The notes below the pieces were generated by a model, which had not been told where the DNA came from, did no database searches, and saw nothing but the letters and a program-made list of their open reading frames with translations. A program made the position numbers and the translations under genes. From Clavelina lepadiformis (lineage: Eukaryota > Chordata > Ascidiacea > Aplousobranchia > Clavelinidae), in the NCBI RefSeq assembly GCF_947623445.1, contig NC_135244.1, positions 8,928,001-8,992,000 of the forward strand: 64,000 bases of DNA. Reading direction: 5' to 3'. This document shows, in pieces, positions 1 through 64,000 of the stretch. Positions within the stretch are counted from its first letter, which is position 1; every line of letters begins with the position of its first letter.

Positions 1-2431
1 AACAGCTATGTATAGCCACATAATACAACATACGCAAATTTTAAATAACGGATTTTTTTCCCAGCCACAGAACACACAATGGCTTACTAAAAACGCCAAT
101 TATCTAAATTATTAGAATTCACTATTAAAATAGCTATAATACCATAACAGACATAATTTTAGCGTTTATTACGAGTTTAATGAAAGCTAATCAGCTGATG
201 CCCATTGTATTGTATATTCCCATTATATACCAGGTCTTAAAGCAATTATATAGTTGGAACCCACGCAAGGAGTTGACGTTCTGCAGTTTGGATGCCGCAT
301 ATGCTACATGACTACGTGACTCACCGCATATATTTCCTAATGATTAGCATATATGAGCAGCATTACGATATCTGATCTTTATATTATATAGATGGTTTCC
401 TTCCCACAATGTTTAGTTAAAAATGTGGTGAGCCCATAAAGGAATGCAACTCTTGTGTGAATCACAGTTAGTTGCAATAACATTACGATGCTTGGTGTCG
501 TTGCAATGGAAGAGAAAGTCCTATGTAAACCGTAAATTAATCATAGCATGAATTTTGAAAAAAGTTGGGACTGCTACGTTCTGTGCACTGACAAAAGCGA
601 CGGCACTATTCTTACGTTTATGTGGCCGTGATTATACGCTTGCACAAATGGAGCAAGCTCGAGGTATAAGCAGAAAGCCGAGCAATTTCTATTGCTTGTA
701 AAAGCAGTAAAATTGATTTTTTATTGATCAGACATTGCCAGCAGTCACTTACCTAGCAAGATTTTGCAAATAAAGGTTTCCCATAACTTCCATAAGTACC
801 AGGGATTTGTCTTGCGCATGTAAGATGGGAGATAAAATTACTTGTCAGGTGAATGGAAATTATTTCTTGGAAATTCTTTCGTTCGAGTATGCCAAATAAT
901 GGATGTCAGCCTGACAGCTTATGGCTCGTTATGTTGACAGTGTTTCCCGTGGAACTAAATGCTTGTAGCCGCAAAAGTTTCCAGAAAAGCTGTATGCCAA
1001 AACCGCAAACCAGCTCTGAATGAGAGACGTTTTCGTAGCGTTTTAAATTTAGGCCATATCATATTATTTTTAATGACTTGGACCTATTGTTTCCAACAAC
1101 TGGGCAGTGATCATTTCCTTATTTGAAATGCGCGACCTTTCGAAAGATTCAGCCGGAAAATTAAGCTAATGCTTTGTGGGAAATGTACAAATTGCGAGCT
1201 GTATTGAGGTAACGAGTTTCCGACAGCAAACACGTGTTTGTCTGTGTAGGTCAAGAAAAAAGTTTGAAAGCAGAGAAAGTTTAACCAAAGTTGTTAATAA
1301 CTTTGAGATGACATTCTAGAATTGCAGCGAGTACGATTTACATCACATCGGTGCGTATAAATAGGTTTTGCGCGGATGCAAGCAGAAAATAGCAGTAATA
1401 ACTTGACTATGGCGGTCATGTGAAAATCAGATTGGACACTGGACAGTGCTGACGAGAGAAGCACGATAAGTTATCGATGCGCGAAATAAATAGTGCTGCA
1501 CATATTTAATCGGTTTTTTAAAGAAAACTTCAGAGAGCCTTAAAACTTTATGAAATGTAATACAAATTTGGGTTAATTCCAAGGACTCAACTAGAACAAA
1601 AAGTCAATTAAAGTAGATACAATTCTTTTATCGCCATTTGGGCAGACATTTTACAGACATTTCTACTTTATTTAACATTGCTATATCATATATAAGGCAA
1701 ATTAATTGAATGCTATTAAGGTAACTAAACATTTTAAGATGTTAAACGTACTGTCATGTTGTAAAATTTGTGGGTAGCCCGTATGATATTGCTGAAAGAA
1801 CAGTTTTTATTCGTTTTGTTATAGAGATTAGCAATGAAATAGAAAATTGACCCAGGCGTCTCACACGCTGAGAACATCCTTTTAAAATTTTTTTTACTGA
1901 ACCACAAGCTCAGACTCTATCAAACAAACTGTTTAGAGGAGAGATAATTCTTCACTTTTAACAAAATTTTTCCTCTCTAATTGGTTGTTGATGCCCGTAG
2001 CTCTATGTACAAGCAGCATTCTGTCCAAAGCATGAGTTTTGGATTACATAAAATTCAGTTAAACCAGCAGTTTGGAAAAGATATTTGTAGCTTTATTAAG
2101 AGAAATATTTTGTCATTCAAATGATGATGGTACAAAGATCAATAAACAGTATAGATCTTGTAAGACCAATACTATTTATTAATTTTTAACCCTGATATAA
2201 ACAATATTGTTTGGTTGATCTAGAAAATCACAAAAACAGGAACATATTACAGTAATGTGTGTTATGGTTGTCAGATTGTTGTAGGTTATATAGTCAGATT
2301 TATTCTATGACATGTGTTCTGAATAGCTGCATGAATTATTTACTGAAAACAACCGTTTTTTGCCTACAATTACGTTGAATTTTGTATGGTTATGATTGTG
2401 TTATTTTTTATTATAAGCTGTCACTATTTTA
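1..2431. other. Non-genic 5' flank
   Basis: I find no convincing exon, RNA gene or repeat in this AT-rich stretch. No open frame of 60 codons or more lies here on either strand. It may hold the promoter and untranslated exons of the GPCR that starts at 2842. Confidence 0.5.
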
Positions 2432-2660
2432 CTGGGAAAAATGGCGCGTTCTTTCGCTATTTTTCATAGTTTCTCTTTAACCTAATTTAAATGTTAAATG
2501 TAAACAATGTAACCTATATCTACCTTCTAATCTAACTCTAACTCCAATAAAACCTTAATTAACTAAAGTCACCTTTTTGCATACACATTCTCCGAACCTA
2601 ACCGCCTATCTTTAACTACAGGCTACGTGACCATCCTAAGGTGAAATAATCACTTCGTAG
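2432..2660 (+). repeat. Dispersed repeat, copy A
   Basis: This segment aligns, with small gaps, to the reverse complement of 14949-15175. Shared words include ACCTTCTAATCTAA, CTAACTCCAAT, AAAACCTTAA, TTTTTGCAT and CAGGCTACGTGACC, in the same order and spacing. No terminal repeat or target duplication was found for this copy. The other copy sits inside an inverted-repeat element (14807-15514), so this may be the inner part of the same family. Confidence 0.65.
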
Positions 2661-2841
2661 GTCTTCATTATATTTGGCTTTTTGCCGAAACAACGAATTA
2701 AATAGTACCGTTAAGACTAAATATGCCAATAAACCAATTTGTTATTCATATCGATTTTTCATTTCCGAAATGCTTATACTTTAAAGGTGTTTTGATATAA
2801 GCTCTACACTTGCTCTCAAAGAAGGTTTTGCGGAATTAAAT

Positions 2842-5494
2842 ATGGAAATATCAACAGAGGCGTTGAACAGCGTTACCGTTTCAACTTGGAGTTATTTGAA
2901 GAATGAAAGCAGAAACATAACATGCGTTAGCCGACAAACTCCAACATTTCTTATATTTTGTTTGTTTCCTACAATGGCTGTTTTCATCAATCTGGTAATA
3001 TTAGCTGCAGTATTGCGTAAGGCTCGAAAACTCATGCGTCAAAGTCATGTCTATCTCCATGTCAGCTCGACTTTGATAGGAAACGTTTTGTTTTCTATTT
3101 TAGCGTTGATACAGGTATTTAACTATTTGTACGTTAATGTTATAGCTTTTTAATACTTTAAAATGAAACTTTTTCGATCCAAGATGTATTTTATATCGGT
3201 TATTATTCAAGAATTGTCATCGTATATAGATCACCTATCAATCAAATATTAATACAGTATCAATTAAATGTCAATGTCAAGTGCACGATTAACATTTGCC
3301 CGCAGTTGAAGTCAATTGATAGGCCTACTATTAGTTGAGTTAAAATCCGCAAACAGGCTTGTTTTTCCATGTCAAATTGTTTCCCGAAAACGCCACTGTA
3401 TCTGCAACAAGTTAACGAAGTGATTTTGACCGTAACACATTGATATTGTCTTATCAACGTCGTCTCTTTTTAGATGCGTAATTTTATTTAAAATTTCTTG
3501 TTTACAGTTGTTAAGCTTATATTTTCACATCGGCGGTGACCCCGATCATCCCGACCCAGCCTACCGCAGCGTCGTACGGCAAACTTCAAGCCAGTGGTGG
3601 ACGTTTCATAAATCGTTTTTGTGTGGAATGTTTGTCATCATGTGTGGAAATATAGGTAACGTAGGAAATATGTTTTTCTATACTGTAATGCCAGGGTTTA
3701 TATAATTAATTCAAGATACGGTGTCGGTCAACTGAACTCTGTGGTAGATTCAACCTTTTTAAATTGAGTTGAGTAATACTAGGCCTATATATAATTAAAT
3801 TTCTCAAGCATTGGGTGAGCTGATGTAGGCCTATTAAGCATTGGGTTAACTGTACTTTAATTTATCGCGGTAGATTTACCATTATACGCCGTTAAGATCA
3901 TTTTTATCACAGTATTTACTGAAAAGTGAAAATGTCAAATGTTTTGCTATTTCGACCTTTCAGGCCTTCTCATTGATTGCATCAGGCACAATACTTGCTC
4001 TGCTTTGCGAACGGCAGCTGGTCATAGATCATACCAGAACGATTCCGGAAGCAGATGGAAGAAAAGGTGAATATGTCATGTTTTTGTGTTATTTTCTTTT
4101 GCGCGTTGCTTATTTGATAAAACGCGCATACTAAGACAACCCTGGTCACCGGGCTCGAACGATAGAAAATGGTCGCCGACATTAAGTCGTAAAAATTTCC
4201 ACAATCAGAGGATATAAAGATTATGACATCACCTCCATCACCAAAGTGTGAATGGTAGAAATAATAAAAGCGGTTTTGTTTTTTCCCTTTCTGGGGCTCT
4301 CGCTTTCTCTGAAGTCAGCGATGGATAACACAATTGCAATTTCCCAGAATACTTACAAGACGTCAACGCGCATACCTACTAATCTCACTGTTATGGATCA
4401 TTCCATTCATATATGTTGTTGTTCCTGTCGGAGGATGGAATTGTTCCCAAGTTTGTCACTGTTTGAGTCAATGTTTTTCCCCCAACCATCGTTTCAAGCC
4501 ATCAGATTATGCCTGTTCTCGCGCGTTTCCTCCAATGGCAAATTCGTGGCTTGCCGTGGTTGTAGGTGGTTGGCTGTTCTGTCTTCTTGCAACCATTTAT
4601 TTGTTGAAAAGGTAATGCTAAGTAGTAAACGAAAGTGAAAATACCTTAAGTATTTCTAAAGTTGCATAAAAAAAGAATAAAAGTACAAAACAAATAAAGA
4701 AATCATAAATCTCGATAAACAAAAAATGTAAATGGCCAAAAAGTATACTTTGTAAATGGTTGTTTCGTTACAGATCTGTTCAAAAAGTTACCAAAATGTG
4801 GGCACAATGTAGCATTAAACGCGACAGTTACCAGAATGAGGAGCTTGTTCAGCCGAATGGGCGGAAAGCAACGATGGCCTCAATACAAGAAATTTCGAGA
4901 AATGATTCCGATGTAAAGACACCAGAAAAAAACATAATTGATTCAACTGCTTCCTTTGACACGAACGATAACTGCAATTCCCTACACGGTCTGGTGACAA
5001 AGACGGTTGTGGGTGACCCGAAGGATGACGTGTTTGTTGATGACTCTGTGGCCGACGAAAATAGCTCCGGGAAGAAATGGGAAAGTCAAGTTATACCGGA
5101 GCGGAAATACTTCAGCGTTGGACGTGATAGGAAGTGTCCCAGAGTCTCTCGCACATCTGACACATCCACCAGCACCGTGTGCAAAGCAAAAGGATACGGT
5201 ACGCACCGTCGCATGTTGGAACACTTGCGCAATACCAGAGCCACTACCTTTAGCTTGCGTTTTGTTATTTGGCTTACGGTATCCTTCGTGCTCTGTACAG
5301 CGCCCAGCATGGCCATTCTGACGGTCGATATGCTCACGCCAAGCCTAAAGCTCGATATGGTTGTACTTAACACATGTCTGCTGTGCCCTTTTGTTTACTG
5401 TTATATTTGCCCATTTATTCTGGTTAAGTGCCTTCCGGGAGTTAAGACATCACTTTCAGCTCTGATTCTCAGTGTTTATTCAACTACTGACTGA
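2842..5494 (+). CDS. Rhodopsin-like G-protein-coupled receptor, orphan
   Basis: Seven-transmembrane receptor in about five exons: 2842-3114, 3508-3655, about 3964 or 3986 to 4066, about 4319-4611, and 4774-5494 (TGA at 5492). Exon 1 codes an N-glycosylatable N-terminus (NES, NIT) and TM1 to early TM2; exon 2 has TM2-TM3; exon 3 reads ILALLCERQLVI, an E-R-Q version of the DRY motif; exon 4 holds TM4 (LLISLLWIIPF) and TM5 (WLAVVVGGWLFCLLATIY). The last exon has a loop of about 160 residues, TM6 (FVIWLTVSFVLCTAPS) and TM7 (LLCPFVYCYICPF), where CPFVY stands for the usual NPxxY. Start chosen as the first in-frame ATG with a good N-terminus. The junctions around exon 3 do not settle: the strongest splice sites keep phase with exon 4 but put exon 3 in a frame that is not TM3-like. 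I cannot assign a ligand class. Confidence 0.72.
4137..4187 (+). repeat. SINE fragment in GPCR intron
   Basis: A short piece resembling the conserved inner block of the window's tRNA-derived SINEs: CTGGTCACCGGGCTCGAACG then GGTCGCCGACATTAA. The other copies read CTGGTAACCGGGACTCGAGC then ATCGCCAGGTTTAA (28701-28916, minus) and CAGGGCTCGAGC then GTCGCCGGGTTTAA (39838-40162). Head and tail are missing. Confidence 0.5.
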
Positions 5495-7756
5495 ATAGGC
5501 TTTAAGTTGAAGGCTTTTTATGTCTTCTGTCATAAAAGAAAACTTTTTGACAATAACGGATAGATCAATCATGTTAGATCGCGAAGCGTTTTCGTTTTAT
5601 ACTGCGTTTACTATATAGATGTTGTTGTTGAATCGTTTTTGCCTGTTAAAGTTGAATTGCTGGACATCCTAAGAGCATGCTTCAGGTGCTGGTAAGGTTG
5701 ATATAGTTCACTTTTTTGGTTATTAGATTGTCTGGTAGCCTATTATTGGAATTGTTATTTCAGGTGCTAATCCTACTGTACATAAAATGAAATATACATA
5801 CAACTGTCTCATATATATGTTCAGATAGCAATATGCCATTACTGTACTCGTGTTAAGGTATAACCATAATGATGAAGATTTCCGTTTCGAAATAAGTAAC
5901 TGAAATGTTTTACTGCCGCTAAAAATAGCTTTGATGTCGTATACACATGAAGAGGGCATTATATCCGTGAGAAGTATGGATGTAGGCCTAGTCTGATCCG
6001 GTAAACAAAAACTACAGTTGTTACGTTAAACCACGAAAACGTTCTGCTGAGTTATTCACGGCAAGAACATATACATACACTTTAAGACGTTGCGTCTTTG
6101 TTAGCCGAGGAATTAGCTTTTGACATTTCTTGTCAATCAATTCTATTCATTCGTAATATACCTACAGCTCTTTAAAAAGATTGTAATATACAAAATACCA
6201 TTATGGTCGCTTTTAGTACGTTTTCATTCTAAATATCTAAGTATTGCCTTTCAGTACTTCAACATTTAGCAAACGTACGGTGAAGATAAGTTGTTTGAAC
6301 AACGCGTTAAGCCTTTTTGTGTTGGATCAATTTGAAAAAGGAATTAATTCTAACTATATTTGACACATTACCACTTCAGTATTTAGCAGACATTACCATT
6401 TCTGTGATGTGACGTTCGACTAAGCGATTAAACCGTAATCTAACATACGTCAGACAGTTTTGTTGTCGTTTTATGGGTGAGTTGACAGATATTTCTTTAT
6501 AGTTACAAAAATATTGCGAAGGAAATGAAACTATAGAAGCATAGATATTTTTCCCAAATAATGTGGTTTATAAATGTAGGATCTTAACATTTTGATGGAA
6601 TCTAAAAATACTTTCAGAAAGATCGCCATATATCGATAATAATCAGCAGTTTGGGATAACCGTAACAGAAAGTATAAGTAAAGATTGGGTGAAATTGAAA
6701 TGCTAAAAACTGTAGAATTAAGTTTATCAAAAGGTTTGCAGTTCTTAAGCTTTTTAAATCGCAAACATATGCAAGGCAACAGTAGGCTATGTAATACAAT
6801 CAGAGTTGAAGATAGCCCAAACAATTTTTATTGCAATTAGGCGATGAAACCATGCGAATTTATTATAGATATAAGCTGCTTGTCGAACCATTCTTCTACC
6901 ATACATGTTCCCGTCAAGGGTTTGACTGGTTGGCAAAGAAGCATCTTAACATTCCGTTGTCAAATTGTTAGCTTCTTACTTTTCGCCTTTGTTCGTTATT
7001 ATCGGCCCTACCTCGATTTTGAAAAATAGAACCGTGGAACTGATGAACCGAATTTGGACTTAAGTTCTTAAGAACTATCGAGTATTTCTACCCCGACTAG
7101 ATCTAACATAAATAGAATAATTCTGCAGTCGAAGGGTTTAGGTATATATTTACTTAGTTTGCGCTATTGAAAATCGTGATATAGCGTTCTTTAATAAATG
7201 TTTATCCAAGCATTATTCGGAATGAAAAGACGATCAGAAAACTTCTTGTTTGCTTTTTAATAATTCAATGGAAGAATATATAAAGCTGGTATTTTTAGAG
7301 TTGCCGATTATAACAAAAGGTTTCTCTTTTAACAACTAATTAACCCCTAACCTTCCAATCTCATCTTATGAAATTGCGGTTTTCTCTTATAGTTAAAAGC
7401 AAATAAGATACTTGTAGTAACAAAGAAGTGCCCTTACTTGTGTAATGAGTGTTAGGCGATAGATTTTTATTGACTAAGGAGTTTTAGTTTTAGCACCATA
7501 TTCGAATACGGCCTCTCTGTATCACTTCCATAGAATTAAACAAACCGTCATAATAGGAAAGTTTCTCTTCTACAGTAATATCTTACTGTACATTTGTTGT
7601 AGTTTGCTCCTAATCTAACCATATTGTGTATCAAAAGCACTGAAATATAAAATCACAATGATGCATAGAACTAATATGTCGTTGTTTCAAGTACGCTGTG
7701 TAGCATGGGGAATGAATAACGCTCCATTCGAAATAATGTAACTTAAACGTTCCAAA
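5495..7756. other. Intergenic, no gene seen
   Basis: Presumed GPCR 3' untranslated region followed by the upstream region of the ankyrin-repeat gene. Open frames here are short, AT-rich and overlap on both strands, without flanking splice signals or recognisable motifs. No repeat was recognised. Confidence 0.5.
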
Positions 7757-10700
7757 ATGGCGTTGCATTACGCAATTCGAAACAAGTTGCTGAGAGATGT
7801 AAGGTTTTTGGTAGAGGAAGGAACCGATGTAAATGCACGGGATAAAGAATGTCGCACACCTCTTATCATGTGTTGCCTTGAAGAAGACCAATTGTGGGCG
7901 GCAGGGGTTGCAAGAATGCTCCTCCAGGTAAGAATATAAAAAATATAGGGCGCATTGTGGTCAACTTAATTTAGCCCAGCATACATTTAAAATCTAGATT
8001 ATTTTAATGAATGCATTTAATAATTTTACAATGAAAACGTTTTTATTATTCTTTGTTACTTGTTTTATTTGTTTCTTTTTGGGTATTTCACTGATTTTAA
8101 TAATGGCTGTTAGACCAGTGAGCAACCGTCGCTTCGTTGAATCGTTTTCTGAGCACGAAATTCGATTTTTGAGTAGACGTCTAAAGACACTGTTTTCACT
8201 TTGCGTTTACTGAATTCTCAATTTAAATTTATTTCAACCTTATTGGCAATTTCTATTCTTGAAACTCGTATGGAAAGGAAGCCTCCGTTTAAGAGTTAGG
8301 GTAGATTCAAAATTGTTGAAATGTGGCATAGGGATGCAAAAAGAAATTTAACTAAATTTCAAAATTGACTTTTTATGACACCTGGTGATTCTGATTTAAT
8401 ATGATCACTTTGACCACGTAAACTTTTAATGCTGTTACACTGTCTTCTGCTAACGCATCCCTTCGTTTATGAATACCTGCATACGTTAATCATAAAAAAT
8501 TGTTCGTTCTTCAAGGCGTATTTCTGCGCCTTAATACAGCTCCCCAGTCGTCGGTCCTCTTTGCAAAGTGCTATATATACGATATGTCTTTTTCTCGATG
8601 CAGCACTTACCACAGATTGGTATGCCAAAAACAAATTCAATTTGTCTTGAGCTATTGCAAGAAAAACTTGTTTGTAATTGGTGTGGTTATCCAGGGTGTA
8701 ATTCTTGGTGTAATTAGGCCTACCCAGAGTAGGGTAGTAGTGCTAAGGGTACCAAAAGCGCTTATAGGTCAATCAATGAAACAATTTGATGTACGTCTTT
8801 TTGCTCTTTTGTTTCATTTTCAGAATTTTGGTTTGGCTGAAATCATTTGACCTCGACCACCTAAATGGAGTTTTTAAAGACAATGACGCTAATTTTGATT
8901 GTAACCAACTTCCTATAAGTTATACGTTTTCAATTTTTAGATGATTTATGTTTGAATAACTTGTTTATGTAGAAATAACAATCGTCTACAGTGTAACTTA
9001 ACCTTTATCATCTTTTGTCCTTAAGGTTGGCGCAAAAGTTGGAATACGCGATAAAGATGGAAGAAATTCCTTAATGTTTAGTTCAATGCTGGGACGTCTG
9101 GAACTTAACGAATTATTTTTAAAGGCCGTCGATTATGACCTCAACCAGGTGTATAAAAGCAAGCTTATTTTTAAATTGAAAATATTTTAACTTTAGTTTT
9201 TTTAGTATATTTGCATATTACATAGTAACGCTGTGACATTTGAAAGCACCTCTTTTTAGAGCGACGTAGTAGGAAATACAGCCCTCCACTACTCTGCATT
9301 GGCTGGAAACGAGACCATCATGGGAAATCTCATTGGCGCCCTTTTGCGGTCAGGTTTGGACATAAATGTTCGAAATAGATTGGGTCAGACTGCCGCTGCA
9401 CTTGCTCTACATCTTGGCCACATATCATGTGTTGAACTATTTCGCTATGGTTTTTCAAACAAACCTGCTGATTTTAGCACGAAGGTAAGCTCTAGGCCTA
9501 CTGTATAGGCTTTAAAACCACAACACATTTTTCTTAAGGTTGCTGTTCGCACAGATACCACCCTCTCTTCTTTTACGGCCTTGGCATAAAGACTTGGAAC
9601 TACTACAAAATCCTATAATGATGTTAAAAAATGCCATTAAAGATGCTAAATCGGGTGCAAATTTACACCGATCTAGACCGGATCTAAACCTACACCAGTT
9701 CCGACGAGGGACGGAAGTTCCGGAGAGTGTTATGATGCAAAAGACGAAAAGGAAACGTAAATCAAAGCATAACACCAATTATCAACCTAGTGAAAATCAA
9801 ACACGGAATCAATTTGAATCCAAACAAAATAACTCCCTTGATTTTATTAAAACTAAAACGGCGAAAGATATAAATGAAGCCTATGCTAATGGGAACCATG
9901 TACTAAAACCTTACACTACCAAAACACCATCGTGGAGAGACAACGTTTCAGACTTAATGGAGGTTAAGTGTGTTCAGGTTACACCTTCCTACCGATCGTC
10001 TGCAGTAGCGGTTAGTCAAGATTTTGATGACATATTCAAAGAGATTGTCAGTGAAAACGGAAGTTGCAATCAATCACGGCAATCAGTTGAAACCGAAGCC
10101 AACGGAGGTAGGACACAGGCCTATGTTTTTGATACAGAATTATCAATATATACAAACCCTTAATCCAAAAACCGCAGTTTAGACAAGCGTTTCAAGTTTT
10201 CGACAAGTTAATAAAATTTTGGTACAGATAAACAAATGACACAAACGAACGGAAGTCGGAGAAAAAGTATGATGCCTTCAACGGACTCAAATTCGATTCG
10301 TGCTAAAATCAAAGCCGATTTTGAAATGTTTGCGTTGCAAACAGGAAAGGACTGGAAACGAAGATCTCGAAAAGGTTCTACTCAGGTGAACGATCTCTCA
10401 TTGATGCAACGCCGAAAAACTGCGTTTGATCGACTTCCTGGAAAAGAAGCAGAGCACTCTTCATCGTCTTCTGGAACAGGGATTTCCTCTAAAGAGAAAA
10501 CGATCTTACACAAAAAGAACAAAAGCGACGAAGCAAAGAGAAGGCAATCGATGGCCGTAGGTCATATAAGGAAGAAACTCAGCTCACAACAGTTTGTGAT
10601 TGAAGAAATATCGAGCAAGATTGTTGAAACACCGTGTTCCGGGGATGACAAGGATCAAAATGCTGAAGAGCGTCCAGTCAAAGCTTCACTGCACAAGGCG

Positions 10701-10820
10701 GCAGGGTTTTCAGAGGACCAAAATTCATCACCATTCAAAGATGTGCAGCAAAAGATAAATGGACAAGGAATATTCCGAGATTTAAAGCAAACACTTTCCG
10801 ATATTGTAGAAGCAGTTTAG
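7757..10820 (+). CDS. Ankyrin-repeat protein with long basic C-terminal tail
   Basis: Five exons join in phase to about 554 residues: 7757-7927, 9026-9148, 9260-9484, 9555-10107, 10228-10820 (TAG). Every junction is GT-AG; the fourth exon uses the AG at 9553-9554, because the nearer AG at 9538 leads to a stop. Residues 1 to about 190 make about four ankyrin repeats: ALHYAIRNKLLRDVRFLVEE, then DVNARDKECRTPLI, IRDKDGRNSLMF, GNTALHYSALAGN and INVRNRLGQTAAALALHLGH. The rest is hydrophilic and rich in Lys, Ser, Gln and Asn, with basic clusters such as KTKRKRKSKH and RRKSMMPS that could be nuclear signals or phosphorylation sites. Ankyrin repeats bind protein partners; no catalytic domain is visible and I do not recognise a vertebrate orthologue. 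Its 3' end faces that of SHMT 450 bases away. Confidence 0.78.
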
Positions 10821-11273
10821 ATTTTTATTGCAGTAATTTATGTGCCCGTCCTGCTCTTTTACTCGCTTATAGCTTGTACACTAAAATATGCGTTTTTAAG
10901 ATTTCCAAACCGTCCAACTATTTGTGTAATATAATTTAGCGAGCTCTGAGCGCATTGCAGAAATAGTTTTCCGAGTTAAATGAGTGTTTGCTGGTATAGT
11001 GTTAACCGTTATGGAAAAGTTACGTTTTTTCGAATGTTTCTGTATAACAATCACGAAGCATAAAGTAACTAACAACTGTTAACAAAAGAAATTTCAAACA
11101 CTAAAACAAATGAATAACAGCACTAAAAACAATAAAATCAGAAGTTATGAATAACACCAAAAACACAGTCAACATGTCAAGGAACATAATACAGTACAGC
11201 GTCACCTTTCAGTCATATAAACAGCATAGCAAATTTTCATGAACAATTGCATAAGCGTTGGAAATAGTAAAAT
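10821..11273. other. Convergent 3' untranslated region
   Basis: Space between the stop codons of the ankyrin gene (+) and SHMT (-). It holds an AATAAA-like word near 11130 on the plus strand. No gene or repeat seen. The two transcripts may overlap at their 3' ends. Confidence 0.5.
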
Positions 11274-14211
11274 TTACAAATATTTCAGCCCAGGAATACG
11301 AAATCTACGAGCAAATGATGTCACTTCCGTCCTCAAAGCAGTAACTTTAGCCACGATATCTGCGTCTCCGTAAAGTTTGGCTCTGAAATCTTTGAATGTT
11401 GCTTTACTGCCAAGACTTTGTTGTATTTTGACAGTTAGCATTATGCTCCTGCAACACATAAAAAGAATAATAAAACCTTCGATGCAAATAATTTTGGGTA
11501 ATAACTAATAACTTATTGTGCGGAATCATAGTTGTGTACTTGTCAATAAAGGCTGCGACATCTTCAAAATCTTGTTCGGTTAGGCCTCGGGATGTCAGAG
11601 CGGGCGATCCAAAACGCAAACCACTTGGTCGCAGTGCTGATTTGTCACCGGGGCAAGTATTCTTATTGCAAGCGATGCCAACAGCTTCCAATACTTTGTC
11701 AGCTCTGTTACCGTCTGTGCCCTGCAAGTGCACTTAGACGGTAAGCCTAAAGTGATTGCATGACATGTGTGCGTGTAACCCATACGGTACTGCCAATAAT
11801 CAAGAAGAATATTGAAATAATATGCACAAATATGAGTATAAATTCCATGACTGCCGACCTTGCTTTTCAAGTTAACAAGAATTAGGTGTGTATCAGTACC
11901 GCCAGTTACTATGTTGTAACCTTTTTTACCAAGAATGTGAGCAAGTGTCTGGGCGTTTTTTATAACCTGTGAAAGTATTAAAATTTACCACAAATATTTC
12001 TGATACAAATACTGAAAATTTACCTTAAAACTACATAAACCTGAGCAAGAGTTTTAGGCAAAATTACTCACATTTCTTTGGTAGTTAACAAACTTTGCAC
12101 AATTGGCTTGACACAATGCAACAGCAACACCAGCTATAGCATGATTGTGTGGACCTCCCTGTAAGCCTGGGAAGACAGCTTCATTTATTGGTTTTTCCAA
12201 ATTGTACATCTCAGCAGGTCTGTTGCCAACCGCTGGATACCTCACACCTTTTCTGTAGAAAATTATCCCAGCCCGAGGTCCTCTATGTTGAAAAATACAT
12301 ATTTTATCAAAAATTTTGCAATGTCTTACTTGAATAACAAACATTTGTCTAATGAAAATTAGCATGTACATGATATAAATATCATGGCACAGCTCACAAG
12401 CTGTTGATATTCGTAGACAATCTACCTCAGGGTTTTGTGTGTTGTGCTGGTTACAATATCACTATGTTCGAATGGAGAAGGTATAAGACCAGCAGCCACT
12501 AGTCCACTGATATGAGCCATGTCTGCCATTAAGTACGCCTTGTTTTCATCTGCAATCTTTTTCATTTTTCTGCAAAATGTAGTTAGTCAATATCAATAGC
12601 ATATGTTAATTGTAGTGTTTTATTAACTTGTCACATTTTTATTGGCTTAAACTAGCCACACCTCAGGTGATTGAATAATCTATTGCCAGCTCAGCGAAAA
12701 AATGAACAAAACAATATTTCCAATGCTAACACTCCACGATTTGTGTAAATATAGTTAACCCCAAGACTTAAGTGTTTACATAGCCTAAGGTTAGCATTCT
12801 TCAAATGCTGCAAACTGGAAAGATTAATTTAACAAAGACATATTGCAAATCAAGAACAAACTATTTTGTTGAGGAACAACAATTGACTCTTTCCTGATAT
12901 TTACCTATGCATGATGTTGTGGCCACAATTTACCGTATACTGGTATACATATATATAGTTATGACAACTGTTGTTAAAAATATGAAGAAAAATGATATTA
13001 TCAACTTTGCAAAAAAAGTTTAGTGCAGTAATGCATACTCATAATCAATGAGCCTTGGATAGCAGCTCATTCCAGCTATTATCATCTTCGGTTTGAATAA
13101 GGAAGCATTTTGTGCAAGCTGGTCATAGTCTATCAAGCATGTCTCCGGATTGACCTGCAGAATTAAGCAGGAAAATGCAAGTATACTTTCTATAACGTTC
13201 TACCTGTCTAATGTATACTATATGGGCAATGGAGAAAAAGATAAATGCATTTAAGTAATATACATAAAATTGGTAAATGTTAAAAACCTGTAATCATCCT
13301 TTGCAATAAGTAGCAATAAACTCAACGCACATTACCTTGTATGCCATAGATTCAAAAAATATAGAAGTTGCTGAAATTTTTTTCTTTTCAGTCATAAAAC
13401 CATGAGTTAAATGGCCACCATCTGGTAAATCCAATCCCATAATACGACCGTGAGGCTGCACTATGGCTGTAATATGAAATAAAATCCACAATTAAAAACA
13501 ATCAAAAGGCTTTAATAACATAAAAGTCATGGTTCTAGGCAACAGATAATATAGGATCATAATAATTCGCACTTTACCAGTGTACACAGCAAAATTTGCA
13601 GGTGAACCGGAATAAGGTTGAACATTCACCCCCCACTCATCAGGGTTTAGTTTAAAAACATTTAAAGCTCTCTTCTGACATAATTTTTCCAATTCATCTA
13701 TGTTCTCTGTTCCACCATAATACCTACAACAACATAAACGATTTGATAAATGTGAGAGTAGAATATAATGTTCCATACAAAGACAGTAAATAATGTATTA
13801 ATATAAGCAAAAGTGGGCTATGATATGCAAAGTATAGTACAGTAAATGTACAGAGTAAACACGAAACAGTAATTAAATTCAAAACATTATTATAATATCA
13901 GTTGATAAAACAATCAACTACAAATTTCTTTAAACATCCAGATAAAACATAGTATTGGGAGTTCGTAAGACTGACCTTACACCAACATAACCTTCTGAGT
14001 ACTTGTTATTTAAACAAGACCCTAAAGCCTGCAGGACAGCAGCGCTTGCAAAATTTTCTGAAGCGATCAATTCCAATCCATCCCGTTGCCTTTCCTTTTC
14101 ATTCCTTATTATTCGGTATATGTCAGGGTCATTTTCTTCTAGGGATTCTTCCATCCAGTTTGTATTGGACACATTATCCGTTGCGTTACCATTTATTGCT
14201 ATTTCATCCAT
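11274..14211 (-). CDS. SHMT1: Serine hydroxymethyltransferase, cytosolic type
   Basis: PLP enzyme that interconverts serine plus tetrahydrofolate and glycine plus 5,10-methylene-tetrahydrofolate. Nine exons, high to low: 14211-13976, 13723-13578, 13466-13336, 13154-13039, 12569-12426, 12282-12072, 11966-11859, 11721-11513, 11448-11274, giving about 491 residues in unbroken phase. Family blocks are nearly complete: [76 protein letters not shown] (PLP lysine near residue 255), [29 protein letters not shown] and SALRPSGLR. The N-terminus ([13 protein letters not shown]) is acidic and short with no mitochondrial presequence, so this is the cytosolic form; an alternative upstream start for a mitochondrial isoform was not found. 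It is divergent from TERT with 1.5 kb between start codons. Length fits the family (about 480-505). Confidence 0.96.
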
Positions 14212-15709
14212 TTTATTGCCACGAAATTAGACAACAATCAACTAGAACGAAAGGAAATATATAAAACACGGGTAGGTGAAATACTGTGCACCACCCCTCA
14301 CACACCCACTCCAACAGCCACTAAACAATCGCTGTCTAACTAAGACCGTCTGAATAACATTATATTGTTTTATACTGTATTAGCGCGCTTTTTTTCTTTT
14401 GCGGTGTTTACCCACAATAATACAAAAGTATTTCTGGCAAAAAAAAGCAAAGACAAATTAAAGTAAACCGAGTTTAGTATTATTGTAGCATTTCATTAAA
14501 CTTTGATCAGCAGCATTTCTCAAAGTTGATTGCTTAAAATCGCAAAAGGCAAATAAAAATAGCTAAAATCAACGTTGCGTAAAGAAGTAAACAACTATTC
14601 ACGTGCAGCAAAGCACGGCTACAACTAGGCCTAAATAAACACGTACTGCTTGGCTTAGGGGAGACTCGAGATGCTTAGGCATATGAGGTCTGGCAGTTCA
14701 GGTCAGTTTGTTACTTTATATATTGTCTGTTAGTATTAGGTGCAGTAACCTCCCGGTCAAAATTTTTGAATCTGAGCGGCTAGCGCGATTATGTTATTAT
14801 TAACACGATTGTTTGTTATTGTGAGCATAGTTCTTGTTTGACCAGTCTACAACAAGGTTCAGGTTAGCACCATAATTTTCGCTCCCCACAGATCACACTC
14901 AATGAAATGGCAAAAAATAAACGATACGAAATACTTAACGATATTTGCAACGAAATGACTATTTCACCGTATGTAGGTCACGTAGCCTGTTGTTGACGAT
15001 AGACCGTGAGGTTAGGAGAATGGATGGGCATGCAAAAACTTGCATTTAACTATTTAAGGTTTCATTGGAGTTAGATTTAGATTAGAAGGTACATTTAGGT
15101 TGCTAAGTTATAAAATTTAAGTTAGGTTAACAAGAAACTGTGAACAATAGCTTCGAACGCACGATTTTCAATGGGAGTTCTAACTGAGCACATGCTGAAA
15201 TGTCTTTGTGACGTCACGAATAGCAGCCTAATTATAGTTAAATCCATAAAACATAAGATTATTGACGTATTGCATTTTTAGTCATACTCATTTTGGTCGA
15301 GTACAGAAGATTATTGACTTGTTGCATTTTTTAACATGTAATGCGTTTTGAGGCTCTTAATTACCATAGGCTAACCCAAAATTTACGTCAACTGTATTTT
15401 TCTATAAAGTGACTCACCACCATATCATTTATTTTTCACCATTGAATGGAGCGAAAAGAATGGTGCTAACCTTGTTATAGCTAAACATTACTAGAACTAT
15501 GCTCACAAACAATCAATAGAAGCATAAAACGTGCAACTGCAAGATGTTAACTATACAATGGTGCTATGACGATAGATGCTTACTAGGTTGGCATGGCCAC
15601 CAAACGCAAAATTTCTTTCATTTGCTTACTTGCATATATCTTTTTATAGCATTTTCCTTTCAGACCATTAGTTTTAATATTTAATAATATTTTTGCCTTT
15701 TAATTTGAA
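14212..15709. promoter_or_regulatory. Divergent SHMT-TERT intergenic region
   Basis: This 1.5-kb stretch separates two divergent start codons, so it should hold both promoters unless TERT has further 5' exons here. No open frame of 60 codons exists in it apart from frames antisense to SHMT exon 1. A GTGACGTCAC palindrome (CRE-like word) lies near 15208-15220. About half of the region is taken up by an inverted-repeat element (14807-15514). Confidence 0.45.
14807..15514. mobile_element. Inverted-repeat MITE-like element holding repeat copy B
   Basis: The left end reads GATTGTTTGTTATTGTGAGC, then CAAGGTTCAGGTTAGCACC and TTTTCGCTCC. The reverse complement of the right end reads GATTGTTTGTGAGCATAGTT, then ACAAGGTTAGCACCAT and TTTTCGCTCC. 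Ends are imperfect inverted repeats of about 70-80 bases. The inner part (14949-15175, minus orientation) is homologous to 2432-2660. No target duplication could be seen, so the exact ends and superfamily are open. Confidence 0.6.
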
Positions 15710-18700
15710 ATGTTAAAACAAGGTAGTAAAAGTTTGAAGAGCATTGGGATATCAAGAGAAACTGAAAACAATCAAGGAACAGTTAACGGATGCACTGGTT
15801 TATATGTTTTGCCAAAATGGCCTTTCCTTTATTCCAACCTTGCCACTCAGTATTCAACAAACAATGGGGCAGTATTTTCAAAAACTCATATTCTTGGAAT
15901 TCTCACTCCAAGTCAAACATCTGCACGTAAACTAGTGAAATACATCTTTTATGATGTAAAACTTTCTGGTAAAAAAAGTCTGAAACATAATGCTGGCAAT
16001 CATAGATCTTCTATAAAGCAAAGAGTTCACAGTTTCGGCAATCAATTAAACACTAAGGACAATGGTGATTCACTGAACATTGTTGGTTTGCGGCACAATC
16101 AACCACTTAAAAGACAAGGTTTAAAACGAAAATTAGAAACTATGTCCGCAGACATAGAAAAATCTAAAACTAAACGGAAATGTGAAACTCTGTGTTGTGT
16201 TTCCAGAGAAACCTCGTCAGTTGTAACCAGTAAAGAGCTTGGTGGTACAGAGTTATCACAGTCTAAATTCTTGCAAGTGTTTGGGCCATACATTGACATA
16301 AATCTAGCATCCAGAGAAGAAAATTCAGGGCAAAGTATAGAGGAAAACAAACCATCAAGAAAGCTTTCGTTTATGCAAGCGTTCGGAGGATTGTTGTCGG
16401 ACCAAGGGCAGACAGTTAAAGAATTCCCAACTGATGGCAAAAGAAACAACTCCGCCAACTTGCAAATAACAAGACATTTAAGAAAGGCAATAAATGTATG
16501 TCACAAAATATTGCACAATACAAAAAAGAACAAAATTCATCATCTTCTACACAACTATTGTCCATTGACCAAAGCCAAAGTTAATGTTGTCAATATAGGT
16601 AATATGCAGATTGCTTCAGAACAGTCACATGTGCAGTATTCACAGGTAACAAATTTCATGTAACGTACTTATGCCATAAAATAGTCACACAAAATCAAAA
16701 ATGAATATGTAGCTTAAATACACACTTTTTTAGATATGTCAGTATAGTTCTTTATTAAACCAAATAGACAATCACAGTTCTATTAAACCCAATTTAATTT
16801 TATTTTTTCAGGTTTATTTATTTCTTCGTGCAGTTATTTCTCATACTTTTCCTTGTGAGCTAGTTTGGGGCAGTAAGAAAAACATGGACGCTTTTTTGCA
16901 TGGTTTAAAACGTTTTCTTTATAGCCGAAGGTTTGATAAAATGACAGTTGAAGATTTAACTTGCAAGATGGAAATTTCTGAACTTGGTTGGCTGAAAGGT
17001 GTGCAGCATGTTTTTTTCATTGAGTTTATTACTCGGCACATACAAAAGGAATAGAACCTGTTCTTGATATTCTGTACTCTATCATCAACATAACACATTG
17101 CACAGTAGTTAAGGTATTTGACACTGTTTTTATTTGGTTCATGTCCTGTTCGTTTTACCTTATAGCTAGGACCCGCAAAAGTCAATAAAGTCAAAAATTT
17201 TTAAGGACCTCGTCTGACCACGAATCAAAGAATAAAGTTGTTTTCAGCACCTACGGGATTGTTTCTAAGAAGTTTATAGGTCAAAATAAAGTCAAAATTT
17301 ACAATAAAGTCAAAATTTTCAATAAAGTCAAAATTTGTCAAATTATGGCTTTTGACAAAGTTTTTGTGTTTCTCGAGAGTAATTTTTGTAAAAATCCTCG
17401 TGGAAGCATTGTAAATCAGGAACTGCGACACAATTAAACCATATTAACCCATAAAAGCAGGAAATAAGTCACAATGCCCACTTGGATCAGCAGTAACTTT
17501 TATCGCAAATTGTCCATTGTTTAATCATTGTTACGTATTTAAATAACTCTTACAAAACACTTCCTCTTCATAAACGTGGTCTTTTCGAAGATCAACAGTT
17601 TGGATTTTAGGAATAGCCTACTGACATTCTGTAATACAAAAATGCCTAAGCAAGCTAAATCGTCTTCAGCAAAAGTTAGACAGATTTGTCGAGATTTTTC
17701 TGATGAATTTAATGCAACTCCCGGGGGTGATTTAAGGTGCAATTTTTGCGAGGTTATAGTGAAGTGCGATAAAAAGTATTTTGTTGAAGGCCACAGGAAA
17801 AGTAAACACCATCAAGCTGGATTGGAGCAACAACAAGCATTCCCTGTTTAATTTGCTGTTTATTAGAATTTACCATGCGGAGAAAATCGAGGCAAAGTGC
17901 CCTTTTCACAAAGACAAAATAAAAACAAGCTACCTAAATCTATCGCCAAAGAACACGACGCACTTTTTATAATCAATATAACACCTTGACTTTTCGACAA
18001 AATATTACGTTTGGGTAACTGGAGGAAGAACTGTGGCCTCTACAAATAAGCAATTTCGTTAGGTCAAAATAAAGTCAAAATTCGATAAAAATAAAGTCAA
18101 AAAAATTTTTTTTTAGGTCAAAATAAAAATGGCCCTACTTATAGCTTAATAAAAGTTTTTCTTGTTTGTAGGTCCCAATGCTAGAGAATCTTTTTATAAA
18201 TTTATAAAGTGGTTGATGCATGAATTCATATTTGTCGTCTTAAAAAGGTTGTTTTATGTGACTGAGCATGCAAACTACAGAAACAGGTAAATGATACAAT
18301 ATATACTTGTAGTTGGTTTTTATATCTCACTATATGACTATAACGATGAGTTGATAAGAGATTTCTGGTTTTAGTTTCAATTATGAAAAAAAGGTTAAAA
18401 TTGAAATTGTTTTGAAGTACCACAAAGCTTGCTAAAAGCAATACAATTGCAGATACACACATGATTATATTTAAGCTGACTAGCCTTAGTATATAATTCT
18501 GTTCATATTTGTTTGTTTTCTCGTGTTTATTTCAAAAATTGCTTCAGTGAAGGCATATAGAAAACCTCTAACTAGTATGTAAAGGTGTGTATGGTTTTTA
18601 ATAAGCTTTTAGTATGAGTTATGATCCTGATTTATGGAATCAAAAATATTTGTATAATTCCTGTATGATATTGATAACATATAGTTCTCTTTTCTGATCA

Positions 18701-21700
18701 CCTTTTTAGGTTATTTTATTTTCGAGGTGAAGTTTGGGCTAAGCTTTCAAAAATGGAAATAATTAGCTTAATTGAGAAGGGCATGTGGTCACAAATAGAA
18801 AGTAGCTCACGGTTTCAAGCACGATTTTCTGTTAGATTCATTCCAAAGTCTTCTGGATTAAGACCAATAATGAAATGTGCAAATACTAACCGAAACTCCC
18901 AAAACAGGGTAAGTAGAAACTTGTTTTACTTATGCTGCTGTTTTAGCAATAGTAATAAATATTAATATATTACACTAGTGTATTACTGCATCACTTAAAC
19001 CACCTGAGATTATACAAACCACTTTTTACATACTTTGTCAATATGCACCACAGAGAAGAGGTTTTGAAAAGTTTTTTAAAAACACTAGATAAACACAAGG
19101 CCTCTTTATCTATCTAATTTTTTGGAAAGTGGACAAATGGTTAATGTTTGAATGAAAACGAATTGCAACTATTGCTGTTAATATGCGTTATATTTCCTTC
19201 ATATGAGGAAGGCCTGTCATAAAACAACTAATACAACTCCCTAAAAACAAACTAAAACGTTTCAGATTCCTTCAAATGATATTTTGAAAATTTTTAAATT
19301 TATCTGCAACAAATATCCTCGCATCATAGGATGTGCAACACAGGGAAGGAATGACATACACGTCAGGTGGAAAGTATTTTGGAAAATTTGCGAACACAAA
19401 CTGAAGCTGATGCAGTTGGAGCAAATTCCTTTGTTTTATGTCAAGGTCAGATCAGGAATTTGTGATGAATTTTTATGAGACTTTAATTTGTTGTTAAACT
19501 GTTGTAGGTGGATATTAGTCGATGTTTTGACACAATTCCTGTGGAAGGTTTGCTTCAAATTATTAGAGATGTTCTTGACAGGTACCAAACTGATTACCAT
19601 AACGTAGGAATTTTCACATATTAATGCAGCAGAATTTGTCTATAGTGGCACATCAAACATCTGATTATCTTCAGCAAGGATAATAGTTTGGTACACAATG
19701 AATACTGTCCTCTACCTTAAAATGAATACCGGTCCTGTTGTTATAAGCAATTTGCCATTACATGCATAGCAGATCTCTGCTTTTGTGTCAAGTTTGGAAG
19801 AAAATTTTGTGTAAAGTCTGTAAAGATAATAGACATTGAACATAAATAATAATTCATATAACAATCTACACTAATTCGATGGGTAATAAGAAAATGATTA
19901 TGACTAAGCTCATTATATGAATATATCTATCTCATAAGACAAAATCTCAACTATTTTAAAAGCATTTTTATCTTAAAATAAATATATCAAGAGAGGTTTT
20001 TGTCAAACCATCAAAAAAGTTGGTAAGCCTATCCTTAGCTATTACGGTAATTTTTACACCTGCCTTTTTTGTAGATGTGCAAATCTGAATATTGCCTCCA
20101 TTACAAAGGTAAGGAAATAATGTCATAGTAAGTGTTTCAGTGTAAGTAAGTTTCTCATGAAAGCAAGATAATAATTGGCAGTAGTGGACTGGTTGCTAAG
20201 ATAGTTCAATACTAATATTTCAAGCGGGATTACTTCATAATATTGTTTGCGGTTTAAAAATCTTTGAAGTCCTGAGTAAAATTCTGGTCATAGTCAGGTG
20301 AGGCAAAATAGGGATGGGCCGATACGAATTCAAACTCGAATAAGTTTGTCCAATGTCGTCTATGTGAAAGATTTATGTATGCTATCGATGGCGAACCGAA
20401 TACAGTATCAATGCACTTATAAATTCATCATCTTTGATATCAGATGGTGATCTAGTTCCCTGGTTAAGATAAGGAGTGAGTCAACTAGCAACGAAGTTTA
20501 GTTTAATAACGATTTTGCTTTCTCCATCACATTTTAAACATTACACATTGTTTGGGTTTGCACGAACCCCAATAAAATCTTTCTCAGGGCACATCCCTAA
20601 TACAAGTATATGTCTATGGAAGGGATAAACGCATTTTATTGGTTTGTAATATGTAGCAAGCCTTGTTTTTTTTTTATTCCCAACATAGACACTTTTATTC
20701 CATTTCACTGTTTATTATCATCTAGCTAGTATCACATTGTAGGCGAGGAGATCTTCGTTAAAACTAGTGTGGTGTAGCTCTTGGTCAGTGTAAACAAACT
20801 TAAACGTATTTCAACTTCAAGTACTTTTGATAATAATCTAAAAATATTTCAATTAACTATAGTTTATTAATGTTTACAAATTTACTAGGGGTATAAATAT
20901 GTGTCGGAGTGCAGCAATGCAATTTACTCCTCTCTGAAATACTCTCTGCGTAATGTTGTTCTGCATACCGGAGGACAGGTAATTATTTGGCTGCTTCCTA
21001 ATGCATTTTATTAAATGTACTGTTTAGCTTTTGATTGCAAGAATCACATTTACCTTAAAATATTTATTGTCTCCTGTAGGAGTTTACCAAATTAAAAGGA
21101 ATCCCACAGGGATGGTGCCTGTCTTCTATGCTTTGTGACATTTTTTATGGTGATTTAGAAACGCACTGTTTGCATGATTTCATGAATGGTATGTACAGCT
21201 TATATCAACCTTCCTTTGTTTTACCAAAAAAGCTGTATATATCAAACTCGGTCTATAAAATATTTCTTATGTTGTAAAAAGCAATAGAGCATCATCTTAT
21301 ATTGTCCAAGCAACAATCTTACTGTATATGATATTGTTTATTATTCGTGTGCTTTTCAGATTGCAGCTCCAATGACCTGAATTGTAGCCAAAATCTAAAA
21401 CTTCACACTTTAATGAGGTTTATGGATGATTTTCTGTTTGTTTCCACTTCAGAAGAGGAAGCAATGCAGTTTTTAAGGTTTTTATTTGATGGGACTTGTA
21501 AAGTCTCTGAAGATATAAAGTGCACTAACATACTTATTGACACTGTCAAAAAAAACTTTGCAGAAAGATGTACTTTGGTTTTAAAGAATATGGTTGTGAA
21601 ATCAATTCAAAGAAGACATGCACTAACTTTTTGGTACCTCAAAACTGTCTCCAGATGAAAAATGGTATGAAATGAGAAAACCAATTTTGTGAAGTTTCAC

Positions 21701-24700
21701 CCTCAAGTTACATAAAGTTATAGGGAGTGATGGTCAAAGTTGTCACATAAGTTACTTAGTAGTAGAAGTATTGCTGTTTAAAACTATAAAGTAGCACATT
21801 AAAAACTTCTAAAGTAAGAAGTAGTTGGGGAAGTAGTCACCGATCGAAAGTATAAGGTTGTAAAAGCACAAATTACCAAGAGCTTGTTAAAAGCAATACA
21901 AGTACAGGAAAATACAAATTGTTATGAAGCTAATAGTTTCAGACATACTTTTGTCCTTCGTTAAAGCACTGTTACGTGAAAATCAAGTTGTAAACTGTAT
22001 ATAAACATCTTGTGCAGATGTGATAGCCAAGGCAAATTACTATAAATTATTTCTCTTCGAACGAAAAACTACTTTTAACCTACTCAAGTATGTTACTTTG
22101 GTGTCAAAACTACTTAAGTGAAAGTAGAGGTATGCATGACAAAACCACTTAAGTAGCCAAAGTAGAAGAAATTTACATAAAGTAAAACTACTTCGTTACT
22201 GACCACCACTGTTTATAGGAGACAAAATTGCTGTACTGGACACTTGTGATGATTTTCCTTGGTTCGGACTCCGCTTGCCCACTACTGTAGTTCCTGTTTT
22301 GAGTTGCCCAATAGCACATAAAACATTACTTGTTAAACTAAGAGGTAAGTGTTTAGTTTTTTGTTTTAGTTATTGAGTCATTCCATGTATAATCAACCAG
22401 GCCCTGTAACCACTACTCTTGGATTTTGATAATTTCAATATATGTTATAGACCTTGGAAAAAGCCGAAGATTAAAAAAAAAATTTTGAAAATATCTCCAG
22501 GCGTTTTCGAGTTATTTAAATTTGAAATTTTCGCCACACGATGGCGTTTGGCTAGTGAGCACTGGTCACGCTTTATGATTTTCTTTAATATCTTTATTTC
22601 TGAAGGTAGAATAATGAAACAAATGTTGAATTTACCATTTTTGGGGTCAAGGAATTCATTTAAGCACATAAAAAACCTATATCACACCTCCTTCATGGAG
22701 TAAATTAAGTTTTTTCATTGATGTCAAAGTTCAAGTTTACGATGCAATTACAAAAATAGCAATCGCATTGGAAACATAATTTTTGCACTTTTGTGTAGCA
22801 TGGTTCATGTATTTTCATGTATCCAAAAATTGGAAACTTGTTTTTTGTCCTTTAGGAATAAAGTTGGTTTTAACAGCAAGCACTATTTTTAAGATTCTTA
22901 TAAGATATAAAATGCAGATTTGAGCAATATCGTATAACTGGTCATGCATATATGCAAGGTTGCAATTCCAAGGCACCAACTGCTAGTGTTTAAAGATTAT
23001 TCACCAAAAACATTAATTACTGCCTGCTAAAGGTGCACTCTGAGAGAGGTTACAGTAACTTTGAGTTCCTTTTTGAACTTCAATTTTGCCTACTCCTATT
23101 TTGATTCTTATTATTTTATTATTATTATTCTTATTATTAGTTGTTATTATTATTATTCTTATTATTAGCAGTTGGTGCCTTGGAATTGCATGACCAGTTA
23201 TACGATATTGCTCAAATCTGCATTTTATATCTTATAAGAATCTTAAAAATAGTGCTTGCTGTTAAAACCAACTTTATTCCTAAAGGACAAAAAACAAGTT
23301 TCCAATTTTTGGATACATGAAAATACATGAACCATGCTACACAAAAGTGCAAAAATTATGTTTCCAATGCGATTGCTATTTTTGTAATTGCATCGTAAAC
23401 TTGAACTTTGACATTAATTAAAAAACTTAATTTACTCCATGAAGGAGGTGTGATATAGGTTTTTTATGTGCTTAAATGAATTCCTTGACCCCAAAAATGG
23501 TAAATTCAACATTTGTTTCATTATTCTACCTTCAGAAATAAAGATATTAAAGAAAATCATAAAGCGTGACCAGTGCTCACTAGCCAAACGCCATCGTGTG
23601 GCGAAAATTTCAAATTTGAATAACTCGAAAACGCCTGGAGATATTTTCAAAATTTTTTTTTTAATCTTCGGCTTTTTCCAAGGTCTATAACATATATTGA
23701 ATTTATCAAAATCCAAGAGTAGTGGTTACAAATTTAAAAAAAATTGGTTGATTATACATGGAATGACTCTATTGCTAGGACAAGTTTATTGGCAAGAAAA
23801 TCGTAGATACAGAGTTTCATGGTGGTAGGGCCAATATTAACAAAATTATAAAACCAATAACAAAGCAATTTTTTACATTAAGCAATAAAGTAGCAATAAT
23901 CAAGCAGCGAGGAACAATTGCCAATTTTAAGACATAGACTTCCCAGTGCAACGAAAAAAACTTCCATACAGTACCATATGGTTAAAGTTTAAATTCTACT
24001 AAATCTCTTTTGCAGGCAATCATAATAAATGTGGAGTAGCGCTAGATCTGTCAAGATACTCAGAGTTAGAAAGTATTCGAGATTGCATTTCAGTAAATCT
24101 TGCTGCCCCCTATCACAAGACGTCATTGACTTTGGGGAGAAGCATGCGTCTGAGGGTTTATGCCATCTGCTTTGACATCAAGGTAAAGAAAATGATTTCC
24201 CAAACCAATATTAGCTGCATAGGTTGTGCATATTTATATTGAAGCAACAAAATATCGCATGAAAAGGTTTACGTTATAACCTGATTCAAGTTATTTTCTA
24301 CTTGTTGTCTCATAATCGACATCGTAAGCTGGTTCCACAATTCATTTGTGTGTTGTTTAAAATTGTGACAGAGTTTTGATAGATATACCCTCAGTTTTGC
24401 CAATTATATCACACAAAAGTTATATAGAGGTTTTCGAACCATTTTATGTTGTTTAGTTAATTTAGTTGACATATCTAACCACTTCTTTTACTCAAAGGTA
24501 AACAGCCACATCCGTATTGTGAGAAATTTGTATGAAATAGCATGCCTTGCTGCATTACAGTGGCTTGCACATGATTTATCTCACAGGCCAGAAAAACGAG
24601 CAAAATACTCCAGTGAAATTGTTTTAAGCATCCAACGCCTTGCAGCTGTATTTGTCCTGACGGCCATCCGAAAAAAGCTTCCAGGTCATTGTAGTTATGT

Positions 24701-25219
24701 GTGGAATATTACATTCTAATTTGGCACAGAGTATGTTGCAGTAAACCTTGTTGTTTTTTCCTCTGTAGGTCAAAAATTTCCAAATCGTTCAGTTACAGTG
24801 TGGGTATTCTTCAAGGCCTTTCTAAAAAAGATGCTACAGTACCATTCTGTCTACAAACACACATGTAAAAGGTTTCAGCAAGGTGTTTTGTAATTATATT
24901 TATAAATGTGTGTTCATAACTTAATGTCATTTAAAAAGAAATTGGATAGGTGGCAGAATAGTTAAAATGTATTTCATTTTGAAAATATTTTATGTTCATT
25001 TTACTTCAATGTAGAAGTTGTGTTAAATCTGCACCAGAGAATTTACTGACCATGAAGTTACATTTTTTCCCTGAAGCATTATATGATGTTTTTACAGCCA
25101 TCCAGCGACATGAGAAAAAACTCACTACAGCTAAGAACTGGAAATATATGAAGAAGATATTATATGCAGCAGTTGCTTGTAATCCAAAAAGTTTGTGTCA
25201 CTTGTCAGTTCGAATTTAA
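15710..25219 (+). CDS. TERT: Telomerase reverse transcriptase catalytic subunit
   Basis: Adds telomere repeats by copying the telomerase RNA. Sixteen coding exons keep phase throughout: 15710-16645, 16812-16998, 18172-18286, 18710-18908, 19266-19445, 19508-19581, 20075-20108, 20889-20978, 21080-21188, 21360-21477, 21564-21664, 22219-22344, 24016-24182, 24498-24684, 24769-24871, 25015-25219; about 976 residues. RNA-binding domain: SQVYLFLRAVIS, LVWGSKKN, DLTCKMEISELGWLK; motif T: RLFYVTEHANYRNRLFYFRG; motif 1: RFIPKSSGLRPI; motif A: VDISRCFDTIP (Asp 541); B': GIPQGWCLSSMLC; C: RFMDDFLFV (Asp 664, 665); D: EYGCEINSKKTCTNF; E: FPWFGLRL; then a thumb-like C-terminal domain. Exon 1 aligns only with the linker and CP region (SQTSARKLVKYIF; HNYCPL), so the N-terminal TEN domain is absent from this model. 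The region between motifs A and B' is short. Start ATG is tentative. Confidence 0.96.
17167..18137 (+). mobile_element. hAT element with CGGBP1-like finger, TERT intron 2
   Basis: Bounded by perfect 8-bp duplications CTTATAGC (17159-17166 and 18138-18145), as hAT transposases make. Ends TAGGACCCGC and, reverse-complemented, TAGGGCCATT. Both ends carry clustered AGGTCAAAA and AATAAAGTCAAAA words in direct and inverted order. The middle holds a zinc-finger reading frame (17576-17851) but no catalytic domain, so the element is non-autonomous. The right duplication lies 26 bases before the TERT exon 3 acceptor. Confidence 0.88.
17576..17851 (+). CDS. CGGBP1-like BED/C2H2 zinc-finger frame inside hAT element
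   Basis: A 91-residue frame; a likelier start is the internal ATG at 17642 (MPKQAKSSSAKVRQICRDF). The core DLRCNFCEVIVKCDKKYF then VEGHRKSKHHQAGLEQ follows the C-x2-C ... H-x4/5-H pattern and the wording of CGGBP1 (recalled: LFCTSCNVVL ... DHLKSKTH), a vertebrate DNA-binding protein of hAT origin. The helical C-terminal half of CGGBP1 is not apparent; the frame ends soon after the finger. It may be the leftover N-terminal BED domain of a hAT transposase or a short DNA-binding protein. Expression is unknown. The related element at 30300-30928 has a decayed counterpart on its minus strand. Confidence 0.6.
   Translation: MVFSKINSLDFRNSLLTFCNTKMPKQAKSSSAKVRQICRDFSDEFNATPGGDLRCNFCEVIVKCDKKYFVEGHRKSKHHQAGLEQQQAFPV
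20309..20599. mobile_element. Possible MITE in TERT intron 7
   Basis: Left end TAGGGATGGGCCGATACGAA; reverse complement of right end TAGGGATGTGCCCTGAG. The short matching termini look like those of hAT MITEs, but no 8-bp duplication flanks them (at most AAT), so ends may be eroded. It sits in the intron 20109-20888. Confidence 0.45.
21725..22211. mobile_element. hAT MITE inserted at TERT 3' splice site
   Basis: Left end GAGTGATGGTCAAAG; reverse complement of right end CAGTGGTGGTCAGTAACG. Inner ends also match (ACATAAGTTACTTAGTAGTA against AAATTTCTTCTACTTTGGCT and further AGTAGTTTTACTTT words), the layout of CAGTGNTGG-type hAT MITEs. The flanks are GTTATAGG (21717-21724) and TTTATAGG (22212-22219), an 8-bp duplication with one change. 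The right copy contains the AG acceptor and the first base of TERT exon 12. Confidence 0.8.
22375..23769. repeat. 1.4-kb palindrome (fold-back element) in TERT intron 12
   Basis: Two arms of about 605 bases (22375-22985 and 23166-23769) are near-identical in inverted orientation around a loop of about 180 bases. Each arm holds the same 94-codon frame, one on each strand, differing at a single residue, so only a handful of bases separate the arms. Outer ends read GAGTCATTCCATGTATAATC on both strands and are flanked by TATT on each side, a possible 4-bp target duplication. The left arm has an 11-base insertion near its inner end; the right arm has extra A/T-rich bases near its outer end. No transposase frame is recognisable. 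Confidence 0.88.
23103..23166. repeat. TTATTA-rich microsatellite in palindrome loop
   Basis: Imperfect run of TTATTATTA and ATTCTTATTATT units in the loop between the palindrome arms. Confidence 0.75.
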
Positions 25220-26876
25220 ATTGATAGTCAAATGGAGTACATTTTGTTTAACCTACTATGCCACGCATAAGAATATAGAACACAATAGGCGTATCATTAT
25301 TACAATATCAAAATCACTACTAAAAACGATGCATGAATAGAGCGATAGCAATTAATGAATACTGTAGAGCGATGAGTATTGGGCTTGTGAATAAACATGG
25401 TTGGCTATTATGCAATTCATCATGACATTCGCAGACCCCTTTCTGCAAACTCAAGGTTGGGAAATATTGCTCAATAGCTAGCAAGTTTTTGGTATTTTGA
25501 AGAGAATGTGAGGTTGTACACCATACACAAACTATCCTATATGACCACATAAAGGTTACTGTCTGCTGAAAACCACCAATCGAGCAATGACAGATTAAAG
25601 ATCATCATTAATCGTCATTTCAAATACAAGTAAATAATTAATCATATAAGAGGAAAAGATACAGCATTATTTAAAAGCTTATCCACATCCATGAAAAACT
25701 ACACAAGTTACATATTTTACGATATGTTTCTGACATATGTTGGGCTAGTTCATAATCTTTAAGCAATTCGGCATAAAAATACAAATTAAGTCAATACAAC
25801 CTCTCAACACGTGTTAACTCTATGCCATGACTGTCTGTATGCATAATGAGCAATTTACATACTACATATTTACAAATTTGACTTAGCCCTAAAATTGTAG
25901 CACAGTGCAGCATGATTCAATAAAATTATAACGTACCCATATAAAATGTTCTCAGGGCTTAAAATTTCATTGCTTGGTTGACACTGAACACATTCCTACA
26001 ATTTGTCACAAGGAATGTAACAAATTACTAATTAAAGACTGAGCAACTACAGTCAGGCCTCATTAATCCAGGCTAACGGTGCTATGTTTCGCTAAAAAAT
26101 GTCAGTTTAGCCAGGTATCTGGATAATCGAAAGAATATCACAGTGAAATAAGATTTATTTAAGACAACACGGGGTTAAGACGCAATTGTGTATGTAATAA
26201 TTATCGTAATCCATATTAGCAGGTGTTTTTCTATTGATTTTGCAAATATGCATTTCTAAATTTCTGAATCGGAAAACAAGATGGGAAGAAATCCGTTCCA
26301 AGCAGATTCATGTCAGATACTGCCATAGTGAAGATTCCATTTTTTCAGGGTTTGGGTAAATGAGGTCTGACTATACTTACACATTTCAACACGAATCAAA
26401 TTGTTACATTAACTGAATGCAATCTACACTTTGCCCATGTCCAACTAACACATTGGATTTATAACAACTCTCACCAAAAGCTTTATAATGGGAAAATGGA
26501 ATCACACTATAAAACAAAAACAGTGCTCATTGAAGGAGCAATGTAACTTGGTTATCAACTTTCTCGTGAACTATTTAACAATTAACACATTGAACAATTG
26601 TTTCATAGGAATATACATTCAAATTGCTGCGCTGTAAACCTACAACAAGATTCATAGTAAACACAATAAGCAAAGCATAATTATAATACTTAGGCATGAA
26701 AGAACAGTGAAAGCATGCCAGAATAGCAATTTTAATTTCACCTGCGATTAGTTCCAACTGGTGTTGTTTATCAAATCATGTAAGACTAAAATACCATTAA
26801 TTTGCAGTTCATATATTCCTATTAAAAACTTTTTATACTGTCCTAAGTTTGGATATTACACTCATAGGGATCAACA
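25220..26876. other. Convergent TERT-TSG101 spacer
   Basis: Holds the presumed 3' untranslated regions of both genes. AATAAA words near 25389 and 25919 could serve TERT. Apart from the MITE at 26050-26373 nothing else was recognised; open frames here are short and unsupported. Confidence 0.5.
26050..26373. mobile_element. pogo/Tigger-like MITE
   Basis: Left end CAGTCAGGCCTCATTAATCC; reverse complement of right end TAGTCAGACCTCATTTACCC. Both ends are flanked by TA (26048-26049 and 26374-26375), the target of Tc1/mariner and pogo elements. Inner words such as GCTAACG and TCTGGATAATCGAA also look Tigger-like. 324 bases, no coding capacity. Confidence 0.72.
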
Positions 26877-28148
26877 TCAGTAAACACTGGCCAGTCCTGC
26901 AGATTTTCTGGCTTTTTGAATAATGGCACGCAACATAAACTGTTGGCGTGAGAGGGACCTAACATGCTTAAGAAATGTCTCAAGGTCAAGCACATCTTTA
27001 TGAAGTGCTTCTCCAAGGTAATATATTGTATCTTCTAGACTCTGTTCCTCCGCAAAAGATGACACAATCTGCCTGTAGACAGGAGTGGTTGCCATTACAA
27101 CATCATCCATGTTGTCTCCCAAGTTGTCTTGTTTGTCTTGCAATCGTTCCAGCTCCTTCTCCAACTCTTCATTCTTCTGTTGCAAAATGAGCATGTTGGC
27201 ATCAGCATCACTGTTTTCTTCGTGAAGGCGTTTTATAATTTTATCGAGCTTATCCTGACCATCTCGGAGTTCCCTTTCAGTTTGTTTAAGTTCGGTCATT
27301 TCTGTCTGGATTAAAGTACAAGTATCTTTCATACGACGCTTAAGCTTGTCATTAACTGCTGAAAGGAGAGACGCTTTAATCATTGTTTCATCTATGGTAC
27401 TGTTCACAAGATTCGACTGTGCCATGGGCTGTGGAGGGTAAGGTGTATTTGTCATCATTGGAGCATTGTTAGGTGGAGGGTATCCTGCATATGGAGGAAA
27501 GCCAGATGTTGCATTTGTTGGATATGGAACTCCAGGTTGTGCAGGGTTAGATGGATATGGTGGCATTTGTGGTCTAAAATTTGGTTGGTAATTTGTAGTA
27601 GGTGGTCCCTGTGCTGTAAAACCTGGTGTTGGATAAGGGGGCCGAACAGGTTGTGGTGGATATGGCTGTGATTGTGGAGGAGGGGGAGGGGGTCTAGCTG
27701 GTGTACCTTGCTTGGCATATACCGGGGGCTCTTCCCCAAAAACAACACACATCAATTGAATACAACCAATCAAATTGTGTGATCCTTGCCTCCATTCATT
27801 CAGATATGGCATGTAGACCCTTCCATTACTGTCAACATGCTTTCCTTGGCGCACTTGCATTGAACTTGTAGGTCTAACGTAACATATTGGTGCTACTTGT
27901 GGATGAGCTTCTTGAAGCCATATTGCGATTGGAATATTGTATGTTGTGCCTTTATAATTCACAGGAATTGTGCCAGTCAAGCTCATCAAACTTTTACTTG
28001 TTCCATTGTTGTACATAAAGTTATCAACGTTGGGTCTCAAATCTTTGTAGTGCTTCATTGCATTTCTTGCATCTTGTTTAGCAACTTCCAACTGACTGTA
28101 TTTTCCTTTCATGTGCTGCTGAAGATAAAGGTCATACTGACGCACCAT
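26877..28148 (-). CDS. TSG101: TSG101, ESCRT-I subunit
   Basis: Ubiquitin-binding core subunit of ESCRT-I; sorts ubiquitinated receptors into multivesicular endosomes and acts in abscission. A single uninterrupted frame of 423 residues covers the whole family length. Residues 1 to about 145 form the UEV domain (YKDLRPNVDNFMYNNG, LTGTIPVNYKGTTYNIPI, YVRPTSSMQVRQGKHVDSNG, YMPYLNEWRQGSHNL), with no catalytic cysteine expected. About 146-245 is a Pro/Tyr/Gln-rich linker. About 255-340 is a coiled coil (LKQTERELRDGQDKLDKII). About 350-423 is the steadiness box (EDTIYYLGEALHKDVLDLET, FLKHVRSLSRQQFMLRAI, ending KSAGLASVY). The gene is intronless while its neighbours have 9-20 exons. It starts divergently from CC2D1, another ESCRT-linked gene, 6.3 kb away, and is convergent with TERT. 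Confidence 0.97.
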   Translation of the reverse strand: MVRQYDLYLQQHMKGKYSQLEVAKQDARNAMKHYKDLRPNVDNFMYNNGTSKSLMSLTGTIPVNYKGTTYNIPIAIWLQEAHPQVAPICYVRPTSSMQVRQGKHVDSNGRVYMPYLNEWRQGSHNLIGCIQLMCVVFGEEPPVYAKQGTPARPPPPPPQSQPYPPQPVRPPYPTPGFTAQGPPTTNYQPNFRPQMPPYPSNPAQPGVPYPTNATSGFPPYAGYPPPNNAPMMTNTPYPPQPMAQSNLVNSTIDETMIKASLLSAVNDKLKRRMKDTCTLIQTEMTELKQTERELRDGQDKLDKIIKRLHEENSDADANMLILQQKNEELEKELERLQDKQDNLGDNMDDVVMATTPVYRQIVSSFAEEQSLEDTIYYLGEALHKDVLDLETFLKHVRSLSRQQFMLRAIIQKARKSAGLASVY

Positions 28149-30299
28149 TTCTTAAATACTTTAACCAGAACTAAAACTAACAGACCAAAAACCAGTTTTT
28201 GTGGCTGTTACGGAAGTATTGTTCCAATCTATAACCTAAACAAAGCGATATAGCCTGCTAATAACAATCTAATTATTTTAAGGCCATTTTATTTAAAGCT
28301 TGCATTGTTCAAGATGGCAGTCTTTGGTTAAGTAAGGTATTGTACTGAAAAAGCTAAATTTCATTTAAAGGGGTAAGGTTAGTAGTAAAACCACGTGTGA
28401 TATTTATTAACCAGCTGGCTGGCTAAATTAGATGCTCGGTTTTGTTTGGAAGAAGTAAATATGAGAGTGCTTAAGAAAAATGATCAAGAGAAATTGGTTA
28501 TGCTTAAGTGTTTCTGAAGCCATAGGGTGGCATTGGCAAGCTTGATGGAGCCTTATTTCACAACTTGGAAGAGGCCCTCGCTTTCATAGTTTGATTGGTG
28601 ATCTAAAAGCTATCCATCAAAAAGCACAGCATAGTGATTTCATTGCATAGTGGATTTCATAGTGATATCATTTCATAAAACATATGACAATGATGAAAAG
28701 ATGGTATGGTATGATAGTCTTTATCCTCGACTGAGGAAAGTCTTCGCATGAATTAAACCTGGCGATGATTCCTCATCGCTCGAGTCCCGGTTACCAGGCT
28801 AGCCTTTGTCACATATTTATTATTTTGGTTGTTTGATTATTTTTATAGTGTTGCCCAAATTTTGAACTGTCCACCAGGCCAGCGCTCGAACCACTCAGCT
28901 ACCGAGCTGACATGCCAACAATGATGGATGCTCCTGTTTTTGTAAGCATAATAAATTTCATGCACATAAACATTCATAAACAAATTTGGATCTTGCCCCA
29001 TGGAAATACAGTACCACCAATAAAACAGGCCATATACCGGTATGCATTCGTACATACTGTTGTTACAAAACCAAACTAGGCAAAAATGTGCTTTTTGGGT
29101 AGGTGCCCACTAGCAATCAAGGTCTTAAAAACTATGTGTCCTTGGAAAATGTTGGATTCCGAACTTTTTGAAACTATGGGATTATTCATGATTCTATGAA
29201 CAATATAAGTCTTTGTGTGACATAATTTCTATTTATAAGATAGCTATATATTTATTTCTAAGAGTTTTGTATCTCTGCCTCTTTTGTAAATTCTTATGTC
29301 TGGTGGCAAGTTGATAATGTGTTTTTTCATTCGTCTACAATACCCTTAAGAACCGTCATTACTTTAGGCTAGGGCTAGCTTAAATAGTAAGATAGTATAT
29401 ATTACATTGTAGACCAAGACAACATTTTCTAAATAGTGGTAGTAACCCAATACCTCACTATTTTGTTCATTTATTCTGGTTTTTCATCATTGACATGGCA
29501 ATGATAAGAAACAACTCTACTTGATAATATTATGCATTAATTGAAGGGACTCTTCGTGTTTCATTCTAGACCAATTATTAGGTTTTTAAGTGTATCCCAT
29601 AAAAGGTGTCACAATCTGTGTTATCTGTCAAAATAAGTGTGGGCAACCAGCAGAGAAAACGATTAACAATGGCAACATCCAGACAGCTATTATGTGCCAT
29701 TGCTGTGCAGATGCACTGCATACGAAAGCATTAAATGAAGCAACAGGTTATTGACATGACTACAAAATCTGTATTCACATGAAAACCTGACTGCCAAGTT
29801 GGCATCCATTCAGCTAAATTTTGTTTTCCCAAACTAAAACTGGGTGCCATAGCACCTGTTAAAATTGCACACTGCTGGGCTATAACTAATTTCATGGGCA
29901 GCTGGGTTGAATTAATTTTCATTCTCAGTCCAAACCAAAATTTTGAACATAACTCCACGTCCAAAAACTTACTACAAACACAGGTGAAAGCTTGTGAAGT
30001 AGAGATACGTTCAAACCTTTAAAAACTTAAAACAATAGTGAAAACCTGCAGCAATTGAATATGAACTCTGTTTTAGACATTCAGAGTTACAATGCATCGG
30101 ATTTTAAATCGGAAAATCTGGTTTAAAGGATGGACTTGGGGATAAGAAATGAAAAAACCCACACCATCGAGTTTGATATAAATATTGATTACATTATTTG
30201 ATTGTCTGCTTAATTTTGGTTGACGTATAAATTTTTATATTAGTTTTCTAGTTTTGTGGTACTTTAATGCTGTACTTATTGTTATCAACAAGTTATTAC
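28149..30299. other. TSG101 upstream region, no further gene
   Basis: Start of a 6.3-kb divergent intergenic space. Contains a reverse SINE (28701-28916). The stretch 28917-30299 has only short unsupported frames; none shows a recognisable domain or splice frame. Confidence 0.5.
28701..28916 (-). mobile_element. tRNA-derived SINE, shortened copy
   Basis: On the minus strand the head reads CAGCTCGGTAGCTGAGTGG then TTCGAGCGCTGG, a tRNA A-box-like region. It runs straight into GGTGGACAGTTCAAAATTTG, so the B-box part is missing. Then come CTGGTAACCGGGACTCGAGC, ATCGCCAGGTTTAA and the tail AAAGACTATCATACCATACC. Body and tail match the copies at 31133-31576 and 39838-40162. Confidence 0.78.
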
Positions 30300-30928
30300 T
30301 AGGGCGATTATTTTTTGACTTGTCAAAAAAAGTCAAAAATTGGTCAAATATATAGCGTTAGGTCAAAAATTGTTTATAAAGTCAAAATTGTTTACAAACT
30401 GCATTGTCGTGGTGCCATAGAGGTTGCACTGTCAGTGAACTTGTCATTTTACACCTTGTAGCCTACTTTATACTGTTGTAAATGGCCCATTGTCTACTTA
30501 TTGTGAATCATAAACCATTAAGTGAAATAATTAGGTTGATATGGTGTGATGCTCAACACACCTCAAAACGTGTTAAATTTTTGGTAAGTCCCAAGTCATT
30601 TTGCGGCAGCTGTAGGTTAGGTGCAGCTTTTGCTTTGGTTTTGCTTTAGCTTCATGTATCTTTAGTTTAGACAAATGTATTGAACAGTTTTTATTGTGTC
30701 TTAGCTGCAGTTTTTTTTGGCAGTAATTTGTAATTAGCTCATTTCCCTTTTTAGAATAGGCTAGGTCTGTGTTCAGATTTTTGCCCTTCTTTACTACAAT
30801 AAATTTTAAATTTTTGTACAATAATGCCTAATTTAACAACCCAAGTTCTTCATACGTCAAAATTTGTCAAAAGTTTCAATTTTTAGGTCAAAAATTTTCG
30901 TTTTTTAGGTCAAAAAATAATCGACCTA
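30300..30928 (-). mobile_element. hAT element, second member of the AGGTCAAAA family
   Basis: Perfect 8-bp duplications GTTATTAC (30292-30299 and 30929-30936). Ends TAGGGCGATTATTTTTTGAC and, reverse-complemented, TAGGTCGATTATTTTTTGAC. Subterminal AGGTCAAAAATT and AAAGTCAAAATT words tie it to the element at 17167-18137. On the minus strand an 82-codon frame (30821-30573) keeps traces of the same finger (NYCQKKLQLRHNKNCSIHLS then KLKIHEAKAK, compare HLKSKTH of CGGBP1) with part of the metal-binding cysteines lost. Confidence 0.85.
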
Positions 30929-31132
30929 GTTATTACCGTTACTATTTTCATGCACGTTTTAAGCCTTTTTCTTATGCAAGCACATTACAACAAACGAGAT
31001 CAGTTTTCACATATAACAAAAAATGGAGTTAACTTTTGCATATTAGGCAACAACAAACGAAACCATTTTTCATATAACATGAAATAGGTCTTCGCAAGTA
31101 AAAAAGTTAGACTTTACTTTATGTCAGTGGCC

Positions 31133-31576
31133 GAGTGGTTAGAGCACTGGGCTCGTGTATGGAAATAATAATAATACAGCCAGTGCGCGTGTTTGATACA
31201 CATGGGTGCTACTGTTGTAAACTGTAATGCCCTTTGGCAAGGCGTTCCAGATTGGAGAGTTTACTAAATGAGCGAGGGATTAAGCACATATAACGGCTAT
31301 TGTTTTATCTTGTTGTGTGGGGGATTTTTCACCTAAAAGCAGAAGTCCCAATCTGGAAGGCATTAATAACAATGATCCTGTTCAGTTGATCTGGCGAACA
31401 TTTATAAATTCTGGCAATATGATACACAAAAATGAAAAAAATAAAAAATGTGTATCACTCAGCATACTTGTATAGAGGCTTGCTTGGTACAGGGGCTTGG
31501 GCACTAAAGTGTCATCGACTTGTTTCAGTCAAGCAAAGGCTTTCCCCAGTCTGAGGATAAAGACTATCATACCATA
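31133..31576 (+). mobile_element. tRNA-derived SINE, long copy
   Basis: Head GTCAGTGGCCGAGTGGTTAG (A-box-like) with a B-box-like GTTTGATACAC downstream. It is followed by a body with TTGATCTGGCGAACA and GCAATATGATACACAAAAAT, then AAATGTGTATCACT and the tail CAGTCTGAGGATAAAGACTA then TCATACCATA. The same blocks in the same order occur at 39838-40162. It is not a working tRNA gene: the tRNA-like arms do not pair into a cloverleaf. Confidence 0.78.
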
Positions 31577-31693
31577 TACAAGGTTTACTTGCAAAAGTAA
31601 AGTATGTATGAAGGTTGACTTTGCTTAATTGTAACAAAAAATGGCTGACTCGTTCTTAGAATTCGTCTAGTCTTCGGTTTACTTAAAACAATT

Positions 31694-31802
31694 GGGTCTG
31701 GTATACAAGTGCACATATTCACAAGATGACTTTGTATACTAGGCCAGAGCTACTCAAATTATGACGTGATCTTCTGGTTGTGCACTTGTATATACTAGAC
31801 CC
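31694..31802. mobile_element. Short MITE, copy 1
   Basis: 109 bases with inverted ends GGGTCTGGTATACAAGTGCA and, reverse-complemented, GGGTCTAGTATATACAAGTG. The centre GAGCTACTCAAATTATGACG matches the reverse complement of 49681-49797 (AGCTACTCAAATTGTGACG). No clear target duplication. Confidence 0.6.
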
Positions 31803-32129
31803 TAATTATAGTCAACTCAAGTCAGTTCCGACGCATAACTACAGGGATTTGTGCAGCTGCATTTGTATAATAAGTATACTGCTGCTGTAGACTAGGCTGA
31901 GCACTTCTGCAACAGACCGCATTAACAAAGTCTGCCTCATACGATTATATGTACCAAAAACAAAATATAAGTCCGGCTTTTTGCATGGGAGGGGATAAAA
32001 GACGGAATCCGTACCGATTTTTACGAACTTTTACGGATTCCGTAAAATAGGTAAAAGACGAACTTCTACGGACTTACCAATTTGGTCGGCTAAATAGGAA
32101 ATGCATTTTATTTTGTAGCTGTCGACCAT

Positions 32130-32320
32130 TCGCAATCACGTTCACTTCGAGACCATTGCTTAATATATCAACGCAAGTGTTTACGAACTTTTTCTATACT
32201 GACTTTTAGCTACGGACCTTTTCTGTATTTTTTTTTTCTGTAAGTTTATTTGTCACATTATAGAAAAAGTCCGTAAACACTTGCGTTATAATAAGCGGTG
32301 GACTTCATAGTGAACGTCTC
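32130..32320. repeat. Hairpin-forming inverted repeat
   Basis: AACGCAAGTGTTTACGAACT then TTTTCTATA at about 32170 is inverted as TATAGAAAAAGTCCGTAAAC then ACTTGCGTT at about 32259-32287. The pairing extends outward (CGTTCACTT..AGACCATTGCTTA against TAAGCGGTGGACTTCATAGTGAACG, imperfect). A third partial unit (CAGTATAGAAAAATCCGCAA) lies near 32366. Probably a MITE or fold-back remnant. Confidence 0.6.
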
Positions 32321-32929
32321 AATATGAAAAAGTCCGTAGCTAAACTACATCAAGCTTATTTGTCACAGTATAGAAAAATCCGCAAGCAGTTTCGTTGATA
32401 TTTTGCTGAGTGACGTTATGCTGGCATAAGGTGTTTTATAAATATTTTATCGGTTAAACACGCTATCTGACTCCATATTCTCAGCCAAAAATTTGTGTAC
32501 GAAATGCAGGCAAGGTTTGCTGATGTTGCATTGAGTATTTATCATGTTCAAGGCTTATCGTAGAAGAAGGAACCGAGTACCAATAAATACCAACCGAAGA
32601 CCCACCAATGGATTTTGTCTTTTATCTCCTAATCGATACCGACCTCCGTCGTTTTGCTCTATCTCCAAGGATCGGTCGTTACGTAACACTGGAATTAATA
32701 ATGCGTATTCGCATGTGTTACTTGAAAATACTGCATTAATTGTTGTTAAACAAATGATCACTATATTTTAGATATAAAAGCATAGCGATTGGTTAGTTGT
32801 ACAACCCTGTGTAGAAATACCTTCCAACAGTCAGTGCAATTTTTGAAATTGATTGTGCACAGTCATCTGAATAAAAGTTGGGTATAAAGTTTGTTGTTGC
32901 AGCAACAAATAACTTTCTCACACTTGCAT

Positions 32930-33925
32930 CCAAAAAACGAATCCAGTTGATAATTTGATTTGTTTCATTGTAGAAGGTGATTGTTCAAATAGATAGGTAG
33001 TACTGAACATTGATATGGTACTGTTGACTTCATTTTTCATACATAGAAATTGTTCATGCGGAAGCGTCTGCCAAAAGTGCAAGACAGTAGCCCTGTAGTT
33101 CCCATTGACATCCCTTTGGGATTTTTCTAATGTAAAACCATGTTACATCGAAGTTGCAATAACTCCATTTGAAGTTTTGCTCTTTTTTTATTGCACTCTC
33201 TGATAGCTCAATGGGACTGTAGAGCAGCTTCATTGAATAAACGAGGTCACCAAATTTTGAAAATTGCAATTGCATTTCTTCATGAACTTGTTGAATGTTT
33301 TTTGCAAATGTTTTCATTTTTTTGTAATACTGTCCTTTTTAATTAACTTGCTTTTCATTTAATAAATTTGTAGATTACATACCCTTATCTTTTAAACTCA
33401 ATTTCAATATTGCTAAACTTAGATGTGATATCTGTCAAATAACTAAGTCTATATTTAAAGACAGACAAATTGTTTAGAGCAGGAAAACCTTTTTTCTTCT
33501 CTGACAGAAAGGTGAGTATCTAAGGCAAACAATTGCTAAATCATTTTAATACACGAGTAACACGACCCCATGACAGCTATCTGCCGTCAATATGGAGCAA
33601 AAGATCTCCATACTCTTTACTTCATATTATAATTTTTCACAAACAACGTAATTCATGACGTTGAAGTAGATGTGCATGAATATAGTTCACAATCTTCATT
33701 GTAGTAGTCACTTGCTCCATTTGCACCAATAAAAAGTATTTTATTCAACTGTACATTGTGCTTTTGTAACATCTAAAACAGCTGATTGCTAATGTCTTTG
33801 CCAGTACTTGTCTTTGGAAGCGATCTCAAATCAAGTATACCGGTATATAATTCTTCCTTCATAATTAAATACATGCACAGCTGCACAAATCCTGTTATAG
33901 CAGTGGATTCATACAGAGCTTTTAT
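32930..33925 (-). pseudogene. Decayed hAT transposase, ZBED5/GTF2IRD2-like
   Basis: Reading the minus strand from 33925 down, three to four frames in series carry the family's landmarks in order: YESTAITGFVQLCMYL (compare DEST...AQL), LDLRSLPKTSTGKDI (LLDL..KGTTxGxDIF), KILFIGANGASD (KLVGIxTDGAPSM), MKIVNYIHAHLLQRHELR (KVVNFIRAR), GDLLLHIDGR..LSWGRV (LLLHTEVRWLSRG), KYRLSYLTDIT (LAYLADIF), HEEMQLQF, and TISMFSTTYLFEQSPSTMKQ (the hAT C-terminal dimerisation region). The family wording is recalled, not searched. Frame changes and stops show that it is dead; the longest intact piece is 33317-33054. Ends of the element were not found. It is of the same group as transposases that move CAGTGGTTCTCAA-type hAT elements, which are present nearby. 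Confidence 0.78.
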
Positions 33926-34486
33926 CTTTTCGTTTTCTCACGGACAATTATGAAAAATAAACATTCAGATACATGATTCTCAAAACCTATTATATACCAG
34001 TACTGTATTTGGGAAAATGTTGAAACAAACAAAGCAAACCCTTCTTCGGCATTAGACTACATCAGATTTCTATGTATGAAATAAACATCACAAAATCAAT
34101 TGTTACAAAGATTGAAATATAAGATATGTTTAGATTCCTATCTTTCAGCATGTCATAAATTAGTGATTGTCTAATGATCACGATGAAAGGTTTGTCACTT
34201 AGCCTCAACTAAATTTTTTTTTCTCACAAGATAGTTATTCATCTTCTGTTATAACTAAACCCCTGCACAGTTTCTGTTAATAACATTTAGTTACACCTTT
34301 CAAACATTTAAAGGTTCTGTAGTTATGGCATGGTATATTGTTTTGGCAGTATGTTCTGGTTTGGTAACTATTCATGTTATCCATTCAAACAGAATATATG
34401 TATGTATACTAGTTTGCAACGAAATTGTAGCATAGATTTGAGAGGAAGTTACTTAAAGTACCATATGACATAAAGCAAGCTAAGGA
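33926..34486. other. CC2D1 upstream region
   Basis: Presumed promoter and 5' untranslated region of CC2D1. No gene or clear repeat recognised. It may still hold the eroded N-terminal part of the hAT transposase fossil. Confidence 0.4.
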
Positions 34487-37400
34487 ATGCCTCGTTCAAA
34501 AGATAAAAAATCCAAGGATAAAAGTGGAAGGAATGATGTCTTGAATATGGTAATTGAGTATTTATTTTTAGTTTTATTACCGGAATAAAAATAAATTTGG
34601 CTCTTTTATAAAGTATTATTTACAATGATTTTGTATTTAAGTGTACGATAATTGAGATGAGTTTGGTTAAAATATTTCAAAAGTTCATGTTAAAGACTTC
34701 AAGAAATAACTGAATTATATTTAACAATATTTTTCCTTTACTAACCTTACAATACTAATACCTCTTTTCTGCAGATGGGATATGGTGGTGGCGAGGAAGA
34801 TGATGACAGTGGTGATGACATGGAAGCAGAATTAGCATCTATCTTGGGGGAAGGCCAGCCAAAATCTAAGAAAAAGCCTTCACCGAAATGTTAGTCTCAA
34901 AAGTACTAACTGTAACACTGTACCTTCATGGCCACAGTCATGGCATAATTCTTATGAGCCAAATAGGTTTAAAAAATTTAAAATATATTTCACTTTTCTG
35001 TAGTACTTGATTGGTCAGTTGTAAATGCACAAATTGCAACTGCCTTGAAAGATGAAGATGAAGGTGATGATGATGAGATTACAGCTGAGGATGAAAATGA
35101 TTTCATGGTGGATTTTATTTTTGACATTGGCTACACTTTGTCCATGACCCCTTAAAATGAATAATTAGTATAGGCTATTGTTCTTTATAGTCCGAGTTAA
35201 ATGATCTAGTTGAAGAAGATGAGCCTGCTTTGCTGAAGCCTGTGCAACCACAAAGAAATCGTTCTCCCAGCCCACAACCACAGCATCCTGGTGACACAAT
35301 TGACATCCTGAAAAGTCGAAAAGAAATGTATCAAAAATCAATGGCTAATGCAAAGGCTAAAGGGGAGTCAGCAAAAGTAAGCGTAATATATAATTTAGAA
35401 CTTTTTGTTTTATTCCTTATTAATTATGTGTATGATATGTTTTTGTTTGTTATTGTGTTTGATTTTTGTATTCGTGTGAGTAAGTGATAGTTAATTGTAG
35501 TGACTACAAAAAATTGTTAATCTGAAAATATCGCTCCAGGATCATGTGCTCTTTGTAATTACTTAGGCATTATCAGCATGGAAAGACAATTTATAAATAA
35601 ACCATTTGAAAATGCTTAAATTGGTTGTAGGTAAGAAGACTTGAGCGTGGGGCTAAAACACTTGACACGCTTTTGAGAAGTGCAAAAGCTGGGAAACCTA
35701 TTGCAGAAGATGATATTCCTCCAGTTGTTGCTGTTGGTCAGGCTCCATCTTTTACTTCTTCAACATCCCCCTCCTCACAAAATTTTGAGATCGCAAGTGC
35801 TTCAGCATCAACTACCCCAGAACAAAGTTCTACTAACATGTTGATTGACGTTAGCACAACTCCACCTCTAACATCTAATGTGCAACAACTACAAGATATT
35901 AAACCAACACCTACCCGAGTCAAAGTTTTGCCTACCCCAAAAGTTGTTGAGACACCTGTAGAAGATAAACCGGCTATTAATAAAGAAATAATTACAACTC
36001 TTGAAGAACGGAAACTGGAGTATCGTGATGCAGCACTGAATGCAAAAAGAACTGGCAATAAGGAAGCAGCATTGATGTATTTCAAAATACTGAAGGTAAG
36101 TGGGTTATATATAGTTTGCTTTGGTGGTTGGAATATGGATGCAGTATGTTTGTGGTTTAATGTACTTAATAAGCTATTTAAATTTTATGGATTATAGTAT
36201 CTAATTACGATAAGTTAAATTATAGTATATATACATGTTTAATGTTTTATGTCGGTGTGACGGTGTCATAATTTTATTACTTGTTTTTACTTACAGCAAT
36301 TTGATTCTGTTATAACTGCAGCTAACGAAGGCAAAGCTATTGATATCAGTGCAATGCCCCCATCGTTGAAAAAATCTACTGAAGGTAAAAATAATGTTAC
36401 TTAAATTGGCTTTAACATGATGTTGTAATAAGAATTAAAGTAACAAAGAATTCTTAAAAGGCTTTCACTCGTTAGATATTTTTCCCAAAAATATGTCACA
36501 AATTTGATAATGATTGTGACTCATCCATCAGAAACTGTTATGTCATAGACAGTAGTTTTGAAATTGTGTAACATGATAGTTTTCCGGATTTGTCTGAAAC
36601 GTTGATTTTTTTACAACATGGGAGTTGTTACAGTTGCAAAGCTTGTTACCTAAATGGTATACACTAATGCAGTGGTTCTCAACCTTCTGATCTTGGCGGA
36701 CCCCTTTTGCTGCTGTCAAAGCAGTGGCGGACCCCTGAAGTTTAAGCAAACTAAGGGTTCTGAGACTGCACTTAAATGTTTCTTTGCTTAGTTTTACTTA
36801 ATAGTCTTGGTGCACAACTGCGCTATTCATTCAAAATAACATCAAACTATGCGGATATTTTTACTTAAAATCACTGTATCCAGCTGTCTTCTCGTATAAT
36901 CCGCAATATAGTGCATCACAATAGGCCTTCCCAGCGGGTGATAAATCTCAATAAGCTTTTGTATTGTCCCATCACAATAGGCAATTATGCAAATGTTCAA
37001 GCCTATTTCAAAAAGCAATGATAAACAGCAAAAAATTTTTAAAAACTCGTACTTTATGTTGCAAATTTCGAAGTTCTCACGGACCAACTGAAAACGTTTC
37101 GCGGACCCCCAGGGGTCCGCAGACCACCGGTTGAGAACCACTGCACTAATGTATTACCAGTAGCTTACCTGATGATCCAAAAAATTCAGCAAAAAAACTC
37201 TGTACTTAGTTATGTACTTTTAGCACTGTCATTATCTCACTCCATGATTTTCTTCCTTGAAGGGGATAATTTTCTAACCACTGAAAAATCTTTCAAACTT
37301 TTTGCCAGTTTATCCAATAAGTGATTTTGTTTAATTTGAGCTCAACTTGTTTTTGTGCTGAACCACCTTTAATTTTTTATGCATTTGGACCAGCATGGTT

Positions 37401-40400
37401 TTGATTTGTTTAAACAATATATCACCGACAGTTATAGACGATTTTTATCCAATTAGATGTTGTGGAAAAGGCAGCAGCCTCACCGAAGCCAAGTCCAACA
37501 GAAACTCCACCAGAACAACCATCTGCTTTGGTTGGTGAGTGGTGCACCAGGAAAATTTGTTTTTCGGAAGTTGATTAGTTATTACAGTAATGACCAAAAC
37601 TACTCATTCCTTTGCAATTGTCTAGCTTCTCAGACAGGACCACCTTCTAAGCCCAAAACTGTGCTCGAAGCTTTGGAACAACGCATGCAGAAATATCTGA
37701 TAACTTCGGAGCAGGCAGCTAAGGAAGGAAGCAGCGGTAAATCAAGAAGGATGGGTCGCATTGCAAAACAGTACAAAGATGCCATTAGAAATCACAAAGC
37801 TGGGCGGCCTGTTAATTTTGATGAACTACCAGTTCCACCTGGTTTTCCTCCTATTCCAGGTATTGCTAGAGGTTGTAGTTGACTTCATCTAAAGAATTTG
37901 CCAGTTGGGTGGATTAGCGGTCGTTTGACTTGCAGTTACGTTGGAAGCTTGTTTACTCATATTTATCCGACTCATAATTTTTGATAAATCAAAGCAGTGT
38001 TTAAATAATTGGTCCCAGCAACATGCCTATACAGTATATTAATATCAGTTATACCAACTTTGGATAAGTTATGAAATACTTTCATCAGTGCCTTTAGCTT
38101 CAAGTTAATGACTTCGCACTGTATCACAATAATGACTTGTTATGCTCATGGGCAAAGCAATTCACGTTTGCCCTGCTCAGTGGGGAATGCTGCCAAATTC
38201 GGTAAAACGAATGAAAAATATAAAAAGCGTGTCGATCGGAAAATGCGCGCAGGCAAGATAAGTAGCCCAGGTTTTGTGGTGGGGAATCATCACCGATTTT
38301 TAATCAAGGAAGGACTTATATCAATACTGGGGTAACAATTTCAATGCCAGTCAAAGGCATTATATTGTTATATTCTCCCATTAAGCTGGGAATACTTTCT
38401 AAGGTATGAAGGAAAATTTGCAAGAAGAGAGTTTGATGCAGAAAGCGAGTGCTCTAATACAACAAGATGTAGACGATGAACCTGGGCCTTCAAAACTAGC
38501 AGTTTCAAATCAAGGCTTAGCACCACAAGCAGTTGTACGTTATTACAGTAAAGTACTTAGTACCTGTTAAAGTTATTAATTCAGTAGTTTATTGGGCATT
38601 GATCCATTGCTAATGACTCGAGGAGTAACGCCTTTTGAATAAATATAATCGGCTAATATTAATGAATAAATGGATTATGTTAATGCGTAATATAAATGCA
38701 TGAACAACATTAGAATTGTCATATCATTAAATATTTTATAAGTTTAATTCATGGTTTGTAAAGCTGTAACAGGTTTCTATACCTAGTTGAAAGTAAGATT
38801 ATTATACACTTTTTTATTTTTATCTATGAATGATGTAATAAAACGTTAAAACGTCTAGGTCCCCAGGAAGGTATCCCCCAGGAGGGAAGAAAGTGTTTCA
38901 CCAGCTAAAGCTCCATCTAGTAAGTCAAGTTAATGGTTCATGACTACTAGTTTAATTAAAGTTTTGGCGTAGAAAGTAGGGCTGGGATAACTCGTCTTAA
39001 CAATAGCTGCTTTTGTCTGTAATTAAAGACCATGTTTTGGATACTGACTAAAGTAAATCAGCTTAATTCCTTATTGGAAACACACCTTATTGGCTGAATT
39101 TTAGTATATTGATTTTTATGAATTTTAATACATATTCAAAATAACATTTGTTATGATATACCGATACTAACAACATACTAAATTTTAATATATTTTGCTT
39201 TTACTGCAGCACGATACGACCAACAAGTTGTGTTCTTGCAAAATAGACAAGCAGCTTTCAAGGAAGCTGCATTGGTTGCAAAACGAAAAGGAGATAGAGC
39301 AGCTGCTATCGATTATCTTCGAAAAATGAAAGGCTTTGATAGCATGATTGAAGCAGCTAAAAATGGCTTAAAAGTTAGTTTTGTTACAGCATACATGCCA
39401 CTTCGGTCAACTTTAAACATGGTGCAGTTGGTGAACTGTACATCCCATAAAATAATCATACTAAGTATGAACCAGCTGCATTGTTTTTTGAAAGGTTGAC
39501 ATTACAAACGTTCCACTTCCCCCTCAACAGTCAGGCGGTAGCAAGGATGAAGGCTTTGATATAATTGAAGAAGAAGAAATAAGAGACATTCATTCAAAAA
39601 AAAGTACTCCAGAGGAGGATGAGGCTCTTTACAAACGATTATTAAACCATCTTCAAGAGCAAGTTAAAGTGAGGGGCAAGTCCAAAAACAAGTTGGCTTT
39701 AAATGCATGGTATATTTACTGACAACTACTTGATTTAAGGCTAACCTGTTTTTGGACATATCCCTCACTTTAAGGTATCGCATGGACATTATACTTACAT
39801 CTTTCAGTAGGAAAGGATGAAAATAACTTTAAAAAGTGTCGGCTTGGTAGCCGAGTGGTTTGAGCACTATCCTTTCAACAAATATTACTTGTGCTCCGTG
39901 TTCAATATCCAGTTGCCCCATTCCGTTGTAATGCCCTGCAATTAATGCAAGGCATTAACAACACTTGCTCCTGTTCAGTGGATCTGGTGGACAGTTCTAA
40001 ATTTGGGCAATATTATAAAAAAAATCAAAAAGCCAAAATAAAAAATGTGTGACAATCGGAACTTGCACAAGATTAGCTCCGGGACCAGGGCTCGAGCAAT
40101 GAAGAATCGTCGCCGGGTTTAAATTTCCCCAGTTTGAAGATAAACATAATCATACTATACCAAAATATTGAGATTGGGAACTTAATAGATTAAATTCTTT
40201 AAACATATTTTCAGAAAGCAAGAGCCTATGCTCAGCAAATGACACACGCTGGTGATGTGGGAGGAGCAGAACGTTGTGACCGTCTTGCAGCATCTTCACA
40301 AGCTGATTATGATTATGTGAAAAGCTGCCATAGGCACAGAGATGTACCTCCTCGATTCCACTATCAAGAACAGTGAGTAGATTGATGCTTTAGAAGCAAA

Positions 40401-43400
40401 AACAAATCAAAACATTTTCTAATTAAACACACGACCAAAAATCTGAGTGGTATTATGCTAATAACTTTATGACCTAAAAAACTAGGGTAATTATACACCA
40501 CACATAAAGCAGAAGAATGGAACATGTGTAGTGCGCAACCGATCATACAGTGTGCTCGAGGGAGTAGTTTTTTAATGATAGCAAGTACAATTAGTATGTT
40601 TTTAATTCTTGTAGGGTTTTTCAAACTATACATCTCAAGCCTGATATTGGCAGTAATGAAATGGAGCTTGTGATGGTGCAGTGCATAGATCTGCATACTG
40701 CCAGTAAGGATGGCAAGGTTTTCGTTGAATGGGAAACACCATTTCCTCATGTAAGTATTATGATTTAGACAAGTATGCATTACTTTTTCTCCAAGAAAAT
40801 TGTGTTCAAACTGAGATGTTTCATCCAGGCCAAGCTTTTATTGTTTGTATTATACTTCAGCCATTACTCATTTTGACTGCATTGTGTAAAGGGGATGTGT
40901 TGTTTTTGCTTTTTTTAGTCAATATTACTAAATTTTCTTAGTTTATTAAGATACTGATATTCCTAAGGCATAACATCTATGATTTTAGTTGTATTTGTAT
41001 ATAGTAACATCTCCATACGGATCAGTATTTGCAAAAGAGTTTTTCAAAACAGTTGAACCACACTTTAACTTCTTAACTCCTTGAGGAAAATAATAGAAAA
41101 AGTTCTATTTTGCTTTTAATTCAAGGATAACCCAATAAAGGGAAAAACTGACGAAGGAAAGGGTCCCCAAAGTCCTAAATTTCAAGATGCAATCTTCCGT
41201 GTACCTTTTACTCGCAAGTCAAAGTCCATTCATCGGGCAGTTAAAAACAAATCTCTTAAACTGGAAGTCATTCAAAAAGGGTAATATTATAAATTATTCC
41301 TTCATTATAAATGCATTCTACTGTTCATCTTATTCCATTTGACAATATTTCAGAGGTTTCCTTAGAAGCGATAAAACTATTGGCTCAGCCGCAATCAAGT
41401 TGAGCCCATTAGAAGGTCATTGTGAGATACATGCTGTTGAAGAAGTAGGTTTATGTTTCAAGCATATTGTTTGTAGATGTGTCTAAATTACATTTAGTTG
41501 GTCTTCTTCTTTATGTTGTTAAATGTTATTGACATATTGCAGCTGAAAGATGGCCGCAATACTGTTGGAAAAGTAGAAGTATTTGTGAGGTTGCGCTCCC
41601 CTCTGCTGGCGTCAGATACCAAAACAATGAGAGAGAGATGGCTTTGCATAGAACACAAAAAACGTTCTCATAATTCTTCACATGCTGGGAAAACATCTGC
41701 CTCGGCACCTAGGCCTAGTACTGGATCAAGTGCACCTAAAATCAAGTAAGTAGACTTGGGTTTTATGCATGAAATTCTTTTTGCCCGATTTATATATTTT
41801 CGACCAGTGGTAGTGAAATGTGTTATGCAAGCAATGAAGTGAAAAGTGTACTTGATTATTCCTAAATGTTGCGGTTTAGTTTGGCAGCAATACTTGCATG
41901 ATGTGTAGGAATGTACCAAATCGAACACGAATCCAAATATTGTGTTTAAATATGAACCATTTTTGTTATCCCCATATACGAATTTTACAGACAGATCCTT
42001 ATTGCAAATCCTTATTGCATAGTAAGTAAAGAATAACATAATAACCCATAACAACACAACATAATAATAACAAGTTTTTGCTTGTTTGGTTTCCTCTAAA
42101 GATATAAGATATTGAAATGATTGCACAGATTTTTTTATAATTTTGTTTGATTAAAAGGTTGCTTTCCATCATTCACCAATCTGGTGAAAGGTTTAAAAGT
42201 TTTCCTTTGATGATTAGCTATTTCAATCAAGCGCATTGGGCAAAGTTAGCAAATTTACATTTGCACGGATATCAAAATCTTTTTTTTTTAATCTCACATA
42301 TTAAAATCTTTTTATATTCGGCACATTGCAAAATATGTATTGTTTTACTCATTTCATTAAAGTGAAGAGCAAGTGCTAAGACAAGTTAACCTTAATTCGA
42401 AGAAAAGTTGCCAGTTATTATACAGGAGAATGAAACAATTTATGCTTTGTGGTTAAGCAGTCAAAACAGCTTTGTGGCTATTTATGACAAGTGGAGGCAA
42501 TTATGATGTTACAATGTGAAATCAATATGCTTGATGACTCGTGTTTGAATTGGTACCATACTACTGGTAATAATACCAAAATATAGCTAATGTAGGTACT
42601 AAATACTAAAGTGGAGCTACTAAATTAGTTACATTGGCTACATTTAGGTATTTAGTAGCTAAATTTGGTACATTAGTTATATTAACTTATTTTGGTACAT
42701 AGAATGATCTCAGTAATAGTGAATTGTAGGCTAGAAAACATCATCTGGATGCAATATCACTTCACATGTTGATGATTACTTGCACATTATGTTATTCTCC
42801 ACATAGAAACGTCACAAATGACAGTACATGTGCACTGTACAGGCTAGCGCAAGCAGCCAAGATTTATCTCAGTGGGCTGTAGCTTAACATTTATCTTTAC
42901 AAGTAAAAATACACCACCGGTATATTCCTGTAATGCTATACAGTATGTATAAACTATGATAACAATTTCTTGTTGCCTACACAGAATGTCTTATTTATAC
43001 TTGATCAAAACAACAACCTTATGCACATGGTTGTCACATTGTGATGTCGTAATTGCCACCATATATGTCATAATTAGCATCAAATATGCACTTTTTGTCG
43101 CACACTTTTGGCGAAAAATTTAATTTTGTGATAAACTTTTAAATCAACTTATTTTTGTACTTGTCCTTACTTTGCATAACCGTGAAAAGGATAATTTTTA
43201 TTGTTGGTATTCATGGCTTGTGATTTGTCATTCTAAACTACGCTAATTCTATACTTCTAGCTTCACTAAGGGCTTATATATATTTGGTCTTTATTAAAAA
43301 AGTGTATGACATGATATGCAGTTGTATTTCAAGTTATCTTTTCGTTCTTTTTTCTTACCGCAAACTACACTTTTTGTTGTTGTGAATTCTTTCTACATTT

Positions 43401-45750
43401 TGCAACAAATGTGGGAATTATAGGAGTAATTGGTGGTGTTGTGTTGTGAGCATTGGTAGCATCTGTTGTACAATGGCACGAAATTGTAAAAGAAATAGCA
43501 TGCTGTAGTTTTCGTCCAATTTAAGGAAGTCATACTTAATGCAACTATGTGGATGGATGCCATTATACTTAGTATTGTCCAATTTTCCTGTTTTTCAGTT
43601 CACGGTCAAGAACATGTTCTCTTTATTGATTGTGTCACGCAAGGTGTTGTGTTGATGATTTTGGTGGTGCATCATCTTTTTGTTTTGCTGTCATACATAA
43701 AACATTCACTAATCACTGTTATTTGCATGTTCTAATAACTTGTACCTTTAATTTTTGGCTATTGTTTTTTATGTAAAGAACTGAACAGGACCTGAAGTAG
43801 CGTCTTCAAGTACCAGTAGTGCAAGGTTTTACGCTCGGTTATGTTTAATTTATGCAACATATATTATTGTAAAGTTTGTTTAAAAACATTGTAAGAACTG
43901 TTTGCTTTATAAGTTGCACTTATCAGAGAATTTACTTTTTTATCTAAATTTTAGAATATGCACATTGCTCTGTACTTTGTTAGCGTTTAGCATGTTTTAT
44001 CTGTAATTCTATAAAAATTTATTGTTCTATTCTTAGTGTTTAGCAATGGTGGCTTATTGTTGATTTACCAGCAATAAATTTCATACACACACCATGTGTA
44101 CAAATGGTACCAAACCTTGCCAAACGCATTTTTGTGTTTGATACATAATGAATATAACCTGTTAAATTTATTTACACCCCTTTGTTTATTCTATGCCATA
44201 GCTTTTGCAAAAATCATCTAGAACAGGCCTGGCCAACCCGCGGCTCTTTGCCCGGTATTATGCGGCTTTTTCGTTGATATTGAACCTCCGAAAGAGAGCA
44301 CATTTTACCCATTTTAGGCAGATAAATAATACAGAAAAGTCTCTACTGGCTAATGTTCAATTGATATTTGCTAAATAATGACTGATTACATCAAATTTCT
44401 ACCCAGAATAAAGATGATGAAACTGAAACAATATCTGATGCAGTATTATGACGTAATAAGAAAAAGCGTCATAAATCATAATTTGTATGATGTGGCTCTT
44501 TGCGGTTAACACAGTAAGAAGTGAGGCTCTTAGTCTCTGACTGGTTGGCCACCCCTGATCTAGAACTAAATTTTGCAGATGTTGTTTGGAAAAGTAATGC
44601 AATAGCACATGTAGTGATGCCTTAACTGAATATTTATAAATGAATACAGAATACCAAAAAACTTTGTATTTTAGAATTTGAGCATGATTTACTCTTGAGC
44701 AATCCAATGTAAATAAAACAATGTTTAAACCAACATCTGAGCCACTATGCAAGTCTGTCTTAAAACAAACCAGACCTCAGTCAAATGCAGTAATGTCATG
44801 TTGCAAACATTGTATCAGGCGACTTTTTGTTAACTTATCACTAATTTTCATTCTAGTGTCAAACCATCTTAAAACGTTTTATGTTTGTCAAGTTTTATGT
44901 TCTTGCTGTTCAGCTTAAGTAACAGCAAGAACATTTAATTTTAACAAGAAAACATATTTTAATATTTGGACTATTTAGGCATTGGTCTTCGATTTGACGA
45001 TCTCAATAAATGAAATGAATTATTCGCATTGTCAATTCAAGATCCTTATATAAAATTTGTTGTGGCTAGCTGATTCATATTGTTATTGCTTATGTTGGTG
45101 TTATTTTATTATCTTTTCCTCAGTATTGCTAGTTTGGATGTTCTTGCTCTGGAATTAAAAATTGCCAATGCAAAGATAGCTAATTACAAAAAACGTGGAG
45201 CATCCCCATCAAAAGATGCTGTTGGTGAAGCAAGAATTATTCAGCAGAAAATCGATTCAACCATGAAATTTCTCAAAGAAGGAGGGTCACATGCTAGAAA
45301 AGGCAAGTTATGTTTCAGCTTTCAGCGATCTAACAACAAACAAGAATGGATAGAAATTTAATGCTGATGAAATTAGAGAAGCATACTGTATATTTAGCAC
45401 ATTTGTCAATTTTAAATTTCATAAGTTGGTGTAGGAATCAGTTACTCTGATAACTTGCTTAACTTTTAGAATATACTGCTTGCTTGTCACGTCATTATCA
45501 GCACTTGACTAGTGAAGCTCAACTGTATGCAAAGCAAGGAAAACGAGTAAGTCAAGTTTTGACATATACGACATGAATAACACTGTATTGTATACACAGT
45601 CTGATGTCGTGTCTTAATTAATGGTAACGTCATTTTATTACCTTTGTTTAATTTTTAACTAAGCGTTTGTTACAGGAACAAGCCAAACTTGCTCTCTCCA
45701 AAAAGAATCTTGTTAAGGGAGAATTAGAAAAATATGCATCGAGGACTTGA
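34487..45750 (+). CDS. CC2D1: CC2D1 (Lgd) coiled-coil, DM14 and C2 domain protein
   Basis: Orthologue of vertebrate CC2D1A/B and fly Lgd, which bind CHMP4/Shrub through DM14 repeats and regulate ESCRT-III function and Notch trafficking. Twenty exons keep phase: 34487-34549, 34775-34889, 35004-35107, 35191-35376, 35631-36095, 36297-36384, 37457-37534, 37626-37859, 38404-38534, 38859-38919, 39210-39373, 39495-39668, 40215-40372, 40615-40750, 41126-41280, 41354-41444, 41543-41745, 45124-45302, 45470-45546, 45676-45750; about 978 residues. Acidic N-terminus; four DM14 domains (about 132-190, 277-335, 375-435, 512-570; e.g. ERKLEYRDAALNAKRTGNKE, RQAAFKEAALVAKRKGDRAA); C2 domain about 675-830 (FVEWETPFPH, FRVPFTRKSKS, LKLEVIQKGGFLRSDKTIGS); C-terminal helix (YQHLTSEAQLYAKQGKREQA). 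The intron after 45302 starts with GC. Human CC2D1A is about 950 residues, so the length fits. Confidence 0.95.
36670..37143. mobile_element. hAT MITE (Charlie type) in CC2D1 intron
   Basis: Perfect 8-bp duplications CACTAATG (36662-36669 and 37144-37151). Ends CAGTGGTTCTCAACCTTCTG and, reverse-complemented, CAGTGGTTCTCAACCGGTGG, with shared subterminal GGCGGACCCC and GCGGACCCCT words. 474 bases, no transposase. Confidence 0.92.
39838..40162 (+). mobile_element. tRNA-derived SINE in CC2D1 intron
   Basis: Head GGTAGCCGAGTGGTTTGAGC (A box) with GTGTTCAATATCC as B box. Body blocks TGCAAGGCATTAACAACA, CAGTGGATCTGGTGGACAG and AAATTTGGGCAATATTATAA, then GGGCTCGAGC, GTCGCCGGGTTTAA and tail AACATAATCATACTATACC. 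Same family as 28701-28916 and 31133-31576. Confidence 0.8.
42570..42705. repeat. Low-complexity palindromic repeat in CC2D1 intron
   Basis: Repeated and partly inverted words of the kind TACTAAATACTAAAG, GCTACTAAATTAGTTAC and GGTATTTAGTAGCTAAATTT. Probably a decayed simple or palindromic repeat. Confidence 0.5.
44224..44557. mobile_element. hAT MITE (Charlie/ZBED type) in CC2D1 intron
   Basis: Perfect 8-bp duplications ATCTAGAA (44216-44223 and 44558-44565). Ends CAGGCCTGGCCAACCCGCGG and, reverse-complemented, CAGGGGTGGCCAACCAGTCA; GGCTCTTTGC occurs near both ends. 334 bases, no coding capacity. Confidence 0.92.
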
Positions 45751-48700
45751 TTTTTTAAATGGTGCACAGGCAAAGTTATGCTTCAGCAATGCTTTACCTT
45801 ATTTAGTAATGGGCATTGTGTTCATGATTACTTCATATTATACATGACTGTGCAATATGTTACAGCAACGTGTGAATACATGTAAGTGATACATTTGTGA
45901 TAATTCGCCCTAAACTCTTTGAGCTTCTTAATTGCGCAGTACGTAGTTTTCTTTTCAATGAAGAGATTTTATTATAATCGCGCGTGTAATATAAAGCGAA
46001 ATAAAATTTGACCGTCCTTCAACCAGTCAGCATGTTTGAAGTAAATAATAAAAAGAATGCGCCAGTAGGACATGAAAACATTAAAGTAACAGTCAATATA
46101 AAAATCTGTTTTTCTTTATCTGATTTTTTTACAGTATATTTTTCTGCTTAACTGAAAACCTGATTTTGTAATCCCACTAAGGAACTATTCCGAGTTAGTC
46201 AATTTTCTTTTGCCAGGGATGCTTATTGCCGAAGAGACTTATACTAAATTTATCTAATTTCCAAACAAAAACACGGTGATTGTTACAACATTATATGCAA
46301 GCTCTTCATATAAAATAAACTTGTAGTTTCGATTCAATCCATTTATGCCGCGTTGCTATTCGATATTTTGTTTTGGTATTTGCTGAAAGCAAGTTCAAGC
46401 AAAGGGTAGTTTAGTGGCGGTTGAAAGGTTCGCCTTTGTATCTTTTTTATTTTGGAGTAAAAAGTTTAACGAGATTGGTGGAGAAACACATATACCTATA
46501 AATCTTGTTTGTCTTGTATTCTGATGTAGTCGCTTCTTTTCATCTTCTGACGTACGGTAGATCTTACCGGGTCAAAATCCTGTAATTTGCATTCTTTACA
46601 GCAAGGGCTACAACTGTTAGGCTTAACAATACTAAAGTTATGAGTATAGTTAAAAAAGAGTTATGAAAATAGCGGCACTAACATGATTGATGTCGTTCTT
46701 GATAGCGCTCATTAGGCCTACATGTAAAGTAGGTAAAACTTTTGCTCGATGAAAGTTACCAATCTCTCTGGAAACACATTGAAAAATCCTTTCTTTGAGA
46801 TTTGCTTGTTATGTTCGTCAGCTTCGTTAGAAACATTTTTACAAGATGTTGTCACTATACGCTCGACTAGAACAATGACCCCTACGCCTAATACCGGTAT
46901 TATATGTCATTGATTAGACTGACTATCTCAACCTGGCGTGCTTTAGCCGCCAACAAAATTAAGTTATTATAATCAGCAAAGCAGGCCACTTTTTGAAATA
47001 ACTTCGTATAAGCTATAAGAAGTTATGCCAACACATACCGACCCTAATTTCGACAAAATCATGAAACACAAACAGTTAATTGATGTACGAGGTACTGTAT
47101 AAACGTTTGTTTTTGTAGACCTACTACAAAAGTAGGTCTTTTTATAACATCCAATTAAGTAGCCTCTATTAGCTATTTTTTTGTTAGCTGCTCCACCAAA
47201 TTTTTAAAAAAATACAATAACCTATGGTGTATAAAAAATGCGCTCGTGTTTTTTAAAAAGTCAGCATACTGTACTCGTATGTTTGAAAAATCCGAAATAA
47301 AAGCTTAAGAAAAAAATTTGGGTTAGGCTATGTGACTTTTGTGATTAGCCTAATGCTCGAAAATTATGAAGCACGTTTTCTAAAATGTAAATATTCTGCA
47401 TACAATCACAATTGAGATGGCCAAAACTGTTATTTGAACATTTGCTTTTATTTCGAATAAATGATCATAGTCAATTGAAACTCTTCGTGAACTGCATATA
47501 AATATAATGCCCTTTGATCGTTTTACGATTTAGCCTCCCACTGTAAACTAGCTTCCAACTGTGGCGGTTAATGCGACACACTACGACTACACGATACTGC
47601 CAGTTTGGGCACTTCCGCATGGTAGCCTACGCATTTTTATACGTACTATTAATCGCTTAAAATAGTGTAGGCCTATGCCCTATAGGCTTCTTATATAAAC
47701 GCAAGTGTGTCTGTGCAGGGTTACATTCAATTTATTTTATTCAGCTCAGTTTACTTTGCTTCAGTAAAAGTTTTTGCAACGTTTCTCCTTTGTTGGCAAA
47801 GTCGATTTACTTGCAATGCTAGTCGAGAAGAACAAGGAACTGTTACTGGAGTCAGATCATCTCGGAGTCATGACGAGGCTATTGCTATCTTTGTCTCTTT
47901 CGTTGCTGCGGCCATAGGCAATGCAGCGTTAAGCGTATTGCAAGTCGCTTCTTATTTTGCACTCAACACTTTCATGAGCATATCCTCTGGATGCCTCGTG
48001 ACATAACTAACAATTGATACATTTATTCAAAAGAAGAAAACGTGAAAGTTATTAAGTTCTTAATTGCAAAAAAATGAATAAAAGTGGATAGTTAACATTC
48101 TAACATGGCCTAAGTTATAACTGTAACGTATCCGAGAGGTTTGAAACATGTGAAGCCGCCGTTGCATTTTTAGTATCTCCAATACTCTTGAAGGAGTGTG
48201 CTCATCCCAGATTCACAGCTGGCGGTTACAATACTAAACTGATGTGATACAGAAATGCGACTCCAATCAAACCGTCGTTTATTCGGGATGCAGTGTGTGT
48301 TTTGTAGAAATTTGGCTTCTTTTGTGTTATCCACGAGTACGAAACTGGTACGCACCGCCAATACAATTAATTATTATTGTTACGTTACTGATTACAAAAC
48401 AAAGGTGGCACTGCACGCCACATACTTAATGGCGCTTAAACTTATTTTGAGCATATTTTGCCTTCTTGCCTTTTAAGCATGTGTCCTTTTTTGATACTTT
48501 TTATCGTTTTTCATCAAATAAACTTTGATATAGATATCATAACACGAAACTTTACTTAAGCTTAAATAAAGTAATAAAGAAAAGATCAAGTAATGTATAA
48601 ATCTAAATAAGCACTCCTACAAGACAGACCTAAGCGTTTACAGTGCAAGACAAAGCACGAAACAACAGCGCGTTAGGAATAAAGGTGCGCTCCGAGCTCT

Positions 48701-48829
48701 ACGTCGAATCAGGGTGCCCGAAACCCAACACAGGAGCACTCCATACCCAAATACAACACAAAATAACAATTAAATTTACAATACGCTTTACAAAAAATAC
48801 GAGCGGATTGATAGCTGTAGAGTGTAGAC
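45751..48829. other. CC2D1-LDLR intergenic space, first part
   Basis: CC2D1 3' untranslated region with AATAAA words near 46000 and 46046, then AT-rich sequence. One open frame (47707-48006, plus) of unclear status is listed separately. Otherwise nothing recognised. Confidence 0.45.
47707..48006 (+). other. Unrecognised open frame, doubtful
   Basis: A 99-codon frame that begins after an acceptor-like CTGTGCAG and ends in a stop. It predicts a hydrophobic N-terminal half, a Ser/Arg-rich middle (GVRSSRSHDEAI) and a second hydrophobic stretch (FVSFVAAAIGNAALSVLQVA). It is less AT-rich than its surroundings. No family is recognised; it could be a last exon of an undetected small membrane protein or chance. 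Confidence 0.2.
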
Positions 48830-49158
48830 CAGTGGTTCTCAAACTGTGGTACGCGTACCACTAGCGGTACGCGAGAGCTTTTTAAGTGGTACCGCGTACC
48901 GCTGAACATGATTTTCGATGTGCTGTGAGTAATGTGTTGCCCCGGATAGACAAGCTTGTGCAGAAGAAACAGTTGCATCTATCAAATTAAATTGTGTTTT
49001 CTTGCTATTCATTGGTGTTATGGTATAGTAATAACGGTAATAACTAATAAATACCGGTACATTTGAGTAAAATAAGTCATTCAGGAGCCAGGTGGTACGC
49101 AGTGTAGCAAAAAAAACAAATGAGTGGTACGCGATCGCAAAAAGTTTGAGAAACACTG
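48830..49158. mobile_element. hAT MITE (Charlie type), intergenic
   Basis: Perfect 8-bp duplications GTGTAGAC (48822-48829 and 49159-49166). Ends CAGTGGTTCTCAAACTGTGG and, reverse-complemented, CAGTGTTTCTCAAACTTTTT; TGGTACGCG words sit near both ends. 329 bases. It landed in a local tandem repeat. Confidence 0.92.
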
Positions 49159-49166
49159 GTGTAGAC

Positions 49167-49230
49167 TGTAGACAGTAGTCACAGGGAAAAAATACGAGTG
49201 GATTGATAGCTGTAGACAGTAGTCACAGGG
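49167..49230. repeat. 44-bp direct repeat split by a hAT MITE
   Basis: TGTAGACAGTAGTCACAGGG occurs at 49167-49186 and 49211-49230. The spacer TACGAGTGGATTGATAGC recurs, with one change, at about 48797-48814 on the other side of the MITE. The original array was thus about three units of roughly 44 bases. Confidence 0.7.
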
Positions 49231-49680
49231 AAGGTTTTCAAATTGTCGGCACCAGTGTTGTTTTTCATCAGCATCGGACTTTCCAAAATACATTTGAAAC
49301 GTTTTTGCTTGTTTACAATTCAACTATAGTTTAGCTTAACAACTGCAGCCTGCCCCACGTTTCATAATTTATTTTTTCAGAGTTAAATGTCGTTACACTT
49401 TAAATTGGAAATCTTGATTTCACATTCCTACTAGGTGTCGCTGTTTTTTTATTATATAAATAATCAGTTTGGCTTTGAGCGGTTATTCAAAAAAATGTGA
49501 ATTGGTAAATTTGTGGAGCTACCGAAGTCATTCAAGAAAATATTTCGTTCAATCGTAGTCGTTGCAATTAGCTTGAGGCTTTGTTAATTACTGCTCAAAA
49601 CGATGGTTTTGCACTCACACCTCGTCTTACGTCTTTCAGTATAAGTGTACACAAAGTATTGAAGTAGCATATAGGAAAAT

Positions 49681-49797
49681 GGGGTGTGGTTCCAGAAGTA
49701 CACACCCAAATGACGTCACAATTTGAGTAGCTTGGGTCTGCAATAGTATACAAATGCATCCTCAACTTGTGCACTTCTACACTAGCCTAGACCTGGG
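49681..49797. mobile_element. Short MITE, copy 2
   Basis: Inverted relative to copy 1 at 31694-31802. The reverse complement has AGCTACTCAAATTGTGACG and GAAGTGCACAAGTTGAGGAT then TTTGTATACTA in the same order as copy 1. Termini GGGGTGTGGTTCCAGAAGTA and, reverse-complemented, CCCAGGTCTAGGCTAGTG are eroded. Confidence 0.55.
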
Positions 49798-50656
49798 AAA
49801 TGTATTTATTTGGCCTACAGTACCAGGCCTATTCAGATAGTACAGGTAGCCTACAATAAGGCGCAGTATATTAACTTACCGGTATACTCGTCTTTCAGGT
49901 CACTGAGTTCAGGGTGATAAATGCATCACGCTGTTGTGCACTTCATTAGGTCCACTTATTCCATTTTTAGTGGCCAGTAGCCTAGGCTATAGTCCGAAAA
50001 ACCTACACTGACTTTAAAATTTTTGGGCAATGACAATGACCTACAACAGATAAAAATTTAGCTAAATGTTTTCTCAGTATTATACAGTCCAGCAGTCTGG
50101 GTTGCTAAATTTGTAAGTGCATAAAACATTTGCCCCTACAAGCTGCCAGTATACCTATAGGCTATTCAGTATTGCGAGATTGGATGGTTTACTGTTTTTA
50201 GGTGAGAAATCCTCTGCACAACAGGATGAAACAATAGTCATTACACGTGCAATTAATTTTAAACCCTTGACTTGGTAACTGCCAGGTTGTAAACTTTCCA
50301 TCCTGGCAATTACCAATCTCTTTGTTATCAGAACTGGTGCACCAATTAAATTGGTAAAGCTGTCTAGTACGCCTAACACCAGCATGGTACACACTTGGAT
50401 AATCCTGTAATTTCTGGCTAGACGATTATGCTTATATGCATGTTAAGTGACATGCATAAGTTAAGTTCGACTGTATGACACTTACTATACCAAATATTAC
50501 CTGACCTACTACTTTTTCTTAAAGAATGTCTACCTCTAATATCACTGAACATAAATTTGGAAGCTAGTATTCTGTGAATATATGTTGCTAATGTAGACTT
50601 TAAGCTTATGTGGATTTGTTTTTATGCAATATAGTAGTAAGGGGCTTAATAAAACA
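49798..50656. other. LDLR upstream region
   Basis: Presumed promoter and 5' untranslated region of the LDLR-type gene. Overlapping minus-strand frames at 50155-50394 show no recognisable domain. No repeat identified. Confidence 0.4.
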
Positions 50657-53600
50657 ATGAAATTACGGTGTCATTTACTTCCAACTTTAATGTTGTGGAT
50701 ATTGTACTTGATTTTTGTGCTGTGCATGTTTGAACAACTGATGGTTGTAGGTGGGTTTTTCGTACTGTATTTGAATGTTTTGTGGTATTGTATTTATAAT
50801 TTGGCTAAACAACTCTTTCATTTTATAAGAAACAGGATATAGTTTGGCAGTCTTAAGGTTAACTTTATATTTTTCAACACAAGCTTTCGCAAGCATAAAA
50901 TGATATCCCAACTATATCCTCTTTCTTATTTTACTTTAAAATTTGGTTAACACGGTTCAGACAACATCAACATTCATTTTACAGACTCCATTGGTATACC
51001 TTGCACTAAAGAAAACAACAAATTTTTATGTGAAAATCAAAACTGCATATCAAATAAATGGGTGTGTGATGGAGAAGATGATTGTAGAGACAACTCAGAT
51101 GAACTTCACTGCAGTAAGAAAATATCCATATTACATATATAAAAAATAACGAGCCACCTAATTGTACTCATAAACATAATTTCTTGTGTGATAGTGCATT
51201 TTAATTGGTTTAGTTGTAAGCAGTATTTTGGAATTCTGATTATTATTTTTACCGAAAGCGTTTTTGATTGTGTGTGGATGTAAATATGCATGGATACAAT
51301 CTGCAATTTCTTGAGAACCAGAAAATGGTTAAAATGTCTTACACATGAATTGGTACCTGGCATTTGTTTGTCTTTGCACAGAAGAAACACTTTTGTTAAT
51401 GGCAAAAGGTTCTTTGAAGTTCTAAGTTAATTGGTTTGTGAGTAGTCACCCCATCTTGTGTATTAATTGTGACCAATGTCATAAACCCACGGTTATACAG
51501 CTTGATTAGATAGTTCACATTTATTTTATTATGATTATACGTACTGGTATACAATAGTGGAGTTTGGTTTGTACCCTAGCTGAAGACTGCCCTGTAAATG
51601 CAAAACACAAATGTCAAGGCGTGTCCAAGCGTTTCTCTTGTTGTGCCGTGGTGGTCTCCGTCCGTGCATAGGCATTGTAATGTTTCGCTTAACACCGGCA
51701 CTTACTTTGCTGCTTTCCTATTGGCTGTTCAGTATCGCCTGATCGAGAGTTACGTCATTCCGTCAGCCATCATACAACGTGTCTCGCTTGTTTTTGTGAG
51801 GAATATCGTTCGATAGAAGTTATATCGTTTGTTCTAATGGCCCGCTATTGTATCAGAATGTTTTGAATGGATCGTTTGTATCTTCCAGCAAAGACAAAGT
51901 CCAATTTGTCCACAAAAACGTGACATATTTATTTCGGCAACTATGTCTTTTCATTCAAAATCGGAGAATCTTAATTAGTTTACTTCTAGTTTCAGTGTCT
52001 TGATAAATGTTTGTGATAAATAATATAATTTTATTCTTAGCAACACCAATAATAACGCCTTTGGTACGTTCTGAGTTTCTTTTGTTAATGTTGTGGATAT
52101 CATAATTTGTCGGGCATGACTTTGATGACGAGATTGGTATGCCGTTGAGTCAAGCGGTGAATATGATAACATATGAGTCACAGGAACCGCTTCGCGTTTA
52201 CTAAATAAGTAAATTTGTTGAAAACTACAGTACAGTATTGCACAAAATTTCCTTTTTTCCTTTATTTGAAGCCAACTGCCATATGACAAGTCAGGTGTGT
52301 TTCACTTTGCGCTTTTTCGATTATCTTGTGCGACCGTGTGTTATTAGCTTTTTCCCAGAAAATTAAGAAACTCCATACTAGAATGAAGCAAAATTTAAGG
52401 AAATTTTCTGGTTTGTTACTTGTGCATTTCTGTTTTTCTTTGGATCCAAATGCAGCACACGTTATAAGTGGTTTTGGAAGATTAAGAAACTCAATAAGAC
52501 ACGCTAACGACACTAAATAAACCCAAAGTTAAGAAACTACTGTACGAAATATTACAGCTTTCATCCTCAAGTTTTTCATGACTAAATCAGTGTGTTCAGG
52601 TTGCAAGTTATGTCGGCGAGTATTCATTCATGTGTACTTTACGTATTATGATGATCAAACGTGTGGCTCCACCCTTCACTCGCAGTTGCCGTGATTACGT
52701 AACTTGAGTTGCACGACATTTTAATGTTGTCCTTTTAGATTGTTGTCGTTTCGGCTACCAAGCGTGACTTGATTAGTCATTGAGTTATCACCTTGGTCAC
52801 AAAATATGTTCAATTTCAATACCTCGGCTCCATGTTTACCGACTACTTCCAAGTAAACGTTTACACTTGTCCGTCTTAGGGTTGTATCGCCTGTGGGTGA
52901 GGATTTATCGCTTGCGTTTCGTTTTGTTTCTTGTATTTGAAGGAAACCGAATTTCTTTCCAACAACAAAAACGTTAACTTTGCTCTACCTGCCAAAACAC
53001 TGGTAAGCCAGACGACGCTGACTTTGCAATGCATTTTTCCCCATCAGTCAATATCTTTGATCTTCTTCTGAGTATAGTCTGTTTACCGCAATCTTTAGTA
53101 TTTTTTGAGCATACTGTATTTAACAGAATAGAAGCCGCGGTTTAAATTCTTTTTTTCAAAGAATTTTGTGCGGCTCCCAATCAAGGTTGGCTTCTAATAC
53201 TCTCTTGCTATAATAAATTTATTTAACCAGTCTGCATGCTTTACGATTACTGTGTTGCTAGACCTGTTGACCAGTAGATACGTTTACTTCTTTGAGTCGC
53301 CGTTGTTGGTAAGACATAGTTTTCACACTTCATAGAGAAGCTTTTAGTACGGTATTTTTTATCTTCATTTGGAATATTTTTTAAGTCATTTTGTGCGCTT
53401 TCTAATTTAGAACGCATTATAATTAAGTAACTACGGTAACCAAACCTGTTGGATAAAACATTTACTATAATGCATAACATTTTCAAACGTTATAACTCTG
53501 GTTCGGTCTGGTTTGATATTTCGTAACATAATATCACCAGCGTTGTGTGAAATGGCTTTGCTTACAGTGTGTTTTAATTCTTTTGTGGGTATCTAAGACG

Positions 53601-56600
53601 ATGTGCATATTGTAATTACTTGATATGCCTATAACAGGTCAAGTATAAAAATACTTATTCTATAGTTACACAATAGCATTTGATATTTCTCTATGTAAAG
53701 CCTAGAAATGTGCAGCGTCAGAAATATTTCTTTTTATGCTTTATTTTCGTCTGTGTTGACCTCGTGAAATTCGATATGTTTCATACACATATAATTCATT
53801 AAACTTGTGAATTTTCTGGGTTGGATGCCGCAGTAAATGACATATAAATTTCGCAGATACATTATATTTTCATTTCCAACGAACTGTTTTCAAGCATTTA
53901 TCGAAAAACCAATTTTTAATTGCTGCTAGAATGCTATGTAAGGTTGTTGGTCCTTGATTTTTGACAACAAGGTTCAAAGTTTCTTGTGCGCTGTTTACAC
54001 AAATTTTACTTGTTTTGTGGTTTTGTTTGTTTGATCTGCTGCGACCTTCGTCTGAGCGGACATTAACACACCGACTGTTGTTTATGCAGATAACATAACT
54101 TGCCAAGAACAGGAATTTCGCTGCAATAATAGCGTCTGTGTATCGCGCAAGTGGCTTTGCGATGGTGAGGACGACTGCAAAGACAATTCAGATGAAGAAC
54201 CGGCCCTTTGTAGTATGTTGCTCAATTAAACCCGTGTATCCTGTTATTGTAACTGCCTAATTAGATAACTGACACATAGGTTATATTCATTGTTTGCGAA
54301 AACAGAAACATTAAATGTTTAAATGCGTATGCCGAATGATATAACAAGGTCGGTCCGAACGGTCTGAGGTTGAAATCTAACGATTCCATCTAATGATTTT
54401 GTATTTCAGACAACATGACATGTACTGACGACCAGTTTGTATGTGAAGAAAGCAAAAAATGTTTTCCAAAATCTTGGAAATGTGACGGTGAAGCGGACTG
54501 CAAAGATGAAAGTGACGAAGCAGGATGTCCAGTGAGTTGTATTACCCTCCTTAATTTATTCGATCCTTCAGTTTTCATCAGTTTATTGTATCTCCCATCT
54601 TGATGTTTTCTCAGGCCCAGCACTGCAAAGAAAATGAATTTACATGCAAAAATTTTGAATGCATCACCAAAATTTGGAGGTGTGATGGAGAAGATGACTG
54701 TTATGATGGGTCTGATGAGGAAGGCTGTCCACCCAGACATTGCCAAGGTTTTCCACAGCATTTTTAATTATTTAGTGTGATGCTTACTATGTATAACAAA
54801 TCGCCATTACTTTCATAAAAATGTGTATTGTCGCTTCCAAATTTGCTTTCTTGTCTGTGATTTTTTTTGTGTGTTTCATGATTTTTTTCTTGTTTGTGTA
54901 ACGTTGTGTTATGTTTTGAATTAGAGACTGAATTCAAATGCAGCAAAAAGGAGAAGTGCATTCCAAAAGCCTGGAAGTGTGATGATGATGCAGATTGTGA
55001 TGACGAATCAGATGAAATAAATTGCCCAAAGAAAGATACACCCAAGTAAGTAAACATACGAAATTTACCTTTTTGATTCATCACTTAAACAAACAAGTTT
55101 TAGCTCCAATACGTTGAACGGTATGGATATGAAACATTATTCACCCTATTCTACCAAGGTTTTAATTTATGTCACTGCAAACTTATAGGTCAAGCTCTGT
55201 TTGCCAAAGCTGTTTGAATTAAATCTTGTGTTTTGAGGCTACCTCTTTAGTAATTTTCTTAATTTCCCAGTAACGTTATTTTGCTATGAGAGCTGTAATT
55301 AATCGTATCCATGAAGCACATATTAAAATAGTTTTCCTACCGATAAACAGTGTGTTAATACAAACTCCAAATCAGAACCAGCCAAATGCTGCATTTTTAG
55401 GTTGAGTTCCCCAGAGATTTGTGAAAGTTGTTTGTTGTCTAATGTCTGTGCGCAAATGCTTCCACGTTCAGAAAGTTAGTTACTGTTGAAGTGTGCGTCT
55501 ATGTTTGATTAATTATTTTTAGTATACCTTTGCATACTTGTGTGATGTGATAGGACTGTTGTCTGTCTCAACACGATTTGATATTCAATCTGCGTCTTAG
55601 GTCAGACTTGTCATTAGAAAATTAACTTTTTTTATTGTCGTAGGTGTGTTGTTGGCTACTTTCCATGCCAAGAAGGATACGCTACCTGCATGCTCAACTC
55701 TTGGGCATGTGATGGGGATGTGGATTGCCCAGATGGTTCTGATGAGCGTAATTGCAGTAAGGGTTTTAATGTTTTACATACCATATATGTCTGCACGCTG
55801 TTCAAATAATTACACGGAGTATTACGATTAATACCAAGTAATATTTCTGTAACAGCTTTAATTATGAATGTAATACAGTGCAAAGTAGGTTTTGTTTTGG
55901 GAAGTTTCTTGCAACTCGTACTTTTAAAAAATCAAAACAAATTTCACTATTATCCTCAGATACAACATCCAATATCTGTCCAACTGACCACTTTGCTTGC
56001 GACAGCAGGCTTTGTATACTGAAAACTAAGGTGTGTGACAGAATTTCAGATTGCCGTGATGGCTCCGATGAAAAGCACTGCGTAGGTATGGGATCAAGGA
56101 AATCAAGATTTTACTTTAGTTTACACAATTAATCTGGATGATGATTAAGTGTTCCGTTGCTGCTAATGTGGGGTACTAATATATTTTCGCTGTTAAACGC
56201 GTTTTTTATTGTTACAATAGTTCTTAAAAGTGTAGTATTTTTATAACTTAGTACCCCGTCTATTTCATTCCAATGTATCTTTAGATTCTGAGACTTGCGA
56301 TCGCAGTGTGTCATATAAATGCAAAAATGGATCTTGCATACCACGTCACAAACTTTGTGATCACAGACATGACTGCCCACTTGGAGATGATGAAACAAAA
56401 GGATTTAACAAATGTTGTAAGTTTCCTTTTTAAACTCGTTGCGATCAGGAAAAGGAAACTCTTTCTGCTTGTTTATAAAAGCTTGTATACAAGTGATCAG
56501 ACAAGTTATTCTTGTCACTCACCCTAATTTATGGACATCTAAAAGATATACAGCAGACATGTATTCAGTGCTATTGACCGGCATAAACCTCGGTTTAGCT

Positions 56601-59600
56601 TTACTCAGGTTTATTGCTTAGAATTAACTTCTTGTTCTTAAAATGAGGCATTTTGCCTCATTTGTTGCTTGTGCTTGACTTTTATTTTGCATTCTTGTAA
56701 GACCAAATTGAAACATGTATTCCGTGTTGTAAGTGATTTAGTTAGTCATATAGAATGTAAGGCTATGTATACAATTTACAAAGCCTGTACAACTTAAATA
56801 AACTTTTTTTACAGTTTACAACGAATGCAGTCAGCACAACGGCAATTGTTCCCATATATGCACAGATCGACAGCAAGGTTATGAATGCTCGTGTCCGTAT
56901 GGATATCAGCTGGATAGTACTGGAAAACTATGTGAAGGTAGACTAAAAATTAATTTCAGCCAAAGTAAGAAAACTTAGCTTTCCACAAATAGGCCATTTT
57001 AGTATGCACAAATAATATAGTGATTGGTGCTGAAATAATATAGTGATTTAAAATAGCTGAAACAAATTAGTTGATTTATTTGTCTTTTTTCTTATTAATT
57101 TCTTTATTTCATAGATATCGATGAATGTGAAGCTGGAAAATATAAGTGCGATCAGAAATGCATCAATATCAAGGGCGATTATAAGTGTGATTGCTATGCT
57201 GGGTTTAAACTTGAAGGGTTTTCCAAATGCAAACTTGTAAATTCTTCCAGCCAAAAAGCTTATCTTATTTTCTCAGACAAAATCAAAATCAGGAGAATCA
57301 GCATTAAGAGGTAAGAATTTGAAAACAGGTCTCGTATTTTTTCGTTAGTATATCTTAAGCTTTCAGTCACTTTCGGCAGCTATTGCTCAAATAAAAGGCA
57401 TGTGGCAAAAATCTTACTTACCTAAAAAGTTTGCAAGCAATATTCATGACTGGGAAGTATTGCCATGAATTGAGTTATAAAACGTAACTGCACATATGCA
57501 ATAGCTAAAAGGAAAGAAGTGAACAGCTGCTTTTTGTTATCCGCTACAAACACATATACCACTAAAACTTTGAGCTTTGGTTCAGGCAGACATTCATCAA
57601 AACATGGATCACAACAGCTGGTTGAGTCCAATGTTATTTGCTTCTGTAATAATCCAGAATCATCATTAATTCTCTTGTATTGTTTCAGAGGAAAGTTTAT
57701 GTCGGTTCTTGCTGATGGTCTAAAACATGTGTCTGGTGTTGCTTTAAACATCAAGAAGCGAACTTTGTTCTGGACTGATCTTAAGGACGAGACAATTAAA
57801 AGGTATAACTAATTAATTAATTATGCTATTCTTCACACTGGCAAGCCAGACAACAATGGCTGGCAGTGGCACGTCTCTTAATATTCTGTCTCAGACACTG
57901 AACAGTATCAAATGCTTTTAAAGTTCAAATCAAGCAACTGAAGGAGATGCAAGCACTGTGGGCATGTCCTTTTACAGGTATCTTGTGTCCGCATTTGGGT
58001 CGCAATAATAATCAATTTCTCAGTAGAACTCAGTAACCACTGAAATTTTATGTCTAAACTTTTGCCCTGAAAAGGGCTGGTAATCGCATAGAAAAGTTTT
58101 CAGTGAAAACAAAACCATTAAATTTCGATAAAACACCATCACAATCTTAGATGCTTATAAAATAACACCGCATGTGTTAATTGCATGGTTATGTGGTCGT
58201 TACAAGTCAAGCATCTTACATTATCACACTTTTGATTCGAGCAAGCTTATGCAATTGATTGCTAAACGCTTGCATGCCTGCAGTTTAAAATTGATTTATC
58301 TTGGTGTTTAACATTTGCTTTACAGTATTTAGAAAATAATTTCTAAATCGTATTTGCCCTAAGCATGGATGTACTTTTTCCGTGATGATGTTATTCAGTA
58401 ATTCCAATGTTGTAGTCGAATGAAAAACAAACTTCCCTTGTAATTACAAATCCTTTTCTTGCCATTGTATATTTGTCACTGCATTCTATCATAAGTTGTT
58501 GTAAGAGGAGGTGAAATAAAAGCATAAACAAAAAATTAACGAATCGAAGCAGATTTAAACAATATCAATAAATTATTTTTGACAGCAAATAATTTTAATT
58601 CCAGCAAAGTTATTGACGACAATCTTGCCAGTCCAAAGGCAATGTTCTCAAGCAGCACTGTGCGAACGCCTGTTTCCCTGGCCGTGGATTGGATTAACGA
58701 ACATCTCTATTGGACTGATTTAACCCTATCGAAGATAACAGTATCATTTACAAATGGGTCATTCCCGAAAACCATTGCAACTGTCAAAGACAACATGTCA
58801 CCTTTTTCCATAGCAGTTCATCCTGAAAAAGGGTAAAATTTTATATTTTTTATGTTATTTTCTTACTTTATTTTAAAGATTATATAATTTATGACCAAAA
58901 CCGTTGTCAAGTGCGTTTCTGTCTTCCTAGGTATATGTTCGTGAGTTTGTTTGGATCAAGCAAATCCAGAATTGCAAGATACTGGATGAATGGAGAGAAA
59001 CGGACAGACATTATTACTGAAGACATTGCAGAGGCTAGCGGTATTACCATAGGTACAATCGGATTTTTATTTTCAAATTGTCCGAACTGTGTCTACCTTT
59101 GGCTTTTCTTACACAGATTTTCATGAAAATCGGTTGTTTTGGCTGGATGTCAAACTTCGCCGGTTGTCTTCGTGTGACTTTGATGGCAAGAAGAGAAGAA
59201 CAATTTTAGACGTTTATAATTACCTTCGGCAGCCACGTGGTATTGCGGTCTTGAATGAAAATGGTAGGTTGTGATGATAAACGGTCTTGTACTTTGCTCG
59301 CTTAATTAAGTTGTAACCGGTTGGATTCGCCTCTGACATATGTAACTGCGTTGCACTTGCGGTTTGAGTTCGTTTATTCTATCAAACGATTTTGCGAGAA
59401 TTTTGTATTTACCTAGCGAATGCTATGTCAAGTGGTATACACTTTTTTAGCCTTAGCACGTGACGCTTAAGAAGTGCGTTTGTCTGGCGTCATAGTAGTC
59501 AGACAGCACGTGACAATTTCACAGCATGAGTTGGTGCATATCAAACTGTTCATTTTAGCCAATAAACTTTTTTAAGTCGTAACACGTATACATATTTGGT

Positions 59601-62600
59601 ATAAGTTGAAGTGACAGTCTGTAATTATTAGGAAATTCTTTATAATTTGGCTTCAAACAACCTAAACTTACACTACTAAGTCTTGTAGCTTCAAGTGTCT
59701 GTGCTGTAAGCGAATAACAACCGGAATAAGTCAACTTTTTGGTAAACACTTGATCGAACAATATCAGTGTGCTTTGACTCAACTGCGTCAACGTTAAACA
59801 ATAAACGGTGTTTACACTTGAGAGTAACGTTAATCGTGCAGGTAGGCGCTGAGCAGTAAAGGTAAGGTTTAAGCAAAAATCAGTTAAAATGTCTATGTCC
59901 TTTAACGTTTGTTGCAAACAAAACAACCTTCTCTTACTGCACCGATATTAAAGTGTCGACTTCAAATAAATATAAATATTGACTCTTAGGAGATACTGGA
60001 TACAACTATATTTTTGCATTTAACAATTAATATATTAAGTTAGCTGATTTATCAGGTTTGCAACCGCGAGTTTACGTGTCATCCTAATTTCGCTTAATAG
60101 GGCTAAAAATTGAATAAATTCAAACATAATACGACATTAATATCGTCTGTTAACAAAGATTTAGAGTCAGTTATAGATTGTATTATGTTGGATTTGCCTT
60201 CTCATTTATGCAGGAAAATTCTCTCAACTTCCTTAAGGCATCAAAATTCTTCGTATGCCCTATTGCGCAAAACTTAGTTCTGATAACAAGTCACAACCAA
60301 TTTCTTGTTATAGTTTACTGGACGGACCAGCATAGCTTGCAGAGTTGCAACAAAATAACGGGGAATAATATAAAGATGATCGATCCTCGTCTTACTTTAC
60401 CAATGGATTTGCAAGTCGACCACCCAAGCGCGCAACCCAACTGTAAGTTAAGACCAAAATGTAATCTCTTGTTATTAACAGGTCAACCGAAAAAAGATGA
60501 AACTGTGTTAAAAATTTTTGTCTTTAGTTACGGAGCATTGTCGCCATCACACGTGCCAGTTCTTGTGTCTTCCTATACCTGAAACGACGATAACTTCCGC
60601 GCGTTACGCATGTGCCTGTCCCAATGGTTATGTTACCGATCCAGTCGAATCGTCGAAGTGCAAAGAAGGTTTGTTTATTACTTGTTTACAGATTTTGTCG
60701 TAATTTTTTGGTTTATTTTCCTGAATGAATTTACTAAAACTAGTTTTCATATCTTAAAATATAACCAAATGTAGCAAGAAACGCCGTTACTAAAACTACT
60801 AAACACGTAGCAGTCCCAGCATTCAAAACGACAGTAGTTTTCATGCAAATTCAGAAAATAAGCCTACATTTTATGCATTAATCAATTGAATATAAAATTT
60901 ATTTTTATGTCGAACTTTCCCTTGCTTAATTGGAGACTTCATTAATGTACGTTCATGCTCCAAACCAGTTTGTTTGAAAAGGGACATAACGAAAATGACG
61001 CACTTTAGTTCCTGTTTGACACTGATGTGACTGTTCCCCTCATTCCTTTTGCAGTTTCAGCTGTTCCGACATCGTCCAGTGCAGTAACTAAAAAGTCTAG
61101 CACTGACATTGTAGACTCAACTCAAGTGATATTAGGTTGCTACTTTTGCACACTTGCTTAGATTTTTCGTTAACATTTAACAGAATTTTTTGTTAAATTT
61201 GCATGCCTTCATTTTTCAAATGAAGCCAGATCTCAGTAATAATTTAACAACTTTTATGGCACATTTACCTGGGCAATAGGTATTCTGCTTGATTTTGTTT
61301 TGAATAATTAATTTATTAACCTATTTTGTTGGCTTTTTGGCTATTAGAGTCATTTTGACCACCTTTTGTATGCAAACAAACAATTGCACGTTTAACCTGT
61401 AGTTATGGTTTGAGTGAAATGGACAAACTTTTCTGAACATTGGCCTAGGCAATGGGTATTCTACTTGATTTTCTTTTGAATAATTTAATTGCTAACCAAT
61501 TTTGCTGGCTTTTTGGCTATTAGAGTAATTTTGAACACATTTAGCATGCAAACAAACAATTGCACGTTTAACCTGTAGTTATCGTTTGAGTGAAATGGGC
61601 AAACTTTTCTGAACATTTACCTGGGCAATGGGTATTCTGCTTGATTTTGTTTTGAATAATTAATTTACTAACCAATTTTGTTGGCTTTTTGGCTATTAGA
61701 GTCATTTTGAACACATTTAGCACGCAAACAAACTATTGCACGCTTAACCTATAATTATGGTTTGAGTGAAATGGGCAAACGTTTCTGCATTCAAGTTGCT
61801 ATTTTTTCATATCTTAAATACGTCCAAATATTTACAGCCCAATCCACTACTGACAGTCCATCTCCGCCCATTCAAGTTAATCCAGGCATTCAAACCGGCA
61901 CCAAGGTCGCCATCGTTATTTGCATAATAGGTAACAAAAAGTTTGTGTATGCCGAAATACAGAAATCTAATTCATTTATGTGACTAGTCAAATCGATGTT
62001 ACTACTAAAATAACGTATTTTCAGAAGTTTTCCATTGCAATGATAAACACCGCATAGTATAAATCTTAGTGCATCAGTGTTGAATACCTCGTTACACTAT
62101 TATTAATCACATAAAGTAACTCCAGCAATACAATGCATTGACGCCGTTTTTATTGACACAGGTTCAGCGGCGCTATTATGCGCGACTCTGTGTGGTGCAT
62201 TCCGTTGGTACCGGAAGCGTTCAATGCGCATGAGCATGAATTTCGACAACCCAGTCTACCGTAAGACCACCACGACAGTACCTGAGGTAAATCACAACGG
62301 TTCAGTACCACGCGTGGGATCTCGACTTCACTTGATGGACGACGATCAGCTGGAGGAGGAGAATCGTGAAAGACGGAACTCAGTCGGCTCGGGATCTACC
62401 GACGAACACGTTTACCAGCCGGTAGGCGGGCACCGAACTTCCATAGGAAATGTCGATCAAATATTTCGATTACCGCGGCATAGTTATATTATCATCTTTT
62501 TACTGTACTTCTACATATACAATAAATTCTTAGAACTTATTGTAGTGAAACTATTTTTTTAGGTTCAGAGAGTTTCTACGGAGGGTGACGACATTTCGGA

Positions 62601-62637
62601 GGTTTCCTTTTCGGATAAGCGTTACTTGGTCTCCTAG
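50657..62637 (+). CDS. LDLR/VLDLR-family lipoprotein receptor
   Basis: Type I endocytic receptor. Exons in phase: 50657-50750, 50985-51113, 54090-54212, 54410-54531, 54615-54747, 54925-55045, 55644-55756, 55960-56085, 56285-56416, 56815-56937, 57115-57310, 57689-57802, 58605-58832, 58931-59052, 59117-59263, 60314-60442, 60528-60668, 61055-61135, 61838-61930, 62162-62421, 62563-62637; about 933 residues. Signal peptide ([17 protein letters not shown]); eight LDL-A modules ending in D-x-SDE-type calcium sites ([13 protein letters not shown]); EGF-A; calcium-binding EGF-B ([12 protein letters not shown]); beta-propeller (LFWTD, LYWTD, LFWLD, VYWTD); EGF-C; Ser/Thr-rich stalk; transmembrane segment ([20 protein letters not shown]); tail with the FDNPVY endocytosis signal near residue 850. 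Eight LDL-A modules fit VLDLR/LRP8 better than LDLR (seven), but one invertebrate gene may be ancestral to all. Start is the ATG directly before the signal peptide. Confidence 0.94.
51580..51613 (+). other. Orphan half LDL-A exon in first LDLR intron
   Basis: After a good acceptor (GTACCCTAG) an open stretch in the right phase reads [13 protein letters not shown], the first third of an LDL-A module, then loses similarity and reaches a stop without a good donor. Exon 50985-51113 joins 54090-54212 in phase without it. It is probably a relic exon of a ninth module; alternatively its rest lies in an unusual extra exon I did not find. Confidence 0.4.
51614..54089. other. Large LDLR intron, no further exon seen
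   Basis: About 2.5 kb between the first and second complete LDL-A exons. No second half of an LDL-A module (CDG..DC..SDE) was found. Short frames on both strands are unsupported. Confidence 0.4.
61261..61788. repeat. Tandem repeat, three units of 176 bp, in LDLR intron
   Basis: Units start at 61261, 61437 and 61613. Each contains GGGTATTCTGCTTGATTTT-like, TTGGCTTTTTGGCTATTAGA, GCAAACAAACAATTGCACG and TTTGAGTGAAATGGGCAAAC. Units differ at scattered bases. The array fills most of the intron between the stalk exons 61055-61135 and 61838-61930. Confidence 0.9.
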
Positions 62638-64000
62638 TCCAACGAATGATACCATAAGAAATAGATGACGTAGCAGATACCGGTTGGTGTTACGTGGCGG
62701 GCACACTATAAAAGACCCTTCCTGGTGTTTTAGGAGCTCTATGCTAGGCTGCGACACGCAAAGTTTTTCATATAAAAGGTAACGTTTAACTTTTCTGTTT
62801 TTGGTACATCTCAATGTAAAATGTAGGTTATGCATTATCGCGTGTGCCTCACTGAACCACAGAGTAAAATCTCGGTCTACATTGGTACTTATAACGTTTT
62901 TTTGTTCACTTTGCTGTTGGTACTGTGCTTTCTTATTAATTGCTTTTATAAAAACTGTTATAAATTACAAAACGCCTCTATACGTTCTATACAAAACGCC
63001 TATGTGAAATTTTCATACATCCAAAAAAAACAACAAATCATGCCTATGGGTGCTATACCGTGGTTATCATATATGATTGGTGGAAGTTTTGTTGACCTTG
63101 TTTATGTATTTTATAAACGGTAAAATCAGTAAATTAGCATTTCGTTTAAGATGATCGTTGAATGCTGGTAGAAACTGTTGCAAACAGATTATGCAGTCTG
63201 TATTTCGCGGTAAGTTCAAGGACCCTGTATTTTAAAATATTTATTATGTTCCATTATCCTATATGATATTTGTTGTTTATACGCTTTGTACTTCCGTAGA
63301 ATGCAGATTATTTCTAACAAAGTTCAGTTACGTCAGAGTCCTCGGCACAATTTTTCCATTTTACTGCTAATTCAAGTTTGCTCACCTAATACAGTATATT
63401 GAGTATTTATGAGTTTTGTACGTTTGTATTAGGCGTACTTTGTTCCTTTGTGTGTATTACGCGTACTAAACCCCATTAATAAGAATTTATTATTGTAAAA
63501 CCAAGTGCAGCAAGAAGCCTTTGTGGCGGTGTATTCACAGCTGAAGAAACACTTAGGGGTAGAGGAAGATTGGTCAAGCAATATTAGAAATTAAAAACAA
63601 TATTTTATTTGATCATAATTTAGCTAACTACGTTTGGAAACATTGATATTAGTAGTATAAATTTGCCACTCTAAGAAAACTCTTTGATGGTACCAGGTAC
63701 CAATACCTCATGGTACCAGATGATACCTGATAGTTGCGATTGCCTTTCTTTCTGCGAGCGGCACCACGTAATATACATCTTGGATTTGTAGTGAATTGGA
63801 AATAGTCTAAGTCTGGTAGTTTGCGATAAGATTTTAGAAAGAAAAGATTAGCCATTCCAACAACGGTTTATAAAAGGAAACGGTAGCTATTGCCACGATG
63901 CTTTGAAAGGATTATAGCGGATCAAGTTTTAGCTAGAAACTACATTTCAAAGCAATCCTACAAAGTAACTTTTGCAATTTCATGAAAGAAACAAAAGTGG
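62638..64000. other. 3' flank, no gene seen
   Basis: LDLR 3' untranslated region, then AT-rich sequence. A cluster of GGTACC words (TGGTACCAGGTACCAATACC) lies near 63688. No exon or repeat could be supported. Confidence 0.45.

What the first reader, a model, noticed from the sequence alone, without database searches (positions are those of the whole stretch)
21665..22219. A hAT MITE landed on a TERT 3' splice site and duplicated it
The element 21725-22211 is flanked by GTTATAGG and TTTATAGG. The right copy holds the acceptor AG and the first base of exon 12 (motif E). Removing the element and one target copy leaves a 59-base intron ending in a normal TATAG acceptor. The gene therefore carries the acceptor twice: use of the left copy (AG at 21722-21723) would exonise the MITE and soon hit a stop, while the right copy depends on transposon-derived sequence for its branch site and pyrimidine tract. 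It is a clean example of a transposon enlarging an intron without breaking the frame, in an essential single-copy-type gene, and could create a null TERT splice form.
Basis: partly seen in the sequence, partly recalled or inferred. Interest (0 to 1): 0.72.

Follow-up and report, generated by a model that had tools for sequence, protein, structure and literature searches.

The report
Old transposon duplicated a telomerase-gene splice site
A long-dead mobile DNA element sits exactly on a splice site of what is probably a sea squirt's telomerase gene, leaving two copies of that site, and the end of the element appears to supply the branch signal that lets the gene still be read: a tidy, mostly ordinary case of a tolerated insertion.

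Summary
A 487-base hAT-type MITE (21725-22211) sits between GTTATAGG and TTTATAGG, turning a 59-base TERT intron into 554 bases and leaving the acceptor TATAG twice. Eight of 40 other copies fetched show their own 8-bp TSDs at these ends. The junction 21664/22219 gives a protein that aligns to human TERT through FPWFG. The insertion looks old: 10.4% from the family majority, terminal branch 0.129, so an empty site on another haplotype is unlikely. The five following exons stayed open where 3-4 stops are expected by neutral change, so they are still reached, presumably through the right acceptor. The MITE's terminal repeat carries TACTGAC, its A 16 bases before the end of that AG, the maximum of my branch score; 0.6% of sampled window AGs equal it. 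This may be why the insertion was survivable. Use of the left acceptor (23 residues, then a stop) is untested, and a small PWM does not rate it weaker. No transcripts or second haplotype could be read. Ordinary in kind, a neat example; organism probably Clavelina lepadiformis, from chromosome lengths only.

The parts
21564..21664 (+). TERT exon upstream of the intron (motif D: FKEYGCEINSKKTCTNF), ends ATGAAAAATG, phase 1
21665..22218 (+). TERT intron, now 554 bp; donor ATG|GTATGA
21665..21723 (+). 59-bp pre-insertion intron (with the left copy of the acceptor)
21717..21724 (+). left target-site duplication GTTATAGG with the left acceptor AG (21722-21723)
21725..22211 (.). hAT-type MITE, 487 bp
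22197..22203 (+). TACTGAC branch-like motif in the right terminal repeat, A at 22202, 16 nt before the last base of the right AG, no AG between
   Evidence: scoring weights are my own
22212..22219 (+). right target-site duplication TTTATAGG: acceptor AG (22217-22218) plus first base of the next exon
22219..22344 (+). TERT exon with motif E (GDKIAVLDTCDDFPWFGLRL...)
22018..22129 (+). possible cryptic exon inside the MITE (acceptor 22017, donor 22130); stop-containing; prediction only

Best explanation
A non-autonomous hAT-type element inserted long ago into the 3' splice site of a 59-base TERT intron. The 8-bp target duplication copied the acceptor TATAG|G, so the exon kept an intact acceptor directly after the element. 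The element's terminal repeat then supplied a strong branch-site sequence (TACTGAC) close before that acceptor and a C-rich stretch between them, so splicing from the old donor to the right acceptor still removes the whole element and restores the TERT frame. Shown: element, duplication, frame, divergence from its family, open downstream exons. Inferred: the age as fixed and old, that the right acceptor is the main one, and that TACTGAC is its branch site. Unknown: whether the left acceptor makes a minor truncated form.
For: Boundaries, TIRs and TSDs. Alignment to human TERT across the junction. Copy divergence 0.104 from the leave-one-out majority and terminal branch 0.129. The five exons from 22219 on are open: simulated mean 3.2-4.1 stops, P(no stop) 0.036 at d=0.10 and 0.012 at d=0.13, with P 0.185 and 0.108 that the 16 splice-site bases of the next four introns also survive. 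TACTGAC scores 9.5 of 9.5, equalled by 0.6% of the AGs sampled (every fifth in the window), against 7.4 for the left acceptor's best site, equalled by 61.5%. The exact right end TTACTGACCACCACTG occurs 16 times in the genome against 1 for the reversed control, so the motif came with the family.
Against: No transcript data. The acceptor PWM (20 introns of this window) rates the left AG higher than the right in 2 of 3 window sizes. The unchanged right 34 bases of this copy are not exceptional: 3 of 20 other copies reaching that end show no change there (two of them not over all 34 columns), and 8 of 443 such windows in this copy are free of changes, so selection on the branch site is not demonstrated. 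The branch scoring used weights of my own after a recalled general consensus. The survival argument ignores indels and takes the divergence from the family as the age of this insertion.
Confidence: 0.75

Rival explanations
1. Both acceptors are used: the old branch region still drives splicing to the left AG (21723), giving a TERT that ends 23 residues after the motif D exon, as a regulatory or noisy null form.
For: The left AG is intact, and its PWM score (7.0 over -15..+1) lies within the range of 20 known acceptors (0.6-13.5) and above the right one in 2 of 3 window sizes. The isoform meets a stop after 23 residues.
Against: Its best branch-like site is weak (7.4; 61.5% of sampled AGs do as well) and has 2 AGs between it and the acceptor; the second has 1. 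The insertion looks long tolerated in a gene kept open. No transcripts were seen.
Confidence: 0.3
2. A cryptic stop-containing exon inside the MITE is sometimes included (acceptor 22017 or 21723 to donor 22130), acting as a poison exon.
For: Donor GAG|GTATGCAT scores 8.6, at or above 12 of 18 known donors, and 1% of window GTs score as well. The family majority at this place reads AAGTACCC, so the good donor probably arose in this copy. Acceptor 22017 scores within the known range. The 112-nt exon holds an in-frame stop.
Against: Prediction from a small PWM; among many AG and GT pairs some will score well by chance.
Confidence: 0.1
3. The intron itself was created by the element (an introner-like gain).
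For: Human TERT has no intron here by my recalled exon boundaries (not from a call), so the intron is not one of the shared ones.
Against: Without element and one TSD, 59 bases remain that run GT...AG and are not a multiple of three; read through, the frame soon stops (MKNGMK then a stop). An intron already existed.
Confidence: 0.03

Closest known systems
hAT-superfamily MITEs (8-bp TSD, short TIRs beginning CAG; recalled)
   Same: 8-bp TSD, TIR CAGTGGTGGTCA, sub-kilobase, no long frame, dispersed copies
   Different: No autonomous parent identified: none of 12 hAT transposase loci examined (3.2 kb each, of 150 matches listed) holds paired ends with a TSD. The first base of the left end here is G, not C.
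Introners (TE-derived introns that can take a splice site from the TSD; passages of PMC9860276 seen)
   Same: A cut-and-paste element whose TSD supplies a splice site and which is spliced out without changing the mRNA
   Different: Here an older intron was enlarged, not created; the donor is the old one.
Ds and other hAT elements whose termini act as splice sites (recalled; no paper read)
   Same: Terminal repeats of a hAT element taking part in splicing
   Different: Here the terminus would supply a branch site, and the AG comes from the duplicated host site.
Alternative splicing of animal TERT (passages and one section of PMC5405514 seen)
   Same: TERT splice forms are common and poorly conserved between animals
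   Different: No alternative form is shown here; only a second acceptor in the DNA.

Membership tests
hAT-type MITE | 8-bp target-site duplication | tested here: met
   7 of 8 here; 8 of 40 other copies with <=1 mismatch at the same boundaries
hAT-type MITE | short terminal inverted repeats beginning CAG (motif recalled) | tested here: met
   Right end CAGTGGTGGTCA; left end GAGTGATGGTCA, 2 mismatches of 12, so the left one begins GAG here
hAT-type MITE | dispersed multi-copy, non-coding | tested here: met
   Matches on C1-C6, C8 and C9, and on C7 by the 16-base end; the longest stop-to-stop frames listed inside it are 48 aa (+) and 51 aa (-)
hAT-type MITE | shares ends with an autonomous hAT transposon | tested here: inconclusive
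   hAT transposase domains abound (150 matches listed), but 0 of 12 loci examined carry matching paired ends within their 3.2 kb
Introner | creates a new intron at the insertion site | tested here: not met
   A 59-base GT...AG intron remains without the element
TERT gene | RT motifs and TERT RNA-binding domain | tested here: met
   (Telomerase_RBD 2.3e-27, RVT_1 3.5e-12; TERT_C 5e-05 is below its curated cut-off)

The most novel reading that the evidence does not exclude
The terminal repeat of this hAT family is a portable branch site: in sense orientation it places TACTGAC with an AG-free C-rich tract at a fixed distance from whatever follows, so an insertion at a 3' splice site is self-repairing. 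TERT would be one survivor of a general rule by which such elements can land on acceptors without killing the gene.
Probability: 0.3. Interest if true: 0.5.

Novelty: new member of a known kind. Interest (0 to 1): 0.3.

Why it matters
It is a small, exact record of how a gene survives a hit on a splice site: the target duplication saves the acceptor and the transposon end can supply the branch site. The idea can be tested in public data by asking whether copies of this family ending in TTACTGACCACCACTG are over-represented directly upstream of exons. For TERT itself it would matter only if the left acceptor makes a real truncated form.

Tried and rejected
Second haplotype or second gene copy: none seen in the held assembly. 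Autonomous parent of the MITE: not found among the 12 transposase loci examined. Selection on the right end: suggestive but not significant. Full TERT model: my first chaining broke frame in the region 19582-20978; a revised donor after 19603 put the first part in frame, and an enumeration between about 20100 and 20900 gave no clear missing exon, left open. The acceptor at 20914 was dropped from the PWM as uncertain (21 acceptors, 20). Donor scores had one site out of register; one search repeats them with 18 sites in register (one neighbouring-gene donor was not found and left out). Paper searches: of those about this case (20: 20 of 43 papers listed; 40: 7 of 7; 41 and 42: none held the terms; 49: 8 of 14; 50: 1) I saw titles and starts of abstracts only, and none of these describes it; the library is open-access only, so this is weak evidence of absence. 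Passages were seen of PMC10884593, PMC9860276 and PMC5405514, and one section of the last.

Full report
The window lies in an assembly of 209,060,895 bases in 95 contigs. Its nine largest contigs (C1-C6, C8, C9; C7) agree within about 0.01 Mb with the nine chromosome lengths of Clavelina lepadiformis in the passages of PMC10884593 that I saw (28.79, 26.54, 25.74, 25.07, 24.62, 20.77, 20.45, 19.51, 15.73 Mb). That paper gives 210.1 Mb in 102 scaffolds, slightly more than is held here. The name rests on these lengths only.

The gene is TERT. Exons 20916-25219 translate to 392 residues that match human TERT (7qxa_A, E 1.7e-15, residues 17-159 of the piece, through GIPQG, MDDF, motif D and FPWFG). 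Pfam gives RVT_1 (3.5e-12) and TERT_C (5e-05, below its curated cut-off), and the upstream exons give Telomerase_RBD (2.3e-27). The alignment runs on through the junction 21664/22219, with a 3-residue gap beside it, so the right acceptor gives the expected protein.

The element: 21725-22211 between GTTATAGG and TTTATAGG. Two random local 8-mers agree this well with probability 0.0009. The family is dispersed: 54 matching pieces, this copy included, a lower bound, and 16 exact copies of the right terminal 16 bases against 1 for the reversed control. Eight of 40 other copies fetched have an 8-bp TSD with at most 1 mismatch at the same ends, and five more have 2 mismatches; for the rest the scan gave nothing convincing and I did not examine them one by one. 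Twelve of the 40 (L033-L044) were fetched because they bear the exact right end and the others because they resemble the window copy, so the 40 are not a random sample.

Age: 33 of the 40 copies spanned more than 330 bases of the query and were aligned. The window copy differs from the leave-one-out majority at 10.4% of 405 columns and has a terminal branch of 0.129. Other copies range from 7.4% to 17.6% and from 0.072 to 0.241, except five from a repeat region on C4 with branches of 0.006-0.019. It therefore looks like an old burst, and this insertion is likely fixed.

Downstream selection: the 262 codons of exons 12-16 before the terminal stop hold no stop. Under neutral substitution of 0.10-0.13 per site the mean is 3.2-4.1 stops and the chance of none 0.036-0.012, before asking that the splice-site bases of the next four introns survive (0.185-0.108) and ignoring indels. 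So this part of TERT has probably stayed in use since the insertion, which requires splicing into exon 12.

Mechanism: for the right AG the old branch region is now some 500 bases away with many AGs between, so a branch site in the element is expected. TACTGAC (22197-22203) has its A 16 bases before the end of the AG, with no AG between, and reaches the maximum of my branch score, as 0.6% of sampled window AGs do; the 13 other TERT acceptors scored have a median of 7.9 and a best of 9.1. It lies in the family's terminal repeat, so the element brought it. The acceptor PWM is against a simple story: over -15..+1 the right AG scores 3.0 (2 of 20 known acceptors are as low or lower) and the left 7.0 (9 of 20); over -10..+1 they are 6.5 and 5.9; over -20..+1 they are 2.2 and 5.2. 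Seven of the 20 acceptors come from a neighbouring minus-strand gene that I took for SHMT from recall. Conservation of the right end is not significant.

Consequence of the left acceptor: 23 residues after the motif D exon and then a stop, so no motif E or C-terminal extension. A donor at 22130 that is better than the family majority could also make a stop-containing exon. Both are predictions.

Comparison: this is a hAT-type MITE by TSD and TIR, not an introner, since a 59-base intron remains without it. Human TERT has no intron at this place by my recalled exon boundaries. [quoted passage not shown] Two other elements swell this gene's introns: a 971-bp element with a perfect 8-bp TSD in intron 2, ending 34 bases before that acceptor, and a 1.4-kb foldback in the next intron. 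An insertion near the 3' end of a TERT intron is thus not unique to the finding.

Verdict: real and correctly described, ordinary in kind. The added point is the branch-like motif in the transposon end, which makes the tolerated insertion intelligible and testable.

Noticed in passing
17167-18137: A 971-bp element (TIR TAGGACC/TAGGGCC, perfect 8-bp TSD CTTATAGC, so perhaps hAT) in TERT intron 2, ending 34 bases before its acceptor; the listed long copies elsewhere are 94-98% identical (40 of 309 candidates scored), so it is probably young. Without it the intron would be 194 bp.
   Followed up: partly
22375-23769: A 1,395-bp foldback element with 544-bp arms, 99% complementary, in the next TERT intron; TATT on both sides; several relatives elsewhere lie as arm pairs about 3 kb apart.
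   Followed up: partly
22120-22140: In this MITE copy the bases AGAGGTATGC make a strong donor where the family majority reads AGAAGTACCC.
   Followed up: partly
G000:C4 about 0.8-3.46 Mb (L020, L048, L049, L050, L052 among others): Many MITE copies, all on one strand, spread over 2.7 Mb of one contig; the five aligned have very short terminal branches, as if the MITE rides in a large amplified repeat.
   Followed up: no
20109-20915: The TERT model breaks frame here; an exon is probably missing from my model.
   Followed up: partly
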